Positions 1 to 64,000 of a stretch of DNA of 64,000 bases are shown here, in pieces. The stretch comes from Psychroserpens sp. SPM9 (GTDB lineage: Bacteria; Bacteroidota; Bacteroidia; Flavobacteriales; Flavobacteriaceae). Both the position numbers and the translations under genes were made by a program. Numbering within the stretch: position 1 is the first letter of the stretch; each line of letters begins with the position of its first letter. The notes below the pieces were generated by a model, which was not told the DNA's origin, made no database searches, and worked only from the letters and a program-made list of their open reading frames with translations. Location of the stretch: positions 434,001-498,000 of the forward strand of contig NZ_JANZNR010000002.1 in the NCBI RefSeq assembly GCF_025153525.1. The letters are read 5' to 3'.

Positions 1-86
1 TTGTTTTAGTAACCATTGTGATCTTAGGAGTTTTAGCATCTAAACTGGCGTCACAAAGAATCACAAAAAAGCTGGTAAAAGGCTAA
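1..86 (+). CDS. C-terminal end of an unidentified gene cut by the window edge
   Basis: An open frame runs from base 3 to a TAA at 84-86 and encodes about 27 residues. The visible tail is one hydrophobic stretch (VTIVILGVLASKLA) followed by a basic end (QRITKKLVKG), as in the last membrane segment and cytoplasmic tail of an integral membrane protein. The family cannot be named from this fragment. It converges with the dusB gene, whose stop lies only a few bases away. Confidence 0.5.
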   Translation, partial: VLVTIVILGVLASKLASQRITKKLVKG

Positions 87-92
87 GTCATA

Positions 93-1085
93 TTAAACAA
101 ATTGGTGATCACCAAACTTATCTAAGACCTCATCAAAAGCAGCAAAAACATCTTTTGAATCATCACTAGTCACCATTTTCATACGGTGTTCTTTAAAATT
201 TGGAATGCCTTTAAAGTAGTTGGTATAATGGCGTCTGGTTTCAAAAACACCCAGTTTTTCGCCTTTCCAGTCGATAGACATTTGTAAATGACGTCTGGCG
301 GCATCCACACGCTCTGCCATAGAAATGGGCGCTAAATGCTCTCCTGTTTCAAAAAAGTGCTTCACTTGCTTAAAAAACCAGGGATTCCCAATCGTCGCAC
401 GACCAATCATACAGCCATCTAAGCCAAAACTATCGCGCATAAGTGCTGCTTTTTCAGGAGAATCTACATCGCCATTTCCAAATACAGGAATGTGCATACG
501 CGGATTGTTTTTTACAGCCGCAATAGGTTTCCAATCGGCTTCGCCTTTATACATTTGAGCACGTGTTCTTCCGTGGATAGAAATCGCTTTGCAACCTACA
601 TCCTGAAGACGTTCGGCAACTTCAACGATTTTAATCGAATCGTGATCCCAGCCCAAACGGGTTTTAACGGTTACTGGCAAGTTGGTACGTTTTACCATTT
701 CAGCGGTTAAACTTTCCATCAGGCAAACATCTTTTAGGATGCCTGCACCTGCACCTTTACTCACTACCTTTTTTACCGGACAACCAAAATTAATATCAAT
801 GATATCGGGATTAGACTTTTCAACAATATCTATGGTTTGCAACATACTCTCCATATTGGCTCCAAAAATCTGAATCCCAACAGGACGTTCTTTTTCATAG
901 ATATCGAGTTTCATGACGCTTTTTGCTGCATCGCGAATTAAGCCCTCACTGGAAATAAATTCGGTGTACACCACATCGGCACCTTGTTCCTTGCATAAAG
1001 CACGAAACGGTGGATCACTAACATCTTCCATTGGTGCTAACAACAACGGAAAATCTGGAAGTTCTATATCGCCTATTTTTACCAA
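93..1085 (-). CDS. dusB: tRNA-dihydrouridine synthase, DusB family
   Basis: Flavin enzyme that reduces uridine to dihydrouridine in the D-loop of tRNAs. The protein opens with the family's FMN-barrel start (LLLAPMEDVSDPPFR) and carries the NFGCP motif with the catalytic cysteine near residue 102, SIHGRTR, and a GRATIGNPW phosphate-binding segment. I place the start at a TTG (first base 1085). That gives about 330 residues, close to the usual 320, and the protein then begins VKIGDIEL. An in-frame ATG lies 19 codons upstream at 1142, but a -7 promoter box (1103-1110) sits between the two, so the longer form would not be in the main transcript. The gene is divergent from the Lgt-like gene. Confidence 0.93.
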   Translation of the reverse strand: MVKIGDIELPDFPLLLAPMEDVSDPPFRALCKEQGADVVYTEFISSEGLIRDAAKSVMKLDIYEKERPVGIQIFGANMESMLQTIDIVEKSNPDIIDINFGCPVKKVVSKGAGAGILKDVCLMESLTAEMVKRTNLPVTVKTRLGWDHDSIKIVEVAERLQDVGCKAISIHGRTRAQMYKGEADWKPIAAVKNNPRMHIPVFGNGDVDSPEKAALMRDSFGLDGCMIGRATIGNPWFFKQVKHFFETGEHLAPISMAERVDAARRHLQMSIDWKGEKLGVFETRRHYTNYFKGIPNFKEHRMKMVTSDDSKDVFAAFDEVLDKFGDHQFV

Positions 1086-1102
1086 ACTCGATTTATTTTG
1101 CG

Positions 1103-1110
1103 CAAAATTA
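1103..1110 (-). promoter_or_regulatory. Putative -7 promoter box of dusB
   Basis: TAATTTTG on the minus strand matches the Bacteroidota -7 consensus TAnnTTTG. It lies 17 bases before the proposed TTG start, so the leader would be very short. No clear -33 TTG is seen at the expected distance. Confidence 0.5.
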
Positions 1111-1127
1111 CAGTTTTTTAGGTAATT

Positions 1128-1916
1128 GTGTATCTTCAACAAGGTTTAACTAAATACCATCCCAATTTGACAATTCCATTTGAGCCCGAACTTTTTGGTA
1201 TTACTATTAATATACATTTGATATTAGAATATGTAGCGTTTTTTATCGCCTTTAGATATTATGTAATATTGCGACGAAAATCTAATGATCATATCTCTTC
1301 AGGAAATCGCTTATCGATTATTCTTGGAGCCGCTTTAGGTGCTTTAATTGGATCGCGTGTGGTTGGGTTTTTAGAAAACCCTTTGATTGATGTGTCTCAA
1401 ACGAATATCATTCAGCTTCTCAATACCAAAACCATTATGGGTGGATTATTGGGTGGTTTATTGGGTGTTGAAATTGCCAAAACAATGATTGGTGAAAAAA
1501 CATCTTCGGGAGACTTGTTTGTGTTTCCTATTATTCTGGGCATTTTTATTGGTCGCATTGGCTGTTTCCTTTCTGGTGTCAACGAATTTACCTACGGAAA
1601 TGTAACCAGCTCCATATTGGGGATGGATTTAGGTGACGGACTCTCACGACACCCAACTTCGCTTTACGAATTGGTGTTTTTGGCCTTCTTATTTATAGCA
1701 TTGCAACAGCTTAAGACAAATAAAACACTGAAAAATGGCACACTTTTTAAACTATTTATGCTGGCTTACTTCGGATTTCGCTTTTGTATTGAATTTTTAA
1801 AACCGAACGTATTTTACATCTTCGGACTCAGTACTATTCAATATTTATGTGTAATTTGTTGGTTGTATTACTCAAAGACTATTGCTCAACTATTACTTCG
1901 TTTGAAAGCGCGTTAG
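1128..1916 (+). CDS. Lgt-like (prolipoprotein diacylglyceryl transferase family) membrane protein
   Basis: A roughly 262-residue polytopic membrane protein of the Lgt superfamily. It shows the family glycine-rich segment and the signature region as GRIGCFLSG (residues 142-150), followed by RHPTSLYE (174-181). In true Lgt the signature is GRxGN, and that Asn is among the residues reported as important for transfer of diacylglyceryl from phosphatidylglycerol to prolipoproteins; here it is Cys146. This may therefore be a paralogue with another acceptor or donor. The start is uncertain: GTG at 1128 or TTG at 1167 (MTIPFEPELFG). The last codons and the TAG stop lie inside an intergenic repeat element. 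It is followed by a tetraether-synthase-like radical SAM gene in the same direction. Confidence 0.75.
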   Translation: MYLQQGLTKYHPNLTIPFEPELFGITINIHLILEYVAFFIAFRYYVILRRKSNDHISSGNRLSIILGAALGALIGSRVVGFLENPLIDVSQTNIIQLLNTKTIMGGLLGGLLGVEIAKTMIGEKTSSGDLFVFPIILGIFIGRIGCFLSGVNEFTYGNVTSSILGMDLGDGLSRHPTSLYELVFLAFLFIALQQLKTNKTLKNGTLFKLFMLAYFGFRFCIEFLKPNVFYIFGLSTIQYLCVICWLYYSKTIAQLLLRLKAR

Positions 1917-2048
1917 GGATAGCAGCGGTATCCTTTTTTGAGGTACGAAAAAAAGATTTAGCGAATAGCCCGACGTTTTGTGATTCTGGAAGATTTTAAC
2001 CCAATTTTTGGAGGTTTAAAACTTACAGAAGCGCAAAAGGTAACGCCC
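1909..2048. repeat. Flavobacterial intergenic palindromic repeat, copy 1 (long form)
   Basis: Begins CGCGTTAGGGATAGCAGCGG and ends GGTAACGCCC. It aligns, in opposite orientation, with the element at 33451-33528 over both ends: CGCGTTA, GGATRGCAGYGGYATCC, the T-run/A-run arms, GATWTARCGRAYAGCCYGAC and GGTAACGCCC. Copy 1 carries about 62 extra bases between AGCCCGAC and GGTAACGCCC. The arms form an imperfect hairpin (ATCCTTTTTT pairing with AAAAAAAGAT). I recognise this type of element as common between genes in flavobacterial genomes; its function is unknown to me. It supplies the stop codon of the Lgt-like gene. Confidence 0.7.
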
Positions 2049-2070
2049 AACTACAGAATAAAACTTAAAT

Positions 2071-3465
2071 ATGCCAGTTAGAAAATACACCTATTACGAT
2101 TTTACACTAAGCCTTTGTCCGGAATGTTTACGACGTGTAGATGCTAAGATTGTATTTGAAAACGGAAACGTTTACATGCTAAAACGCTGCAATGAACATG
2201 GCAATAGTAAGGTGCTCATTGCCGATGATATTACGTATTATAAAAACATAAGAAACTACAATAAGCCTAGCGAAACCCCTTATACTTTTAATACCAAAAC
2301 GCATTATGGTTGTCCTTATGATTGTGGCTTGTGTCCAGATCATGAGCAACATAGCTGTCTGACTGTTGTTGAAGTGACCGATCGTTGCAATTTAACGTGT
2401 CCGACCTGTTACGCTGGTTCGTCGCCAACCTACGGAAGACATCGTACTCTAGAAGAGGTTAAAGCCATGCTGGATGCCATCGTTACAAATGAAAAAGAGC
2501 CTGATGTGGTTCAGATTTCGGGAGGCGAGCCTACCATCCATCCGCAGTTTTGGGACATTATGGATTATGCAAAATCACTACCTATTAGGCATTTAATGCT
2601 GAATACTAACGGTATTAAAATTGCAAAAGATGTCGCTTTTGCTGAACGCCTTAAAAGCTATGCCCCAGATTTTGAAATTTACCTTCAGTTTGATTCATTT
2701 GAAAACACGGTGCTGCAAGAATTACGTGGTGCCGATTTAAATACCGTTCGCCAACAGGCTTTAGATAACCTAAACCGCTTAAACCTTTCCACGACTTTGG
2801 TAGTGACACTCCAAAAAGGGTTGAATGATGGTGAAATCGGAAAAATTATTGATTATGCCTTACAACAACGATGTGTGCGAGGTGTCACGTTTCAGCCCAC
2901 TCAAATTGCAGGGCGTTTAGATAATTTTAATCCGGAAACCGATCGCATGACCTTGACAGAAGTACGCCGTAAAATCATGGAACAAACCTCAATTTTTAAT
3001 AGTGATGATTTACTTCCTGTGCCTTGTAACCCAGACGCTTTGGTCATGGGATATGCTTTAAAATTAGATGGAGAAGTATTTCCGTTGACGCGCTATATCA
3101 ATCCGAATGACTTATTAGACAACAGTAAAAACACCATTATTTACGAACAGGATGAGCAGCTTCATGGCAAAATGATTGAATTGTTTAGCACAGGAAATTC
3201 TGTAGAAAAAGCGGAAGAAAACTTAAAATCAATCATGTGTTGTTTACCCAATATTGATGCACCAGAACTGGGTTATGATAATTTGTTTAGAATCATTATT
3301 ATGCAGTTTATAGATGCTTATAATTTTGATGTTCGCGCCATTAAAAAGTCCTGTGTGCATATTGTAGATAAAGACAATAAAATCATTCCTTTTGAAACGA
3401 TGAATTTGTTTTATCGCGACGATAAAAAAGAGCGCTTAGAAGAACTTAAAAAAGAATATGTATGA
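2071..3465 (+). CDS. Radical SAM protein of the tetraether lipid synthase (Tes)-like family
   Basis: A 464-residue protein. The N-terminus has a zinc-ribbon-like set (Cys16, Cys19, Cys40, His43). Next comes a second cysteine cluster (GCPYDCGLCPDHEQHSC: Cys81, 85, 88, 96), then the radical SAM motif CNLTCPTC (Cys106, 110, 113), then GGEPT (151-155). More cysteines follow toward the C-terminus (for example CC in SIMCCLPN). This layout is characteristic of the family containing archaeal Tes, which forms carbon-carbon bonds between lipid tails, and of its uncharacterised bacterial relatives. Substrate here is unknown. Its stop overlaps the next start (ATGA at 3462-3465), implying coupled translation with a small membrane protein. 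The Lgt-like neighbour supports a lipid-related role by inference. Confidence 0.8.
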   Translation: MPVRKYTYYDFTLSLCPECLRRVDAKIVFENGNVYMLKRCNEHGNSKVLIADDITYYKNIRNYNKPSETPYTFNTKTHYGCPYDCGLCPDHEQHSCLTVVEVTDRCNLTCPTCYAGSSPTYGRHRTLEEVKAMLDAIVTNEKEPDVVQISGGEPTIHPQFWDIMDYAKSLPIRHLMLNTNGIKIAKDVAFAERLKSYAPDFEIYLQFDSFENTVLQELRGADLNTVRQQALDNLNRLNLSTTLVVTLQKGLNDGEIGKIIDYALQQRCVRGVTFQPTQIAGRLDNFNPETDRMTLTEVRRKIMEQTSIFNSDDLLPVPCNPDALVMGYALKLDGEVFPLTRYINPNDLLDNSKNTIIYEQDEQLHGKMIELFSTGNSVEKAEENLKSIMCCLPNIDAPELGYDNLFRIIIMQFIDAYNFDVRAIKKSCVHIVDKDNKIIPFETMNLFYRDDKKERLEELKKEYV

Positions 3466-3665
3466 ACGCATTCGCGATATTGGGTAGCGGCTGGGAATTC
3501 TTTATTGTTTTAATGATTTTCTTCGGAATTATCGTTCCTTTATTCTTGTTTATCTTTGGGTTCATTAAATACGCAAAAGATAAGAAACAAGGAAAAATAA
3601 TTTTAATTATTGCAACAATATATACAATTATAGGCTTCGGAATTTGTGGAGGCTTCGGATTTTAA
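3462..3665 (+). CDS. Small membrane protein A, paralogue of the next gene
   Basis: A 67-residue protein with two hydrophobic helices (about 12-36 and 46-66) joined by a basic loop (KYAKDKKQGK). It ends with a glycine/cysteine motif, IGFGICGGFGF. The ATG overlaps the stop of the radical SAM gene by four bases, so it is probably co-translated. It aligns along its length with the following gene, notably the basic loop and FGICGG/LGICGA. I do not recognise the family. Given its context it could be a membrane partner or anchor for the upstream enzyme, but nothing in the sequence proves this. Confidence 0.7.
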   Translation: MNAFAILGSGWEFFIVLMIFFGIIVPLFLFIFGFIKYAKDKKQGKIILIIATIYTIIGFGICGGFGF

Positions 3666-3675
3666 AATAGAAACA

Positions 3676-3882
3676 ATGATGATTTTAGGACCAAATATGA
3701 ACTTTGACGGCTTGTTAGTCATGATTTTATTAATCATGTTTGGCCCTGCAATTTTACTAGCCATTATTGGAATTATAGTTTATAAAAAACATAAAAAAGC
3801 AGCTAAAGTCTTATTTATTTTAGCTGCCCTGTATTTAATTATAAGCCTTGGTATTTGTGGTGCGCTAATCGCTGGTGTTTAA
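3676..3882 (+). CDS. Small membrane protein B, paralogue of the previous gene
   Basis: About 68 residues from the ATG at 3676 (MMILGPNMNF), ten bases after the preceding stop. An ATG at 3646 would extend the protein but overlaps the previous gene. It has two hydrophobic helices around a basic loop (KKHKKAAK) and ends in LGICGALIAGV, mirroring its neighbour. The pair looks like a local gene duplication kept at the end of the Lgt-like/radical SAM operon. Function unknown. Confidence 0.68.
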   Translation: MMILGPNMNFDGLLVMILLIMFGPAILLAIIGIIVYKKHKKAAKVLFILAALYLIISLGICGALIAGV

Positions 3883-3895
3883 ACCTAATATATTA

Positions 3896-5131
3896 TTAAA
3901 ATTCAATAAGCGCTTCCACCTCTTCGTCACCGCGTTTAACCACTACTTTGGTTTTGTCGCCTTTATCATAAGTGGACAATGCGCGCATATAGCTTTCCAT
4001 ATCAGTGACTGAATTCTCTCCCAGTTTTATAACAATATCCCCTTTTTGAAGACCGGCTTTTTGTGCTGGTTTTTCTTCACTGACACCATCAATTCGCATG
4101 CCTTCGCCATCAAATAAATAATCGGGAATTACACCTAAACCAACTTTAAATCGTGGCAAATCTTCACTTTCGTTTTTGGTTTTTCTGAATGGCAACTTAC
4201 CATTATCATCCAAATCGGTTATGATTTCAAAAATATAGTCTGAAATCGTAGCCATACCTTTATAATTTAGCTTTTCAGAATCATCACCAGGCTTGTGATA
4301 ATCTTCATGCTGACCTGTAAAAAAGTGTAACACCGGAAGATCACTGTTGTAAAACGACGTATGATCACTTGGACCAACACCAGATTCGTTTTCTATAATT
4401 TTAAACTTTGAATTATTGGCTTTAACAACTTGTTTTAAAATAGGAGATGTTCCAACACCATAAACCGCTAAAGTACTGTCTTGTTTTAAGCGACCAACCA
4501 TATCCATATTAATCATATAGTTTGCCTTTTTTAAATCTATGGTTGGATTTTTAGTAAAATAATTAGAACCTAACAACCCCATTTCTTCACCTGAAAATGC
4601 CATAAACAAATAGTTGTTGCCTTTGTTGGCAGACTTTAACTTGTCGGCAAGACTAAGCAATACTGCAACACCACTTGCGTTATCATCGGCTCCATTGTGA
4701 ATTGCTTTTGTTTCGCCTCTGTATAAAGAGCCTTCAGCACCATAACCTAAATGGTCATAATGCGCACCAATAATAATGGTATGTTCGGCCTGGTTATCTA
4801 AAAAACCTACCACATTAGTTCCTGTAATGGTGCTATCACCATCTTTGACGGTGTAGTTTACTTCTTGATGTGGATCGGTTTTAGGTTTGAATGAAAACGT
4901 TTGGAAATAACCTTGTGTCCCTTTTTCTTTGAGACCTAAATTTTTAAACCGTTTAGCAATATAACCTGCAGCTGCTTTTTCTCCTTTGGTTCCGGTTTGG
5001 CGACCTTCAAGTTTATCATCGGCTAAAAAAGTAACGTCCTCCTTAATACTTACCGATTGATTTTTTTCTTTGGAATCTGATTTACAGCCAACAAAAACCG
5101 TCAAAAAAAGTACAAATAATATGTTTTTCAT
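3896..5131 (-). CDS. M28 family zinc aminopeptidase lipoprotein with C-terminal PDZ domain
   Basis: 411 residues beginning with a lipoprotein signal (FVGC, Cys16), so probably anchored in the envelope. The M28 metal ligands are in order: AHYDHLGY (His124), NGADDNASG (Asp150), FSGEEMG (Glu182/183), INMDMVGR and HEDYHKPGD. Residues from about 325 form a PDZ-like domain (AGLQKGDIVIKLG). It would remove N-terminal residues from peptides outside the cytoplasm. It is divergent from the PD40 lipoprotein gene with a 42-base shared promoter region and converges with the small membrane protein operon. Confidence 0.9.
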   Translation of the reverse strand: MKNILFVLFLTVFVGCKSDSKEKNQSVSIKEDVTFLADDKLEGRQTGTKGEKAAAGYIAKRFKNLGLKEKGTQGYFQTFSFKPKTDPHQEVNYTVKDGDSTITGTNVVGFLDNQAEHTIIIGAHYDHLGYGAEGSLYRGETKAIHNGADDNASGVAVLLSLADKLKSANKGNNYLFMAFSGEEMGLLGSNYFTKNPTIDLKKANYMINMDMVGRLKQDSTLAVYGVGTSPILKQVVKANNSKFKIIENESGVGPSDHTSFYNSDLPVLHFFTGQHEDYHKPGDDSEKLNYKGMATISDYIFEIITDLDDNGKLPFRKTKNESEDLPRFKVGLGVIPDYLFDGEGMRIDGVSEEKPAQKAGLQKGDIVIKLGENSVTDMESYMRALSTYDKGDKTKVVVKRGDEEVEALIEF

Positions 5132-5143
5132 CTTATGAAATCT

Positions 5144-5151
5144 TAATTTTG
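5144..5151 (+). promoter_or_regulatory. Putative -7 box for the PD40 lipoprotein gene
   Basis: TAATTTTG matches TAnnTTTG and lies 22 bases before the ATG at 5174. It almost abuts an opposing box on the other strand, so two promoters face outward from the same 42-base gap. Confidence 0.45.
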
Positions 5152-5153
5152 CA

Positions 5154-5161
5154 CAAATTTA
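5154..5161 (-). promoter_or_regulatory. Putative -7 box for the M28 peptidase gene
   Basis: TAAATTTG on the minus strand matches TAnnTTTG and lies 22 bases upstream of the peptidase ATG. Confidence 0.45.
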
Positions 5162-5173
5162 GTCAATATTAGC

Positions 5174-6286
5174 ATGAAATACACATACCTAATTATATTC
5201 GGAATATTACTTTTCAATTGTAAAAATGAAACGAAAACCATTTCCGAAGCAGAGAAAACAGTTCAAACGGAAACCATTGAACCTGCAAATGATTCTTTAA
5301 TTTATCCCGAAGAAAAACATTTTAAATCAATTCGTCAAGTGACTTTTGGTGGTGATAATGCTGAGGCTTATTGGAGTTTTGATGATCAACAACTGGTATT
5401 TCAATCTAATAACAAAGCCTGGAATGTAGGTTGTGATCAAATGTTTTTGATGGATGCTGACCAGACTTTTAAAGATCAGGTTCCTCCCATGGTAAGTACC
5501 GGAAAAGGGCGAACCACTTGTGCTTATTTCTTACCAGATAACAAGCATATCATTTATGCGTCAACACATTTAAAGCAAGACGAATGTCCGGATACACCGT
5601 TGCGTAAAAACGGAAAGTACATCTGGCCCATCTATGATAGTTACGATATTTTTGTTGCCGATTTAGAAGGTAATATTGTAAAACAATTAACCAACGAAAT
5701 TGGTTATGATGCCGAACCAACCGTGTCTCCTAAAGGTGATAAAATTGTATTTACTTCAACCCGAAGTGGTGATTTAGAATTATATACTATGAATATTGAT
5801 GGTTCTGATGTGAAGCAAATTACCAACGAATTGGGTTACGATGGAGGTGCTTTCTTTTCGCCTGACGGAACCAAATTAATTTTCCGTTCGTCTCGTCCTA
5901 AAACTGAACAAGAAATTAAAGACTATAAAGATTTATTAGCTCAAGGCTTGGTTGAACCTACCGAAATGGAACTGTACATCTGTAATGCTGACGGAAGTGA
6001 TTTGCGTCAGTTAACCGATTTAGGGAATGCTAATTGGAGTCCGTTTTTTCACCCTTCAGGAAAGAAAATTTTATTCTCTTCAAACTTTGAGGCTGTACGC
6101 GGATTTCCATTTAATCTATACTTAATTGATATCGACGGAAAGAATTTGGAACGTGTGACGCATGGTGAAACTTTTGATGCGTTTCCGGTATTTTCTAATG
6201 ACGGAAAGTATTTAGCATTCTCTTCAAATCGCAACAATGGAGGCGGAAGAGATACCAATTTATTTATTGCAGAGTGGCAAGACTAA
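5174..6286 (+). CDS. PD40/TolB-like beta-propeller lipoprotein
   Basis: 370 residues with a lipoprotein signal (LLFNC, Cys16). Successive PD40 (WD40-like) blades are visible: SPKGDKIVFTSTRSGDLELY, SPDGTKLIFRSSRP, HPSGKKILFSSN, SNDGKYLAFSSNRN. These fold as a periplasmic or surface beta-propeller like the C-terminal part of TolB, but the protein lacks the TolB N-terminal domain, so it is not TolB itself. It may bind protein or polysaccharide; no catalytic site is seen. It is transcribed away from the M28 peptidase, and both could act in peptide scavenging. Confidence 0.85.
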   Translation: MKYTYLIIFGILLFNCKNETKTISEAEKTVQTETIEPANDSLIYPEEKHFKSIRQVTFGGDNAEAYWSFDDQQLVFQSNNKAWNVGCDQMFLMDADQTFKDQVPPMVSTGKGRTTCAYFLPDNKHIIYASTHLKQDECPDTPLRKNGKYIWPIYDSYDIFVADLEGNIVKQLTNEIGYDAEPTVSPKGDKIVFTSTRSGDLELYTMNIDGSDVKQITNELGYDGGAFFSPDGTKLIFRSSRPKTEQEIKDYKDLLAQGLVEPTEMELYICNADGSDLRQLTDLGNANWSPFFHPSGKKILFSSNFEAVRGFPFNLYLIDIDGKNLERVTHGETFDAFPVFSNDGKYLAFSSNRNNGGGRDTNLFIAEWQD

Positions 6287-6309
6287 AGGGGTTTACAAAT
6301 CTCTGAAAG

Positions 6310-6338
6310 TGAGATTCTTCGCTTCTTTATGAATGACA
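6310..6338. repeat. Possible degraded member of a short flavobacterial hairpin repeat
   Basis: TGAGATTCTTC and GAATGACA flank a short spacer. On the minus strand this reads TGTCATTC...GAAGAATCTCA, resembling the GTCATGCTGAA/TTCAGCATCTCA elements at 33590 and 35822. Weak evidence from one copy. Confidence 0.3.
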
Positions 6339-6357
6339 GAATAGTTCCGAATAAAAA

Positions 6358-8772
6358 TTAATTACCCGCTTTATTTAATCTGTCGCGTTCTTCAGTAGCT
6401 TTAGTACGCTGATTTGTTTCTAACCTAGTGTTTCCGAATTTATAACGGAATCCTAGTTTAACATAGCGATTATCTTCATCAACAAACTGCGTGTTAAATT
6501 GATTCTGGTATTGTGTGGCCACATCCCAGTCTTGCATATTAAACAAGTCTCTAAAAGAAAGTGAAATAGTTCCTTGTTTGTTAAATACGGTTTTTGAAAT
6601 CATTAAATCACTAACCAATCTGTTTTCTAGAGTTTGAAAGGCTTGAAGGTTTTTGCCTAACCAGATCACATCAAAATAGACATTTAAACTATTGTCTTTT
6701 AACAAAGACAAACTGTTGGTTAAATTAGAATAATTAGACCATTGGGATTGGTTGACAAAACCATTACCAAAATTGGTTTCTTCTTCTCGGTTATAAAAAG
6801 AGGTTACGAAATAAGTACTCCAGTTGTCGGTAAAAGAATGATACAATTCGAAATCAAAACCATATTCAATCGTTTTGTCAAAATTCACAGACGTGTATTC
6901 TATAATATTAGTGTCATTATTTTGTCTTGGAATTTCAGAAATGGCGCCATCAAAATTTTGGTAATAAGCGCCAATAGTAATTAAGCCGTCAAATAACGTA
7001 GAGCCAATATGATAATAATCTACAAATGTCGGCACCAAATTAGGGTTCCCTACAACTACATAATTTTCATTTAAGAAAAAACGAAACGGATTTAAATCGG
7101 CATATCCTGGTCTGGCAATACTTCGCTTGTAATTGACACCTATACTGTAACTATCAGAAATATTATATTGAAAACTTAGGTTTGGAAACAATTCAGTATA
7201 ATCTTGTGTGTTCATTATATCTGATAAAGGGGAAACTCCTTCAAGATCTGTTTGTTCCAGTCTTAAACCTGCATTAAGGTTGTATTTTTCTTTCCGTAAC
7301 GTATAATTGACATAGGCCGCATAAATGTGCTCGTTATAATCGAAAGCATCCGAATTTTGTATATCAATCGTCTCATTTCCTGTGTTGGTATCGACATCAA
7401 ACTGAGTAATATCACTGTCGGTTGTAATATTAGAAAATTTGATGCCTGTTTCAAAATTTGAATGCTCAGATAATGGTAAAGTATAATCTACTTTTGCTGC
7501 TAAAATCTGCGTGTCTTGATTCGCGTTGGTATTAAATGCGGAAGTACTTTGAAAGTCATTATTCTGATCAAAAAAATCGCTCACAACACCTTGATATCTT
7601 TCATAATTATAAGTGGTAAAGTGGGTATTAAATGTCAGCTGTCCTTTGGTAAAATCATGTTTAAAATCTAAATCAAACCCTAAGTTATATTTATCATCAC
7701 GCGATAAATTATCGGCTGTAAATCGGGATAAAAAAGCGCCATTATCATCTGTTATTTCCGTCTGATTAGAAATTCGATACTTAAAATAAGGAAGGTATAA
7801 AGAGTTCGTTGACAAACTCAAGGTATTATTATCGTTGATAAAGTAGTCGAAATTAGCATTAAGGCCATGCGTTTCAGACCAGGTATTTCTATTTGTGATA
7901 GAACGCCAGCTTTCTTCTACAGCATTAGAATCATCTAAATAGTTCACAGTATCATCACCATCTCTGTTAATTTTATTTTTAGAGTAACTATAATTAACAT
8001 TAAAGCTAATGGCTTCATTCTTAAAAAAATGACTGGTTTCTACTTTATATCTTGGAAACACAGCTTGGGTATAATTTGCAGATACACTTCCTCTGTAACC
8101 TGTAATCAAGTTTTTACTCATCACAATATTTAATACCACGCCACTTTCGGCATCATATCTGGCCGAGGGATTGGTAATTACTTCAATCGATTTTACCGCA
8201 TTTGCTGAAGAACCTTCTAACAATTGATTTAAATCATCTGCAGACAAATGGACCTTTCGGTTGTTGATATAAACCGTAGGATTCGAGTTTTTTACGGTAA
8301 TCTCATCTCCCAGAACCAAAACACCAGGCGTACTTCTCAGCACTTCCAACATATTACCTTCAACTAAAGCCGTATTCTCTACGTTAAAAACGAGTCGGTC
8401 AGCTTGACGTTCTAAGGTTGGTTTCTTAGCATTAATGGTGATTTCATCTAAGGCTTCTACATCCTCAAGAAGTGTAATGGTTTTTAAATCTAATGCTCCA
8501 GTAAGTACAATTTTTTGTTTGTACTCTTGATAACCTATAAAACTTACTTTAAGAGTATAAGTGTGGTGTTCTAGATTATTCAGAATAAAATAGCCATTAA
8601 GATCTGTAGAGGTCCCTTTTATAACGTCGCTTTGGTCTTCACTAAACAAAATCACGTTTGCAAATTCTACAGGCCCGTTTGCGTCAACAATAACTCCAGA
8701 TATCGATGTATTCTGACTATAACTCAGAAATGAGCACAGAAAAAAAATGACAATGTGGCGTAGGGATTTCAA
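6358..8772 (-). CDS. TonB-dependent-receptor-like outer membrane beta-barrel protein (OMP_b-brl_3 type)
   Basis: 804 residues. There is a Sec signal peptide (to about SYSQN), a CarboxypepD_reg-like domain (about 22-105; VIVDANGPVEFANV), a plug-like domain (about 120-215; RSTPGVLVLGDE) and a long barrel of alternating aromatic strands. There is no obvious TonB-box sequence, and the family usually works in uptake of an unknown oligomer or as a surface barrel. The start is a TTG (first base 8772): the upstream frame is closed by a stop and the signal peptide begins immediately. It converges with the PD40 gene and is divergent from lepA. Confidence 0.88.
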   Translation of the reverse strand: MKSLRHIVIFFLCSFLSYSQNTSISGVIVDANGPVEFANVILFSEDQSDVIKGTSTDLNGYFILNNLEHHTYTLKVSFIGYQEYKQKIVLTGALDLKTITLLEDVEALDEITINAKKPTLERQADRLVFNVENTALVEGNMLEVLRSTPGVLVLGDEITVKNSNPTVYINNRKVHLSADDLNQLLEGSSANAVKSIEVITNPSARYDAESGVVLNIVMSKNLITGYRGSVSANYTQAVFPRYKVETSHFFKNEAISFNVNYSYSKNKINRDGDDTVNYLDDSNAVEESWRSITNRNTWSETHGLNANFDYFINDNNTLSLSTNSLYLPYFKYRISNQTEITDDNGAFLSRFTADNLSRDDKYNLGFDLDFKHDFTKGQLTFNTHFTTYNYERYQGVVSDFFDQNNDFQSTSAFNTNANQDTQILAAKVDYTLPLSEHSNFETGIKFSNITTDSDITQFDVDTNTGNETIDIQNSDAFDYNEHIYAAYVNYTLRKEKYNLNAGLRLEQTDLEGVSPLSDIMNTQDYTELFPNLSFQYNISDSYSIGVNYKRSIARPGYADLNPFRFFLNENYVVVGNPNLVPTFVDYYHIGSTLFDGLITIGAYYQNFDGAISEIPRQNNDTNIIEYTSVNFDKTIEYGFDFELYHSFTDNWSTYFVTSFYNREEETNFGNGFVNQSQWSNYSNLTNSLSLLKDNSLNVYFDVIWLGKNLQAFQTLENRLVSDLMISKTVFNKQGTISLSFRDLFNMQDWDVATQYQNQFNTQFVDEDNRYVKLGFRYKFGNTRLETNQRTKATEERDRLNKAGN

Positions 8773-8889
8773 ATTTAGTTAGGGTTTAGATTGCAATATA
8801 GCATTTGTTTTTAAATCTTATTTACGGATTTTCCATACATTTTAGACGTATTATGAATAATAATGCCATTTAATGCATAATAATTCGAT

Positions 8890-8897
8890 TATATTTG
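8890..8897 (+). promoter_or_regulatory. Putative -7 box of lepA
   Basis: TATATTTG matches TAnnTTTG, 30 bases before the lepA ATG. Confidence 0.45.
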
Positions 8898-8927
8898 CAA
8901 ATCTTTATCGAGACGAATTAAGATGTT

Positions 8928-10724
8928 ATGAAGCACATTAGAAACTTTTGCATAATTGCGCATATTGACCACGGAAAAAGTACACTAGCCGATCGCTTGC
9001 TTGACTTTACGGGATCTGTAACTGCTCGCGAAAAACAAGACCAGCTTTTAGATAGTATGGACTTAGAACGCGAACGTGGTATTACCATTAAGTCGCATGC
9101 CATTCAAATGGAATATCATTTTGAAGGTCAAGACTATGTGCTTAATTTGATTGACACACCAGGTCACGTCGATTTTTCATACGAAGTCTCGCGCTCAATT
9201 GCAGCTTGTGAAGGTGCATTATTGATTGTAGATGCTGCACAAAGTATACAAGCGCAGACCATTTCAAACTTGTATCTCGCACTAGAAAATGATTTAGAGA
9301 TTATTCCTGTGCTCAACAAAGTAGATTTACCGAGTGCCAATCCCGAAGAAGTCACAGACGATATTGTTGATCTTTTAGGTTGTGACCCTGAAGAAGTGAT
9401 TCATGCCAGCGGAAAGACAGGCTTTGGTGTTGATAATATTTTAAAAGCTATCATAGAACGTGTTCCAGCTCCAAAAGGTGATCCTGAGGCACCTTTACAG
9501 GCTTTGATTTTTGATTCAGTTTATAATACGTTTCGAGGTATTGAAACCTATTTTAGAGTCTTTAACGGAGAAATTAAAAAAGGACAAAAAATTAAATTTG
9601 TTGCTACAGATAAAGAATATTATGCTGATGAGGTAGGCACATTGAAACTTAATCAAGTCCCTAAAAAAAGTGTAAAAGCAGGTGATGTAGGTTATTTAAT
9701 TACAGGAATTAAAACGGCTAAAGAAGTAAAAGTTGGTGATACCATAACCGATTTTGCGAACCCAACTACAAATATTGTAGAAGGCTTTGAAGATGTAAAA
9801 CCTATGGTTTTTGCTGGTATTTATCCTGTAGATACCGAAGATTATGAAGAGTTACGTGCCTCTATGGAAAAGTTGCAGCTCAACGATGCCTCTTTAGTAT
9901 TTCAGCCCGAAAGCTCTGCTGCTTTAGGCTTTGGATTTCGTTGTGGATTCTTAGGAATGCTGCACATGGAAATCATTCAAGAACGCTTAGAACGTGAGTT
10001 TGATATGACTGTGATTACAACCGTTCCTAACGTATCGTATCACGCTTACACGAATAAAAATCCTGATGAAGCTTTTATTGTAAATAACCCATCAGATTTA
10101 CCAGAACCCACAACAATCAATCGTGTAGAAGAACCTTTTATTAAAGCAACGATTATTACTAAAGCTGATTTTGTAGGTAATGTCATGTCGCTTTGTATAG
10201 AGAAACGCGGTATGATTCTGAATCAAACCTATTTAACACCAGAACGTGTTGAATTAACCTTTGAAATGCCTTTGGCTGAAATCGTTTTTGATTTTTATGA
10301 TCGTCTCAAAACGGTTTCTAAAGGGTACGCATCGTTTGATTATTCGCCAATCGGAATGAAAGTCTCTAAGCTGGTTCGTCTAGATATTTTATTAAATGCT
10401 CAAACCGTTGATGCCCTTTCGGCTTTAATTCATGCTGATAATGCACATACGATTGGTAAAAAAATGTGCGAAAAATTAAAAGAGCTTATTCCAAGACAGC
10501 AATTTGATATTCCAATCCAAGCCGCTATTGGTGCGAAAATTATTTCTCGTGAAACCATAAAAGCATTACGTAAAGATGTAACGGCAAAATGTTATGGTGG
10601 TGATATTTCTCGTAAACGAAAATTATTAGAAAAGCAGAAAAAAGGTAAAAAACGTATGCGTCAAGTTGGAAATGTAGAAATACCTCAACAAGCATTTATG
10701 GCTGTTTTAAAGCTGAACGATTAA
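8928..10724 (+). CDS. lepA: Elongation factor 4 (back-translocating GTPase LepA)
   Basis: 598 residues, the usual EF4 length. The P-loop is AHIDHGKST (residues 11-19), followed by the switch region [15 protein letters not shown] and NKVDLP. The EF-G-like domains and the EF4-specific C-terminal domain ([40 protein letters not shown]) are intact. The protein binds the ribosome and promotes reverse translocation or late assembly under stress. It is a single-gene unit: its own promoter lies upstream and a clear terminator (10751-10777) follows. Confidence 0.97.
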
Positions 10725-10750
10725 TCTTACAAATAAATTTTAAATACCAA

Positions 10751-10777
10751 ACCGAAGCATAATACTTCGGTTTTTTT
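10751..10777 (+). terminator. Rho-independent terminator after lepA
   Basis: ACCGAAG and CTTCGGT form a 7-bp stem with a seven-base loop, followed by a run of Ts. Confidence 0.85.
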
Positions 10778-10789
10778 GTATTTTTAAGT

Positions 10790-12328
10790 ATGAGGAATTG
10801 GGGAAACTTCATACCGTCCGCTTTGCTACTTGTTTCTTTTTTCAGTTTAGCTCAAGTCACACCAAAATCTGAAATTGATACTCTTTTACGTAAGGCACTT
10901 GTATTTCATAAGACAAATCAAGATAGTGGTTTGTACTATGCCGATATTGCCTACTCAAAAAGCAGAGCATTAAATGACGTTCCGTTAATTGCTAGATCAA
11001 TCATCTACAAAAACACCTACCTCATCACCAAAAAACAATATGACGAAGCCGAACGTCTATTCGATTACAACCTAAAGCATTTAGATTCACTTTCCGAAGT
11101 ATTAAAAGGTGATACGTTTTATAATTTAGGCTCTATATACTACTTAAAAGAAAACTATGACCTCGCGCTTGAAAGTTATTTTAGTGCTATTATTCATTAC
11201 AATCAAGGCGGAATTGATAAAGGTTTACAAAAAGCCTATCTACAAATAGGAGTCATTTACAGCAAACTCGATCGCCCAGATTTAGCAGATTATTTCTATG
11301 ATAAATCAATGGCTTCTGGCGCAGATAATCATGCTTCCGAAGAAAATAATATACAACCAGCCACACATGATGAACATGAAAAGTTGCTGCTCTCTGAAAA
11401 ATTACTTTCTGGTATTGACGACAAACACAATTCTAGACTCGCTGCCATCATCTATTATAATATGGCGCAAAGCTACGTGGCGTTAAACGATTACAATAAT
11501 ATTATAAAGTATCATCTCGAATCCATAAAAATTAAGGAGCGTATAAATTATGCGTCCAATAAAGATAGAAGTTATGCTTGTATTGGTGAAGCTTATTATC
11601 ATTTAGGAAAGGATGACCAAGCCATTTTCTACTTAAAAAAAGCACTTGACAATTCACCTAAAAGGGCATTTAAATTAGAAACCAACCAGCTTTTGGCAAA
11701 GGCTTACGAAATGGCTGGAGACTATAAAAGTGCATTTCGAATATCTAATGCCATTAACCACGTAAAAGATTCGCTTAATTTAATTGAAGAAAAAGAACGC
11801 ATCGCTAAAATTACCGCTCAATTTGAAACCGAAAAACAAGCCAAAGAAATATTGCTTCTCGAAAAGGAAAACCAGCACAAAGAGCTACTTATTTCTAAAA
11901 AACAAAAAAATATCTGGAAATGGTCATTATTTGCATTAATTGCTACTTTGGCTTCTATTTTTCTTGGCCAAAAATTAATGCGTTCCATACAACGCCTTAA
12001 AACGGCAGAATATGAAAAAGAGCAAATTGCCAAAAAAGTCGAAGAAATTGCAGTCATTCTTAACAATAAATCAAAAGTATATCTGGATCAACTCAAGTAC
12101 ATCAAATCTGATGGCAACTATTTAGAATTTGTCACCGATGATAAGACCATTATAGACCGTAATAAACTCAAAGATATTCTCAATACCTTACCTCCAAATT
12201 TTGTTCGAGTTCATCGCTCATATGTCATCAATAAAAACTTTATAGATGCTTTAAATAGCAAGTCTTTATTTTTAAAACCTAATATCGAAATACCTGTTTC
12301 TAGAACTTATAAGGCAAATATCGCCTAA
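10790..12328 (+). CDS. Membrane-anchored TPR protein with C-terminal LytTR DNA-binding domain
   Basis: 512 residues. An N-terminal signal or signal anchor (LLLVSFFSLAQ) is followed by TPR-like helical repeats (about 40-330), a charged coiled coil, one membrane helix (WSLFALIATLASIFLG, about 384-399), a second coiled coil and a LytTR domain (about 425-510; YIKSDGNYLEFV, RVHRSYVINKNFI, IPVSRTYK). It is a one-component regulator whose periplasmic TPRs may sense a ligand or protein and whose cytoplasmic domain binds DNA. It lies 101 bases upstream of three tandem paralogous envelope genes in the same direction, which are the obvious candidate targets (inference). Confidence 0.85.
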   Translation: MRNWGNFIPSALLLVSFFSLAQVTPKSEIDTLLRKALVFHKTNQDSGLYYADIAYSKSRALNDVPLIARSIIYKNTYLITKKQYDEAERLFDYNLKHLDSLSEVLKGDTFYNLGSIYYLKENYDLALESYFSAIIHYNQGGIDKGLQKAYLQIGVIYSKLDRPDLADYFYDKSMASGADNHASEENNIQPATHDEHEKLLLSEKLLSGIDDKHNSRLAAIIYYNMAQSYVALNDYNNIIKYHLESIKIKERINYASNKDRSYACIGEAYYHLGKDDQAIFYLKKALDNSPKRAFKLETNQLLAKAYEMAGDYKSAFRISNAINHVKDSLNLIEEKERIAKITAQFETEKQAKEILLLEKENQHKELLISKKQKNIWKWSLFALIATLASIFLGQKLMRSIQRLKTAEYEKEQIAKKVEEIAVILNNKSKVYLDQLKYIKSDGNYLEFVTDDKTIIDRNKLKDILNTLPPNFVRVHRSYVINKNFIDALNSKSLFLKPNIEIPVSRTYKANIA

Positions 12329-12360
12329 CACTTTAAGTTGAATATGTTGTTTTTTGTGTC

Positions 12361-12403
12361 AGTTATCACATTTTATAGAGTTTCATTGCTCTAAAAGATA
12401 ACT
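12361..12403. promoter_or_regulatory. Imperfect inverted repeat between the LytTR gene and the three-paralogue cluster
   Basis: AGTTATC at 12361 pairs with GATAACT at 12397, and inside them TTTTA..GAG pairs with CTC.TAAAA around the loop TTTCATTG. There is no T-run, so it looks less like a terminator than an operator or leader structure before the ATG at 12430. Confidence 0.45.
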
Positions 12404-12429
12404 TTAATACAAACCAAAATTCACATATT

Positions 12430-13191
12430 ATGAAAACTAAACATGTATTAACAATGGTGTTGCTTCTTTTTTTTATGAGCACTACAACATCATTAACCGC
12501 TCAAAATGTATTCGATACCAAAACTGATTTTGATCAATTTATGGTGGCTTCGGAAACTCTAGATTTAAGAACCTACGAAATTAATTTAGATGAAGATATT
12601 CAGTATGATTTCTCAAAGGCTCCAAAAAATATTACCGAAAATGACGCTCAAGAAAACTTAGCCGCTTTTGCTCTTAATATGATTGCATTTGGTGCAGGTT
12701 TCGGGTTTACCGATCTTGAAACCCTTTGGTGCCTTCACGCGGCATATTATTTAAGGTTTGCTACATTTTCAAATAAAGCAGCCTATGCGGCTCTTGGTGT
12801 TGGGTATAATTATACTAATGCTGAATTCCTGACCGTAGGATTGTTTGACCTCTCTTTAAGAGTAATGATGCTTTCTGTCCTTTCTAAACGCTTTCAACAA
12901 GTTCGTGCACAATACGGTGTTTTTGCAAAATATGCCTTTGGAACTAACAAGTTTGAGGACGGATTTAAAAATGACCTTACGAGGTTTTCCTTCGGATTAT
13001 TTGTTGGGCTCCACATATTATTGACAAAACAATGGTCAATGATGATACAAACTGACCTCTTAACTGTTGAAAAACAAACTCTAAAATCTGATGGCAATGA
13101 AATCACAAATAATCAAACTTATGGGTTCATAAACAAAAACAACCTCCTCATACTTACTCTAGTATTTACATTGCCAGATTCAAAACGATGA
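12430..13191 (+). CDS. Secreted envelope protein, member 1 of a tandem three-paralogue family
   Basis: 253 residues with a Sec signal peptide (cleaved near LTAQN) and no lipobox. After a short charged segment the last 165 or so residues are rich in alternating hydrophobics and glycines, as in a small outer membrane barrel. Landmarks shared with the next two genes: GAGFGF, a W/F-C-x-x pair (LETLWCLHAAYY), GFKNDLT, SDGNE and FINKNN before the final strand. The upstream CACATATTATGAAAAC is nearly identical to that of the second gene, a trace of duplication. No known family is recognised. Confidence 0.7.
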   Translation: MKTKHVLTMVLLLFFMSTTTSLTAQNVFDTKTDFDQFMVASETLDLRTYEINLDEDIQYDFSKAPKNITENDAQENLAAFALNMIAFGAGFGFTDLETLWCLHAAYYLRFATFSNKAAYAALGVGYNYTNAEFLTVGLFDLSLRVMMLSVLSKRFQQVRAQYGVFAKYAFGTNKFEDGFKNDLTRFSFGLFVGLHILLTKQWSMMIQTDLLTVEKQTLKSDGNEITNNQTYGFINKNNLLILTLVFTLPDSKR

Positions 13192-13216
13192 TTTATAAAT
13201 TTTAAAACCACATATT

Positions 13217-13939
13217 ATGAAAACAAAAACTATAATAACGAAATCGATAGGTATTATTTTATTATTCGGACTTCTATCTACAAATTTTGGGTGCGCAGCT
13301 CTATTTGATGCAGAATTTGATGGACAAGATATGCCTAGAGATGAAAATGGAATGATCGACTTTAAAAAGCTTGAAGAACAGGTCCTTGATGACTTTAGAA
13401 ACAATCAATTAGTTGCCTACCCACAACACTTTATAGAAGCATCAGGAGGCTTCGGGTTAAATTCTACCGAGGATGACAGTGAAACCTCGTTTTGCATTGG
13501 TGCTGGGTATAACCATAGAATTTCTAAAGATAATTTTAATTCGGCCAGCTATTTAAAAGGATTTGCAATGCACCATTCTCAAAGTGCTGATGATCGTAAG
13601 TTAAATCTAACTCGTGTTGGTGTTGGGTATACACTATTTGATCGCGCCAGTAAAAATGGTAAACTAGACATCACCTATGGCGTTGACCTTAGTTACGGGT
13701 TTGGAACACTTGAAAATTTTGACTTCAAGGAAGATCTTACAGAATATCGGGGTGAATTAAAAGTTGGAGCAAATTATACCCTTAGTCCTAGATTAGACCT
13801 TGGTGTTACTATTCCTATCGCTTCTTGGTCACAACAAACCTATGAGTCTGATGGCTTTGAATTTGAACAACAAAATACTTGGGTAGGCATTAATAAAGAC
13901 AACCTAATTATGGGTTATGCTAGAATTAAATTAGACTAA
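13217..13939 (+). CDS. Envelope lipoprotein, member 2 of the tandem family
   Basis: 240 residues with a lipoprotein signal (STNFGC, Cys26), so probably lipid-anchored. The C-terminal domain repeats the family landmarks: SGGFGLN, ETSFCIGAGYNH, FGTLENFDFKEDLT, ESDGFEFE and GINKDNLIM. It lies 25 bases after member 1 and presumably shares its transcript. The C-terminal region looks like antiparallel beta strands with aromatic ends. Why a barrel-like domain would be lipid-anchored is unclear; it may sit on the outer leaflet or partner the other members. Confidence 0.7.
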   Translation: MKTKTIITKSIGIILLFGLLSTNFGCAALFDAEFDGQDMPRDENGMIDFKKLEEQVLDDFRNNQLVAYPQHFIEASGGFGLNSTEDDSETSFCIGAGYNHRISKDNFNSASYLKGFAMHHSQSADDRKLNLTRVGVGYTLFDRASKNGKLDITYGVDLSYGFGTLENFDFKEDLTEYRGELKVGANYTLSPRLDLGVTIPIASWSQQTYESDGFEFEQQNTWVGINKDNLIMGYARIKLD

Positions 13940-13998
13940 TCTAAAAGTAGAGTCAATAAAACTATGGTTACGTATAGATAATCATAATTTGTGGAGAG

Positions 13999-14025
13999 CC
14001 CTTGCTTTAGTTGTTAAAGCAGGGG
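13999..14025. other. Stem-loop between members 2 and 3 of the tandem family
   Basis: CCCTTGCTTTA pairs with TAAAGCAGGGG around GTTGT. One pair in the stem is mismatched or wobble, and no T-run follows. It could be an mRNA-processing or stability element or a weak attenuator. Confidence 0.5.
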
Positions 14026-14081
14026 TTTACCCAAAGACTTTTTAAGATCAAACCTGTATTACTTATCCAAAACTAGCTATT

Positions 14082-15473
14082 ATGAAAACACAATTACCCA
14101 AAAGTATCATTCTATTTATTGTACTGCTTTTCGGAACTATACCACATTTAAACGCTCAAGAGCATCCTAACGATGAGTTAACCAAAATGTATGACGCTCA
14201 AAAAGACCTAACTGCTGCATTTAATACAATGCTAAAAACCGAAACATTAAACAATTGGAAAGACAACAAACCTTGCAAAGCAAATGATTTAATAAACAGC
14301 ATCAATAAGTCTCAATTAGAACTGAGTATTAATGAACTGAATGCTGTAACACGCAACTTGTTTTCTAGAATTCAAGCTGTGGCTATAAGTGAAACTATTG
14401 ATAAAGGTTCATTTGAATCACTAACAGATAAAGCATTACAAGCCTTAAGCAATGATGCTAATTTTGAGGCATTTGTGAAAGCATATACTGGAAAAGGTGT
14501 TAACGATATTAAAGGCAAAACAGAATTCCGTGGCGAAATATTGTCTAAGGATATTGATGTTTTGCGTGACTACTATCTAACCTTAAAGGAGTTAACAACA
14601 AATTATAAGTCTAACAATGAGTACAATATCAACGACAGATGCAGATATAACTCCACAAACACTATTACTATAAAAACGATAAGTTATCCTAATGCTACTT
14701 GGGATCTTAAAACGACAGTAATTGTTGACTGTGTTTGTGATAATGATGCTCTAGCTACCGAAGTAAAAAATGGAAGTTATGAATATACGGCCTCGGTTTC
14801 AGGAACACTAACGGGTTCTACTATCACTTTTATGAATCCGAAGAACTCTAGGCTTTCTGTGCTTTCACTAAAATGCTGTGGTGACAAAGAAGACAAAGAA
14901 GAACCGTCTAATATAGATCCTGTTGCAGCTCTCAATGCTATTGAAGGTATTAATGACCTGATGCCAGATCAAACCATTGGCTTTGGTATTGGAGCTGGGT
15001 TTGCACAGGATTTTGAGGAAACTACTTTTTGTGTATTTGGCGAATATTTATACCAGCTAAATTCAAGTGATGACCAAGGTTGGTATATTGGAGCAGAAGC
15101 AAGCTATCAACATACTAGTTTTGGAGATTTTAGCTCGAGTGTCATTAAAGGTGGCCCAAAACTTCAATATAATTTTGCTGCTACGCCTAGCCAAGAAACT
15201 CAATTTGTGGTTGGTATTATGGCAAATTATGCAACTGGAAGTAATGATAATAATGGCTTTAAAGATGATTTTACAGGCCTAATCGGATGTGCTTACAGCG
15301 GTGTAAATATTAGAATTTGTGAGGATTGGTCTGTGGGCGGACAATTTCCAATATTTATCTACGAGAGTTTTACATTTAAACCCGAAAGCGGTGGCGAATT
15401 TGAAGTTGATGGGACATCGCTCTTTATAAATAAAGATAATCCTTTTAAAATAGTTGTAAGACACAGTTTTTGA
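14082..15473 (+). CDS. Secreted envelope protein, member 3 of the tandem family, with an extra N-terminal domain
   Basis: 463 residues with a Sec signal (ending near LNAQE). Residues 25-275 form an extra, mostly helical then cysteine-containing region (Cys in NDRCRYN, DCVCD and KCCGD) absent from the two smaller paralogues. The last 160 or so residues match them: GFGIGAGF, ETTFCVFGEY, YATGSNDNNGFKDDFT, SGGEFEVDG and FINKDNPFKIVV. It ends the cluster before a bidirectional terminator. The four cysteines in DCVCD/KCCGD could form disulfides in the periplasm. No known family is recognised. Confidence 0.7.
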   Translation: MKTQLPKSIILFIVLLFGTIPHLNAQEHPNDELTKMYDAQKDLTAAFNTMLKTETLNNWKDNKPCKANDLINSINKSQLELSINELNAVTRNLFSRIQAVAISETIDKGSFESLTDKALQALSNDANFEAFVKAYTGKGVNDIKGKTEFRGEILSKDIDVLRDYYLTLKELTTNYKSNNEYNINDRCRYNSTNTITIKTISYPNATWDLKTTVIVDCVCDNDALATEVKNGSYEYTASVSGTLTGSTITFMNPKNSRLSVLSLKCCGDKEDKEEPSNIDPVAALNAIEGINDLMPDQTIGFGIGAGFAQDFEETTFCVFGEYLYQLNSSDDQGWYIGAEASYQHTSFGDFSSSVIKGGPKLQYNFAATPSQETQFVVGIMANYATGSNDNNGFKDDFTGLIGCAYSGVNIRICEDWSVGGQFPIFIYESFTFKPESGGEFEVDGTSLFINKDNPFKIVVRHSF

Positions 15474-15568
15474 GTCGTTACATAGACCGTTTAACTACAC
15501 ACAAAACCATAAAACAAGTATAAAAGACTGTGTTTTAAAATTGATACTTTGAATTGGTCTTTATCAGA

Positions 15569-15602
15569 AGAGGTTTTAGCATTACTTAAAGCCTCTTTTT
15601 TT
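15569..15602. terminator. Bidirectional terminator between convergent genes
   Basis: AGAGG..TTTAG and CTTAAAG.CCTCT form a stem, followed by a T-run on the plus strand that reaches the stop of the antiporter gene. The minus strand has no equally long run. Confidence 0.7.
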
Positions 15603-17451
15603 AGTCTTCTTCATGAGCCACTTCTTCAACATCAAATGGTTTTCCTAAATAAACCAATTTGCAATCATCTCCAATATTATCAATTTCAGTATTGTGAGAG
15701 GAAATAATATGAAACTCGCCTTTATCATCTTTTAAGAATAACGGAATCATATCCTTATCATTATTTGTAATTTCAATGAGGGTTTTATAATGATCTTCAT
15801 CATCAATTTCAATCTCTTGAATCGATGGAAATTTACGAGTCACTTCAGCTAGATTATTGTAATCATCGGTATGAGAAAACAAGCCTTCTTTTGGGTTTTT
15901 TTCAGGGTTGTTCATCTCTTCAGTGGTGACCAATCTAAATGCACCATTCTCACCAAACTGTTTACTGAACTTGTTAATTGCATACTTATTAATATCAGAG
16001 TTTCCGGTCATGGCCATTAAATAACCAACATCACTTAATTCAATGTTATCGGTCAATGTTTCAGAATAAATATTGGTACTTAAGGCTTCAATACCTAATT
16101 CTTTAGCTTTTGTTATGTTATTTTGATTGCTATCAATAAGTACAACATGTCTTCCGTTACTTTCTAAATAATGCCCAAGTAATCTTGATACTTTTGAAGC
16201 GCCTACAATTAAAATTCCATTAGATTGCTTTAAGAATACGCCAACCAATTTGGCAAATAGTCGTGCTGTCGTCGCATTTAATAATACGGTTCCTAGAACG
16301 ATAACAAACACTAATGGTGTAATGTATTCGGCTCCAGTAACTCCTTTACTTGCTAGTTTGAGTCCGAAAAGTGAAGCAATACCTGCTGCAACTATACCTC
16401 GAGGTCCAACCCAACTTATAAAGAGTTTTTCATTAATCTTTAAGGTCGATCCGAGTGTGCTCAATAGCACTCCTAGCGGTCTAATTAAAAAGACCACTGC
16501 AGCAAAAAGTAGGGCCGTTTTCCAATTGTAAATTAATAGTAATTCATCAAAATTAATATTAGCAGCAAGCAATATAAATAAGATGGAAATAAGCAATACA
16601 CTTAGTGATTCTTTAAAATACAAGATGTCTTTTAAGTAAGGAGAATTGGAGTTGCCTAATACCATTCCCATCACAACAACAGCTAAAAGTCCTGATTCGT
16701 GAGCAAACGCATCTGATAAGACAAAAACTCCCAAAACAGCTGCTAAGGCGAAAACGTTCATTAAATAATGAGGCACCCATTTTTTATTGAAAATAAAATT
16801 AAGAGCGTGTGCAAATGTAAATCCGAAAGTCGATCCAAAGAGTACAATTTTACCAAACTCAATAAGTGCGGTTTTAGTAAACTCTCCTCCTGCGTCAACG
16901 CTAATAAATTCGTAAACCAATACAGCAACTAAAGCACCTATGGGATCAATTAAAATACCTTCCCATTTCAATACCGCAGACACATCTTTTTTTAGTGGAA
17001 TATTCCTTAAAATTGGTGTAATTACTGTTGGCCCTGTCACTATAATTAAACCCGAAAATAAAAAAGAAATCTCCCAGCTTAATTCAAAAATAAAGCGCGC
17101 TGCAATTGCGGCTCCAAAAAAGGTAACAAGCGAACCTATGGTAATAAGTTTCGTAATTACAGGACCTACGTTTTTGATTTCACTCAGCTTCAGCGTTAGT
17201 CCACCTTCAAAAAGAATGATACTAATGGCCAGAGAGACAAAATAGAATAAACTTTCTCCAGGAAACAGGCCTTCTTCTCCGTTCCAAATGGGCTCTATCC
17301 ATTTTGTGCCATCTTGGGATAAAAACTCAGCGGCAATCGGTCCAACCAACAAGCCAATTAAAATTAATGGTAAAATTGCTGGTATTTTAAATTTCCAAGC
17401 AACCCATTGTGCTAATATACCTAAGATGATGATTCCTGCTAACTCTAACAT
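15601..17451 (-). CDS. CPA1-type cation:proton antiporter with RCK (TrkA-N) domain
   Basis: 616 residues. About 12 membrane helices span the first 400 residues (family segments FEGGLTL, VTGPTVITPIL and SWVGPRGIVAAGIASLFG). A Rossmann RCK_N domain follows (GILIVGASKVSRLLGHYLES, about 412-430; VLIDSN) and then a C-terminal extension, probably RCK_C-like. It would exchange Na+ or K+ for protons at the inner membrane under nucleotide control. It is the last gene of a minus-strand run with the SLC13 transporter (128 bases away) and a DUF202 protein. Confidence 0.9.
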   Translation of the reverse strand: MLELAGIIILGILAQWVAWKFKIPAILPLILIGLLVGPIAAEFLSQDGTKWIEPIWNGEEGLFPGESLFYFVSLAISIILFEGGLTLKLSEIKNVGPVITKLITIGSLVTFFGAAIAARFIFELSWEISFLFSGLIIVTGPTVITPILRNIPLKKDVSAVLKWEGILIDPIGALVAVLVYEFISVDAGGEFTKTALIEFGKIVLFGSTFGFTFAHALNFIFNKKWVPHYLMNVFALAAVLGVFVLSDAFAHESGLLAVVVMGMVLGNSNSPYLKDILYFKESLSVLLISILFILLAANINFDELLLIYNWKTALLFAAVVFLIRPLGVLLSTLGSTLKINEKLFISWVGPRGIVAAGIASLFGLKLASKGVTGAEYITPLVFVIVLGTVLLNATTARLFAKLVGVFLKQSNGILIVGASKVSRLLGHYLESNGRHVVLIDSNQNNITKAKELGIEALSTNIYSETLTDNIELSDVGYLMAMTGNSDINKYAINKFSKQFGENGAFRLVTTEEMNNPEKNPKEGLFSHTDDYNNLAEVTRKFPSIQEIEIDDEDHYKTLIEITNNDKDMIPLFLKDDKGEFHIISSHNTEIDNIGDDCKLVYLGKPFDVEEVAHEED

Positions 17452-17579
17452 AAGTTTGTATTTAAAAATGTTAAATATAATTGAAACATTTCAACTAGGT
17501 AACTAAAACCTGTAAAATTGGTCTGGTATTTAAAACAGGAAGTCTAGTAAACACCCATAGAATCTATTTCCGAAGAAAA

Positions 17580-19358
17580 TCAGCTCAAATTAAAAGGAAA
17601 AAAATAGGGTATAATAAATGTTGCAGCGATCCAAATTAAGAGGTTGAGAGGTGTACCCATTTTAAGAAAATCATTGAATTTATAATTTCCAGGTGCGTAA
17701 ACCATGGTATTTGTTGGATAGCTCATTGGTGTCATAAATGTTAATGAGCAGGCGAACATTACGGCAACCAAAAAAGGGCGGTTACTAACTTGCATTGCTT
17801 GCGAAAGACTAATCACTATAGGAGCCATCAAGGCTGCGGTTGCCTTTGAAGAAATTAAATTCGTACAAATGAACGTGACCAAATAAATGATACTCAAGGT
17901 GATTTGAGCATTATATTGACCAAGGGTTTCCATAATATAATTGGCAATTAAGCTAGCGCCTCCAACTTTTTCAAGTGCTGTTCCCATAGAAAGTACACCT
18001 GCCATCATAAAAATCACTTTCCATTCTACGGCTTTATATGCTTCTATGGGTTTTAAAATTCCTGTCAACACCATTAATAATGCACCAATCATTGCGCTAA
18101 TTAATATAGAGGTGATATTGAATGATGCAGCTAATACAACTCCAACACCGATTAATACGGCTGGTATGGCTTTTTTGTAGCTAGTTTTTTTCTTTACATA
18201 TTCTGAAAGCCTGACTACAATCTTATGGGATTCTAAATTGTTAATATCTTCCTCTTGGCCTAGAATGAGCAACATATCACCTTCCCTTAAAATTGTATGA
18301 CTTAATTTATCGTACTTATTTTGACCTCTGTGTCGTAATGCAATTACTGATGAATTGTATTGTTTTCTGAAATTAATTTCTTTTAAAGATACACCCGATA
18401 AACTAGAACCATAAGGAATAATAATCTCGTAAAGGTTAAAGGATTTGAACTTCTCTTCGGCAACTTTCATTCGATTGGAGCCTTTGATACTATAACCCTT
18501 TATATCTAAAAGTCTTGACAAGGTTTCTGGTGGTGCAATAATCTTTAAAATATCACCTTTAAGTATCTTGGTATCTAAACCAAAATTGTGTTTTAAAACT
18601 TCATTTCTAAGAATTGAAAGCACATTGACATTATAGTCTTTTACCAGTTGGGATTTTCCTAAAAAGGAACCTATATCTTCGCAGTGATCTTCAACAAAAA
18701 GTTCGGTAGTGTATGTTTCAGCCTTTTTTGTAAACTCATTGTTGTCGCCTCTGTTTTTTGGTAATAATATGGGTCCGATGATAAAAATATAAGCAAATCC
18801 AATAGCTAAAAGGCACAAGGCTGCTCCGCTAAATTCAAACATTCCAAACTCTTCGACGCCATATTTTTTAGCATAACTGCTCACCAGAATGTTAGTAGAC
18901 GTACCAATCAAAGTACAAGTTCCGCCAAATAATGCCGCAAAAGAAATAGGCATTAATAGCATACTTGGTCTGATATTCGTTTCGCGACAAACGGTTAAGG
19001 CAATAGGAAGTAAAAGCGCAACTACAGCTGTATCATTGATAAATGCCGAAAATAAACCTGAAATACAGCAAAACACAATTAGCGCAACACTATAATGAAT
19101 TTTAGCCAGTTTAATAATTTTAAAACTGAGCCCGTCCAAAACACCAGAGCTAAAAACACCACCACTTACAACAAAAATACAGCCTAAGGTGATGGTTGCA
19201 GGATGGTTAAAACCAGAAAAGCCTTCTTCAGGACTCAATACGCCGGCTACAATAAACATTGCCATAATTAATATGGACGTTGTATCTATAGAAAAGTAGT
19301 CTTTCACAAAGAGAAAAACACCAACTAAAATAATAGCAAAAGTTATTAGTAAATCCAT
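17580..19358 (-). CDS. SLC13 family (DASS-like) permease with TrkA-C domains
   Basis: 592 residues. Two hydrophobic halves with the family hairpins (SAFINDTAVVALLLPIA; GGTCTLIGTSTNILVSS; ISSKATAALMAPIVISLS) flank a soluble middle region (about 205-375) containing two TrkA-C (RCK_C)-like domains (LRNEVLKHNFGLDTKILKGD; LREGDMLLILGQEED). Members move dicarboxylates, sulfate or other anions with sodium; the substrate cannot be told here. It lies 34 bases after the DUF202 gene in the same direction. Confidence 0.88.
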   Translation of the reverse strand: MDLLITFAIILVGVFLFVKDYFSIDTTSILIMAMFIVAGVLSPEEGFSGFNHPATITLGCIFVVSGGVFSSGVLDGLSFKIIKLAKIHYSVALIVFCCISGLFSAFINDTAVVALLLPIALTVCRETNIRPSMLLMPISFAALFGGTCTLIGTSTNILVSSYAKKYGVEEFGMFEFSGAALCLLAIGFAYIFIIGPILLPKNRGDNNEFTKKAETYTTELFVEDHCEDIGSFLGKSQLVKDYNVNVLSILRNEVLKHNFGLDTKILKGDILKIIAPPETLSRLLDIKGYSIKGSNRMKVAEEKFKSFNLYEIIIPYGSSLSGVSLKEINFRKQYNSSVIALRHRGQNKYDKLSHTILREGDMLLILGQEEDINNLESHKIVVRLSEYVKKKTSYKKAIPAVLIGVGVVLAASFNITSILISAMIGALLMVLTGILKPIEAYKAVEWKVIFMMAGVLSMGTALEKVGGASLIANYIMETLGQYNAQITLSIIYLVTFICTNLISSKATAALMAPIVISLSQAMQVSNRPFLVAVMFACSLTFMTPMSYPTNTMVYAPGNYKFNDFLKMGTPLNLLIWIAATFIIPYFFPFNLS

Positions 19359-19392
19359 TGTAGATTACAATTACTGGTTCAAATCACTATTT

Positions 19393-19725
19393 CTATTTTT
19401 TCTCTTCAGATTTATAATACACTCTTTTTAAACTCTTTTTAAGTAATGTAAACCTGTAGATTCCGATAACAAAAAAAATAACACTAAAAAGCAACGATAA
19501 AAATGCCAGATATTTAAAGTTTGAAAATTCTTTAAGTTGAAAAAACGCAATGCCTCCTAGGAGCAAATACAATGATGATCTAATATAAGATAACAATGTA
19601 CGCTCATTAGCGAGTCTGGTTCTTTCAATAGCTAAGTAATCTCGCAGTATAACTTGTTCGTCTGGATTAAAGTCACGACCAAACCTCAACAGTTTCATCT
19701 TCTTAATCTTGGGAGTAGTTTTCAT
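19393..19725 (-). CDS. DUF202 (YidH-like) small membrane protein
   Basis: 110 residues. The DUF202 motif is plain: LAIERTRLANERTLLSYIRSSLYLLLGG (shown in parts: ERTRLANERTLLSYIRS), followed by two membrane helices and a basic tail. The family's role is unknown. It is the first gene of a probable operon with the SLC13 permease and the CPA antiporter, which suggests but does not prove a part in ion homeostasis. Confidence 0.88.
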   Translation of the reverse strand: MKTTPKIKKMKLLRFGRDFNPDEQVILRDYLAIERTRLANERTLLSYIRSSLYLLLGGIAFFQLKEFSNFKYLAFLSLLFSVIFFVIGIYRFTLLKKSLKRVYYKSEEKK

Positions 19726-19865
19726 TTGGTAAAATTTTCTTTTTTAAAACTATCTAATTAAAATACTATATTTTATTGAATATGTTAAAAATCCCTCAAT
19801 AAATAGGACCTAAATTAAAGAATGTTTATTGCTTTTAGTAATTTGCATGTCAATTATTTTCATAT

Positions 19866-20726
19866 ATGAATTTATATCCCATAAACGCTGGAAATTTTAA
19901 ACTCGATGGTGGTGCCATGTTTGGTGTTGTTCCAAAATCGCTTTGGACCCGAACCAATCCTGCCGATGCCAATAATATGATTGATATCGCAGCGCGTTGC
20001 TTGTTAATTGAAGACGGAAACCGTTTAACTTTAATCGACACTGGCATGGGAAATAAACAGAGTGACAAATTTTACGGTTATTACCACTTGTGGGGCAACG
20101 ATTCTATAGATAAATCTTTAAAAGCCAACGGATTTCATCGCGATGATATTACCGATGTATTTATGACGCATTTGCATTTTGATCATTGTGGCGGCAGCAT
20201 CCAATGGAATAAAGACCAAACGGGTTATGAACCTGCTTTTAAAAATGCACAATTCTGGAGTAATGAAAACCACTGGAAATGGGCTACAGAACCCAATCGT
20301 CGTGAAAAGGCATCATTTTTGAAAGAGAATATTATACCCATGGAAGAAAGCGGTCATTTGAAATTTACTGCGCTTCCAGAACTGGATATTTTAAAAAATT
20401 CTGAACTGGGTTTTGATATCTTTTTTGCTAATGGACATACCGAAAAACAAATGATTCCGATGATTAACTATAATAATAAAACCATTTGTTTTATGGCAGA
20501 TTTACTGCCAACGGTTGGACATTTGCCATTGCCATTTGTTATGGGTTATGATACGCGTCCGTTATTAACTTTAGATGAAAAAGAAAAATTTCTAAATCTA
20601 GCTGCTGAAAATAATTTTTACTTGTTTCTAGAACACGATGCGCATCATGAAATTATAACCGTTCAACACACCGATAAAGGCGTGCGACTAAAAGACATAT
20701 ATACTACAAACGATATTTTTAATTAA
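19866..20726 (+). CDS. MBL-fold metallo-hydrolase (lactonase-like)
   Basis: 286 residues. The zinc-binding motif is HLHFDH (His102, His104, Asp106, His107), with later ligands in NGHTEKQ, FMADLLPT and FLEHDAHHE. The fold and spacing resemble the AHL-lactonase/organophosphatase branch of metallo-beta-lactamases rather than glyoxalase II or RNase Z. The substrate is unknown. It has no signal peptide, so it is cytoplasmic, and it lies seven bases upstream of a subtilase gene, perhaps on the same transcript. Confidence 0.88.
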   Translation: MNLYPINAGNFKLDGGAMFGVVPKSLWTRTNPADANNMIDIAARCLLIEDGNRLTLIDTGMGNKQSDKFYGYYHLWGNDSIDKSLKANGFHRDDITDVFMTHLHFDHCGGSIQWNKDQTGYEPAFKNAQFWSNENHWKWATEPNRREKASFLKENIIPMEESGHLKFTALPELDILKNSELGFDIFFANGHTEKQMIPMINYNNKTICFMADLLPTVGHLPLPFVMGYDTRPLLTLDEKEKFLNLAAENNFYLFLEHDAHHEIITVQHTDKGVRLKDIYTTNDIFN

Positions 20727-20733
20727 TACTAAC

Positions 20734-22353
20734 ATGAACATTACATTTAAATCCTTATTCTATTCACTTTCTATTTCTGCAATGCTATTTGGTTGTGGAT
20801 CTACTACTGGCGTATTAACAACACCTGTCGAAAATATAGACACCTCTCCTATAAAAGAGTCAAAGTTAACTGAAACAGAAAAAAACACCTGGTCTCATTT
20901 AGATCTGGCTACAGATACCATTCCGGGAATGAGTGTTGATAAGGCCTATAAAGAGATTATTAAAAACAAAAAAGGGCAAACAGTAATTGTTGCGGTGTTA
21001 GATTCAGGAATCGATATTGATCATGAAGATTTAGATGATGTCCTCTGGACCAACACCAAGGAAATTCCTAATAATGGAAAAGATGATGACAACAATGGTT
21101 ATATAGATGATATTCACGGATGGAACTTTGTAGGCGATGGTTACGACGAGCAGTTTGAATATGTGCGTCTCCTCGTTTCTGGTGATAAAAACAATCCAAG
21201 ATATGCTGAAGCTGAAGCCTTATACAATGAGAAGTATCAAGAATTCACCGGACTCAAAACGCAATACGATCAAATTTATCAGGCTGTGGTTACGGCTGAT
21301 GATAAATTAAAAGCTCACTTCGGAAAAGCCGATTATACTAAAAAAGAAGTATCAGCTATCAAAACTGATAATGAAGAATTAAATCAGGCGAAACAAGTTG
21401 CACAGTTTATTTTTAGCAATGATATTGAGTCTATGGCAGTTGCCAGAAAAGAAATAAAGAAAGACCTGGAAGGCATCAATGAATACCTTAACGTACACCT
21501 TAATAAAAATCTGAAAGGGCGAACAACGGGTGATAATCCAGATGACCTAAATGATAAAATTGGTTACGGAAATAACAATCCGAGACCGATGAAAGAAGGT
21601 GAAGATCACGGGACACATGTTACTGGGATTATTGCTGCCGAACGTCATAATGGAAAAGGTATGAATGGTGTGGCTAACAATGTACAAATTATGGCAATTC
21701 GTTCGACGCCTAATGGTGATGAATACGATAAAGACGTTGCCTTAGCTATTCGTTATGCTGCAGATAATGGTGCAAAAATCATCAATGCCAGCTTCGGAAA
21801 ATCCTTTTCTCCACATAGCGAATGGGTTAGAGATGCTCTAAAATATGCTGCTGAAAAAGATGTGCTGTTTGTTCATGCTGCAGGAAATGATAGTGAAGAT
21901 ATTGATAGCGCTAAAAACTTCCCTAACGATGCTATTGGAACAGGTCCGGAAATCTCTGATAATGTTATAACCGTTGGGTCATTGACCCAAAGTTATGGTG
22001 CTGGTTTGTTATCAAGTTTCACCAATTACGGTAAAGTTAATGTTGACGTCTTTGCGCCTGGTAGTGATATTTATTCAACATTGCCTAATAACACGTATGA
22101 TTTTAACAGCGGAACATCAATGGCAGCTCCTAATGTTGCTGGTGTTGCTGCATTAATTCGTTCACAATACCCTAGCCTTACTGCAGCTCAAGTGAAAAAA
22201 ATCCTTATGGATTCTGGCTTAGCCATCAAAGCAAAAGTAACGGTAGGAAAAAATAAAGACATTAAAACGTTATCTGAAATTTCTACTTCAGGAAGAATCG
22301 TCAATGCCTACAATGCCTTAATTATGGCATCTCAAATGGCAAATGCTAAGTAA
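20734..22353 (+). CDS. S8 family subtilisin-like serine protease lipoprotein
   Basis: 539 residues with a lipoprotein signal (MLFGC, Cys21). Catalytic residues are Asp90 (VAVLDSGID), His292 (DHGTHVTGI) and Ser462 (GTSMAAPNVAG), with the oxyanion Asn in HAAGND. Between the Asp and His motifs sits a roughly 130-residue charged, helical insertion (about 138-270) not found in typical subtilisins. It is probably an envelope-anchored protease. The gene is in series with the MBL hydrolase and the M1 aminopeptidase (22-base gap), which fits a peptide-degrading unit. Confidence 0.93.
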   Translation: MNITFKSLFYSLSISAMLFGCGSTTGVLTTPVENIDTSPIKESKLTETEKNTWSHLDLATDTIPGMSVDKAYKEIIKNKKGQTVIVAVLDSGIDIDHEDLDDVLWTNTKEIPNNGKDDDNNGYIDDIHGWNFVGDGYDEQFEYVRLLVSGDKNNPRYAEAEALYNEKYQEFTGLKTQYDQIYQAVVTADDKLKAHFGKADYTKKEVSAIKTDNEELNQAKQVAQFIFSNDIESMAVARKEIKKDLEGINEYLNVHLNKNLKGRTTGDNPDDLNDKIGYGNNNPRPMKEGEDHGTHVTGIIAAERHNGKGMNGVANNVQIMAIRSTPNGDEYDKDVALAIRYAADNGAKIINASFGKSFSPHSEWVRDALKYAAEKDVLFVHAAGNDSEDIDSAKNFPNDAIGTGPEISDNVITVGSLTQSYGAGLLSSFTNYGKVNVDVFAPGSDIYSTLPNNTYDFNSGTSMAAPNVAGVAALIRSQYPSLTAAQVKKILMDSGLAIKAKVTVGKNKDIKTLSEISTSGRIVNAYNALIMASQMANAK

Positions 22354-22375
22354 TTAAGGCTTAAAAACAAAAATT

Positions 22376-24217
22376 ATGAAATTTAAAATTGGAGCTCTAC
22401 TGTGTTGGTATGTTGCATTTTTTTCTTCGGAAATCAATGCTCAAGATAACACTATAACTTATAAAGCTGACGGGTTTTGGCAGCAGCAAGCCAACTATAC
22501 CATGGCTATTGATATGGATGTTAACACCTATCAGTTTAAAGGCACACAAACAATTGCATACACTAATAATTCTCCCGATGTATTGGACCGTGTTTACTAT
22601 CATTTATACTTTAACGCATTTCAGCCTGATAGCGAAATGAATGCACGTATCTTAAGTATAAAAGATCCTGATGGGAGAATGACTGAAAATGTTGGTACCA
22701 AAGAAGCACCAAAAATTGAAAGTCGGATTTCAAAATTAAAAGACGACGAAATCGGATTTATAAAAGTCAAGTCTTTAAAACAAAACGGCAAAGCACTCAA
22801 TTACGAGATTGAAGGCACTGTTATGATTGTCGATTTAAAGTCGCCTATCCAGTCTGGAGAAACTGTTAATTTTGATATGGAATTTGATGGCCAGGTGCCT
22901 GTACAAATCCGTCGTTCTGGTCGTAATAACAAAGAAGGGGTTGCCTTATCAATGACGCAATGGTATCCAAAACTTGCCGAATATGATGACGAAGGCTGGC
23001 ATGCCGACCCTTATATTGCAAGAGAATTTTATGGGGTTTGGGGAAATTTTGATGTTAAAATTACCTTAGATAAATCTTATGTAATTGGAGGTACTGGCTA
23101 TCTTCAAAATCCTGATGAGGTAAAACAAGCAAAGGGAAAAACGGCAACTTGGCACTTTAAAGCACCAAATGTTCACGATTTTACTTGGGCAGCAGACCCA
23201 GACTTTATCCATGATACATTTCAGGTTCCAGACGGACCGTTATTACATTTTTACTATCAAAATAATATGCCTGCCGAAAATTTAGAAAACTGGAAAAAGT
23301 TACAGCCTAAAACGGCAGAACTTATGCAGTATTTTAGTGAACATATTGGTCCTTATCCTTATAAACAATATTCGGTTATTCAAGGAGGTGATGGTGGTAT
23401 GGAATATGCCATGTGTACTTTAATTACCGGAGAACGTAGTTATGGAAGTTTAGTGGGTGTTACAGCTCACGAAATGGCTCATACATGGTTTCAGTTTTTA
23501 CTAGCAACAAACGAGGCTAAACACGAGTGGATGGACGAAGGGTTTACAAGTTATATTTCCAGCTTAGCCATGAATGAAATAATGGACCGAAACTCTGATA
23601 ATCCACATACTGGCTCGTATCGAGGTTATGTGTATTTGGCAAATTCTGGAATAGAACAACCTTTAACAACGCATGCAGACCGTTATACTTATAATCAGGC
23701 TTATGGCATTTCAGCTTACAGTAAAGGTGCCGTTTTTATGGCTCAATTAGGTTATATTATTGGAGAAGATAACCTCAATAAAACCATCAAAAAATACTAT
23801 ACAGATTTTGCATTTAAACATCCTAAACCAATGGATATTGTAAGAACTGCCGAACGTGTTTCTGGATTAGAATTAGATTGGTATTTAATAGATTTTGCAC
23901 AAACGACTAATACTATTGATTATGCTGTAACCGCTGTTGAAGGTCGTACTGTAACCCTCGAAAGACTTGGTGTTATGCCAATGCCTATAGATCTTACAGT
24001 TACTTATACAGATGGTACAACTGAAGATTTTTACATCCCATTGCGTATGATGCGTGGTACTAAACCTACCGAGGCGACTACGATTGAGGATTGGGCTTGG
24101 GCATTCCCAACATATACTTTTGAAGCTTCAAAAACAGTGAAATCTGTTCAAATTGATTCAAAAGGCATGATGGCAGATGTCAACGCAGCTAATAACGTAT
24201 ATCCTGTTTCAGAATAA
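22376..24217 (+). CDS. M1 family zinc metallopeptidase, secreted
   Basis: 613 residues with a Sec signal peptide (ending near INAQD). The gluzincin motif is HEMAH (365-369) with the third zinc ligand Glu388 in DEGFTSY, exactly 18 residues on. The aminopeptidase exopeptidase motif appears as GGMEYAMC (G-x-M-E-Y/N). An N-terminal beta-saddle domain precedes the catalytic domain. It would remove N-terminal residues from peptides in the periplasm or outside, consistent with the upstream subtilase. A strong terminator follows. Confidence 0.93.
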   Translation: MKFKIGALLCWYVAFFSSEINAQDNTITYKADGFWQQQANYTMAIDMDVNTYQFKGTQTIAYTNNSPDVLDRVYYHLYFNAFQPDSEMNARILSIKDPDGRMTENVGTKEAPKIESRISKLKDDEIGFIKVKSLKQNGKALNYEIEGTVMIVDLKSPIQSGETVNFDMEFDGQVPVQIRRSGRNNKEGVALSMTQWYPKLAEYDDEGWHADPYIAREFYGVWGNFDVKITLDKSYVIGGTGYLQNPDEVKQAKGKTATWHFKAPNVHDFTWAADPDFIHDTFQVPDGPLLHFYYQNNMPAENLENWKKLQPKTAELMQYFSEHIGPYPYKQYSVIQGGDGGMEYAMCTLITGERSYGSLVGVTAHEMAHTWFQFLLATNEAKHEWMDEGFTSYISSLAMNEIMDRNSDNPHTGSYRGYVYLANSGIEQPLTTHADRYTYNQAYGISAYSKGAVFMAQLGYIIGEDNLNKTIKKYYTDFAFKHPKPMDIVRTAERVSGLELDWYLIDFAQTTNTIDYAVTAVEGRTVTLERLGVMPMPIDLTVTYTDGTTEDFYIPLRMMRGTKPTEATTIEDWAWAFPTYTFEASKTVKSVQIDSKGMMADVNAANNVYPVSE

Positions 24218-24241
24218 TAAATTAGTTTTAAAATAGTCTAA

Positions 24242-24270
24242 AAGCCGCACTTTGATTGCGGCTTTTTTTA
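24242..24270 (+). terminator. Rho-independent terminator after the M1 peptidase gene
   Basis: AAGCCGCA and TGCGGCTT form an 8-bp stem followed by seven Ts. Its tail touches the stop of the convergent EndoV-like gene. Confidence 0.85.
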
Positions 24271-24771
24271 TGGTGTTTTTGTATGTGTATCAAGAGATTT
24301 TAAAAGTGTAGGATGCCTATAATCACCATGCATATTAGAAATAAAAGCCGCAGCCTCATCCAAATCCATACCTATAGCAGATACATACAACGGGTTTTCA
24401 CTAGACCCTCTAAAAACTTCTTTAACCGTATTTCTATTAGAATGAAACGCACGTTTAGCAATCCCTATTATTGGAATTTTAGACGCAAGTGCTTCATACA
24501 AATAACCACCTAATCCATAGTTAAGTGAATCGTCAATGTACACGTGACCATCTACTAAAATTGCATCTAACGAACCGAGTTTCACTTTAGAAATAACTTG
24601 AAGTAAACAAGGTAGTTCTCGCTTATAAAATGCACCTGGCTCATACGGTTTTACCTCATCAATTTGCGCAATAACAACCTGTTGAGCAATTGCATCATGA
24701 ACCGTTTCGAAAATGACACCGACACTTTTAGCATAATTGGATTTATAATGAACATCTAAAGCAAGATACAT
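24268..24771 (-). CDS. Endonuclease V-like protein (short, divergent)
   Basis: 167 residues, against about 220 for E. coli Nfi. Core landmarks of the family are present: LALDVHY near the N-terminus (metal-binding Asp6), FYKRELPCLL (Glu) and ILVDGHVYIDD (Asp), then IPIIGIAK. Endonuclease V cuts near deoxyinosine. The usual HPRxxG segment after the third acid is replaced by a YIDDSLNYGLGGYL-type sequence, and the N- and C-terminal parts are short, so activity or substrate may differ. It has no signal peptide and stands alone. Confidence 0.72.
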   Translation of the reverse strand: MYLALDVHYKSNYAKSVGVIFETVHDAIAQQVVIAQIDEVKPYEPGAFYKRELPCLLQVISKVKLGSLDAILVDGHVYIDDSLNYGLGGYLYEALASKIPIIGIAKRAFHSNRNTVKEVFRGSSENPLYVSAIGMDLDEAAAFISNMHGDYRHPTLLKSLDTHTKTP

Positions 24772-24857
24772 AAGGATTAAATTTCTGAAACCTATAAATT
24801 AAAGTCAATATTACCACAAATGTTTGATTTTTGACTAATTTTATAATCTTAAATATT

Positions 24858-25658
24858 ATGGAACAAATAGATCAAAAAATAACGGCAATAATTCATCACT
24901 TCAACCTTAATAATTATGCGTTTTCAAAACGTATTGGAGTGACAGGAACCACAATAGACAGTATTGTTAACGGAAGGCCTCAAGCCGACGGTTCGCGTAA
25001 AAAAACCAAACCAGGTTATGATGTTCTTTTGGCTATTATTGATGAATTTGATATCAATCCTGATTATCTCTTCGGAAAAAGCACATCAATGCTGAAGTCG
25101 GAACACCCTAAAACTCCAACATATTCTGGAATACCAAAGGTTATATCAACCACACCTGATGGAGACGAAAATGTGATTTACGTGCCTTCAAAGGCGCGAG
25201 CAGGTTATTTAAATGGCTACGAAGACACCGAATTTATTGAAAGCTTACCGGCCTTTTATATGCCACAACTTACTCATGGGAGTTTTCGCTGCTTTGAAGT
25301 TCAGGGGAATTCGATGTTAAAAACCTTTTACGATGGTGATATGGTGTTTGGAAAATATGTAGAAAACTTTGATGACCTTAAAGATGGTCGGGTGTATGTG
25401 GTTGTAAGTAAAAATGACGGCATTGTTTTAAAGCGTGTTTACAATCGTATAAAAGATCAAGGGTTTCTCACCTTAAAAAGTGATAATGCTGATGGTAATT
25501 ACCCCAATTTTAATATTAATGCTCAGGATATCATAGAATTGTGGTATGTGACCATGTACGCATCAAAACAAATGCCCGAACCTGTAGATGTGAGTGATAA
25601 GCTTCAGGATTTAGAATTAAAAATCAAGAGTTTAGAACAACGCGTTTCGCAAAAATAA
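24858..25658 (+). CDS. HTH transcriptional regulator with S24 (LexA/CI-like) peptidase domain
   Basis: About 266 residues from the ATG at 24858; an in-frame TTG at 24831 is less likely. The N-terminus is a helix-turn-helix (FSKRIGVTGTTIDSIVNGR), and the C-terminus an S24 domain with the Ser of QGNSMLKTF and the Lys of IVLKRVY as the likely dyad. An Ala-Gly bond (KARAGYLNG) sits just before the S24 domain, where LexA and CI cleave themselves. The C-terminus is a short coiled coil (LQDLELKIKSLEQRV). The gene precedes rnpA by 9 bases and ctpA by one gene, a likely operon. No canonical LexA is implied. Confidence 0.85.
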   Translation: MEQIDQKITAIIHHFNLNNYAFSKRIGVTGTTIDSIVNGRPQADGSRKKTKPGYDVLLAIIDEFDINPDYLFGKSTSMLKSEHPKTPTYSGIPKVISTTPDGDENVIYVPSKARAGYLNGYEDTEFIESLPAFYMPQLTHGSFRCFEVQGNSMLKTFYDGDMVFGKYVENFDDLKDGRVYVVVSKNDGIVLKRVYNRIKDQGFLTLKSDNADGNYPNFNINAQDIIELWYVTMYASKQMPEPVDVSDKLQDLELKIKSLEQRVSQK

Positions 25659-25667
25659 AGCCGCTAG

Positions 25668-26045
25668 ATGTCATTTACATATCCAAAAAAAGAAAAGCTA
25701 AAAAGTCAAAAACTCATAGAGCAATTATTTTCTGAAGGCAAATCGGTTTCGGCTTATCCGCTGCGAATGGTTTACTTAAAAACAAGCTTTGACGACGATA
25801 CTCAATTTAAAACAGGTGTTTCAGTAAGTAAGCGAAATTTTAAAAAAGCTGTCGATAGAAATCGCATCAAACGCTTATTGAGAGAAGCTTACCGACTTCA
25901 TAAATCGACTTATTTTAACAACATTTCACCTTGTTATGCGTTAATGATTTTGTACCTTGGTAAGGATGGAACAGATTTTGATTCCGTAGAAACAAAAATG
26001 AAACAACTTTTAGATACTTTTTCAAAAAAGGTATCCAAACACTAA
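25668..26045 (+). CDS. rnpA: Ribonuclease P protein component
   Basis: 125 residues. The RNR motif is complete (KAVDRNRIKRLLREAYR), with the family N-terminus (KKEKLKSQKLIEQLFSEG) and the SVSKR motif. It supports the catalytic RNA of RNase P in tRNA 5' maturation. It is not next to rpmH here; instead it sits 9 bases after the S24 regulator and 11 bases before the CtpA-type protease, an arrangement I regard as normal for flavobacteria. Confidence 0.96.
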   Translation: MSFTYPKKEKLKSQKLIEQLFSEGKSVSAYPLRMVYLKTSFDDDTQFKTGVSVSKRNFKKAVDRNRIKRLLREAYRLHKSTYFNNISPCYALMILYLGKDGTDFDSVETKMKQLLDTFSKKVSKH

Positions 26046-26056
26046 ATAAAATTATC

Positions 26057-27694
26057 ATGCGAAAACTACTACAACGACGCATACTTATTCCGCTACTGGC
26101 TCTTACTGTTTTTTTTAGCGGAACAGCCTTTAAAAGTGACTTTTTTGAAATCGCTAAACAAATAGAAATTTTTACCACACTTTTTAAAGAACTCAACATG
26201 AATTATGTTGATGATACCAATCCTGGCGATTTAATGGATACGGCGATAAAGAGTATGTTAGAAGATTTAGATCCGTACACAAATTACTACAATGAACAAG
26301 ACGTAGAAGCGGCCAGAATTAATAACGCAGGTGATTATACTGGGATTGGTGCTAATGTATTGACTTTAAAAGATAAGCTGGTGATTATCGAACCTTATAA
26401 AGATTATGCCGCAGATAAAGCCGGACTCAAAGCTGGAGACGAGATTATAAAGGTTGATAATGTGGTGGTTGCCGATTTTAAAGATGATGCAGGTAATTTG
26501 TTACAAGGTGCAGCAGGAACAACCGTTAATGTGACCTTTTTAAGACAAGGAAACACAGAAACAACTACCATAAAAAGAGAAGCTGTAGATATTCACGCTG
26601 TTCCGCATTACTCGATGGTTAACGAAACCATTGGGTATATTGTGCTTAGAAAGTTTAACGAGAAAACGTCTTCTGAAACCATAAGTGCACTTCGCTCACT
26701 AAAAAATCAAGGTGCCAAAAAACTAATTTTAGATTTACGTGGCAATCCTGGAGGTTTACTTAGAGAAGCCGTTAATGTGACTAATATTTTTGTGCCTAAA
26801 AACCAATTGGTTGTTACGACAAAATCTAAAGTCAAAAAATACAATAAAACCTATTATACAAGTAAGGATCCTATTGATACCGAAATTCCTTTAGTAGTTT
26901 TAATTGATGGTGCCAGTGCTTCAGCAAGTGAGATTGTCTCTGGTGCTTTACAGGATCTAGATCGTGCTGTCGTGATTGGAGCTCGTAGTTTTGGAAAAGG
27001 TTTGGTACAACGCCCTAAAAAACTCACCTACGGAACTCAAATGAAAATTACAATTTCTAGGTATTATACACCTTCAGGACGTTGTATTCAGGCATTAGAT
27101 TACTGGAATCGTGATGAGAATGGAAAGGCCACGCGTATCAAACAAGAAAACTACAACGCCTTTAAAACTAAAAAAGGACGAACGGTTTATGATGGCGGTG
27201 GCATTCAACCAGATTTGGAATTAGATGCCACGAAATTGAGTCCGATTACCAAAGCGATTATCAATGATAACTTGATTTTTAAATATGCTACAAACTATTA
27301 TTACAGTCATCCAGCACCCAATAATTTAGAGAATTTTGAACTTTTGGATACCGAATTCAATAACTTTAAAAATTTCCTTCAGGCTAATAATTTTAACTTC
27401 GAGACCAAAACCGAAAAAGCCTTTGCTAATGCACTTTTAGTAGCTAATGAAGAACAAATTAATAAGGCAATAGATTCGGATTATTCCGAATTAATTTCAG
27501 CTTTAAACCGTTATAAAAACAAAGCAATTGACGATAACAAAGCTCAGATATTAGCGTTACTTTCAGATGAAATTGTTAAACGTTATTTCTATCGTGAAGG
27601 TTTATATACTTATTATGTAGCTAGCAATTTTGAGATTCAAAAAGGTGTAGAAATACTTAAAAACCCTTCAAATTATCAGAGTTATTTAAATTGA
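26057..27694 (+). CDS. S41 family C-terminal processing protease (CtpA/Prc-like)
   Basis: 545 residues with an N-terminal membrane or signal segment (RILIPLLALTVFFSGTAF). A PDZ domain (about 90-175; AADKAGLKAGDEIIKVDN) precedes the S41 core, with the catalytic Ser in GASASASEIVSGAL and Lys in SFGKGLVQ. It would cleave C-termini of envelope proteins. The C-terminal 150 or so residues are a helical extension beyond the minimal protease. It lies 11 bases after rnpA, in the same direction. Confidence 0.93.
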   Translation: MRKLLQRRILIPLLALTVFFSGTAFKSDFFEIAKQIEIFTTLFKELNMNYVDDTNPGDLMDTAIKSMLEDLDPYTNYYNEQDVEAARINNAGDYTGIGANVLTLKDKLVIIEPYKDYAADKAGLKAGDEIIKVDNVVVADFKDDAGNLLQGAAGTTVNVTFLRQGNTETTTIKREAVDIHAVPHYSMVNETIGYIVLRKFNEKTSSETISALRSLKNQGAKKLILDLRGNPGGLLREAVNVTNIFVPKNQLVVTTKSKVKKYNKTYYTSKDPIDTEIPLVVLIDGASASASEIVSGALQDLDRAVVIGARSFGKGLVQRPKKLTYGTQMKITISRYYTPSGRCIQALDYWNRDENGKATRIKQENYNAFKTKKGRTVYDGGGIQPDLELDATKLSPITKAIINDNLIFKYATNYYYSHPAPNNLENFELLDTEFNNFKNFLQANNFNFETKTEKAFANALLVANEEQINKAIDSDYSELISALNRYKNKAIDDNKAQILALLSDEIVKRYFYREGLYTYYVASNFEIQKGVEILKNPSNYQSYLN

Positions 27695-27761
27695 TGACGC
27701 TCTAAAAACTTGACTAAAACCTTAAAAAAAATTATATTTAGTTTTTACTTTAAACCATAAT

Positions 27762-28610
27762 ATGAAATATCTACTACTCATAACACTTCTATGTTCTCAA
27801 CTTTTGTTAGCTCAAAAAGAGAGAACTCATGAGGTATATTTTGAGACCGATAAGTTTGAAGTCCCTCCAACAGAACACAACAGATTACTCATGTTTTTAT
27901 CTGAAATTGAAGGAATGGACATCGCTAAAATTTCAATTTATGGGTTTACTGATGATCGAGGAAGTGATACTTATAATTTAAAATTGTCTCAGGAACGCGC
28001 CAACTCTATAAAAACTATATTTTCAAATAACGAATTTGACGAATCGGTCATAACCAATGTGGATGGCAAAGGGGAAATCTTGCTGAAACTGGTTAAAGAA
28101 GATGATTTAAATAAAATTAGAGGGCTCAACCGTAAAGTTGAAATTATTGTAACCTCTGTTTTTCCGCCCAGACCCAAAGAGTCTCCTGAGGTTACTGATG
28201 CTAAGAAAAAAGAAGCAAAAGAAATTCTAAAAGGCGACCTTAAAGCAGGTGATAAATTTGAACTCAATAATATTTTGTTTAAAACAGGCTACAGTAAATT
28301 GTTACCAGAATCTAAAGAAACCCTTAAAGAAATTGCCGAAATTCTTTTAGAACGTAAAGACATTTATTTTACCATTCAAGGTCATGTATGTTGTACTAAA
28401 AATAGTAGAGATGCTATTGATCGTAAGACTAAGAAACGAAATTTATCTGTCGCCCGAGCAAAATTCATCTACGATTATCTGGCTAAAAAAGGCGTAAGTA
28501 CCAGACGAATGAAATATGTGGGTATGCGTAGAAAATTTCCGTTAGGAGGTGAACCTAAATTAGATCGTCGTGTTGAGATATTAATCACTTATGTGGGTGA
28601 GAGTAATTAA
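27762..28610 (+). CDS. Secreted protein with two OmpA-like peptidoglycan-binding domains
   Basis: 282 residues with a Sec signal (ending near LLAQK). Two OmpA_C-like domains follow in tandem: about 25-133 (VYFETDKFEV, YGFTDDRGSDTYNLKLSQERA, LNRKVEII) and about 165-280 (NILFKTGYSKLLPESKETL, IQGHVCC, RNLSVARAKFIYDYL, LDRRVEILI). Typical OmpA proteins have one such domain after a barrel or lipoprotein anchor; here there is neither. The peptidoglycan-anchoring Asp/Arg pair is clearer in domain 2 (LDRR) than in domain 1 (LNRK). It probably sits in the periplasm on the cell wall. It converges with the ElaA-like gene, with a 4-base overlap. Confidence 0.85.
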   Translation: MKYLLLITLLCSQLLLAQKERTHEVYFETDKFEVPPTEHNRLLMFLSEIEGMDIAKISIYGFTDDRGSDTYNLKLSQERANSIKTIFSNNEFDESVITNVDGKGEILLKLVKEDDLNKIRGLNRKVEIIVTSVFPPRPKESPEVTDAKKKEAKEILKGDLKAGDKFELNNILFKTGYSKLLPESKETLKEIAEILLERKDIYFTIQGHVCCTKNSRDAIDRKTKKRNLSVARAKFIYDYLAKKGVSTRRMKYVGMRRKFPLGGEPKLDRRVEILITYVGESN

Positions 28611-29053
28611 TCTTCTCTAATCATTGCAATATGAGGAATCCCATCTTCTAGATACTCCTCGCCTACTTCAAAAAATTTCAGATTGTTATAAAATCGCTTT
28701 AAATAGGTTTGAGCCGAGACTTTTATTACGGACACCTTGTGATGTTCTTTTATCGCTTTTACTGAAGCATTCATAATGTCATAACCATAACTGTACTTGC
28801 GTTCATTAGCTACTACCACTACTCTACCAATACTTGCAAATTCAAAATAATCACCAGGTTTAAAAATTCTTGTATACGCAACGACTTTGTTATTTTTATA
28901 ACCAATAATATGCAAGGCTTTTTGATCTTTACCATCTATATCCTGATATACACAATCTTGTTCAACTACAAAAACTTCACTCCTTAACTGAAGCACATCG
29001 TAAAGCTCTTGAGTTGTTAATTCTTGAAAGGTTTTAACTTTAATTTCTATCAT
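28607..29053 (-). CDS. GNAT family acetyltransferase, ElaA-like
   Basis: 148 residues. ElaA landmarks: ELYDVLQLRSEVFVVEQDCVYQDIDG (shown in part: LRSEVFVVEQDC), the acetyl-CoA loop region ASIGRVVVVANERKYSYGYD, and an FYNNLKFFEVGEEYLEDGIPHI tail. A cytoplasmic acetyltransferase with unknown substrate. It is the third gene of a minus-strand operon after rpiB and the CDF transporter (6-base gap). Confidence 0.9.
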   Translation of the reverse strand: MIEIKVKTFQELTTQELYDVLQLRSEVFVVEQDCVYQDIDGKDQKALHIIGYKNNKVVAYTRIFKPGDYFEFASIGRVVVVANERKYSYGYDIMNASVKAIKEHHKVSVIKVSAQTYLKRFYNNLKFFEVGEEYLEDGIPHIAMIRED

Positions 29054-29059
29054 AATTAC

Positions 29060-29977
29060 TTAATCTTGAACGATGACTTCTTTAGGATCTTCTTTATTAA
29101 ATTCAGGTTGGATTGTTACATGATTAATATCGAATTCATCATGTAAAATAGTTTCAATAGTAGAAAGCAAGGTATTAAATTCTGTTGTCGTAATGTCTTC
29201 TGTTAAGTCTAAATGCGCTTCTAAATGCAGCTCATCATCACTTAAATTCCAGATATGAACATGATGAAGCTTATTGACTTTGGGTAATTTATTTACCGCT
29301 CTAACAACATCTTTTATGTTAATGTGTTCTGGTGTAAATAACATTAACATTTTGGTAGACGTTTTTGATAAATCATATCCAACCCAAATTAAATACAAAG
29401 CTATCAATAAAGTGAGCAAGCTATCCACCCAATACAACTGGTAGTATTTCATAAGTAAACCTCCAACTAATACGGCAACACTAGCCAACATATCTGTTAG
29501 TAAGTGTAAATAAGCTGAACGCATATTTATATTATGCTTAGAATCTTTTTTTAATAATAACACACTTAAACCATTACCAATAATAGCCAATAAAGCCAGC
29601 CATATAACGATTTGAGAGTCTATAACTTGCGGATTCTTAAAACGTTCAATAGCCTCCTTTATTAAAATAACAGCGACAATTATTAAAGTACTGGCATTAA
29701 TGAAAGCCGCTAAAATTTCGGCACGTTTATAACCAAATGTTTTATCGATTGATGCTTTTTTCTTTGTTAGTCTGGAAGCGACATAACTTACAATTAAAGA
29801 CAAAACATCACTAAAATTATGAAGTGCATCACTAAGTAATGATAAGCTACCAGAAACGAGTCCGCCTATAACCTGAGCTACAGTAATAACAATGTTTAAT
29901 ACTATAGAAATTAAAAGCTTCTGGCCTTTTAGATCTTTGTGATTGTGAGAATGCTTATGAGAATGAAACTGACTCAT
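29060..29977 (-). CDS. Cation diffusion facilitator family metal efflux protein
   Basis: 305 residues. A His-rich N-terminus (FHSHKHSHNHKD) is followed by six membrane helices with metal-site motifs LLSDALHNFSDV (helix II) and HLLTDMLAS (helix V), then a cytoplasmic ferredoxin-like C-terminal domain (NKLHHVHIWNLSDDELHLEAHLDL). This matches Zn(II)/H+ antiporters such as CzcD/ZitB. Its first base abuts the last base of rpiB. Confidence 0.93.
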   Translation of the reverse strand: MSQFHSHKHSHNHKDLKGQKLLISIVLNIVITVAQVIGGLVSGSLSLLSDALHNFSDVLSLIVSYVASRLTKKKASIDKTFGYKRAEILAAFINASTLIIVAVILIKEAIERFKNPQVIDSQIVIWLALLAIIGNGLSVLLLKKDSKHNINMRSAYLHLLTDMLASVAVLVGGLLMKYYQLYWVDSLLTLLIALYLIWVGYDLSKTSTKMLMLFTPEHINIKDVVRAVNKLPKVNKLHHVHIWNLSDDELHLEAHLDLTEDITTTEFNTLLSTIETILHDEFDINHVTIQPEFNKEDPKEVIVQD

Positions 29978-30412
29978 TTAGCATGCTACTGGAATCTTAT
30001 CCACTCGCTTTTGATGGCGACCACCTTCAAATTCGGTATTTAAAAAGGTATCGACCATTTCAATAACTTGTTGTAAAGCCGTAAAACGGGCAGGTATACT
30101 TAAAATATTAGCATTGTTGTGTTGTCGCGCTAAAGCTGTAATTTCTTTGGTCCAACATAAGGCCGAACGGACACCTTGATGCTTATTAGCTGTCATATTA
30201 GCGCCATTCCCACTACCGCAAACAATAATACCAAAATCTACTTTTTTAGATTCAATATCTTGAGCAACCGGATGAACAAAATCAGGATAGTCAACACTAT
30301 CATTTGTATTTGTTCCGTAGTTATTAACAGTATAACCTTTGGCTTCTAAATGTGCTACAATAGCTTGTTTATACTCGGTTCCCGCGTGATCATTACCTAT
30401 TGAAATATTCAT
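29978..30412 (-). CDS. rpiB: Ribose 5-phosphate isomerase B
   Basis: 144 residues, typical length. The N-terminal sequence MNISIGNDHAGTEYK, the catalytic-site segment GIIVCGSGNGANMTANKHQGVR and the conserved HNNANILSIPAR are all present. It interconverts ribulose- and ribose-5-phosphate in the pentose phosphate pathway. It is the first gene of a minus-strand operon with the CDF transporter and GNAT protein, facing the long AT-rich gap before rnr. Confidence 0.95.
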   Translation of the reverse strand: MNISIGNDHAGTEYKQAIVAHLEAKGYTVNNYGTNTNDSVDYPDFVHPVAQDIESKKVDFGIIVCGSGNGANMTANKHQGVRSALCWTKEITALARQHNNANILSIPARFTALQQVIEMVDTFLNTEFEGGRHQKRVDKIPVAC

Positions 30413-31160
30413 GATTTTGAAGTGTTGTTTAAAACCTTAAAGTTAATAATTGCTAACAAATAAAACCAAGGATAACTGCTTTAGTTATCCATAATAATTA
30501 AGTTTATCAGATTATGAATTTGAGCTCCTTAATAAAGGCTGTTAACATCATGTAGAATTTTAGGGATTACTTGTTCATATCTTGTCTAAAGTAATTATAA
30601 CTTTTATTAGGATTATCTATTAATTTTTTCAAACAAAAAAGACTCTTAGAAAACCTAAAAAGTTAATCGTTTTTTTTGGCGAAGTTATCAGCATACAAAT
30701 CTTAAGATACCAACAAGAATTTTAGAAATACTTTTCAAATTTAAGTTGTCAACAGTGGTTATCAACAGCTGTTAATAGTATTCTAAATACACTTAAAAAT
30801 GAGCAGTTTAAATGTAAAATTAATGTTAACTACATATTAAGTAATTCTTATAAGTCATATATCAAAACAAAAGTTTAAAAAGTTATAGACGCTATTAACA
30901 AGCAATAATAAGCATCATTTTATTTTTTAAATTTTAAAAGAAAAAAGATGATATGTATATATATGTTGATAACATAAGTTTTTAATTTAGATGATTTAAT
31001 CTATAATGAAATTTATCTTAAAAATAAATCATTCAATTTTTTTATTTACATTACTATATACAAAGGAAAAGCAACTAAAAATATAAATATAGAATAAAGG
31101 ATTTTACAGGACCTTTCCATTAATTTAACGTAGATTAAACACTATTAAATAATTAAACCG
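30413..31160. other. AT-rich gene-free gap with DnaA-box-like sites; candidate replication origin
   Basis: No supportable gene is present on either strand. Several sequences resemble the DnaA box (TTATCCACA): TTATCCATA at 30485-30493, TTATCAGCA at 30685-30693, TTGTCAACA at 30746-30754, TTATCAACA at 30759-30767, and TTATCAACA on the minus strand at 30964-30972. The third and fourth are a 13-base direct repeat. The stretch from 30840 to 31090 is almost all A/T, like a DNA-unwinding element. Against the idea, gene strand does not switch clearly here. Parts may instead be the rpiB and rnr control regions. Confidence 0.4.
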
Positions 31161-31168
31161 TAGATTTG
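31161..31168 (+). promoter_or_regulatory. Putative -7 box of rnr
   Basis: TAGATTTG matches TAnnTTTG. It gives a leader of roughly 85 bases containing two stem-loops. Confidence 0.5.
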
Positions 31169-31172
31169 CAGA

Positions 31173-31206
31173 AACTTAATAGCTTCTCTCCTCCTTCTAT
31201 TAAGTT
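31173..31206 (+). promoter_or_regulatory. Stem-loop 1 in the rnr leader with a pyrimidine loop
   Basis: AACTTAATAG and CTATTAAGTT form a perfect 10-bp stem around a 14-base loop, CTTCTCTCCTCCTT. The loop contains CCTCCTT, the same as the anti-Shine-Dalgarno core at the 3' end of most 16S rRNAs. It could be a regulatory RNA structure for rnr. Confidence 0.55.
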
Positions 31207-31217
31207 AAAATTTAGAA

Positions 31218-31236
31218 TTCCTAACACTTTTAGGAA
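31218..31236 (+). promoter_or_regulatory. Stem-loop 2 in the rnr leader
   Basis: TTCCTAA and TTAGGAA form a perfect 7-bp stem around CACTT, ending 21 bases before the rnr ATG. Confidence 0.45.
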
Positions 31237-31257
31237 AAGAATATGATTACAAATTAA

Positions 31258-33447
31258 ATGACAAAAAAGAAAAAAAGGAAATCATCACATAACAAGATTT
31301 CCAACCTTACAAATACCATTCTAAGTATTTTAAAAAAAGATAGAAATCAAACTTTTAACTATAAACAAATTGCTGCTAAACTTGGTGTTAATGATGCTAG
31401 TAGCAGAAATCAAATTATAAAGAAACTTCAGCAGCTCAAAGCAAAGCAAGAGATTGAAGAAGTAGATCGTGGTAAATTTAAAGCTATCATTAATACCGAA
31501 TACCACATTGGTATCGTCGATATGGCGTCCAGAGGTTCAGGTTATATTATCAGCGACGATTTTGATGAAGATATCTACATTGCTTCAAATAATATGAATA
31601 AAGCCCTTCATGGTGATGAGGTCGAATTCTATGCCTATAAACGAAGAAAGCGTGGCAAGATAGAAGGTGAGATTACCAATATTATCAAACGTGCAAAAAG
31701 TGAATATGTTGGTGTGATCCAGATTCATAAAAGTTATGCTTTTGTGGTTCCGGATGGCAATAAAATGTATACCGATATTTTTGTTCCTATCAATAAAATT
31801 AACAAAGCCGAAGAAGGTGATAAAGTACTGGTATCTCTCGAAGACTGGCCAGAAAAAGCCGATTCTCCTTACGGGAAAGTTCTTAAAGTCCTTGGAAAAC
31901 CAGGGGAACACAATACCGAGATTCATGCAATCCTTGCCGAATACGGTTTACCAATGGAATTTCCGCACGAAGTCGAAGAATTTGCTAATAAAATAGATAC
32001 CTCTATTACCAAAGAGGAAATCGCCAAGCGTCGTGATATGCGGCAAGATTTAACCTTTACTATCGATCCCAAAGATGCTAAAGATTTTGATGATGCTTTA
32101 TCTTTTAAAGTGCTGGATAATGGTTTATATGAAATCGGAATTCATATCGCAGATGTCTCTCACTATTTACAAGAAGGTACCATTCTCGATGATGAAGCCT
32201 ATGAGCGTGCAACCTCTGTGTATTTGGTAGATAGAGTAGTACCAATGCTTCCTGAAATCTTATCAAATGGTGCATGTTCATTACGTCCACATGAAGAAAA
32301 ATACACTTTTTCTGCAGTGTTTAAAATGAACGATAAAGCCGAAATTAAAGACCAGTGGTTTGGGCGAACGGTGACCTATTCTGATGCGCGTTTTGCTTAC
32401 GAAGAAGCACAGGCTATCATAGAAACCAAAGCCAACCAGATTCCAGCTGAAGTATCCTTAACCGGAAAGCCTTATTTAGCCAATCAAGCTGTTGCTGATG
32501 CTGTTTTAAAACTCGACGAGCTTGCCAAAATCATGCGTCGTAAACGTATGAGTACAGGCGCTATTTCATTTGATAAAGTCGAAGTTAAATTCAATTTAGA
32601 CGAAGAGGCTAACCCAATAGGTGTCTACTTTAAAACGAGTAAAGATGCTAATAAATTGATTGAAGAATTTATGCTATTAGCTAACAAAAAAGTGGGTGAA
32701 TTTGTGGGTAAACAAAAGAAGACTTTCGTGTATCGTGTACACGACGAACCCGATGATTCTAAATTAGCAGCCTTACAAAATGTGGTCGGACGCTTTGGTT
32801 ATAAACTCAATTTTAAAGACCGAAAAAGCGTGTCTGCCTCATTAAACAATCTCCTTAAAGATGTGAACGGTAAAAAGGAACAAAACCTGGTCGATACACT
32901 TACGATTCGTACCATGAGTAAAGCCGAATATTCCACACATAATATTGGGCATTACGGACTCGCATTTGACTATTACAGTCATTTTACATCGCCTATCAGA
33001 CGATATCCTGATGTGATGGCACATCGCTTACTTCAGCATTATTTAGATGGCGGAAAATCGGTGAGCGAAGAGGCTTACGAAGATAAATGTAACCATTCCA
33101 GCAATATGGAAAATCTCGCCACTAAAGCCGAAAGAGATTCAATCAAATACATGCAGATTCGCTTTATGGAAGATCATAAAAACGAAGAATTTGTCGGTGT
33201 CATTTCTGGGGTGACCGATTGGGGAATTTATGTAGAAATTATCTCCAATAAATGTGAAGGTATGGTGAGTGTTCGCGATATGAAAGACGATCATTACGAA
33301 TTTAATGAAGACCATTATGCACTCATTGGTAAAAATTCAAAAACCATGTATCAACTTGGTGATGAGGTAGTTGTAAAAGTTAAAAATACCGATTTGGTTA
33401 AAAAACACTTAGATTTTACCTTAATCGGTAAGCACGAAGCTTCTTAA
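31258..33447 (+). CDS. rnr: Ribonuclease R
   Basis: 729 residues. An N-terminal winged-helix-like segment (YKQIAAKLGVNDASSRNQIIK) is followed by OB/cold-shock domains, the RNB catalytic core (DPKDAKDFDDALS with its metal-binding Asp residues, about 272-284; later HYGLAFDYYSHFTSPIRRYPD) and a C-terminal S1 domain (FVGVISGVTDWGIYVEI). It is a 3'-5' exoribonuclease that degrades structured RNA and matures rRNA. Lysine-rich start MTKKKKRK. It has its own promoter and a structured leader; an intergenic repeat follows. Confidence 0.96.
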   Translation: MTKKKKRKSSHNKISNLTNTILSILKKDRNQTFNYKQIAAKLGVNDASSRNQIIKKLQQLKAKQEIEEVDRGKFKAIINTEYHIGIVDMASRGSGYIISDDFDEDIYIASNNMNKALHGDEVEFYAYKRRKRGKIEGEITNIIKRAKSEYVGVIQIHKSYAFVVPDGNKMYTDIFVPINKINKAEEGDKVLVSLEDWPEKADSPYGKVLKVLGKPGEHNTEIHAILAEYGLPMEFPHEVEEFANKIDTSITKEEIAKRRDMRQDLTFTIDPKDAKDFDDALSFKVLDNGLYEIGIHIADVSHYLQEGTILDDEAYERATSVYLVDRVVPMLPEILSNGACSLRPHEEKYTFSAVFKMNDKAEIKDQWFGRTVTYSDARFAYEEAQAIIETKANQIPAEVSLTGKPYLANQAVADAVLKLDELAKIMRRKRMSTGAISFDKVEVKFNLDEEANPIGVYFKTSKDANKLIEEFMLLANKKVGEFVGKQKKTFVYRVHDEPDDSKLAALQNVVGRFGYKLNFKDRKSVSASLNNLLKDVNGKKEQNLVDTLTIRTMSKAEYSTHNIGHYGLAFDYYSHFTSPIRRYPDVMAHRLLQHYLDGGKSVSEEAYEDKCNHSSNMENLATKAERDSIKYMQIRFMEDHKNEEFVGVISGVTDWGIYVEIISNKCEGMVSVRDMKDDHYEFNEDHYALIGKNSKTMYQLGDEVVVKVKNTDLVKKHLDFTLIGKHEAS

Positions 33448-33450
33448 TTT

Positions 33451-33528
33451 GGGCGTTACCTAAAGGTCAGGCTGTCCGTTATATCTTTTGGTAACAACCA
33501 AAAGGATGCCACTGCCATCCTTAACGCG
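33451..33528. repeat. Flavobacterial intergenic palindromic repeat, copy 2 (short form)
   Basis: Runs from GGGCGTTACC to TTAACGCG in 78 bases, in the opposite orientation to the copy at 1909-2048. It contains the hairpin arms ATCTTTTGGT and ACCAAAAGGAT. It starts four bases after the rnr stop and may act as a terminator or 3' stabiliser there. Confidence 0.7.
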
Positions 33529-33589
33529 AATCTGTAATGTGTATAAAAATAGGAGGTCACATTGAAACTTAGTAGTGAAAAAAGTAGTA

Positions 33590-33620
33590 AGCGTCATGCT
33601 GAATTTAGTTCAGCATCTCA
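33590..33620. repeat. 31-base hairpin repeat, copy A
   Basis: AGCGTCATGCTGAA, a short variable loop, then TTCAGCATCTCA. The arms TGCTGAA and TTCAGCA pair. A second copy of equal length is at 35822-35852. I recognise similar short hairpins as widespread in flavobacteria. Confidence 0.65.
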
Positions 33621-33665
33621 TAACTTTGTATCTGTAACTTTTCATTTTATACAAATTTAATTACC

Positions 33666-33962
33666 ATGATTCTAACCACAACCAATTCAATCGAAGGTTT
33701 TAAAATATCAGATTACAAAGGCATCGTCACAGGTGTTTCAATTCACGACGGTAAATTAAACATGGGATTTAGTATTTCTAAATACTATAAAGCTATTCAG
33801 GATAGTATTGATTCAACCAAAGAACAAGCATTCCAGACACTTACCGAAAACGCTAAAAAACTAGGTGCTAATGCCGTTGTAGGTATTAAAGTTGAAATTG
33901 AATTAATGGCAAGTAATTACGCCATGGTTTCGGTAACTGGAACTGCAGTTTCTGTCGCTTAA
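33666..33962 (+). CDS. YbjQ family (UPF0145) protein
   Basis: 98 residues. Family landmarks: MILTTTNSIEGFKISDYKG, then TLTENAKKLGANAVVGIKVEIE, and an MVSVTGTAVSV end. Members form pentameric rings and are often annotated as heavy-metal-binding, without firm proof. Cytoplasmic, no signal. It begins a plus-strand run with a GIN-domain protein, a LysE-type exporter and a GIY-YIG-like protein. Confidence 0.9.
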   Translation: MILTTTNSIEGFKISDYKGIVTGVSIHDGKLNMGFSISKYYKAIQDSIDSTKEQAFQTLTENAKKLGANAVVGIKVEIELMASNYAMVSVTGTAVSVA

Positions 33963-34042
33963 TTTTTGACAACTGTAACAATAAACGTTTAAGAGCATCT
34001 TTAATACAGAAACCAAACGTACATACTTTAAACAGATTCAAA

Positions 34043-34717
34043 ATGAAAACGCTTTTTACCATTGCATTACTTGTAGTAACTTCCGTATTAACAGCCCAAA
34101 ACCCAAAAGAAAAGGGAGTTGGCGACTTCAATGAAGTGAAAGTTTACGATTTAATAGTCGTAAATCTGATCAAAGCCGATACACCAAAAGTAGAAATCAC
34201 AGGTGATGATATCGAAGATGTGGTGGTGGTTAATAAAGACGGAAAATTAAAAATTAGAATGAAGACCGATAAGAGTTTTAATGGTGATCGTACATTCGTA
34301 TCGGTATACTACACAAAACTCGATATCATAGATGGTAATGAAGGTGCCTTCATCACAGCAAACGAACTTATCAAGCAAAGTCATATCGAATTAAGAGCTC
34401 AAGAAGGTGCCCACTTAAAAATAGGCTTAGATGTCGATCAAGTGGATATTAAAGCCGTTTCAGGTGGCATCGTTGAAACTAGAGGTAAAGCCATTTCTCA
34501 AGCGATTACACTCAATACTGGTGGCGTTTACGAAGGCCGATCTTTTGAAACTAAAAATACTACTGTTAACATTAAAGCGGCAGGCGAAGCCGATGTCTTT
34601 GCATCAAAAACAGTGGATGCTCGTGTGACAGCTGGTGGTGATATTAATATCTACGGAAACCCAGAACATGTCAAAGAAAAAACGACTTTAGGCGGAAGAA
34701 TTAAGCGTATGGACTAA
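34043..34717 (+). CDS. GIN-domain (DUF2807) secreted protein
   Basis: 224 residues with a Sec signal (ending near LTAQN). The rest is a right-handed beta-helix-like repeat typical of the putative auto-transporter adhesin head GIN domain (VEITGDDIEDVVVVNKDGKLKI; IELRAQEGAHLKIGLDVDQVDIKAVSGG in parts; DARVTAGGDINIYGNPEHV). Probably periplasmic or surface. Binding partner unknown. Confidence 0.88.
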   Translation: MKTLFTIALLVVTSVLTAQNPKEKGVGDFNEVKVYDLIVVNLIKADTPKVEITGDDIEDVVVVNKDGKLKIRMKTDKSFNGDRTFVSVYYTKLDIIDGNEGAFITANELIKQSHIELRAQEGAHLKIGLDVDQVDIKAVSGGIVETRGKAISQAITLNTGGVYEGRSFETKNTTVNIKAAGEADVFASKTVDARVTAGGDINIYGNPEHVKEKTTLGGRIKRMD

Positions 34718-34759
34718 TCCTTTCTTTTTTATTAGCTTTGTAGGAAAGTTATTTCCTTT

Positions 34760-35434
34760 ATGTTTGATGATATTTTAGCAGCTATTCCTTTCGGAATTAT
34801 CTTAGCGTTCACTATCGGACCAGTATTTTTTGTACTGCTCGAGACCAGTGCAACCAAAGGATTTAAAAGCGCTTTAATATTCGATTTAGGCGTTATTTTA
34901 GCCGATATTATCTTTATTTTACTCGCTTTTTATAGTACTAATAACCTTATTAGTAAAATTAAAGACGATCCTAATTTCTTAATTTTTGGAGGTGTGCTTT
35001 TAGCCGTTTATGGCTTTATTTCATTTATTAAGACTTCTAAATCCTTTCGGGCCATTGTTAAAGAATATCACAAAGTAGAAATTCAGAAAAATGCCTACGG
35101 CAAACTTTTTATAAAAGGGTTTTTACTCAATTTTATCAATATTGGCGTGCTTTTAGGATGGTTAGGTTTTATCGTGATAGGAAGCTCAATTACAACCTCC
35201 GAAAATGGAGTGACTGTTTTTATTACGACCATGCTCACCGTTTATTTTTTAACCGATTTAGTAAAAATAGCCATCGCCAAACGCCTGCGAAGTCGTCTTA
35301 CACCAAGACTGATTTTTAAAACTAAAAAAATTGTAGCCTTAGTGATTTTAGGTTTTGGTATTTTACTGTTAGTTCAGGGTTTTTTCCCAAAAGGCAAAGA
35401 ACGACTCCAAGAACAAATTGAACATAGATTATAA
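34760..35434 (+). CDS. LysE/RhtB family exporter
   Basis: 224 residues with six hydrophobic helices. The family start AAIPFGIILAFTIGPVFFVLLETSATKGFKSAL (seen in parts: FTIGPVFFVLLETS, KGFKSALIFDLGV) and the second-half segment KGFLLNFINIGVLLGWLGF are clear. Members export amino acids or related small molecules; the substrate is not evident. It lies 42 bases after the GIN protein and 14 bases before the GIY-YIG-like gene. Confidence 0.87.
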   Translation: MFDDILAAIPFGIILAFTIGPVFFVLLETSATKGFKSALIFDLGVILADIIFILLAFYSTNNLISKIKDDPNFLIFGGVLLAVYGFISFIKTSKSFRAIVKEYHKVEIQKNAYGKLFIKGFLLNFINIGVLLGWLGFIVIGSSITTSENGVTVFITTMLTVYFLTDLVKIAIAKRLRSRLTPRLIFKTKKIVALVILGFGILLLVQGFFPKGKERLQEQIEHRL

Positions 35435-35448
35435 CTCTAGTGTAGACT

Positions 35449-35799
35449 ATGCCTAAAACCGAATACCGCATTTACGTCGTAGAATTATCAAAAAGAGTCT
35501 TTAGCGAACACCGAAAATTTAGAGAAGCTAATCCGCAATTTAATGGTGTATTAGAGTGTTTGTATGTGGGGATGACGAGTAAAACACCTAAGGAACGTTT
35601 TGAACAACACAAAACCGGTTACCGAAACAAAAAAGGTTATAAGCTATCGTCTAATATCGTAGAAAAATATGGGTCCTATTTACGACCGAGCTTGTACAAT
35701 CACATTCCGCCATTAGCCACCAGAGCAGAAGCTTTAAAGATGGAAGAAACTTTAGCTTTAGAATTGCGACGTCAGCGTTATGCTGTCTGGTATAATTAA
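35449..35799 (+). CDS. Stand-alone GIY-YIG-like nuclease domain protein
   Basis: 116 residues. The pattern fits a compact GIY-YIG domain: RIYVVEL as the first strand, LYVGMTSKTPKERFEQH as the YVG...R...H core with a catalytic-type Arg, and KMEETLALELRRQ with a Glu as the metal ligand. The spacing between the first strand (YVV) and YVG is longer than usual because of an inserted KRVFSEHRKFREANPQFNG segment. Activity is inferred from motifs only. It ends the LysE operon. Confidence 0.6.
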   Translation: MPKTEYRIYVVELSKRVFSEHRKFREANPQFNGVLECLYVGMTSKTPKERFEQHKTGYRNKKGYKLSSNIVEKYGSYLRPSLYNHIPPLATRAEALKMEETLALELRRQRYAVWYN

Positions 35800-35821
35800 A
35801 TCCATGATAACACTATTGGAT

Positions 35822-35852
35822 AGCGTCATGCTGAACTGGTTTCAGCATCTCA
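35822..35852. repeat. 31-base hairpin repeat, copy B
   Basis: AGCGTCATGCTGAA, a 5-base loop, TTCAGCATCTCA, matching copy A at 33590-33620 except in the loop. Same orientation, between the GIY-YIG-like gene and tRNA-Cys. Confidence 0.65.
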
Positions 35853-35891
35853 TTTTAACTGCTTTAGCTATTTAATTAATTTTATAAAAAC

Positions 35892-35918
35892 AAAAAAACC
35901 CTCAACTTAGGTTGAAGG
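35892..35918 (-). terminator. Terminator of tRNA-Cys
   Basis: On the minus strand CCTTCAAC and GTTGAGGG pair (one G-U) around CTAA, followed by a run of Ts. It begins three bases after the tRNA 3' end. Confidence 0.75.
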
Positions 35919-35921
35919 TTT

Positions 35922-35995
35922 TGGAGGCATCTAGCGGATTCGAACCGCTGTACAAGGTTTTGCAGACCTCTGCCTAGCCACTCGGCCAAGATGCC
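35922..35995 (-). tRNA. tRNA-Cys (anticodon GCA)
   Basis: 74 bases including an encoded CCA. Acceptor arms GGCATCT and AGATGCC pair; the anticodon stem AGGT/ACCT holds the loop CTGCAAA with GCA in the centre; the T-arm reads AGCGG TTCGAAT CCGCT. The D-arm has GAGTGGCTAGGCA. A terminator follows at once. Confidence 0.96.
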
Positions 35996-36079
35996 ATAGA
36001 TACCTTTTAAAAAAGGCTACTCGTTAATTCTAACAAGTCAGCAAATTTATAAAAATTTACCATTTAACAAGACAAACCC

Positions 36080-36442
36080 TTAGTTTTTTCGTCTTTCGGT
36101 CATTTTTATCGTTACGCTTTCAACATCTCCACCAATTGGCGGATTGAGTTTACTCACACTTACCGATGCTTTTTTTACTAATGATTCTTCAGCAAAAATG
36201 CGTTTTATAATACGTTTAGCAACAGTTTCCAGTAATTTTGAAGGTTGTTGCATTTCTTCTTTTACAATTCTGTTTAAAAGCACATAATCCACAGTATCAC
36301 TAAGCAAGTCTGTTACTGCCGAAGTTTGTAAATCAGCCTTCACTTCAACATCAACACGATAATCACTACCAATTTTTGTTTCTTCTTTTAAGCAGCCATG
36401 ATGTGCAAAAACACGAATATTTTCAACTTTAATTATTCCCAA
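36080..36442 (-). CDS. folB: Dihydroneopterin aldolase
   Basis: 120 residues. FolB landmarks: IKVENIRVFAHHGCLKEETKIG at the N-terminus (shown in part: VFAHHGCLKEE), DYRVDVEV, TVDYVLL and KLNPPIGGDVESV near the end. It converts dihydroneopterin to hydroxymethyl-dihydropterin in folate synthesis. It is divergent from glnS. Confidence 0.95.
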   Translation of the reverse strand: MGIIKVENIRVFAHHGCLKEETKIGSDYRVDVEVKADLQTSAVTDLLSDTVDYVLLNRIVKEEMQQPSKLLETVAKRIIKRIFAEESLVKKASVSVSKLNPPIGGDVESVTIKMTERRKN

Positions 36443-36528
36443 AGTGTTCTATTTTAAAGCAAATATAAGACGCAAATATGAAATATACTGCCAATTAATT
36501 TTAGATGTTTTTTTGATATATAATTTAA

Positions 36529-36536
36529 TAACTTTG
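36529..36536 (+). promoter_or_regulatory. Putative -7 box of glnS
   Basis: TAACTTTG matches TAnnTTTG, 17 bases before the glnS ATG. Confidence 0.45.
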
Positions 36537-36553
36537 CTTATTATTTAAAAAGC

Positions 36554-38554
36554 ATGTCTGAAGAAACAAAATCGCTCAATTTTATAGAGCATATCATAGA
36601 AGAAGATTTAGCTAATGGCTTATCAAAAGATAAACTCCGTTTTCGTTTTCCTCCCGAACCTAATGGCTATTTACACATTGGTCATACCAAAGCTATTGGT
36701 ATAAGTTTTGGTTTAGGAGAAAAGTATAATGCACCTGTCAACCTTCGTTTTGATGATACCAATCCAGCAAAAGAGGAACAAGAATATGTCGATGCTATTA
36801 AGCGTGATGTTGCTTGGTTAGGGTATAAATGGGCTAACGAATTGTATTCTTCAGATTATTTTCAGACCCTGTACGACTGGGCGGTTCAATTAATAAAAGA
36901 CGGAAAAGCCTATGTCGATTCACAATCCAGTGAAGCCATGGCCGAGCAAAAAGGAACACCAACTCAACCTGGTGTTGATGGTCCCTATCGAAATAGAACT
37001 GTAGCAGAAAACCTCGACCTGTTCGAACGTATGAAAAACGGCGAATTTGATGAAGGTGAGCATATTTTACGTGCTAAGATAGACATGCAACATCCTAATA
37101 TGTTGATGCGTGATCCTATCATGTATCGTATTTTAAAGAAAGACCATCACAGGACTGGTGATACCTGGTGTATCTACCCAATGTATGATTGGACCCATGG
37201 CGAAAGTGATTACATCGAACAAATTTCACATTCTTTATGTTCGCTTGAATTTAAGCCGCATAGAGAGCTTTACGACTGGTTTAAGGAGCATGTGTACGAT
37301 TATGCAGCCAATACACTTCCAATGCTTCCAAAACAACGTGAATTTGCACGTTTAAATTTAAGTTACACCATTATGAGTAAACGTAAATTACTCAAATTGG
37401 TTCAAGAAGGCATCGTTTCTGGTTGGGATGACCCAAGAATGCCTACCATTTCAGGACTACGTCGTCGTGGGTATACTCCTAATTCTATTCGTCAGTTTAT
37501 AGAGAAAGTTGGGGTTGCGAAACGTGAAAATGTAATTGATGTGTCGCTTTTAGAGTTTTGTATTCGTGAAGATTTAAATAAAACAGCACCAAGAGTTATG
37601 GCTGTTTTAGATCCTGTCAAATTAGTTATCACCAATTATCCTGACGATAAAGAAGAATGGTTTGATGCCGAAAATAATCCTGAAGATGATAGTGCAGGTT
37701 CTAGAAAAGTACCTTTTTCAAAAGCCTTATATATCGAAAGAGCCGATTTTAAAGAAGAAGCCAGCAGTAAGTTTTTTAGACTAAAACTTGGCAGTGAAGT
37801 TAGACTTAAAAACGCCTATATCATTAAAGGAGAAAGTGTGGTTAAAGATGCTCAAGGTCAGATCACCGAAATTCACTGTACCTATTCTACAGATACCGAA
37901 AAGAAAGTCAAAGGAACACTACATTGGGTGTCTATCAAACACGCTATAAAGGCTGAGGTGAGAGAGTATGATCGTTTATTTATGGATGAAGCTCCAGATA
38001 GCCACCAAGATAAAGATTTTATGGATTTCATCAATCCAAATTCGTTAAAAGTGATTAATGCTTTTGTTGAGCCAAGTTTAGCTAATGCAGCTATTGGTGA
38101 CCGTTTTCAGTTTCAACGTTTAGGCTATTTTAATGTTGATGACGATTCTAAACCTGGTCATTTGGTGTTCAATAAAACGGTAGGTTTAAGAGATTCTTGG
38201 GCCAAACAAAAACCAAAGCCACAACAGCAAAATAAACCACAACAGCCACAACAAAAACGTCCTGCTATTGAAGTAATTAAACAGTTAGGAAAAAAATACA
38301 CGAACTTACCAGAAGCGAAACAAGAAAGGTCTAAAGCTGAAATTTTAAAGCTCGCCGAATCGGTACGTTATGAGGATTTACAACCCCTTTTTAACACTGC
38401 TGCGAAAAAGGTAGGAACTCGTATTGCGACGATGATTACTCTTGGTGTTTTACTTAAAAACGGACACGAACGCAATGCAGAAATTGAGGCCTTTATAGAA
38501 AAAGCCTTAGACGATAAAAACGAGCTATTAGTAACCGAAGCCAAGGCAATTTAA
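36554..38554 (+). CDS. glnS: Glutamine--tRNA ligase with a C-terminal extension
   Basis: 666 residues. Class I motifs are present (FPPEPNGYLHIGHTKA and IMSKRKLL), and the whole GlnRS core runs to GLRDSWAK (Trp549), where E. coli GlnRS ends. About 115 residues follow: a Pro/Gln-rich linker (KPKPQQQNKPQQPQQKRP) and a helical domain of about 95 residues (KSEIL-like helices; YEDLQPLFNTAAKKVGTRI; TLGVLLKNG). Some GlnRS enzymes carry a C-terminal YqeY-like tRNA-affinity domain; this one is shorter and I cannot assign it with certainty. A long perfect hairpin follows the gene. Confidence 0.96.
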   Translation: MSEETKSLNFIEHIIEEDLANGLSKDKLRFRFPPEPNGYLHIGHTKAIGISFGLGEKYNAPVNLRFDDTNPAKEEQEYVDAIKRDVAWLGYKWANELYSSDYFQTLYDWAVQLIKDGKAYVDSQSSEAMAEQKGTPTQPGVDGPYRNRTVAENLDLFERMKNGEFDEGEHILRAKIDMQHPNMLMRDPIMYRILKKDHHRTGDTWCIYPMYDWTHGESDYIEQISHSLCSLEFKPHRELYDWFKEHVYDYAANTLPMLPKQREFARLNLSYTIMSKRKLLKLVQEGIVSGWDDPRMPTISGLRRRGYTPNSIRQFIEKVGVAKRENVIDVSLLEFCIREDLNKTAPRVMAVLDPVKLVITNYPDDKEEWFDAENNPEDDSAGSRKVPFSKALYIERADFKEEASSKFFRLKLGSEVRLKNAYIIKGESVVKDAQGQITEIHCTYSTDTEKKVKGTLHWVSIKHAIKAEVREYDRLFMDEAPDSHQDKDFMDFINPNSLKVINAFVEPSLANAAIGDRFQFQRLGYFNVDDDSKPGHLVFNKTVGLRDSWAKQKPKPQQQNKPQQPQQKRPAIEVIKQLGKKYTNLPEAKQERSKAEILKLAESVRYEDLQPLFNTAAKKVGTRIATMITLGVLLKNGHERNAEIEAFIEKALDDKNELLVTEAKAI

Positions 38555-38574
38555 AACTTATATTTTACAAGTTA

Positions 38575-38608
38575 AGAAACCCACATAATTATAATTATGT
38601 GGGTTTCT
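38575..38608 (+). terminator. Strong hairpin after glnS
   Basis: AGAAACCCACATAATT and its exact complement form a 16-bp stem around AT. Only a short T-run follows, but its position 20 bases after the stop supports a terminator. Confidence 0.7.
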
Positions 38609-38700
38609 GCTTTATATAATCGTGCCTTAAACGTTAAAAAATATACCTTATATATCATTTTAAGCTATATTTATAACACTAACTTTAATCAAAACACATT

Positions 38701-39189
38701 ATGGAATTTAATTTTTTAGCAATTCTGGTTGCTGCAGTAGTACCTATGGTTTTAGGTTTTATCTGGTACAATCCAAAACTTTTTGGAACCGTTTGGATGC
38801 GTGAATCTGGAATGACAGAGGAGAAAATGAAAGGTGGAAATATGGCTGTTATTTTTGGTGTTTCTTTTTTATTGGCTCTAGTTTTAGCATTCTTTACTCA
38901 GTTTTTAGTGATTCATCAAACAGGTGTTGTAAGCCTCATTGGTGGTGACCCGACAGCCGAAGGGGTCTCACCAACATATCAAGCATTTATGGATGTGTAC
39001 GGAGGTGATTTCAGAACTTTTAAACATGGTGCGTTACACGGTTTTTTAGCTGGTGTTTTCTTTGTATTACCCGTAATGGGAACAAACGGCTTATTTGAAC
39101 GTAAAAGCGGTAAACACATTTTTATTAATGTGGGTTATTGGACCTTAACATTGACCATAATGGGTGCTATTGTTTGTGGATGGCGCTAA
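38701..39189 (+). CDS. DUF1761 membrane protein
   Basis: 162 residues, four hydrophobic segments. Family landmarks: AAVVPMVLGFIWYNPKLFGTVWM (parts), GMTEEKMKGGNM, HGALHGFLAGVFFVLPVMGTN and IMGAIVCGWR. Function of DUF1761 is unknown. It is a single gene with an upstream AT-rich region and no close operon partner. Confidence 0.9.
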   Translation: MEFNFLAILVAAVVPMVLGFIWYNPKLFGTVWMRESGMTEEKMKGGNMAVIFGVSFLLALVLAFFTQFLVIHQTGVVSLIGGDPTAEGVSPTYQAFMDVYGGDFRTFKHGALHGFLAGVFFVLPVMGTNGLFERKSGKHIFINVGYWTLTLTIMGAIVCGWR

Positions 39190-39253
39190 TATTTTATAAG
39201 ATTTAACATTATTAAAGGTTGAGAATTGTAATTTTCAGCCTTTATTTTTTGCT

Positions 39254-40420
39254 GTGATACACTACAAACTATACCATTCTGTTTCCGACTTACCCAATAC
39301 TTGGGATGAATTATTAGTAGACGATATATTCCTGAAAACGCCATTTCTAAAGGCTTTAGAAGATTCCAGTCCGTCTAATATTACAACTCATTTTTTGAGC
39401 GTTTTTGTGTCCGAACGTTTAGTAGGTATCGCCACCATTCAGCGTGTCGAGATGTACGTTGATGACGTGTTTAGAAAAACGTCTCATCAGTTTTTTAAGC
39501 GCTGCGGAAAGATTCTCATTTCAAAGATTGTTAAAGGTAATGCCTTAATCGTCGGAAACCTCATGCATACTGGTCAGCACGGACTCTACTTTGATGCATC
39601 ATCCTTGTCTCAAGATGCATTTCTCAATTGCATTGCTGAAGGTTTAAAAGAACTTACTAGTTCAGTTAAGCAAAACCATGGAAAAAAAATAAGAATTATT
39701 GCCTATAAAGACTATTTTGAAAACGATCCTATTCATGATAGTACATCATTTTTCCGAAGACATAATTTATATAAAGCTAAGGTGCAGCCCAATATGATTT
39801 TTGATGTGCATCCAGATTGGAAATCTCCTGAAGACTACGTGTCTGCATTCAATAAAAAATACCGTAGACGTTATAAAACGGCTAGAAAAAAGTGTACCGA
39901 CATCCATTGCAAAGAACTTAGCTTAGAAGACGTGAATACCTATTCTAAAACACTTTACGAATTGTATGAAAACGTATCAGATAATGCAGGTGTCAATTCT
40001 TTTAAATTACATCAAAATCATTTTTATAGTCTTAAATTTCAGCTTCAAGATACGTTTAAAGTATTTGGCTATTTTCTTAATGATGATCTTGTTGGCTTTT
40101 ATACTTTAATACGTAATCATAATACGTTAGAGACTTATTTTTTAGGCTACAAGCAAGACTTACAGCATCCTTATCAAATGTATTTAAATATGTTATTTGA
40201 TATGGTGTTTTATGGTATTTCTAATCAGTATAAGACTGTCATTTTTGCAAGAACGGCTATGGAAATTAAAAGTTCTGTGGGCGCACAACCACACCCAATG
40301 AACATTTATTTAAAGCATACTAATAATATTATTGCCAATACGGTTTTAAAATTAGTAGTTAAATACGCAAACCCTATAAGAGATTGGGAAGAGCGTCATC
40401 CGTTTGGTGTGTCACAATGA
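39254..40420 (+). CDS. GNAT-fold protein of the FemAB/peptidogalycan-type family
   Basis: 388 residues from a GTG start (VIHYKLYHSV). The second half has a GNAT-like acyltransferase fold (KYRRRYKTARKKC; FKVFGYFLNDDLVGFYTLIRNHNTLETYFLGY in parts; YKTVIFARTAMEIKSSVGAQPHPM). This resembles proteins annotated as peptidogalycan biosynthesis/recognition or BioF2-like acetyltransferases. Substrate unknown; no signal peptide. Confidence 0.7.
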   Translation: MIHYKLYHSVSDLPNTWDELLVDDIFLKTPFLKALEDSSPSNITTHFLSVFVSERLVGIATIQRVEMYVDDVFRKTSHQFFKRCGKILISKIVKGNALIVGNLMHTGQHGLYFDASSLSQDAFLNCIAEGLKELTSSVKQNHGKKIRIIAYKDYFENDPIHDSTSFFRRHNLYKAKVQPNMIFDVHPDWKSPEDYVSAFNKKYRRRYKTARKKCTDIHCKELSLEDVNTYSKTLYELYENVSDNAGVNSFKLHQNHFYSLKFQLQDTFKVFGYFLNDDLVGFYTLIRNHNTLETYFLGYKQDLQHPYQMYLNMLFDMVFYGISNQYKTVIFARTAMEIKSSVGAQPHPMNIYLKHTNNIIANTVLKLVVKYANPIRDWEERHPFGVSQ

Positions 40421-40493
40421 TAAAATTGTATTAAAGCGCTTTGAAATACAGCTATTTATAAGTAAATTAATAAACACTTAAAGTTAAAAGATT

Positions 40494-40697
40494 ATGAACA
40501 AGACAAGTCAAATTCTTACCGAAATATCAAAAGTAACACGTCAAATTCAAGAAGATTACCCAGAACTTCAAAAATATTTAGACGAAACCAGAAGTACACT
40601 ACCAAAACCCGATAATGATGCGACCATGGAGAAAGAGCTTCAAGAATATTTGGACGGCTTAAAGGCCATGATAAAAAAATACAAAGAAGGGCACTAA
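40494..40697 (+). CDS. Small charged hypothetical protein
   Basis: 67 residues, mostly helical and charged, no signal peptide or membrane segment (QIQEDYPELQKYLDETRSTL; KELQEYLDGLKAMIKKYKEG). Repeated EYL/KYLDE turns suggest a small helical bundle or coiled coil. I do not recognise the family. A stem-loop follows the gene. Confidence 0.6.
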   Translation: MNKTSQILTEISKVTRQIQEDYPELQKYLDETRSTLPKPDNDATMEKELQEYLDGLKAMIKKYKEGH

Positions 40698-40698
40698 A

Positions 40699-40728
40699 AA
40701 AAGCCTCAAAGTAGAGTTTTGAGACTTT
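40699..40728. terminator. Hairpin between convergent genes
   Basis: CTCAAA and TTTGAG pair around GTAGAGT, flanked by an A-run on the left, which gives a U-run for the minus-strand SPFH gene. Confidence 0.55.
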
Positions 40729-40754
40729 ATAATATAGTTAAATTAAGACGCGAA

Positions 40755-41687
40755 CTACTCGTTATCGGTCTTCTTTTTAGCATTTTTCATCGCTTCACCA
40801 ATTTGGTTACTCGCTGTAAAACTTGCGACCATATCGTTAAGCATATTGCTTCCAGCCTGAGGTGAATTAGGTAGCAAAATCAAGTTGCTGTTCGTTTCTC
40901 CTCCAATAGCTTGTAAGGTATCATAATGCTGTGTGACAACGATAAGCGCTGAGGCTTCTTGAGAATTAATTCCCACTTTGTTTAAAACTTCAACAGATTC
41001 TTCCAATCCACGAGCAATTTCTCGACGCTGATCTGCAATACCTTGACCTTGTAAACGCTTGCTTTCAGCTTCTGCTTTTGCTTTTTCAACAATCAAAATA
41101 CGAGCGGCATCACCTTCGTATTGCGCAGCTGTTTTTTCTCGATCGGCAGCGTTAATTCTATTCATAGCTGCTTTTACTTGCGCGTCTGGGTCGATATCTG
41201 TTACTAAGGTTTTAATAATGTCATAACCATATTCCATCATCGCATCATTAAGTTCAGATTTTACAGCTATGGCAATATCGTCCTTACGTACAAAGACATC
41301 ATCAAGTTTCATTTTAGGCACTTCGGCACGTACCACATCAAATACATAAGAGGTGATTTGATCATGCGGATAATCAAGTTTATAGAAAGCGTCATAAACC
41401 TTATCTTTAATAACTTTATATTGAACAGACACTTTTAAACGTACAAAAACATCATCTAAGGTTTTGGTTTCGATAATCACATCTAATTGTTGAATTTTTA
41501 AACTTAATCTGCCGGCAATTCTGTCTACTAACGGAATTTTAATTTGTAAACCAGAATGTCTAATACTCTGAAATCTACCAAAACGTTCAATAATAGCCGC
41601 AGTTTGTTGCTTAACAACAAAAAATGACGAAATGATGACAATTAAGGTTAAAAAAATAAAAGGGATGTAATAAATAATATTTTCCAT
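40755..41687 (-). CDS. SPFH domain (stomatin/band 7) membrane protein
   Basis: 310 residues. One N-terminal membrane helix (IPFIFLTLIVIISSFFVV) precedes the SPFH domain (IIERFGRFQSIRHSGLQIKIPLVD in parts; VRLKVSVQYKVI), then a heptad-rich coil (AAMNRINAADREKTAAQYEG, AKAEAESKRLQGQGIADQRR) and a loop end. Members form ring-like assemblies at the inner membrane and often bind proteases. It is divergent from the barrel gene at 41759. Confidence 0.9.
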   Translation of the reverse strand: MENIIYYIPFIFLTLIVIISSFFVVKQQTAAIIERFGRFQSIRHSGLQIKIPLVDRIAGRLSLKIQQLDVIIETKTLDDVFVRLKVSVQYKVIKDKVYDAFYKLDYPHDQITSYVFDVVRAEVPKMKLDDVFVRKDDIAIAVKSELNDAMMEYGYDIIKTLVTDIDPDAQVKAAMNRINAADREKTAAQYEGDAARILIVEKAKAEAESKRLQGQGIADQRREIARGLEESVEVLNKVGINSQEASALIVVTQHYDTLQAIGGETNSNLILLPNSPQAGSNMLNDMVASFTASNQIGEAMKNAKKKTDNE

Positions 41688-41735
41688 AGAAGCTTTTTTA
41701 AGGGTTAGATAAAATACTCAGTTACTAAATTAAGT

Positions 41736-41743
41736 TATATTTG
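41736..41743 (+). promoter_or_regulatory. Putative -7 box of the barrel protein gene
   Basis: TATATTTG matches TAnnTTTG and overlaps an in-frame TTG at 41741, which argues that translation starts at the ATG at 41759 and not earlier. Confidence 0.45.
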
Positions 41744-41758
41744 CTCAAATCACACATT

Positions 41759-42448
41759 ATGAGTAAGCAAAATAAAGAGTTTATAATATTAGTAGCACTT
41801 TGTATCGGTTTTGTTACAACAGCTGTTGCTCAGCATAAGCGTTATGCCATTAAAAACGGTATTGGTATCATTGGCGGATTAACCCAATATGACATCGCAA
41901 CCGATAATTTTAATACTAAAAGCGGTAGTGGCTTTATAGGTGGAATGATTGCTACTGTCGATCTTCCTCATAAATGGTACACTGTAAGTTACGGACTCCA
42001 GTTTTCGCAAAACACTTTAGAGATTACTGGTAGGCCTTCATTAGCAACAATCACTCAAGAGCAGATGGAGTACAAGCTTATGGCTGTGCAATTGGCATTT
42101 ATGCTACACGCTAAAGTATTGGGTGATAATTTAACTATCGATTTAGGTCCGCAATTACAATACAATAGTGAGTTGGAACTTAAAGATGACAATCAGAGCA
42201 ATTTCGTAATTGATGGGTTTGATAATTTACTGGCTAAAGACATTAGTAAGATCTCTCAGTTTAATGTGAATGGCGTCATTGGTGCTTCGGCAGGTATTGG
42301 TAACTTTAAGCTAAGAGCAGCCTATAGCTACGGGTTTACTAATATATTTAATAAGCTCAACGATCAAAACCTAACGACAACACCAACTTCTGAAAAATTT
42401 GAAGGTCATCAAAACATGCTGTCTTTTGCTTTAATGATTACGTTTTAA
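41759..42448 (+). CDS. Porin-like small outer membrane beta-barrel protein (PorT family type)
   Basis: About 229 residues from the ATG at 41759. A signal peptide (FIILVALCIGFVTTAVAQ) is followed by strands rich in aromatic and glycine residues (YAIKNGIGIIGGLTQYD; WYTVSYGLQFSQNTLEI; IGNFKLRAAYSYGFTNIF; a final FALMITF with terminal Phe, typical of outer membrane barrels). It resembles outer membrane beta-barrel domain proteins of the PorT/OMP_b-brl_2 type. Function unknown. It converges with gltX, with an 8-base gap. Confidence 0.8.
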   Translation: MSKQNKEFIILVALCIGFVTTAVAQHKRYAIKNGIGIIGGLTQYDIATDNFNTKSGSGFIGGMIATVDLPHKWYTVSYGLQFSQNTLEITGRPSLATITQEQMEYKLMAVQLAFMLHAKVLGDNLTIDLGPQLQYNSELELKDDNQSNFVIDGFDNLLAKDISKISQFNVNGVIGASAGIGNFKLRAAYSYGFTNIFNKLNDQNLTTTPTSEKFEGHQNMLSFALMITF

Positions 42449-42456
42449 TACAAATG

Positions 42457-43968
42457 TTAAGCGATTGCCATCAATTGATCGATGCGCTGTAAGGTTTCAT
42501 CTTTTCCAATCATATAAATAATATCAAACACGTCGGGTCCTTGTAATGCACCAACCAATGCTAAGCGCAATGGCATCATGACTTTACCAAAACCAATCTC
42601 GTTTGAGGTAATCCAGCCTTTAACTGTATTTTGAAGGTGTTCTACAGTAAAATCTTCTACACCATTAATGAGTTCCTTAACGCTGGTTAAAACAGTTACT
42701 GTATCGTCTTTAATAGCTTTTTTTGTCGCTTTTTCATCATATTCTGAAGGCGCAACAAAAAAGAAATGGCTCAACGCCCAAAAATCACTAACAAATGTGG
42801 CACGTTCTTTAATTAAAGCAACAACCATTTCGATATACTGACTATCAATTTCAGCTAATTCAGGTTTTGAATTCTGAAATGCGACGGCTAAATCATAATT
42901 GTCTTGCGTTTGCATGTAATGATGGTTAAACCACTTGATTTTATCAGGATCAAAACGAGCACCAGCTTTATTAACGCGCTCTAATTCGAAAGCATTGACT
43001 AATTCTTCTAGACTAAAAATTTCTTGTTCGGTTCCAGGATTCCAACCTAAAAAGGCTAAGAAATTTACCATAGCTTTAGAAAAATAACCATCTTCTTTAT
43101 AACCTCTAGAAATGTCTCCAGTTTTAGGATCTGTCCATTTCAAAGGAAATACAGGAAAGCCTAATTTATCACCATCACGTTTGCTGAGTTTTCCTTTTCC
43201 TGTCGGTTTTAAAATAAGCGGCAAGTGTGCAAACTGAGGCGCTTCCCAACCAAACGCAGTATACAGTTGATAGTGTAATGCTAAACTCGGCAACCACTCT
43301 TCACCACGAATAACGTGAGAAATTTCCATTAAATGATCATCTACAATATTCGCCAAATGATAGGTTGGCATTCCGTCACTTTTAAACAGCACTTTATCAT
43401 CTAAAATATTGGTATCAATTTTTATAGCACCACGAATTATATCCTTAAGATGCAAGGTCTCGTCTTGAGGTGATTTAAAACGAATAACATAATCTTCTCC
43501 AGCTTCTATCTTGGCTTTTGTTTCAGCTTCAGAAAGCGATAAAGAGTTACTCAATTTGAGTCGGTTATGCCAATTGTAGATAAATGTTTTTCCTTTAGCT
43601 TCGTGATCTTTTCTGTGGAAATCTAAAGTTTCAGCAGTATCAAAAGCATAATAAGCATGACCTTTTTCAATGAGTTCATCGGCATATTGTTTGTATAAAT
43701 GCTTGCGTTCACTTTGACGGTAAGGACCAAATTTTTCATTCTTTCCAACACCTTCATCAAACGGAATTCCGCACCAGTTTAAGGATTCTACAATATAATC
43801 TTCGGCACCTTCAACATAGCGGTTCTGGTCTGTGTCTTCAATACGAAGCACGAAGGTTCCGTTGTATTTTTTAGCAAATAAGTAATTAAAAAGCGCTGTT
43901 CTAACACCTCCAATATGTAACGGTCCTGTTGGGCTTGGTGCAAATCGCACGCGAACGGGTTTGGTCAT
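42457..43968 (-). CDS. gltX: Glutamate--tRNA ligase
   Basis: 503 residues. The class I signatures are complete: PSPTGPLHIGGVRTALFNYLFA and KLSKRDG. The Glu-binding and anticodon-binding domains follow in normal order (GYFSKAMVNFLAFLGWNPG; IKWFNHHYMQ; VGALQGPDVFDII). It charges tRNA-Glu; together with the GlnRS in this window, this organism aminoacylates Gln directly. The gene is monocistronic and faces the barrel gene. Confidence 0.97.
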   Translation of the reverse strand: MTKPVRVRFAPSPTGPLHIGGVRTALFNYLFAKKYNGTFVLRIEDTDQNRYVEGAEDYIVESLNWCGIPFDEGVGKNEKFGPYRQSERKHLYKQYADELIEKGHAYYAFDTAETLDFHRKDHEAKGKTFIYNWHNRLKLSNSLSLSEAETKAKIEAGEDYVIRFKSPQDETLHLKDIIRGAIKIDTNILDDKVLFKSDGMPTYHLANIVDDHLMEISHVIRGEEWLPSLALHYQLYTAFGWEAPQFAHLPLILKPTGKGKLSKRDGDKLGFPVFPLKWTDPKTGDISRGYKEDGYFSKAMVNFLAFLGWNPGTEQEIFSLEELVNAFELERVNKAGARFDPDKIKWFNHHYMQTQDNYDLAVAFQNSKPELAEIDSQYIEMVVALIKERATFVSDFWALSHFFFVAPSEYDEKATKKAIKDDTVTVLTSVKELINGVEDFTVEHLQNTVKGWITSNEIGFGKVMMPLRLALVGALQGPDVFDIIYMIGKDETLQRIDQLMAIA

Positions 43969-44057
43969 TTTAAATGTTTTGAGGTTGCAAAGATAGAATA
44001 GCGTAGAAGAAAGAACAAAGAAAATACAATAAAGACGAAACGAGGTACTTTTCTTTC

Positions 44058-45116
44058 CTAATTGGTCCAGGTTTCTAAATGAATCATATCTCTGGGTACA
44101 CGCTTATTCATAATATGAAACCATAAAGGCGGTATCATCGCTAACACCATGGATGTTGGATAGCCGAAAGGCATTTGCGGACTCTCTTCATGACAATCTA
44201 AAATTTGATACTTTTTAGAGCTTTTATAATGGTGATCACTATGTCTTGTTAATTCGTAGAGTACAATTCGGCCAATGACATGATTAGAGTTCCATGAGTG
44301 AATTTCTTTAACGCGTTCGTAACGACCAGATTTAGTTTTCAATCGGAGTAATCCGTAATGTTCAATATAATTAACGGTTTCTAAGAGTAAAATCCCTACA
44401 ATTGCTGAACCTACAGCAAATATAAGTCCTGTAATTCCGAAGCTAAAGACCACCAATCCTAAATACGTCATTTGAAGCAAAACAAACCAAAACATGTCGT
44501 TTTTGACTGAAAAGAAGCCTTTTTTGTTGTTTTTTAATAGTTTTTCTTGAATTTCCCATGCTTTTGCATATTGCCGAAAAACAGAGGTGAACCAAAAAGA
44601 GTAGACACTTTGATTGTATCTAGCCGTAGCAGGATCTTCTGGAGTTGCCGCATGTAAATGATGACCAAAATTGTGTTCGATATAAAAATGCATATAAAGC
44701 GAAGGCAGGAGCAAGGCTTTACCAATAAAACGTTCGTTTGTATGTTGTCGGTGACCTAGTTCGTGCGCTACGTTTATACCATTCACACCCAAAACGATAC
44801 CTACGGAAATAATCATTCCTACCAATTCGTAAGTTTCAATGGTTTTGGTAGTTGCCTCGTATAATCCAAAGAACAAGATGCCAAAAACCACAGGAATATT
44901 GAGGTATAATAACCAGTCAAATAGCTGTTTTTTTAGCTTGCTTTCAACCGCATCCTGAGATAAGTTTTCGGTATCTACAGGCAATAGGAGTTCTAAAACA
45001 GGAAGGATAACAAAAGCATATAAAGGCGCAAGAAATACCAGAGAACCTTTAAAATAGAGTCCGAAGCATGTCACAAACGGAATTGAAAAAGCGGTAAGGT
45101 ATTTAAGGTCTTTCAT
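44058..45116 (-). CDS. AlkB-like membrane di-iron alkane/fatty-acid hydroxylase
   Basis: 352 residues. Its membrane segments carry the histidine boxes of the integral-membrane hydroxylase/desaturase family: HELGHRQH, HNFGHHLH and LTRHSDHH, with the AlkB-type NYIEHYGLLR segment between. This is closer to alkane 1-monooxygenase than to acyl desaturases. It would place a terminal hydroxyl on an alkyl chain using a rubredoxin partner, which is not in this window. It stands alone on the minus strand. Confidence 0.86.
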   Translation of the reverse strand: MKDLKYLTAFSIPFVTCFGLYFKGSLVFLAPLYAFVILPVLELLLPVDTENLSQDAVESKLKKQLFDWLLYLNIPVVFGILFFGLYEATTKTIETYELVGMIISVGIVLGVNGINVAHELGHRQHTNERFIGKALLLPSLYMHFYIEHNFGHHLHAATPEDPATARYNQSVYSFWFTSVFRQYAKAWEIQEKLLKNNKKGFFSVKNDMFWFVLLQMTYLGLVVFSFGITGLIFAVGSAIVGILLLETVNYIEHYGLLRLKTKSGRYERVKEIHSWNSNHVIGRIVLYELTRHSDHHYKSSKKYQILDCHEESPQMPFGYPTSMVLAMIPPLWFHIMNKRVPRDMIHLETWTN

Positions 45117-45235
45117 AAAATGAGTGCTTAAAATGGTCTAAAATTTAACGCAACTCCTCGAAATTAACAGAATCTTACCAAATTTAAGCAATTACAGATG
45201 AAAATAAATTCTATATTAGTGAGTTAATAAGATAT

Positions 45236-48200
45236 ATGGCGAATAATTTTAAACAAATACAGGGCAAGTTAGAGCAGTTTATCAAGCGGTACTATACCAA
45301 TGAATTGCTGAAAGGCGTTATTTTATTTTTTGCCATCGGATTATTGTATTTGATTGCCACCTTGCTCATTGAATATTTTTTATGGCTGAATCCTACAGCC
45401 AGAACCATTTTGTTCTGGGTTTTTATTGGAGTAGAACTGGCTTTATTTGCAAAGTTCATTGCCTTTCCATTGGCTAAATTATTCAAATTACAAAAAGGCA
45501 TCAACTACGAAGACGCTTCACAAATTATAGGGAATCACTTTCCTGAAGTCAATGATAAATTACTCAATGTTCTTCAGTTAAATCAAACCCGTGAGCAATC
45601 AGAACTTTTAGAAGCCAGCATCGAACAAAAATCTGCCGAATTAAGCCCAATTCCGTTCAAATTAGCCATCAATTTTAAAAAAAACGCCAAATATTTAAAG
45701 TATGCAGCCATCCCAGTTGCTATTTTGCTATTGTCATTTATAACAGGAAAAATCAATTGGTTTAGCGATAGCTATGAGCGTGTTGTCAATTATAAAACCG
45801 CCTACGAACCGCCAGCGCCATTTCAATTTTTTGTCGTTAATGAGGATTTAAAAGCCATAGAAAATAAAGATTTTAAAGTGACTGTGAACACAGCTGGAGA
45901 GCTCATCCCAGAAAATGCACAGATTCATTTTAACAACCAATCCTTTTTTATGCAGCAAAAGGCGCCTGGACAATTTGAGTATGTGTTTTCTCAACCTAAA
46001 GAAGCACTTACGTTTAGCTTGTCTGCCAATGATGTACTTTCAAAAAACTATACGCTTGATATTATCAAAGTACCTACTTTGGTGAATTTTGAAATGGTAC
46101 TGGATTATCCTGCTTACACCAAAAAACAAGATGAAGTTTTAAAAAGTACGGGAAGTTCTACCATTCCTGAAGGAACCAATGTGACCTGGAATGTCCTTAC
46201 AAAATCTACAGATGAGGTTGTGTTTTATTCCAAAGACACGGTTGTTTTTAAACCTGTTTCTGAAGGAAAATTCGAGGCGACAAAACGTATTTTTGCTAAT
46301 ACAGATTATAGTATCAGTACGAGTAATAAGCAACTAAAGGACTACGAAAATCTAGCCTTTTCAATTAATGTGATTAAAGATGCTTATCCTGAATTGGATG
46401 TCAAAATGGAAAAGGATTCTTTAGACAATCAAACCCTGTATTTTTTCGGGCAAGTTAGTGATGATTATGGGTTGAGCAAGTTGCAAATGGTGTACTATCC
46501 AAGCCATAACCCTGAAGCCAAATCTTATGAGGCAATGCCTGTTTCAAAATCAAATTTTGATGAGTTTGTAAGTGCGTTTCCAAATCAGTTAAACCTAGAA
46601 GCAGGAGTTGACTACGAATTGTATTTTCAGGTGTTTGATAATGATGCCTTACATCAATATAAAAGCTCAAAAAGTTCGGTGTTTAGTTACAGAAAGCTAA
46701 CTAAGGATGAAGAAGAGCAAAAGCAACTCGAAGAGCAGAATGAGACTATTAAAGACATCAGCAATACTTTTGATAAGCTTAAAGAACAAGATCAAGAGTT
46801 AAAAGAGTTTTCTAAAACTCAAAAAGAAAAGAAAGAGCTCAATTTTAATGACAAAAAGAAATTTGAGAATTTTATCAAACGTCAAAAAGAACAAGAGCAA
46901 TTAATGAAAAATTTCAACAAAAAGTTGAAAGAAAACATTGAAGAATTTCAAAATGAAGATAAGGAGGAAGATCAGTTTAAAGAAGATTTACAAAAGCGCT
47001 TAGAAGAAAATGAAGAGCAACTCAAAAAAGACGAAAAACTTTTAGAAGAGTTGGAGAAGATGAAAGATAAAATTAACAAAGAAGAGTTTACTCAGAAATT
47101 AGAACAGTTAGCGAAACAAAATAAAAATAAAGAGAAAAGCTTAAAGCAACTTTTAGAATTGACAAAGCGTTTTTATGTGGCTAAAAAGGCTGAAAAATTA
47201 CTCAAAGAATTAGAGCAGTTAGCTGAAGAACAAGAACAACTTTCAGAAGAAAAGAAAGAAAATAACACTAAAGAAGCTCAGGAGAAACTCAACGAAAAAT
47301 TTGAAGATTTCCAAAAGCAAATGGAAGATCTTGACAAAGAAAATCAAGAACTCAAAAAGCCTATGGAGTTGCCTCAGGATAAGCCCACAGAGGAATCTAT
47401 AAAACAAGATCAAAAAGAGGCTACAGATGCTTTAGAAGCGCAGAAAAAGCAAGATGAGCAAGAGCAGCAAGAACAAGGTGGCGACAAACCTGAAGAACAA
47501 GAACCAGGCGAAGAACCACAAGAAGGCGATAAGCCTCAAGGTCCACAACCTGACCAGCAAAAAGCGAAGCAAAAGCAAAAGCAAGCGGCAAAAAAAATGA
47601 AAGAGATGACGACCAAAATGTCTCAGGCAATGCAAATGGGAGGTGGTGAACAAATGCAGGAAGACATTGATGTGTTACGACAAATCTTAGATAACCTGGT
47701 GTTGTTTTCATTTGATCAGGAAAATTTAATGAATCAATTTAAAAGCATAGAAGTTAACCATAATGAATATGGAAAATTTTTGCGTAAACAGAGTAACTTA
47801 AGAGAGCATTTTGAACACATCGATGATAGTCTTTTCGCATTGTCTTTACGTCAACCTGCTATTTCTGAACAGGTCAATTCACAAATTACCAATGTGCTCT
47901 ACAATATAGATAAATCTTTAGGTCAATTATCTGAAAATCAAATATATCAAGGTATTTCTTCCCAACAGTATACCATTACAGCTACCAACGAATTAGCTAG
48001 TTTTTTGAGTGATGTTTTAGATAATATGAACATGCAAATGAATCCTTCAATGGGTCAAGGGCAAGGTCAGGGTCAACAATTACCAGACATTATTATGAGT
48101 CAGGAAGAACTCAATAAAAAGATGCAGGAAGGGATGAAAAAAGGAGAAGGACAAAAGCCCAAAGAAGGTGAAAATGGAGAAGAAGGCGAGGGGAAAGGTG

Positions 48201-48715
48201 AAAAAGATGGAGAAAATGGCGATTCCAAAGATGGTAAAGAAGGGAAGGAAGGTAAAGAAGGCCAACAACAAGGCGAGGGTGAAGGTCAAGGCGATAGCGA
48301 ACAAATAAACGGTGAACTTTATGAGATTTATCAACGTCAGCAACAATTGCGTCAGGCTTTAGAAAATAAACTTGGCGAGGAAGGTAAAAAAGGACCTGGC
48401 GGGCAATTACTTAAAAAGATGGAAGAGATTGAATTGGATTTAATCAATAAAGGGTTTACCAATCAAACACTTCAAAAGATGATGGATTTACAACATCAGC
48501 TACTGAAATTGGAAAATGCTACTTTTATGCAAGGTCAAGACAATAAACGTAAATCTGAAACCAATAATAAGGTATATGATAATAGCATTCCAAATCAAAT
48601 TCCTACCGCTAAAGAATATTTCAATACTACTGAAATTTTAAACCGACAAGCATTACCTTTGCAACAGGTTTATAAAAAGAAAGTTCAAGAGTATTTTAAG
48701 AAAGTTAATGATTAA
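45236..48715 (+). CDS. DUF4175 large membrane protein with charged coiled coil
   Basis: 1159 residues. Two N-terminal membrane helices (GVILFFAIGLLYLIATLLI; ILFWVFIGVELALFAKF) and a third near 150 (AIPVAILLLSFITG) are followed by immunoglobulin-like beta domains and then a very long Glu/Lys/Gln-rich coiled coil (about 490-830). A Gly/Glu/Lys-rich low-complexity stretch (about 940-1030) and a C-terminal helical part follow. The family is typical of Bacteroidota; its role is not established. It overlaps ybeY by 8 bases, so the two are co-transcribed. Confidence 0.85.
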   Translation: MANNFKQIQGKLEQFIKRYYTNELLKGVILFFAIGLLYLIATLLIEYFLWLNPTARTILFWVFIGVELALFAKFIAFPLAKLFKLQKGINYEDASQIIGNHFPEVNDKLLNVLQLNQTREQSELLEASIEQKSAELSPIPFKLAINFKKNAKYLKYAAIPVAILLLSFITGKINWFSDSYERVVNYKTAYEPPAPFQFFVVNEDLKAIENKDFKVTVNTAGELIPENAQIHFNNQSFFMQQKAPGQFEYVFSQPKEALTFSLSANDVLSKNYTLDIIKVPTLVNFEMVLDYPAYTKKQDEVLKSTGSSTIPEGTNVTWNVLTKSTDEVVFYSKDTVVFKPVSEGKFEATKRIFANTDYSISTSNKQLKDYENLAFSINVIKDAYPELDVKMEKDSLDNQTLYFFGQVSDDYGLSKLQMVYYPSHNPEAKSYEAMPVSKSNFDEFVSAFPNQLNLEAGVDYELYFQVFDNDALHQYKSSKSSVFSYRKLTKDEEEQKQLEEQNETIKDISNTFDKLKEQDQELKEFSKTQKEKKELNFNDKKKFENFIKRQKEQEQLMKNFNKKLKENIEEFQNEDKEEDQFKEDLQKRLEENEEQLKKDEKLLEELEKMKDKINKEEFTQKLEQLAKQNKNKEKSLKQLLELTKRFYVAKKAEKLLKELEQLAEEQEQLSEEKKENNTKEAQEKLNEKFEDFQKQMEDLDKENQELKKPMELPQDKPTEESIKQDQKEATDALEAQKKQDEQEQQEQGGDKPEEQEPGEEPQEGDKPQGPQPDQQKAKQKQKQAAKKMKEMTTKMSQAMQMGGGEQMQEDIDVLRQILDNLVLFSFDQENLMNQFKSIEVNHNEYGKFLRKQSNLREHFEHIDDSLFALSLRQPAISEQVNSQITNVLYNIDKSLGQLSENQIYQGISSQQYTITATNELASFLSDVLDNMNMQMNPSMGQGQGQGQQLPDIIMSQEELNKKMQEGMKKGEGQKPKEGENGEEGEGKGEKDGENGDSKDGKEGKEGKEGQQQGEGEGQGDSEQINGELYEIYQRQQQLRQALENKLGEEGKKGPGGQLLKKMEEIELDLINKGFTNQTLQKMMDLQHQLLKLENATFMQGQDNKRKSETNNKVYDNSIPNQIPTAKEYFNTTEILNRQALPLQQVYKKKVQEYFKKVND

Positions 48716-49118
48716 TTTTAATTACGAAACCGATTTCAAATTAGAAGATGAAACGAAAGTTTCTAACTGGATTTCATCAGCCATTCTAAATGAAAATTGT
48801 AAAGAAGGTGAGCTCAATTATATCTTCTGCGACGACACGTATTTGCATCAATTAAATGTTGAATTCTTAAATCATGATACCTTAACAGATATTATTAGTT
48901 TCGATTATTCCGTAGGAAAAGAACTACATGGTGATATTTATATTTCTGTAGAACGTGTTGCTGATAATGCTAAAGATTTTCAAGTCCTTTTTAATGATGA
49001 ATTGCATCGCGTTATCATTCATGGCATTCTTCATTATTGTGGTTATAAAGATAAAACCGAAACCGATGCGAAGACCATGCGACTCAAGGAAGACTACTAT
49101 TTAAATACACTAAACTAG
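48708..49118 (+). CDS. ybeY: rRNA maturation endoribonuclease YbeY
   Basis: 136 residues. The zinc motif reads HGILHYCGYKDK: His105 and His109 are kept, but the third ligand position (His in HGxLHLxGYDH) is Asp115. I believe this is a normal variant in Bacteroidota. The middle of the protein has the family segment HDTLTDIISFDY. It trims 16S rRNA and takes part in ribosome quality control. It overlaps the DUF4175 gene and is followed by mnmG. Confidence 0.92.
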   Translation: MINFNYETDFKLEDETKVSNWISSAILNENCKEGELNYIFCDDTYLHQLNVEFLNHDTLTDIISFDYSVGKELHGDIYISVERVADNAKDFQVLFNDELHRVIIHGILHYCGYKDKTETDAKTMRLKEDYYLNTLN

Positions 49119-49136
49119 TATATTAGGATTTCGACG

Positions 49137-49144
49137 TATATTTG
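49137..49144 (+). promoter_or_regulatory. Putative -7 box of mnmG
   Basis: TATATTTG matches TAnnTTTG. A parS-like palindrome lies between this box and the start codon, within the presumed leader. Confidence 0.45.
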
Positions 49145-49169
49145 CAGACTGAAAAATTTAATTCTATAA

Positions 49170-49185
49170 TGTTCCACGTGGAACA
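49170..49185. other. parS-like centromere site 1
   Basis: TGTTCCACGTGGAACA is a perfect 16-bp palindrome. It matches the broadly conserved bacterial ParB site (TGTTTCACGTGAAACA) at 14 of 16 positions and keeps symmetry at the two that differ. A second copy is 2.37 kb away. No other site of this quality was seen in the window. Confidence 0.85.
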
Positions 49186-49197
49186 ATACAATATATT

Positions 49198-51069
49198 ATG
49201 TTCAACGATTTATATGATGTCATTGTTGTAGGCGCAGGTCACGCTGGAAGTGAAGCTGCTGCCGCTGCTGCTAATATGGGAAGCAAAACCTTATTGGTGA
49301 CAATGAATTTGCAAAACATTGCACAAATGTCTTGTAATCCTGCGATGGGAGGCATTGCTAAAGGACAAATTGTAAGGGAAATTGATGCTCTAGGAGGATA
49401 CAGTGGTATTGTAAGTGATACTTCGGCAATTCAATTTAAAATGTTGAACAAATCTAAAGGACCCGCTATGTGGAGTCCGAGAGTTCAAAGTGACCGTATG
49501 CGTTTTGCTGAAGACTGGCGATTGCTTTTAGAGCAAACTAAAAACTTAGACTTCTATCAGGAAATGGTGTCTGGATTGTTAGTTGAAAACCATAAGGTCG
49601 TTGGTGTGAAAACATCGCTCGGTTTGGAGATAAAAGCTAAAACAGTTGTTTTAACAAACGGAACATTTCTCAATGGCTTAATTCATATTGGCGATAAAAA
49701 TTTTGGAGGTGGACGCGCAGGAGAACGAGCAGCAACCGGAATTACCGAACAGCTTATTGACTTAGGTTTTGAATCTGGAAGAATGAAAACTGGAACGCCG
49801 CCACGAGTTGACGGTCGCTCATTAGATTATTCTAAAATGATTGAACAGCCTGGTGACGAACAACCCGATAAATTTTCATATTTAGAACATATCAAACCAC
49901 TCAAAGAACAACGCTCTTGTCATATGACTTATACGAGCCCTGAAGTTCATGATTTACTTCGTGAAGGTTTTGATCGTTCGCCAATGTTTAATGGGAGAAT
50001 TCAAAGTACTGGACCAAGATATTGTCCGTCTATAGAAGATAAGATCAATCGTTTTGCCGATAAAGATCGCCATCAATTATTTGTTGAACCCGAGGGATGG
50101 AATACCGTTGAGGTTTATGTCAACGGGTTTTCAACATCACTTCCGGAAGATGTTCAGTTTAAAGCTTTAAAATCTGTTGCAGGTTTCGAAAATGTGAAAT
50201 TCTTCAGACCAGGTTATGCGATTGAATACGATTATTTTCCGCCAACGCAATTAAAACATACTTTAGAAACGAAGCTGGTAGATGGTTTGTTTTTTGCTGG
50301 TCAAATTAATGGAACAACAGGTTATGAAGAAGCAGCCTCCCAAGGCTTGATGGCAGGAATTAATGCAGCTTTAAAAGTTCAAGAAAAAGATGAATTTATC
50401 CTCAAACGCAATGAAGCTTATATAGGTGTTTTAGTCGATGATTTAATTACAAAAGGCACTGAAGAACCTTATCGAATGTTTACTTCCAGAGCAGAATATA
50501 GAACCTTATTGCGTCAAGATAATGCAGATTTTAGATTAACGCCTAAGGGATACGATTTAGGTTTAGCAAGCGAAACGCGATTAAGACGTATGGAAGAAAA
50601 GCAAAAGGAATCTGATAATTTTGTACAGTTTTTTAGAGATACTAGTGTAAAACCTGAAGAAGTAAATCCTATTTTAGAATCTAAAAATTCATCTTTAGTT
50701 AAACAATCTGATAAGATGTTTAAGCTGTTTTCTAGACCTAATATTGCTACTGAAGATATGCGTAAAATTGAAGCAGTTGAGAACTATATTCAAGAGCATA
50801 ATCTAGATACTGAGGTTATAGAACAAACCGAAATTCAAATCAAATATTCTGGATATATTGAAAAAGAAAAAAATAATGCCGATAAATTGAATAGGCTAGA
50901 GGACGTGAAAATCCCAGCTAATTTTGATTATACAAAATTAAAATCGATGAGCACTGAAGCTATTCAAAAGTTGACAAAAATTCAGCCAGTGACTATTTCA
51001 CAAGCGTCTAGAATTTCTGGTGTCTCTCCTGCTGATGTTTCTGTTTTATTGGTGTATTTAGGAAGGTAA
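49198..51069 (+). CDS. mnmG: tRNA uridine-5-carboxymethylaminomethyl modification enzyme MnmG (GidA)
   Basis: 623 residues. The FAD-binding start (YDVIVVGAGHAGSEAAAAAA), the conserved MSCNPAMGGIAKGQIVREIDALGG (parts), the TGTPPRVDGRS segment and FAGQINGTTGYEEAASQG are all typical. With MnmE it modifies the wobble uridine of several tRNAs. mnmG (gidA) is often found near replication origins. A parS-like site lies in its leader and another after its partner gene; the next gene starts in a TAATG overlap with its stop. Confidence 0.97.
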   Translation: MFNDLYDVIVVGAGHAGSEAAAAAANMGSKTLLVTMNLQNIAQMSCNPAMGGIAKGQIVREIDALGGYSGIVSDTSAIQFKMLNKSKGPAMWSPRVQSDRMRFAEDWRLLLEQTKNLDFYQEMVSGLLVENHKVVGVKTSLGLEIKAKTVVLTNGTFLNGLIHIGDKNFGGGRAGERAATGITEQLIDLGFESGRMKTGTPPRVDGRSLDYSKMIEQPGDEQPDKFSYLEHIKPLKEQRSCHMTYTSPEVHDLLREGFDRSPMFNGRIQSTGPRYCPSIEDKINRFADKDRHQLFVEPEGWNTVEVYVNGFSTSLPEDVQFKALKSVAGFENVKFFRPGYAIEYDYFPPTQLKHTLETKLVDGLFFAGQINGTTGYEEAASQGLMAGINAALKVQEKDEFILKRNEAYIGVLVDDLITKGTEEPYRMFTSRAEYRTLLRQDNADFRLTPKGYDLGLASETRLRRMEEKQKESDNFVQFFRDTSVKPEEVNPILESKNSSLVKQSDKMFKLFSRPNIATEDMRKIEAVENYIQEHNLDTEVIEQTEIQIKYSGYIEKEKNNADKLNRLEDVKIPANFDYTKLKSMSTEAIQKLTKIQPVTISQASRISGVSPADVSVLLVYLGR

Positions 51070-51539
51070 TGGAGCGTATTGGTTTAAAACAAGAGATTCC
51101 ATTAAGGCAAAAAATTTCTATTAGTTCACCCTTAATCGTTCTTGGTATTATTTTTTTGAATGAGAGTGTTCTCGTTGGATGCTTAGTTATTTTATTTGGC
51201 TTACTGGTTTTTAGTATCAACTATGCCTTGGTTATACCTAAAAGTTTTTCAAACTATTACCTGATTAGAAGCTTTAATATTCCATTATTTAAAGTCAAAA
51301 AGACTTTGTTTTTTCCTGATTATATTTCACTGTTTCATCAATCATTCAGACAATCTAATAATGTTGGTTTTCGACCTAATATTCTAAGTGATAGTAGCTA
51401 CAAATTATACACGATAAAGTTGTTCCAAGAACACAAGAACAAGATTATATTTACATCAACTAATAAAGCAGATGTTTTAAATTACGGACAAGATTTAGCC
51501 CAACTTTTAGGAGTAGAATTGTATAATACCTTAGAATAG
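51069..51539 (+). CDS. Hypothetical membrane protein coupled to mnmG
   Basis: 156 residues. Two hydrophobic helices (SSPLIVLGIIFLNESVLVGCLVILFGLLVFSI in parts) are followed by a soluble C-terminal domain. The start codon overlaps the mnmG stop (TAATG), indicating coupled translation. The stop codon overlaps the first base of the second parS-like site. No family is recognised. Confidence 0.7.
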   Translation: MERIGLKQEIPLRQKISISSPLIVLGIIFLNESVLVGCLVILFGLLVFSINYALVIPKSFSNYYLIRSFNIPLFKVKKTLFFPDYISLFHQSFRQSNNVGFRPNILSDSSYKLYTIKLFQEHKNKIIFTSTNKADVLNYGQDLAQLLGVELYNTLE

Positions 51540-51553
51540 TTCCACGTGGAACA
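51538..51553. other. parS-like centromere site 2
   Basis: AGTTCCACGTGGAACA shares the 14-bp core GTTCCACGTGGAAC with site 1. It begins within the stop codon of the mnmG-coupled gene. Confidence 0.82.
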
Positions 51554-51607
51554 TGAGATAAAAGGCTCTAATTTTAACTGCTCTTAATATCGTTATGAAT
51601 TAATGTT

Positions 51608-52459
51608 ATGATAGATAAATCAACATACTTACATGTTAAAGATCATTCGGTTTCTGGAGAGACGTTTCAACTGAAGTTTAATTCAGAATTGGATATGCTA
51701 GAAACCTATCCGCAACCAGAAATAGATAAATTAGGAGATTATTACGAAAGTGACGATTATATTTCTCATACAGATGCCAAGCGAAATCTTTTTGAAAAAG
51801 TATACCACTTCATCAAATCTATTGCATTAAAACGAAAATTAAAACTCATTAATGCTTTTAATACCGAAACCAAAACACTGTTAGATATTGGATGTGGAAC
51901 CGGTGATTTTTTAAAAACAGCTAGAGAGGATCAATGGAAGGTTTATGGAATCGAACCCAACGAAAGTGCTCGAAATATAGCCAATCAAAAAGTAGAACAA
52001 GATGTATTTGACACGAATCATTTATCACAATTTGAAACGCAAACTTTTGATGTGATTACACTTTGGCACGTGCTGGAACATTTACCAGATTTAGAGGAAT
52101 ATTTAACTCAAATACAAAGGCTTTTAAAACCAAAAGGACGTTTAGTGATAGCGGTACCCAATTTTAAAAGTTATGACGCCAAATATTACCAAAACTTTTG
52201 GGCTGCTTATGATGTGCCGAGACATTTGTGGCATTTTTCACAAGGATCTATATCTAAGCTTATGAAACAACATCAGATGGAAATTGAAAATACCCATCCT
52301 ATGATTTTTGATGCTTATTATGTCGCCTTACTTTCTGAAAAATATAAAAAGGGCTTTATGAATCCAATAGTCGCTTTTTGGATCGGATTTAAATCTAATC
52401 TTAAAGCAAAACGCTCAGGAGAATACTCCTCCATGATTTATGTGATAAAAAAGAGCTAA
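51608..52459 (+). CDS. Class I SAM-dependent methyltransferase
   Basis: 283 residues. The SAM-binding motif is LLDIGCGTGDFLKTA (about 96-110), followed by VYGIEPNESA, FDVITLWHVLEHLPDLEEYL and LKPKGRLVIAVPN. It has no signal peptide. The substrate cannot be told from the sequence; such genes in Bacteroidota are often linked to surface or lipid modification. It follows the second parS-like site. Confidence 0.85.
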   Translation: MIDKSTYLHVKDHSVSGETFQLKFNSELDMLETYPQPEIDKLGDYYESDDYISHTDAKRNLFEKVYHFIKSIALKRKLKLINAFNTETKTLLDIGCGTGDFLKTAREDQWKVYGIEPNESARNIANQKVEQDVFDTNHLSQFETQTFDVITLWHVLEHLPDLEEYLTQIQRLLKPKGRLVIAVPNFKSYDAKYYQNFWAAYDVPRHLWHFSQGSISKLMKQHQMEIENTHPMIFDAYYVALLSEKYKKGFMNPIVAFWIGFKSNLKAKRSGEYSSMIYVIKKS

Positions 52460-52646
52460 AACTCAATTTAAGGCGATTTAAGGGGCTTTTTATTGGTTTA
52501 GCAGCCGTTTTATAAGATAATCTTTGAACTTAGCTGTTGAGCCTATTTAAAGCCGTGGTTTTCTATAGGTAAAATAAATCAATATAGTTAAAGTGATAAA
52601 TTGTGTATATGGCAATTTTTTTTAAGCAAAAACTGATTCACTTTTA

Positions 52647-52654
52647 TACATTTG
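52647..52654 (+). promoter_or_regulatory. Putative -7 box of the Skp-like gene
   Basis: TACATTTG matches TAnnTTTG, 22 bases before the ATG. Confidence 0.45.
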
Positions 52655-52676
52655 CAAAAAATAATAAAACTTAGAA

Positions 52677-53192
52677 ATGAAAAAAATATGTAGTGCCTTA
52701 GTTCTGGTTTTGGTTTTAGCCTCTTGCCAAGAACAGCAAAAAATTGCTTTTATTGACAATACGAAAGTTGTTAGCGATTTTGATAAGAAAAAAGATTTTG
52801 AAAAAAAGTTTCAAGCAAAAATTGATGTGTTCAATAAAAAAGCAGATAGCTTACAACAAGCGATTCAAATTGAAGCCCAAGCATTCCAAATCAAAGCATC
52901 AAAAATGTCTCAAAAAGATGCAGACGCAGAATACCAGGCCTTGCTTCAGAAAAAACAACTTCAAGATTATCAGTTAAAAACGGAAGAACAAAGTTTGCAA
53001 CTGGAAGGTCAAAAGCAAATAGATACACTTATTAAGCAAATGAGAGCTTTTGTAAAAGACTACGGAAAGAAAAATGGATATACCTATATTTTAGGAGCTA
53101 ATGACGCTGGTAGTGTTTTATATGGGGATGATGCAAAAGATATCACCAAAGCAGTGATCGATGCACTAAACGAAGATTATAAAAAAGAATAA
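52677..53192 (+). CDS. OmpH/Skp-like lipoprotein
   Basis: 171 residues with a lipoprotein signal (VLASC, Cys17). The OmpH fold is clear: FIDNTKVVSDFDKKKDFEKKF (part), a long charged helix pair, and the end strand GYTYILGANDAGSVLYGDDAKDIT. Skp-like chaperones hold unfolded outer membrane proteins in the periplasm; lipid anchoring makes this variant membrane-tethered. It is a single gene with its own promoter and terminator. Confidence 0.88.
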   Translation: MKKICSALVLVLVLASCQEQQKIAFIDNTKVVSDFDKKKDFEKKFQAKIDVFNKKADSLQQAIQIEAQAFQIKASKMSQKDADAEYQALLQKKQLQDYQLKTEEQSLQLEGQKQIDTLIKQMRAFVKDYGKKNGYTYILGANDAGSVLYGDDAKDITKAVIDALNEDYKKE

Positions 53193-53214
53193 TCAAAAAG
53201 ATAATATCAATTAT

Positions 53215-53246
53215 AAAAGCCAGTTAAGAAATTAGCTGGCTTTTTT
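53215..53246 (+). terminator. Terminator after the Skp-like gene
   Basis: AAAGCCAG and CTGGCTTT form a stem around TTAAGAAATTAG, with a T-run following. Confidence 0.8.
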
Positions 53247-53302
53247 ATAATAAGGCTGTTAAATGAAAGTTATAGCATCAGTATAAAACGCATCACCAAT
53301 CC

Positions 53303-54205
53303 ATGAGGTTAAATCAGCTATTAGAACAACCGTTTTTATATTTCAATACCGCTAAACGTAAGTGGGTTTATATCATTAGCGCGACACTTTTTGTCCATGT
53401 GTTTTTAATTATATTTCAGCCTTATGGCATTTCAGAAGAAATGGAAAACCCTGTAAATGAGGCGTCTAGTAAATTTTTATTCTTTTTTTCAATAGGAATA
53501 AGTACTTTACTGGGTTTGACGCTATCTCAATTTGTTTTGAGACCATTATTAAAGTTTGAAAACGTATCAATAAAAAAATACTGCGCATGGGTGTTTGTTG
53601 AAACACTTATTCTTTCGCTTATAAATTTTGGATTCTCATTTGTAATTCCCGATCTAGGTAATGATTTTGAAAACGAACTCAACTTCGCTTTTCAACTAAA
53701 AAACTATTTTAGAGCCTTTGTCATTTTATTATTTCCTCTCTTCGGAACCATTATTTATGTCCTCATTCAAGAGTTAACATTTGAAGTTAACGAACTTGGA
53801 GAACAGATAAAAAAATACCATAAAGCATTTGATACCTCAAGAACTAATACAGAGTTAAAGCTTAAAGATGAAAATAATAATTTAGACCTATCTATTGCAT
53901 TAAAAGATTTTCTTTATGCCGAATCAAGTAATCAATATATTGTTGTTCATTATATAAAATCGGGAACTCTAAAAAAACATATTTTAAGAAACCGCTTAAA
54001 GAATTTTCTAAACCAAAATAAATATATGTCTATAAAACAAAGCCATAGGTCTTTTGCTGTAAATTTGTTAAACGTGAAACATTTGTCGCGAATTAATGGT
54101 AAAGAGTTCCTGATAATTGCTACCAATCCTGCTATTAATATACCTGTTTCTAAATCGTATATAAAAGAGATTAAGAACGAAATAACTCAGCACTACAAAC
54201 TTTAA
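53303..54205 (+). CDS. Membrane LytTR-type transcriptional regulator
   Basis: 300 residues. Four membrane helices (about 21-42, 57-80, 91-113 and 134-156) are followed by a linker and a C-terminal LytTR domain (about 195-297; FLYAESSNQYIVVHY, KQSHRSFAVNLLNVKHL, INIPVSKSYIKEI). It has no sensor kinase partner and is likely a one-component membrane regulator. Three direct repeats with LytTR-like 21-bp spacing begin seven bases after its stop, ahead of the TonB receptor gene, which is the probable target. Confidence 0.88.
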   Translation: MRLNQLLEQPFLYFNTAKRKWVYIISATLFVHVFLIIFQPYGISEEMENPVNEASSKFLFFFSIGISTLLGLTLSQFVLRPLLKFENVSIKKYCAWVFVETLILSLINFGFSFVIPDLGNDFENELNFAFQLKNYFRAFVILLFPLFGTIIYVLIQELTFEVNELGEQIKKYHKAFDTSRTNTELKLKDENNNLDLSIALKDFLYAESSNQYIVVHYIKSGTLKKHILRNRLKNFLNQNKYMSIKQSHRSFAVNLLNVKHLSRINGKEFLIIATNPAINIPVSKSYIKEIKNEITQHYKL

Positions 54206-54211
54206 GATGCT

Positions 54212-54263
54212 ATTCACTCGAAAAAGCAAACAATTCACTCCAAAAACCATACAATTCACTCCA
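54212..54263 (+). promoter_or_regulatory. Three direct repeats spaced 21 bp: probable LytTR binding sites
   Basis: ATTCACTC occurs at 54212, 54233 and 54254, exactly 21 bases apart, each followed by a C/G and an A-run. The extended unit CAATTCACTCCAAAA is shared by the second and third. LytTR proteins typically bind direct repeats about two helical turns apart. The site sits between the LytTR gene and the TonB receptor gene. Confidence 0.7.
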
Positions 54264-54385
54264 AAACCCGCTATTTCATTGTTCTTTATTAAATATTTAA
54301 AATTAATTTGCGTTGACATTTTTGTAACGAATATAAATCGAATTCGTCATCATTTAATAATCAATCATAAAAGCGAACAATCAAA

Positions 54386-56761
54386 ATGAAACACCTTTTT
54401 GTAGGCTTTTGCCTATTATTCAGCGCTGTTGTACTAGCCCAAGAAAAGTACAGTATTAGAGGAACTATAAAAGATATTACAAACGGAGAAACCTTACTGG
54501 GTGCCAGTGTTTTTTTAAAAGGAACCAGTAATGGAGCCATCACAAACGAATATGGTTTTTTCTCCTTAACGGCTCCAAAAGGAACATACACCTTAATCAT
54601 TTCCTATATGGGTTATGAAACATTAACCAAAGACATTAATCTCGACGCCGATCAAACCCTCAATTTTGAACTTAAAGAATTTGCAACAAGCCTAAACGAA
54701 GTCATCATCGTAGCAGAGGAGTCTGAGCAGGTTAATCTTAAAAAGCCCCAAATGAGTGTCTCAAAACTCAACGCCAGTACCATCAAACAAATGCCTGCGG
54801 TGTTAGGTGAAATCGATGTGGTTAAATCAATACAAATGTTGCCTGGCGTTACTAATAACGGAGAAGGCTCTGCGGGATTTAATGTTAGAGGAGGTGCTGT
54901 TGATCAAAACCTGGTGCTTCTCGATGAAGCTATTATTTATAATACGTCTCACTTTTTTGGTTTCTTTTCTGTGTTTAATGCAGATGCAATAAAAGACATC
55001 AAACTTTATAAAGGCGATATTCCTGCAAAATTCGGAGGTCGTGTGTCTTCTGTTTTGGATGTCAGACAAAAAGATGGTAATAGTAAAAACTTCAATCTAA
55101 CAGGAGGCATTGGTTTAATCTCAAGCCGATTAGCTGCCGAAGGCCCTTTATTTAAAGAGAAAGGCTCTTTTTTAATCGCAGGAAGAACCTCCTACGCGCA
55201 TCTATTTATGAAGGGCATTGAAGACTTAAAAGACGATAAAATTTCGTTTTACGACTTAAACCTAAAAACCAATTACGATATCAATAAAAATAATCGGGTT
55301 TATTTGTCTGGTTACTTCGGAAGAGATGTTTTTAACCTTTCTAAAATCATTGAAAACACCTACGGAAATGCAACAGCAAACCTTAGATGGAATCATATTT
55401 TTAACGATAAATTATTTTCAAACTTGTCATTGATTTACAGTAAGTATGACTATCAGATTGTTCTCGATTTTATCGAACTCGATTGGATTGCTGATATCAA
55501 AAACTATAACTTAAAGTACGACTTGAAATACTATCTTAGTGATAAAGTAAAACTTGAATTTGGAGCCAGTGGGATTTCTTATAAACTCAATCCAGGAGAG
55601 GTGAGGCCAACATCTGAAACGTCTCCGGTTAACTATCTAAAACTAGATCAAAAACGTGCTTTTGAAGGCGGATTATATGTAAGTGCCGAACATCAAATTA
55701 CCGATAAACTTACGGCTCAATACGGACTAAGATACAGTGCGTTTTCTAGACTAGGTGGTCAAAGCATGACAAACTATATAAATAATCAACCTGTAGTTTA
55801 TAACGATCAGCTAGGCATTTATGAGCGTGGTGAAGTCGCTTCAGAAACCTATTTTGGTAAAAGTGAACGCATTAAAAATTATGATAATTTCGAACCGCGT
55901 TTAGGCTTGTCTTACCAATTAAATGATGTGTCTTCAATAAAAGCCAGTTACACAAAGTCTTCCCAATACATACATTTATTATCCAATACATCGTCGGTTA
56001 CACCTTTAGACGTTTGGACGCCCAGCGGGCAATATATCAAGCCGCAACGCTCGACTCAATATGCCTTTGGGTATTATAAAAACTTTAATGACAATGCTTA
56101 TAGTCTGGAAGTCGAAACCTATTATAAAACGGTAGATAACAGAATTGATTATATAGATGGTTCTGATTTAATTGGAAACAATACCATTGAAACCGAAATT
56201 TTAAACGGTGAAGCCAGAGCCTATGGTTTAGAAGTTTTACTTCGGAAGAATAAAGGCGATTTTACAGGATGGCTGGCATATACCTTATCAAAATCAGAGC
56301 AACGTACCTATGGTGGTCAAGCGGGAGGTCCCGGAATTAATGGAGGTCATTGGTACAATACGCCCTACGATAGAACGCATGATATTTCACTTACCGGAAT
56401 TTATAAACTTAACGATAAATGGAGCTTTAGTTCAAATTTTGTCTTTCAAACCGGTCGACCTGTAACCTATCCAAATGGACAGTATAATTATGAAGGACTT
56501 TCGGTAGCGACTTTTTCCAACAGAAATGAAGATCGTTTACCAGCCTATCATCGCATAGATATTTCGGCAACATACACACCAAACAGAAAGCCAGACAACC
56601 GCTGGAAAGGCGAATGGGTTTTTGGTATTTACAATCTGTACAATAGAAAAAATGCAGCCTCTATAACTTTTAATCAAAATAATCAAACGGGTTTAAATGA
56701 AGCCTCTAGGATTTCAATTTTTGGTTTGATTCCTTCTGTAACCTATAATTTTAAATTTTAA
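54386..56761 (+). CDS. TonB-dependent receptor
   Basis: 791 residues with a Sec signal (ending near VLAQE). A CarboxypepD_reg-like domain (about 22-110; LLGASVFLKGTSNGAITNEYG in parts) precedes the plug (about 125-235; GGAVDQNLVLLDEAII, FPAKFGGRVSSVLDVR-like) and a 22-strand barrel. It pairs with a DUF4249 lipoprotein, four bases downstream, and a LytTR regulator upstream, a module common in flavobacteria. Substrate unknown. Confidence 0.93.
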   Translation: MKHLFVGFCLLFSAVVLAQEKYSIRGTIKDITNGETLLGASVFLKGTSNGAITNEYGFFSLTAPKGTYTLIISYMGYETLTKDINLDADQTLNFELKEFATSLNEVIIVAEESEQVNLKKPQMSVSKLNASTIKQMPAVLGEIDVVKSIQMLPGVTNNGEGSAGFNVRGGAVDQNLVLLDEAIIYNTSHFFGFFSVFNADAIKDIKLYKGDIPAKFGGRVSSVLDVRQKDGNSKNFNLTGGIGLISSRLAAEGPLFKEKGSFLIAGRTSYAHLFMKGIEDLKDDKISFYDLNLKTNYDINKNNRVYLSGYFGRDVFNLSKIIENTYGNATANLRWNHIFNDKLFSNLSLIYSKYDYQIVLDFIELDWIADIKNYNLKYDLKYYLSDKVKLEFGASGISYKLNPGEVRPTSETSPVNYLKLDQKRAFEGGLYVSAEHQITDKLTAQYGLRYSAFSRLGGQSMTNYINNQPVVYNDQLGIYERGEVASETYFGKSERIKNYDNFEPRLGLSYQLNDVSSIKASYTKSSQYIHLLSNTSSVTPLDVWTPSGQYIKPQRSTQYAFGYYKNFNDNAYSLEVETYYKTVDNRIDYIDGSDLIGNNTIETEILNGEARAYGLEVLLRKNKGDFTGWLAYTLSKSEQRTYGGQAGGPGINGGHWYNTPYDRTHDISLTGIYKLNDKWSFSSNFVFQTGRPVTYPNGQYNYEGLSVATFSNRNEDRLPAYHRIDISATYTPNRKPDNRWKGEWVFGIYNLYNRKNAASITFNQNNQTGLNEASRISIFGLIPSVTYNFKF

Positions 56762-56765
56762 TACC

Positions 56766-57611
56766 ATGAAAACATATATAAAATATATCCTATCAATGCT
56801 TGCAGTAGTCTTTATGTCTTGTGAAGATGTGATTGATGTCGACGTTCCAACAGGGCAAACCCGACTTGTCATTGAAGCGTCTTTAGATTGGGAAAAAGGA
56901 ACTTCAGGAAGTAATCAACAGGTTAAATTAAGCACCTCAACACCTTATTTTGAAACCGAAGCGATTCCAGTTGTTGTAGGCGCATCAGTTAAAGTTGTAA
57001 ATACAAATACAAATGAAGAATTTGTATTTGTTGATCAAAATGATGGAACTTACCTAACCACTACATTTGTTCCAGTTATTGGTAATACCTACCAATTGGA
57101 AGTTATTTATAACGACGAAACTTATACGGCAACACAAACCATGACCTCTGTTTCAGATATCAATAACATCACACAATCTATTGAAGGTGGTTTTGATGAT
57201 GAACTTTTAGAACTAAATATTTATTTTGACGATCCTGAAGACGAAGCAAATTATTACTTGGTTCGGTATTATGAAGATGGGGATTTGTTTCCGTATTTTG
57301 AAGATATTTCTGATGAGTTTTTAAATGGTAATGAGATTCATGATTTCTTTGAAAAAGACGATGATGAAGACAGTGGCCAAGCACCATTTCAACCAGGAGA
57401 TACGGTTGAAATTAATTTATACGGAATTTCTGAAAGCTACTATAATTACATAAGACTACTCATCGAGCAGTACTATAGTGGTGGCGATCCGTTTTCGTCT
57501 ACTTCCGCAGAAATTAGAGGAAATTGTATCAACGAGACCAATGACGATAATTATGCTTATGGTTATTTTAGAGCCACCGAAGTGGTTAAAACCTCATATA
57601 CATTTCAATAA
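56766..57611 (+). CDS. DUF4249 lipoprotein, partner of the TonB receptor
   Basis: 281 residues with a lipoprotein signal (VFMSC, Cys19). Landmarks are CEDVIDVDVPTGQTRLVIEASL (part), an IgG-like beta domain, acidic stretches, and NCINETNDDNYAYGYFRA near the end. DUF4249 proteins are usually found next to TonB receptors, probably as surface lid or binding components. It starts four bases after the receptor stop and is followed by a terminator. Confidence 0.9.
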   Translation: MKTYIKYILSMLAVVFMSCEDVIDVDVPTGQTRLVIEASLDWEKGTSGSNQQVKLSTSTPYFETEAIPVVVGASVKVVNTNTNEEFVFVDQNDGTYLTTTFVPVIGNTYQLEVIYNDETYTATQTMTSVSDINNITQSIEGGFDDELLELNIYFDDPEDEANYYLVRYYEDGDLFPYFEDISDEFLNGNEIHDFFEKDDDEDSGQAPFQPGDTVEINLYGISESYYNYIRLLIEQYYSGGDPFSSTSAEIRGNCINETNDDNYAYGYFRATEVVKTSYTFQ

Positions 57612-57633
57612 AAAAAAGATACATCAAGAATTA

Positions 57634-57660
57634 AGGCCAGTTATTTTAGCTGGCTTTTTT
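57634..57660. terminator. Terminator after the DUF4249 gene, overlapping the end of holB
   Basis: GCCAG and CTGGC pair around TTATTTTAG, with a T-run on the plus strand. The right arm encodes the last residues of the convergent holB gene (KKAS plus stop). Confidence 0.75.
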
Positions 57661-58797
57661 ATGTAATAAACGCGTGAGTTTAATCGATAAATCGGTCAGG
57701 ATAATTTTAGAATTTCCATTGCGCTCAATATGGTAAATCGCATCTTGAAGCTCGTTTGAAATGTCCATAATATTATTACCATGAACAAAAGGGGCAAATT
57801 TTTCGAGCTTAAATCCCGTTTTAGGCGCTATAAAAACCAAATCTTCAGCGTTATAGTTTAACAATAAGGCTTGCCTAAAAAAATCAAGACAAAAATTTAA
57901 AAATTGTTTCTGTGTTTCACGACCAGTTTTGGCAATGGTTTCGCTCCAGGATATTAAATCATGAATCGCACTTTTGTTCCCTTTAGCCTTAAAAGCAGAC
58001 CGAATCCAAAACACAAACCACTCTTCAAACTGCGTATCTTCACTATCGCTATAGACCAAATCACAAGCTTTGTTATAATTGCCATTGGCTTGATGGGCAA
58101 TTTTAGTAGCGTCAGTATCTGGAATTTGATAATTTTTAATGAGTGCGTTTTTAATAACCTCTTCGGCTAAAGGAGGAAAATGTAACACCTGACAACGCGA
58201 TCTAATAGTACCAATAATTTGTTCTTCATCTTCAGCAATAAGAATGAAAATCGTTTTATTGGGTGGTTCTTCAATGAGCTTTAATAATTTGTTAGATGCT
58301 GTTGTATTCATCTTTTCGGCCATCCAGATGATTAAAACTTTATAGCCGCCTTCATACGATTTTAATGATAATGCTTTAACAATATCTTGTGCTTCATCAA
58401 CACCAATTTGGCCTTGCTTATTATCAATTCCTAATATACGATACCAATCAAATAAATTCCCGTAAGGCTGACGCTCATTGAGCTGTCGCCATTCTTCCAT
58501 AAAATGAGCAGACACAGGATGCTTTTTAATTTTATCGTTTGTCGCCACCGGAAACGCAAAATGTAAATCGGGATGCGACAGGTTTTTGAATTTTAAATTA
58601 CAAGCGTCATTGGCACCTGTGTTTTCACCATCCGTATTTTTACACAATAAATATTGAGCATAAGCAATAGCCATAGGTAAGGTTCCAGAACCTTCTGGTC
58701 CAACAAATAGTTGCGCATGTGGCACACGTCCAAAATCGGCACTTTTTGTCAGGTGATTTTTAATGTGTTCTTGTCCTAAAATTTCAGAAAATAGCAT
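57646..58797 (-). CDS. holB: DNA polymerase III subunit delta'
   Basis: 383 residues. An AAA+ clamp-loader fold: FSEILGQEHIKNHL, a P-loop-like segment that has lost its key Lys (GPEGSGTLPMA), the sensor-1 region (KVLIIWMAEKMNTTASNKLLKLIEEPPN in parts) and IRSRCQ. As in other delta' subunits the degenerate P-loop is expected. It loads the sliding clamp with tau/gamma and delta. It is convergent with the DUF4249 gene and divergent from pgk. Confidence 0.93.
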   Translation of the reverse strand: MLFSEILGQEHIKNHLTKSADFGRVPHAQLFVGPEGSGTLPMAIAYAQYLLCKNTDGENTGANDACNLKFKNLSHPDLHFAFPVATNDKIKKHPVSAHFMEEWRQLNERQPYGNLFDWYRILGIDNKQGQIGVDEAQDIVKALSLKSYEGGYKVLIIWMAEKMNTTASNKLLKLIEEPPNKTIFILIAEDEEQIIGTIRSRCQVLHFPPLAEEVIKNALIKNYQIPDTDATKIAHQANGNYNKACDLVYSDSEDTQFEEWFVFWIRSAFKAKGNKSAIHDLISWSETIAKTGRETQKQFLNFCLDFFRQALLLNYNAEDLVFIAPKTGFKLEKFAPFVHGNNIMDISNELQDAIYHIERNGNSKIILTDLSIKLTRLLHKKAS

Positions 58798-58880
58798 GTA
58801 GCAAATATACTTTTTTTATAATTCTAATTCATGCAATCGTTTTCGTAAAAAAACAGCTTTTATGGGTTGCTTTTATTGGT

Positions 58881-58888
58881 TACATTTG
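58881..58888 (+). promoter_or_regulatory. Putative -7 box of pgk
   Basis: TACATTTG matches TAnnTTTG, 26 bases before the pgk ATG at 58915. It lies inside the longer open frame that starts at 58867, so that longer start is unlikely. Confidence 0.5.
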
Positions 58889-58914
58889 TGATTCAATTTT
58901 TTAAACCCACCGAA

Positions 58915-60102
58915 ATGAAAACCTTAAATGACTTCAACTTTGAAAATAAAAAAGCATTAATTCGCGTCGACTTTAATGTGCCTTTAAATGATGCTTTCGA
59001 AGTAACAGATGCCACACGAATCATTTCTGCAAAACCAACAATCATAAAGATTTTAGAAGAAGGTGGAAGCTGTATATTGATGTCACATTTAGGGCGTCCC
59101 AAAGGCGTTCAAGCCGAATTTTCATTACAGCATATTGTGTCAAAAGTTGAAGACATTCTAGGCGTTACAGTAAAGTTTGTAGATAACTGTATTGGACCTG
59201 TTGCTGAAGAGGCTGCTCAAAATTTGAATCCGGGAGAAATCCTGCTTTTAGAGAATTTACGTTTCCATGAGGAAGAAAAACAAGGAGATAAAGATTTTGC
59301 GGAAGCCTTATCACAACTAGGCGATATTTACGTGAATGATGCCTTTGGAACCGCACATAGAGCACATGCTTCGACGACAATTATTGCTCAGTTTTTTCCT
59401 GAAAACAAATGCTTCGGACATTTACTAGCTCAAGAAATTGAAAGTATCAATAAGGTTATGGAAACAGGAGAAAAGCCTGTTTTGGCTGTTTTAGGAGGCG
59501 CCAAAGTATCTTCAAAAATTACCATTATTGAAAATATTTTAGATAAAGTTGATCATCTTATTATTGGTGGCGGAATGACTTTTACATTTATTAAAGCACA
59601 AGGCGGAAGTGTTGGAGATTCGATTTGCGAAGATGATAAAATGGAATTAGCCTTAGATATTTTAAAGCAAGCGAAAGCGAAAAACGTTCAAATTCATTTA
59701 CCTGTTGATGTGTTAGCAGCCAATGCCTTTAGTAATGATGCCGATACTCAAATTATTGATGTAACACAAATCCCTGAAGGTTGGCAAGGTCTGGACGCTG
59801 GACCAAAATCTATAGAGAGTTTTCACGAAGTGGTAATGCAATCAAAAACCATTTTATGGAATGGACCTTTAGGTGTTTTTGAAATGGAAAACTTTGCAAA
59901 AGGGACCATTGCTCTTGGCGATTCTATTGCTGAAGCTACTAAAAACGGCGCTTTTTCACTTGTTGGTGGTGGTGATTCTGTTGCCGCTGTAAAACAGTTT
60001 GGCTTCGAAAACAAAGTGAGTTATGTTAGTACAGGTGGTGGTGCAATGCTTGAAAGTCTTGAAGGAAAAACATTGCCAGGAATTGCTGCTATTTTAGAGT
60101 AA
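58915..60102 (+). CDS. pgk: Phosphoglycerate kinase
   Basis: 395 residues from the ATG at 58915 ([24 protein letters not shown] in parts), the usual bacterial length. Conserved segments: [35 protein letters not shown] and the terminal nucleotide-binding [27 protein letters not shown] (parts). It makes ATP from 1,3-bisphosphoglycerate in glycolysis. It stands alone with its own promoter. Confidence 0.97.
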
Positions 60103-60239
60103 ACAAAGTACATTTTTAGACAATCTAAATTCAGAAATGCCTTACAAACCCTGTTAAATTGTCTAATTAAACTTTCTTTTTAACTAAAAAAATACGATTT
60201 TAGCTGACCTATCGTTTTGATAGTTAAACATTTTAACCA

Positions 60240-61838
60240 ATGAACCCTAAGCTATTACCCCTAACGTTTGGCTTTTTGTTATGTGCTTTATTTAGCTTTG
60301 GTCAGGATTCAATCCCTAAACCAGCTGAAACCAAAAGACTTACAGAAACCGATTTTGTTAAAGGCGAATCCTACGTCGTTGACACCATCATTGATGGCAA
60401 AACCTACTTTAAAAAAGATTTAAACTTAAAGCCTGTTATTGATTCTTCTCAAGTTAGAAAACTAGAAGATCACAAACTTGCTTCAGAGTTGGATGCAAAG
60501 TGGTTAGAAGAATTATACAGCAATAATTTGTTTGATACGATTTATCAATCGGTTGCCGAATTGAAGTACGACCCCATTGATTATCCCGAATTATCTACAG
60601 ATACTTTAAAAGCGAGACTCGAACGACTTAATGCGAGAACACCTTTCAATATTGAATACAACTCATCTTTAGAAAGTGTGATAAAAGGTTATTTAAAACA
60701 CCGTCGCAACTCTATGTCGCGGCTAATGTCATTAAGTCATTATTACTTTCCGCTATTTGAAGAATCCTTAGACAACTACGATATTCCTTTAGAAGTCAAA
60801 TACCTCGCCATTGTTGAGTCGGCATTAAAACCAAGAGCACGTTCACGCGTTGGAGCGACAGGTTTATGGCAGTTCATGTTTGGAACAGGCAAAGAATACG
60901 GGCTCAATGTTAGCAGTTATGTAGATGAACGGAGTGATCCTATAAAATCAACCGAAGCGGCTAGTAAATATTTAGCGCGGTTGTATAAGATTTTTGGAGA
61001 CTGGGATTTAGCATTAGCCGCCTATAATTCGGGACCAGGAAACGTTACAAAAGCCATTAGAAGATCTGGTGGTTATGAAAATTATTGGAATATTAGACCA
61101 CATCTTCCACGTGAAACGGCAGGATATCTTCCAGCATTTTTAGCTACTATGTATATTTTTGAATATGCCGAAGAGCATGGATTTAAAGTAGAAAGACCTA
61201 ACTATCATTATGTAGAAACGGATACTATTCATGTAAAACGAATGATAAGTTTAGATCAGGTTTCAGAACTAGTTGACGTTCCAATCGAACAACTTCAGTT
61301 TTTGAATCCGTCTTACAAACTCGATATTATTCCGTTTATTAAAGGTGAAAATTACACATTGCGATTACCACGAGAAGCTATTGGTAAATTTGTAAGCAAT
61401 GAAGCACAAATTTATGCTCATATTGAAGCAGAATTAAACAAGCGTGAGAAGCCGCTTCCGCAGTTTTTTGATTCAGACAGTAAAGTACGATATCGCGTTA
61501 GGTCTGGGGATTACTTAGGAAAAATTGCCAGAAAATATGGAGTTAGGGTAAGCCAAATAAAACAATGGAATGGCTTGCGAAGTAATAATCTTAAAATTGG
61601 TCAGCGACTCACCATATACCCAAGAACACCTTCAACTTCGAGTAAAACAGTAAGCTCAAATACGCCTAAAAAAGTTATCAATACTGAAGGAAAATCAACG
61701 TATAGAGTTCAAAAAGGAGATTCTCTTTGGAGCATTTCACAAAAATTTCCTGGAGTTTCTGTTCAAAATATTAAAGAATGGAACGATATTAGCAGTAACA
61801 AACTAAAAATAGGAATGACGCTTGTTGTATCTAAATAA
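60240..61838 (+). CDS. LysM-containing lytic transglycosylase (MltD-like)
   Basis: 532 residues with a Sec signal (ending near SFGQD). An SLT domain (about 170-295) has the catalytic Glu in KYLAIVESALKPRARSRVGATGLWQFM (parts) and the AAYNSGPGNVTKAI motif. Two LysM domains follow (about 418-461 and 484-530; YRVRSGDYLGKIARKYGV and YRVQKGDSLWSISQKF). It cleaves peptidoglycan glycan strands to 1,6-anhydro ends. The DUF4837 lipoprotein gene follows 23 bases later. Confidence 0.94.
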   Translation: MNPKLLPLTFGFLLCALFSFGQDSIPKPAETKRLTETDFVKGESYVVDTIIDGKTYFKKDLNLKPVIDSSQVRKLEDHKLASELDAKWLEELYSNNLFDTIYQSVAELKYDPIDYPELSTDTLKARLERLNARTPFNIEYNSSLESVIKGYLKHRRNSMSRLMSLSHYYFPLFEESLDNYDIPLEVKYLAIVESALKPRARSRVGATGLWQFMFGTGKEYGLNVSSYVDERSDPIKSTEAASKYLARLYKIFGDWDLALAAYNSGPGNVTKAIRRSGGYENYWNIRPHLPRETAGYLPAFLATMYIFEYAEEHGFKVERPNYHYVETDTIHVKRMISLDQVSELVDVPIEQLQFLNPSYKLDIIPFIKGENYTLRLPREAIGKFVSNEAQIYAHIEAELNKREKPLPQFFDSDSKVRYRVRSGDYLGKIARKYGVRVSQIKQWNGLRSNNLKIGQRLTIYPRTPSTSSKTVSSNTPKKVINTEGKSTYRVQKGDSLWSISQKFPGVSVQNIKEWNDISSNKLKIGMTLVVSK

Positions 61839-61861
61839 GTGTGCTAAAAATTCAGAAAAAA

Positions 61862-62833
61862 ATGAAGAACATATTAAGTGTTTTAGTTGCCGTATTACTC
61901 ATTAGTTCTTGTGATGATAAAGAACAGAAACGCTATGTACCTGAATCGTCAGGTCAAATTAATAACCTTGTTGTTGTTGCCGAGAATCAGTTGTGGGAAA
62001 ATAATGTTGGAGAAGCGATTAGAGATATTCTCGCTGCACCTGTTGAAGGATTGTCAAAAGAAGAACCTCAGTTTACAATGAGTCAAATGCCAACACAGGT
62101 TTTTTCTGGTTTTGCAAGATACAACAGAACAGTATTGAAAATTGAAAAAGGGAAAGAAGCGGGTACTAAAATTGCTACAGATGCCTATGCAAGACCTCAA
62201 ACCATGGTTGTGATTACTGGACAAACTAATGACGAAATTATTGAGGAAATAAAAGCGAATGCACCAAAAATTATCAATGCATTCAAAAAAACAGAGCTTA
62301 CAGAGCGTCAAAGACGTACCAGCAAATCCTTGTTTAATGATAGTCCGCTAAAAGATAAATTAGGTGTTTCACTTAAGTTTCCAACCGCTTATAGAATTGC
62401 AAAAAATGAAGATGATTTTTTCTGGATTCGAAGAGATATCGATAGAGGTAATGTAGATATGTTGCTTTATGAGGTACCAATATCTTCTATTAGAAAAGGC
62501 GATAGTGCCGTTGTAGATGTTATTAGAGTAAGAGATTCGGTTGGTAAAATTCACATCGAAGGTGCTGTAGAAAATACGTTTATGGCTACCGAAGATAAGT
62601 TTACACCATTTATTAGTCAAGTCATCGTTGATAATAAACCAACCTATGAAACCAGAGGAATTTGGGATCTAAAAAATGCCTTTATGTCTGGTCCATTTAT
62701 TAATTATGCTATCGAAGACAAAGTAAATAACCGTTATGTCATTATTGAAGGTTATGTTTTTGCGCCTTCTATCGCTAAACGAGATTATATGTTTGAGTTA
62801 GAATCGATAATAAAATCGATTGCTATTCAATAA
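61862..62833 (+). CDS. DUF4837 lipoprotein
   Basis: About 323 residues from the ATG at 61862; a GTG at 61841 would add a short basic leader and is less likely because the lipoprotein signal (LLISSC, Cys17) begins at the later start. Family landmarks: NNLVVVAENQLWENNVGEAIRDIL (parts), LFNDSPLKDKLGVSLKFPTAYR and TRGIWDLKNAFMSGPFINY. Function unknown; it is a Bacteroidota envelope lipoprotein adjacent to a peptidoglycan enzyme. Confidence 0.9.
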   Translation: MKNILSVLVAVLLISSCDDKEQKRYVPESSGQINNLVVVAENQLWENNVGEAIRDILAAPVEGLSKEEPQFTMSQMPTQVFSGFARYNRTVLKIEKGKEAGTKIATDAYARPQTMVVITGQTNDEIIEEIKANAPKIINAFKKTELTERQRRTSKSLFNDSPLKDKLGVSLKFPTAYRIAKNEDDFFWIRRDIDRGNVDMLLYEVPISSIRKGDSAVVDVIRVRDSVGKIHIEGAVENTFMATEDKFTPFISQVIVDNKPTYETRGIWDLKNAFMSGPFINYAIEDKVNNRYVIIEGYVFAPSIAKRDYMFELESIIKSIAIQ

Positions 62834-62841
62834 TAAATACC

Positions 62842-62876
62842 AAAAAAAGAGACACTTTAAAGTGTCTCTTTTTTTT
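62842..62876. terminator. Bidirectional terminator between DUF4837 and tatA
   Basis: AAAAAAGAGACACTTT and AAAGTGTCTCTTTTTT form a near-perfect hairpin with A-run and T-run flanks, so it can serve both convergent genes. Confidence 0.88.
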
Positions 62877-62895
62877 ATGCAATAAGAATTTAAAA

Positions 62896-63087
62896 TTATT
62901 CTTTTTTATCTTTAACTACTGAACCGTCTTCTTCTTTACTAGCATCTTTAAATTCTTTGATGCCGCTTCCAAGACCTCGCATAAGTTCAGGGATTTTCTT
63001 ACCTCCAAATAAAAGCAATACAACCACAACGATTAATATTATAGAACCGTATCCTGGCATTCCTAAAAAAATTGAACTTGATATCAT
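62896..63087 (-). CDS. tatA: Twin-arginine translocase subunit TatA/E
   Basis: 63 residues. One N-terminal membrane helix ([14 protein letters not shown]), the hinge [23 protein letters not shown] (parts) and a charged tail are characteristic of TatA/E. It forms the pore-like part of the Tat export system with TatB/C, which are not in the window. It is divergent from the M23 peptidase gene. Confidence 0.95.
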
Positions 63088-63106
63088 AATATTTAATTTT
63101 GAACTG

Positions 63107-63114
63107 CAAATTTA
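63107..63114 (-). promoter_or_regulatory. Putative -7 box of tatA
   Basis: TAAATTTG on the minus strand matches TAnnTTTG, 19 bases before the ATG. Confidence 0.45.
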
Positions 63115-63187
63115 AGAATTAAACTTCAAATTAAACGTTTATTATGAAACTTTAAGATTTGCAATTTAAACTTGGACTTATTTTATT

Positions 63188-63195
63188 TAATTTTG
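63188..63195 (+). promoter_or_regulatory. Putative -7 box of the M23 peptidase gene
   Basis: TAATTTTG matches TAnnTTTG and ends only seven bases before the ATG at 63203, so the mRNA may be nearly leaderless. Confidence 0.45.
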
Positions 63196-63202
63196 TACGA
63201 TA

Positions 63203-64000
63203 ATGGCAAAACAAGAAAAAGAGAAAAAATTCAGAAAGAAACTGCTTCATAAGTATCGTTTGGTGGTTTTAAACGAGGATACTTTTGAAGAACGATTTGC
63301 TATTAAATTAACGCGACTTAATGTTTTTGTCATTGCGTCATTAGGAACAATACTACTAGTCGCAGGCACTATTTTTTTAATCGCTTTTACATCTTTAAAA
63401 GAATATATACCTGGCTATTCATCGACGGCTTTAAAAAAGCAAGCCACGGTTTTGAATTATAAAACAGATTCCCTTCAACAGGTTATAAATCTTAATGAAC
63501 AATATTACGCTTCGATAAAAAAAGTACTAACGGGCGATGTTAGCTCGGTAGATTTTAACAGAGACTCCATTATTGATGCGGCGAGTATCGATCCCAATGA
63601 TTTAGATTTAGTGCCAACGAAAGAAGATTCTCTATTGCGGGAACTAGTTGATAAAGAAGATAAATACAATGTGTTTGAATCGGCAATTTCGTCCACAAAT
63701 TTTGTCCTGTTTCCACCTGTTAATGGAAAAATTTCTGAAGGCTATAATCTTAAAGAGAAACATTATGCTGTTGATATTGTAGTTGCCAAAGACACTCCCG
63801 TAAAAGCCACAGCAGATGGCACTGTGATTTTTGCCGAATGGACAGTAGAAACGGGTTATGTTGTAATTATTGAACACAGTTACGAACTGATCTCTGTTTA
63901 TAAGCACAATGCCTCCATTACCAAGCAGCAAGGCGATTTAGTGAAGTCTGGAGAAGTCATTGCCATGGCTGGAAATACAGGCGAATTGACCACTGGACCA
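63203..64000 (+). CDS. M23 family metallopeptidase, truncated by the window end
   Basis: The first 266 codons run open to the end of the window. The protein starts MAKQEKEKKFRKKLLHKYR, then has one membrane helix (FVIASLGTILLVAGTIFLIAF in parts), a coiled coil and the start of the lysostaphin-like domain: HYAVDIVV (the His...Asp metal pair), ADGTVIFAEWTVETGYVVIIEH (parts), VYKHN and VKSGEVIAMAGNTGELTTGP (parts). The last zinc His lies beyond the window. It is probably a membrane-anchored murein endopeptidase and lies divergent from tatA. Confidence 0.9.
   Translation, partial: MAKQEKEKKFRKKLLHKYRLVVLNEDTFEERFAIKLTRLNVFVIASLGTILLVAGTIFLIAFTSLKEYIPGYSSTALKKQATVLNYKTDSLQQVINLNEQYYASIKKVLTGDVSSVDFNRDSIIDAASIDPNDLDLVPTKEDSLLRELVDKEDKYNVFESAISSTNFVLFPPVNGKISEGYNLKEKHYAVDIVVAKDTPVKATADGTVIFAEWTVETGYVVIIEHSYELISVYKHNASITKQQGDLVKSGEVIAMAGNTGELTTGP

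Follow-up and report, generated by a model that had tools for sequence, protein, structure and literature searches.

Two palindromes that bracket the gene mnmG in Psychroserpens sp. SPM9 are very probably the parS centromere of the chromosome, used by a ParA-ParB pair that is encoded on another contig. This reading is carried by the sites themselves, their copy number and conservation, the parA and parB genes, the recognition residues of ParB and a switch in strand skew, and from it we infer ParB binding and spreading, partition and the exact place of oriC. The window analysed here is a stretch of 64,000 nucleotides (contig NZ_JANZNR010000002.1, positions 434,001 to 498,000), and all coordinates below are positions in it unless stated otherwise.

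Palindromes at the ends of mnmG

The features of the mnmG region are the following.

49137..49144, + strand: TATATTTG box, a match to the Bacteroidota −7 promoter box, 25 bp upstream of the 16-bp site 1
49170..49185, no strand: parS site 1, TGTTCCACGTGGAACA, a perfect 16-bp palindrome, with the mnmG ATG 12 bp further on
49198..51069, + strand: mnmG (gidA), encoding a tRNA-modification enzyme, the gene between both sites (PF01134, E 4e-163)
51069..51539, + strand: 156-aa ORF without a Pfam family, between mnmG and site 2, overlapping the mnmG stop
51538..51553, no strand: parS site 2, AGTTCCACGTGGAACA, with a perfect 14-bp core; it overlaps the preceding ORF at the stop codon

An exact search of the window found the 14-mer GTTCCACGTGGAAC at 49171-49184 and 51539-51552. 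These are the only two exact copies in the 3.81-Mb, 41-contig draft genome and lie 2,368 bp apart; the copies are thus few and clustered on the chromosome, and the many scattered copies that the initial annotation had named as evidence against parS do not occur. About 0.004 copies of an exact 14-mer are expected per genome by chance (arithmetic from ~35% GC), and the reversed control of the 14-mer pattern gave 0 matches in the same draft. Site 1 matches the chromosomal parS consensus TGTTYCACGTGRAACA at 16/16 positions and site 2 at 15/16. By sequence both palindromes are canonical chromosomal parS, which bears out the pattern match that had been proposed for them. When up to three mismatches to the 16-mer were allowed, 17 places in the genome matched, both sites included, as compared to 13 with the reversed control. 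Two parS-like near-matches, at 54067 and 61104, therefore carry no meaning alone and were dismissed, three-mismatch copies being about as common as the control.

The placement of the sites also agrees with the initial annotation, which had put site 1 between the promoter and the start of mnmG and site 2 on the stop of a partner gene. Site 1 follows the ybeY stop (49118) and precedes the start codon of mnmG (49198), downstream of the promoter-like box at 49137-49144, and site 2 overlaps the TAG of the ORF at 51069-51539, whose ATG in turn overlaps the mnmG stop. The gene downstream of site 2 encodes a methyltransferase.

We searched 149 Flavobacteriaceae genomes from 148 genera for the motif GTTYCACGTGRAAC and found it in 147, with exactly two copies in 121; the reversed control occurred in 2 of the 149. 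Among the listed coordinates, which cover 35 genomes, 32 genomes carry a pair of sites separated by 1,894-2,078 bp, roughly one mnmG length; the other three are G016 with one site, and G023 and G072 with extra sites and different spacing. At 29 of 30 loci in relatives, a site is no more than about 80 bp from the start or end of mnmG, the exception being L025 in G023. Two genomes, G005 and G123, had no mnmG at E 1e-60. Because the DUF4175 gene that neighbours the region is absent from them too, this gap is likely a missing piece of the assembly; G035, which has a parS and lacks the DUF4175 neighbour, weakens that reading. The joint loss of mnmG and parS in G005 and G123 was set aside as support for linkage and counted neither way.

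At the best 80 of 573 mnmG matches (L212-L291, the named loci), parS is found at both ends of mnmG in 80/80. There are 99 5' sites, 12 loci carrying two to four, and in all 80 loci they end 10-137 bp upstream of the start codon. Seventy-three of the 3' sites are located 2-64 bp past the stop codon and seven at 339-479 bp; in six of these seven loci, a homologue of the 156-aa ORF (25-31% identity, 6/80 loci) separates mnmG from the site. In Aestuariibaculum suncheonense (L269) the homologue comes after parS instead. The form GTTCCACGTGGAAC accounts for 141 of the 179 sites. Among the MnmG matches listed, which may not include entries from SPM9 itself, the closest come from Arcticiflavibacter luteus (94% identity to the query) and, at 93%, Psychroserpens jangbogonensis. 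The two-ended parS bracket is the rule in Flavobacteriaceae as sampled.

Conservation of this kind leaves hardly any room for chance palindromes or for E-box-like sites of another regulator. CACGTG cores do occur in the sites of unrelated regulators, but two copies were found against about 0.004 expected, both at mnmG, and the same places are occupied in 80/80 named loci, which rules this reading out.

In 65/80 named loci, the 120 bp that precede the first 5' site contain TAnnTTTG, which corresponds to the −7 promoter box of Bacteroidota, as compared to 9% of random windows; the motif most often ends 26-27 bp from the site. Because the box sits upstream of the 5' sites, site 1 is probably transcribed and would lie inside the mnmG leader RNA. 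The palindromes might then act as RNA hairpins, an attenuator in the mnmG leader and a terminator, with their likeness to parS secondary. We consider this very unlikely. In the mnmG sense, 5' sites in the 80 named loci show GTTTCACGTGGAAC in 14 cases and GTTCCACGTGAAAC in one, a preference that keeps a U.G pair (3' sites: 13 versus 10), 3' sites are flanked by A-rich and T-rich sides, and some flanks pair above shuffles (for example −3/+3 at both sites and −1/+1 at 3' sites). The other flanking positions, however, pair no more than shuffles (counts that ignore shared descent), the RNAs of the window fold no better than shuffled sequences (z −0.21 and −0.36), and a search for terminator-like sites found none at site 2. 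CACGTG, which was fixed in the search pattern, is present at both ends of 80/80 loci, as ParB would need and a hairpin loop would not, and RNA structure leaves the co-occurrence of ParAB and the location near the origin unexplained. The 14-to-1 orientation bias of the 5' sites, a count that likewise ignores shared descent, could be caused by C-to-T mutation bias.

The ParA-ParB pair and condensin

The genome encodes a cognate ParA and ParB. Its single ParB_N protein is 299 aa long (contig C33, PF02195 match), and the adjoining gene encodes a 254-aa ParA-type ATPase. Solved chains of ParB and Spo0J match this ParB with E values of 3e-45 to 2e-51; Noc proteins also match it well (best 6e-47, others weaker). 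It contains the GERRFRA motif, described as a motif of chromosomal ParB in the available part of PMC7333895.

We numbered the recognition residues without gaps from the G of GKKR, equated with G170 of the Caulobacter protein, which gives Q162, G170, K171, K172, R173, N178, Y179, K184, G201 and R204. According to the accessible portion of PMC7383237, the parS contacts common to ParB and Noc are Q162, G170, K171, S172, N178 and R204, and R173 and G201 are the positions that are altered in Noc and separate parS readers from it; parS-specific variants always kept R173 and preferred G201, and K or R is found at 184 in about 28% of ParBs. Read in this register, the ParB of SPM9 has R173 and G201, the parS-type rather than the Noc-type pair. 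One contact position departs, with K172 instead of S172; Myxococcus ParB has E at this position. Because the key parS-reading residues are kept, this ParB is expected to recognize parS rather than the Noc site.

ParB is predicted to load as a clamp at each parS site and, once loaded, to spread across mnmG and nearby DNA. ParA would then move the origin-proximal ParB-parS complex, so that sister origins would part soon after initiation ~18 kb away. Such a system resembles the chromosomal ParABS of Bacillus, Caulobacter and Pseudomonas (parS TGTTTCACGTGAAACA) in its palindrome of the 16-bp class, its ParA-ParB pair, its few copies and its location near the skew origin. Unlike those systems, it has parS fixed beside mnmG with parB 23-35% of the chromosome away (six relatives, below), favours the form GTTCCACGTGGAAC in the 80 named loci, and occurs in a family in which ScpA, the partner of ParB-loaded condensin, was not found.

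A profile search for ScpA (PF02616) gave no match in 11/11 Flavobacteriaceae, among them the genome of SPM9, where a site for loading Smc-ScpAB would call for it; ScpA was found in 5/5 genomes from three other Bacteroidia families. For two gut Bacteroidetes, Bacteroides caecimuris and Muribaculum intestinale, the available text of PMC10197239 describes no known condensin, parS clusters at the origin, and an origin that is not always at dnaA. SPM9 is like them in these respects: parS marks the origin region and dnaA is an unreliable marker. Unlike in the present case, mnmG (gidA) is not mentioned for the gut species in that part of the source. The failure to find ScpA, together with the condensin result of PMC10197239 as far as its accessible part goes, therefore makes it probable that parS here serves ParA-driven partition rather than Smc-ScpAB loading, on a search that covered ScpA. 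Partition in a family with ParABS and without detectable ScpA may not involve the usual condensin.

Location of the replication origin

The initial annotation had suggested that the window is near oriC and that a location far from the origin by GC skew would speak against this. Skew on the window's own contig (C22; 20 stretches plus the window) and in five relatives places parS near the replication origin. On C22 the best single switch lies inside the window, at about 36,000, and the four next-best are at 28-44 kb. Its placement is loose by some tens of kb, with cuts at 16, 20 and 60 kb explaining 0.16 of the variance as compared to 0.19 for the best cut. No strand-preserving permutation out of 300 was as good as the C22 switch, on a permutation cut grid half as dense. 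Upstream of ybeY, the gene at 45236-48715 encodes a DUF4175 protein of 1159 aa with a high content of K, E and Q. This gene probably drives the local peaks of AT and GC skew near 44-50 kb, and these peaks are therefore not to be read as an origin signal.

The dnaA gene is on another contig (C36), so its distance from parS is not readable within the draft. In six relatives with a single contig (G143, G125, G078, G059, G023 and G087), the distance from parS, as a share of the chromosome, is 32-49% for full-length dnaA and 23-35% for parB. Chromosome numbering from dnaA misplaces the origin in all six. G143 has a short second DnaA_C match besides full-length dnaA, and the full-length gene is about 3% from the fitted terminus.

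For five of these relatives we took twenty 20-kb samples each, with four more for G059, and fitted an origin to gene-level third-position skew. The distance of parS from the fitted origin was 1.3% of the chromosome in G143, 1.7% in G125, 1.9% in G078, 0.9% in G059 and 6.0% in G023, where the fit is weak. The combined p for parS near the fitted origin in the five is about 3e-4, a value bounded by the sampling grid. When raw GC skew was fitted in a simpler way, the distances were 8.8% (G143), 1.7% (G125), 1.9% (G078), 2.3% (G059) and 14.7% (G023).

The features of the probable origin are the following.

25668..26045, + strand: rnpA, 4 kb from the probable oriC (PF00825); an origin-cluster gene in other phyla
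29978..30412, − strand: rpiB, left border of the probable oriC (PF02502)
30413..31257, no strand: probable oriC, an AT-rich gap between divergent rpiB and rnr; 845 bp, 16% GC over 300 bp
31258..33447, + strand: rnr (RNase R), right border of the probable oriC (PF00773)

The gap at 30413-31257, an AT-rich intergenic region at the skew switch, is the likely candidate for oriC and is ~18 kb from parS site 1. It contains three one-mismatch DnaA boxes in 480 bp (TTATCCATA, TTATCAACA and TGTTGATAA), the only cluster of three such boxes within 600 bp in the window; the exact DnaA box TTATCCACA is absent from the candidate oriC of this genome. Third-position skew in G059 reverses somewhere from 379 to 399 kb, and the 5' end of rnr is at 386 kb. 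The distance between rnr and parS is about 3-58 kb in 13/13 relatives for which both coordinates are listed. DNA upstream of rnr is AT-rich in 14 relatives (lowest 300-bp GC 16-24%), with rpiB within 1.5 kb upstream of rnr in nine of the 14 and 0-5 one-mismatch DnaA boxes (none in three, one cut short). We aligned 14 sequences, that of SPM9 included, leaving out L172, which is cut by a contig end. The alignment runs from a shared block near TATTAACA through an AT tract to a DnaA box, which is exact (TGTGGATAA) in L171, L173 and L175 and reads TGTTGATAA in SPM9. The first shared block is absent or blurred in three of the 14 aligned rows (L174, L176 and L183).

The parS-mnmG linkage across Bacteroidota

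The motif is present in 274 of 296 Bacteroidota genomes, in exactly two copies in 191; the reversed control occurs in 14/296. In other families of the same class, mnmG is adjacent to parS at 18 of the 24 loci among those listed, with sites on one side only, 5' in 16 and 3' in 2; at the other six (L194-L198 and L206), mnmG is not adjacent. We sampled the phylum with 30 genomes, comprising the first listed from each of 26 families outside the class, all of which carry the motif, so that the draw favours it, together with the known class exceptions G183 and G321 and with G005 and G123. Twenty-eight of the 30 have mnmG, and parS is within 1.5 kb of it at 24 of these 28 loci. Ten of the 24 carry parS at both ends, four on the 5' side only and nine on the 3' side only; the last, L296, is cut by a contig end. 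No parS was found within 1.5 kb of mnmG at L292, L293, L299 and L317. In a small control from other phyla (n = 4; Acinetobacter, Priestia, Fusobacterium and Staphylococcus), none of the loci has parS at mnmG. The mnmG-adjacent parS looks ancestral in Bacteroidota.

An ancestral origin cluster that contains mnmG, rpmH-rnpA-yidC-jag-mnmE-mnmG-rsmG-noc-parA-parB, was observed in Priestia and, partly, in Staphylococcus. SPM9 is like this cluster in having rnpA and mnmG near the probable oriC. Unlike in the cluster, mnmG is preceded by ybeY and followed by the methyltransferase gene, and dnaA and parAB lie on contigs other than C22 in SPM9 and far off in relatives. In Priestia and Staphylococcus the parS-like sites found are confined to parB or the DNA beyond noc, and none is at mnmG. 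The simplest account is that parS and mnmG would be a remnant of the ancestral cluster (rnpA ... mnmG ... parAB), from which dnaA and parAB would have moved off, with parS and mnmG staying together.

The sites could be parS and their placement at mnmG functional, ParB loaded in the leader blocking or metering transcription and so making mnmG expression depend on the occupancy of the centromere. TAnnTTTG upstream of the 5' sites in 65/80 named loci, which makes transcription of site 1 probable, and the 5' side of the sites at 16 of the 18 class loci with mnmG adjacent are in favour of this, as is the silencing of genes near parS by plasmid ParB that the available part of PMC7333895 reports. Transcript changes in parA and parB mutants of Pseudomonas aeruginosa are, from what is accessible of it, the subject of PMC3909081. 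Shared ancestry alone nevertheless suffices for the linkage, and the nine of 28 phylum loci with only 3' sites count against regulation through the leader; we think such a function unlikely. A wider form, that mnmG is held inside the centromere, seems doubtful to us. ParB at the leader, and in the family also past the stop, would couple mnmG expression to the centromere and replication and would have preserved parS at mnmG throughout Bacteroidota, even as dnaA and parAB changed place and Flavobacteriaceae lost Smc-ScpAB.

If the palindromes are the parS centromere, mnmG with an adjacent parS is a sequence marker for the origin region where dnaA misleads, and the question arises of what keeps a centromere next to a single tRNA-modification gene. 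The parts of ParABS are known; the lasting tie between parS and mnmG, two-ended in Flavobacteriaceae, is what this analysis adds. We found no literature on parS at the ends of mnmG in a search that covered titles and the starts of abstracts, with most subscription papers outside it.

The linkage also appears in records filed as plasmids, in the two-ended form in Riemerella and with two downstream sites in Prevotella. The Riemerella anatipestifer record (NZ_CP081938.1, L329) is a 101,897-bp circle with two parS bracketing mnmG. It carries the chromosome-type genes mnmG, glmM, pckA and gldH, and may be a piece of the chromosome or a misassembly.
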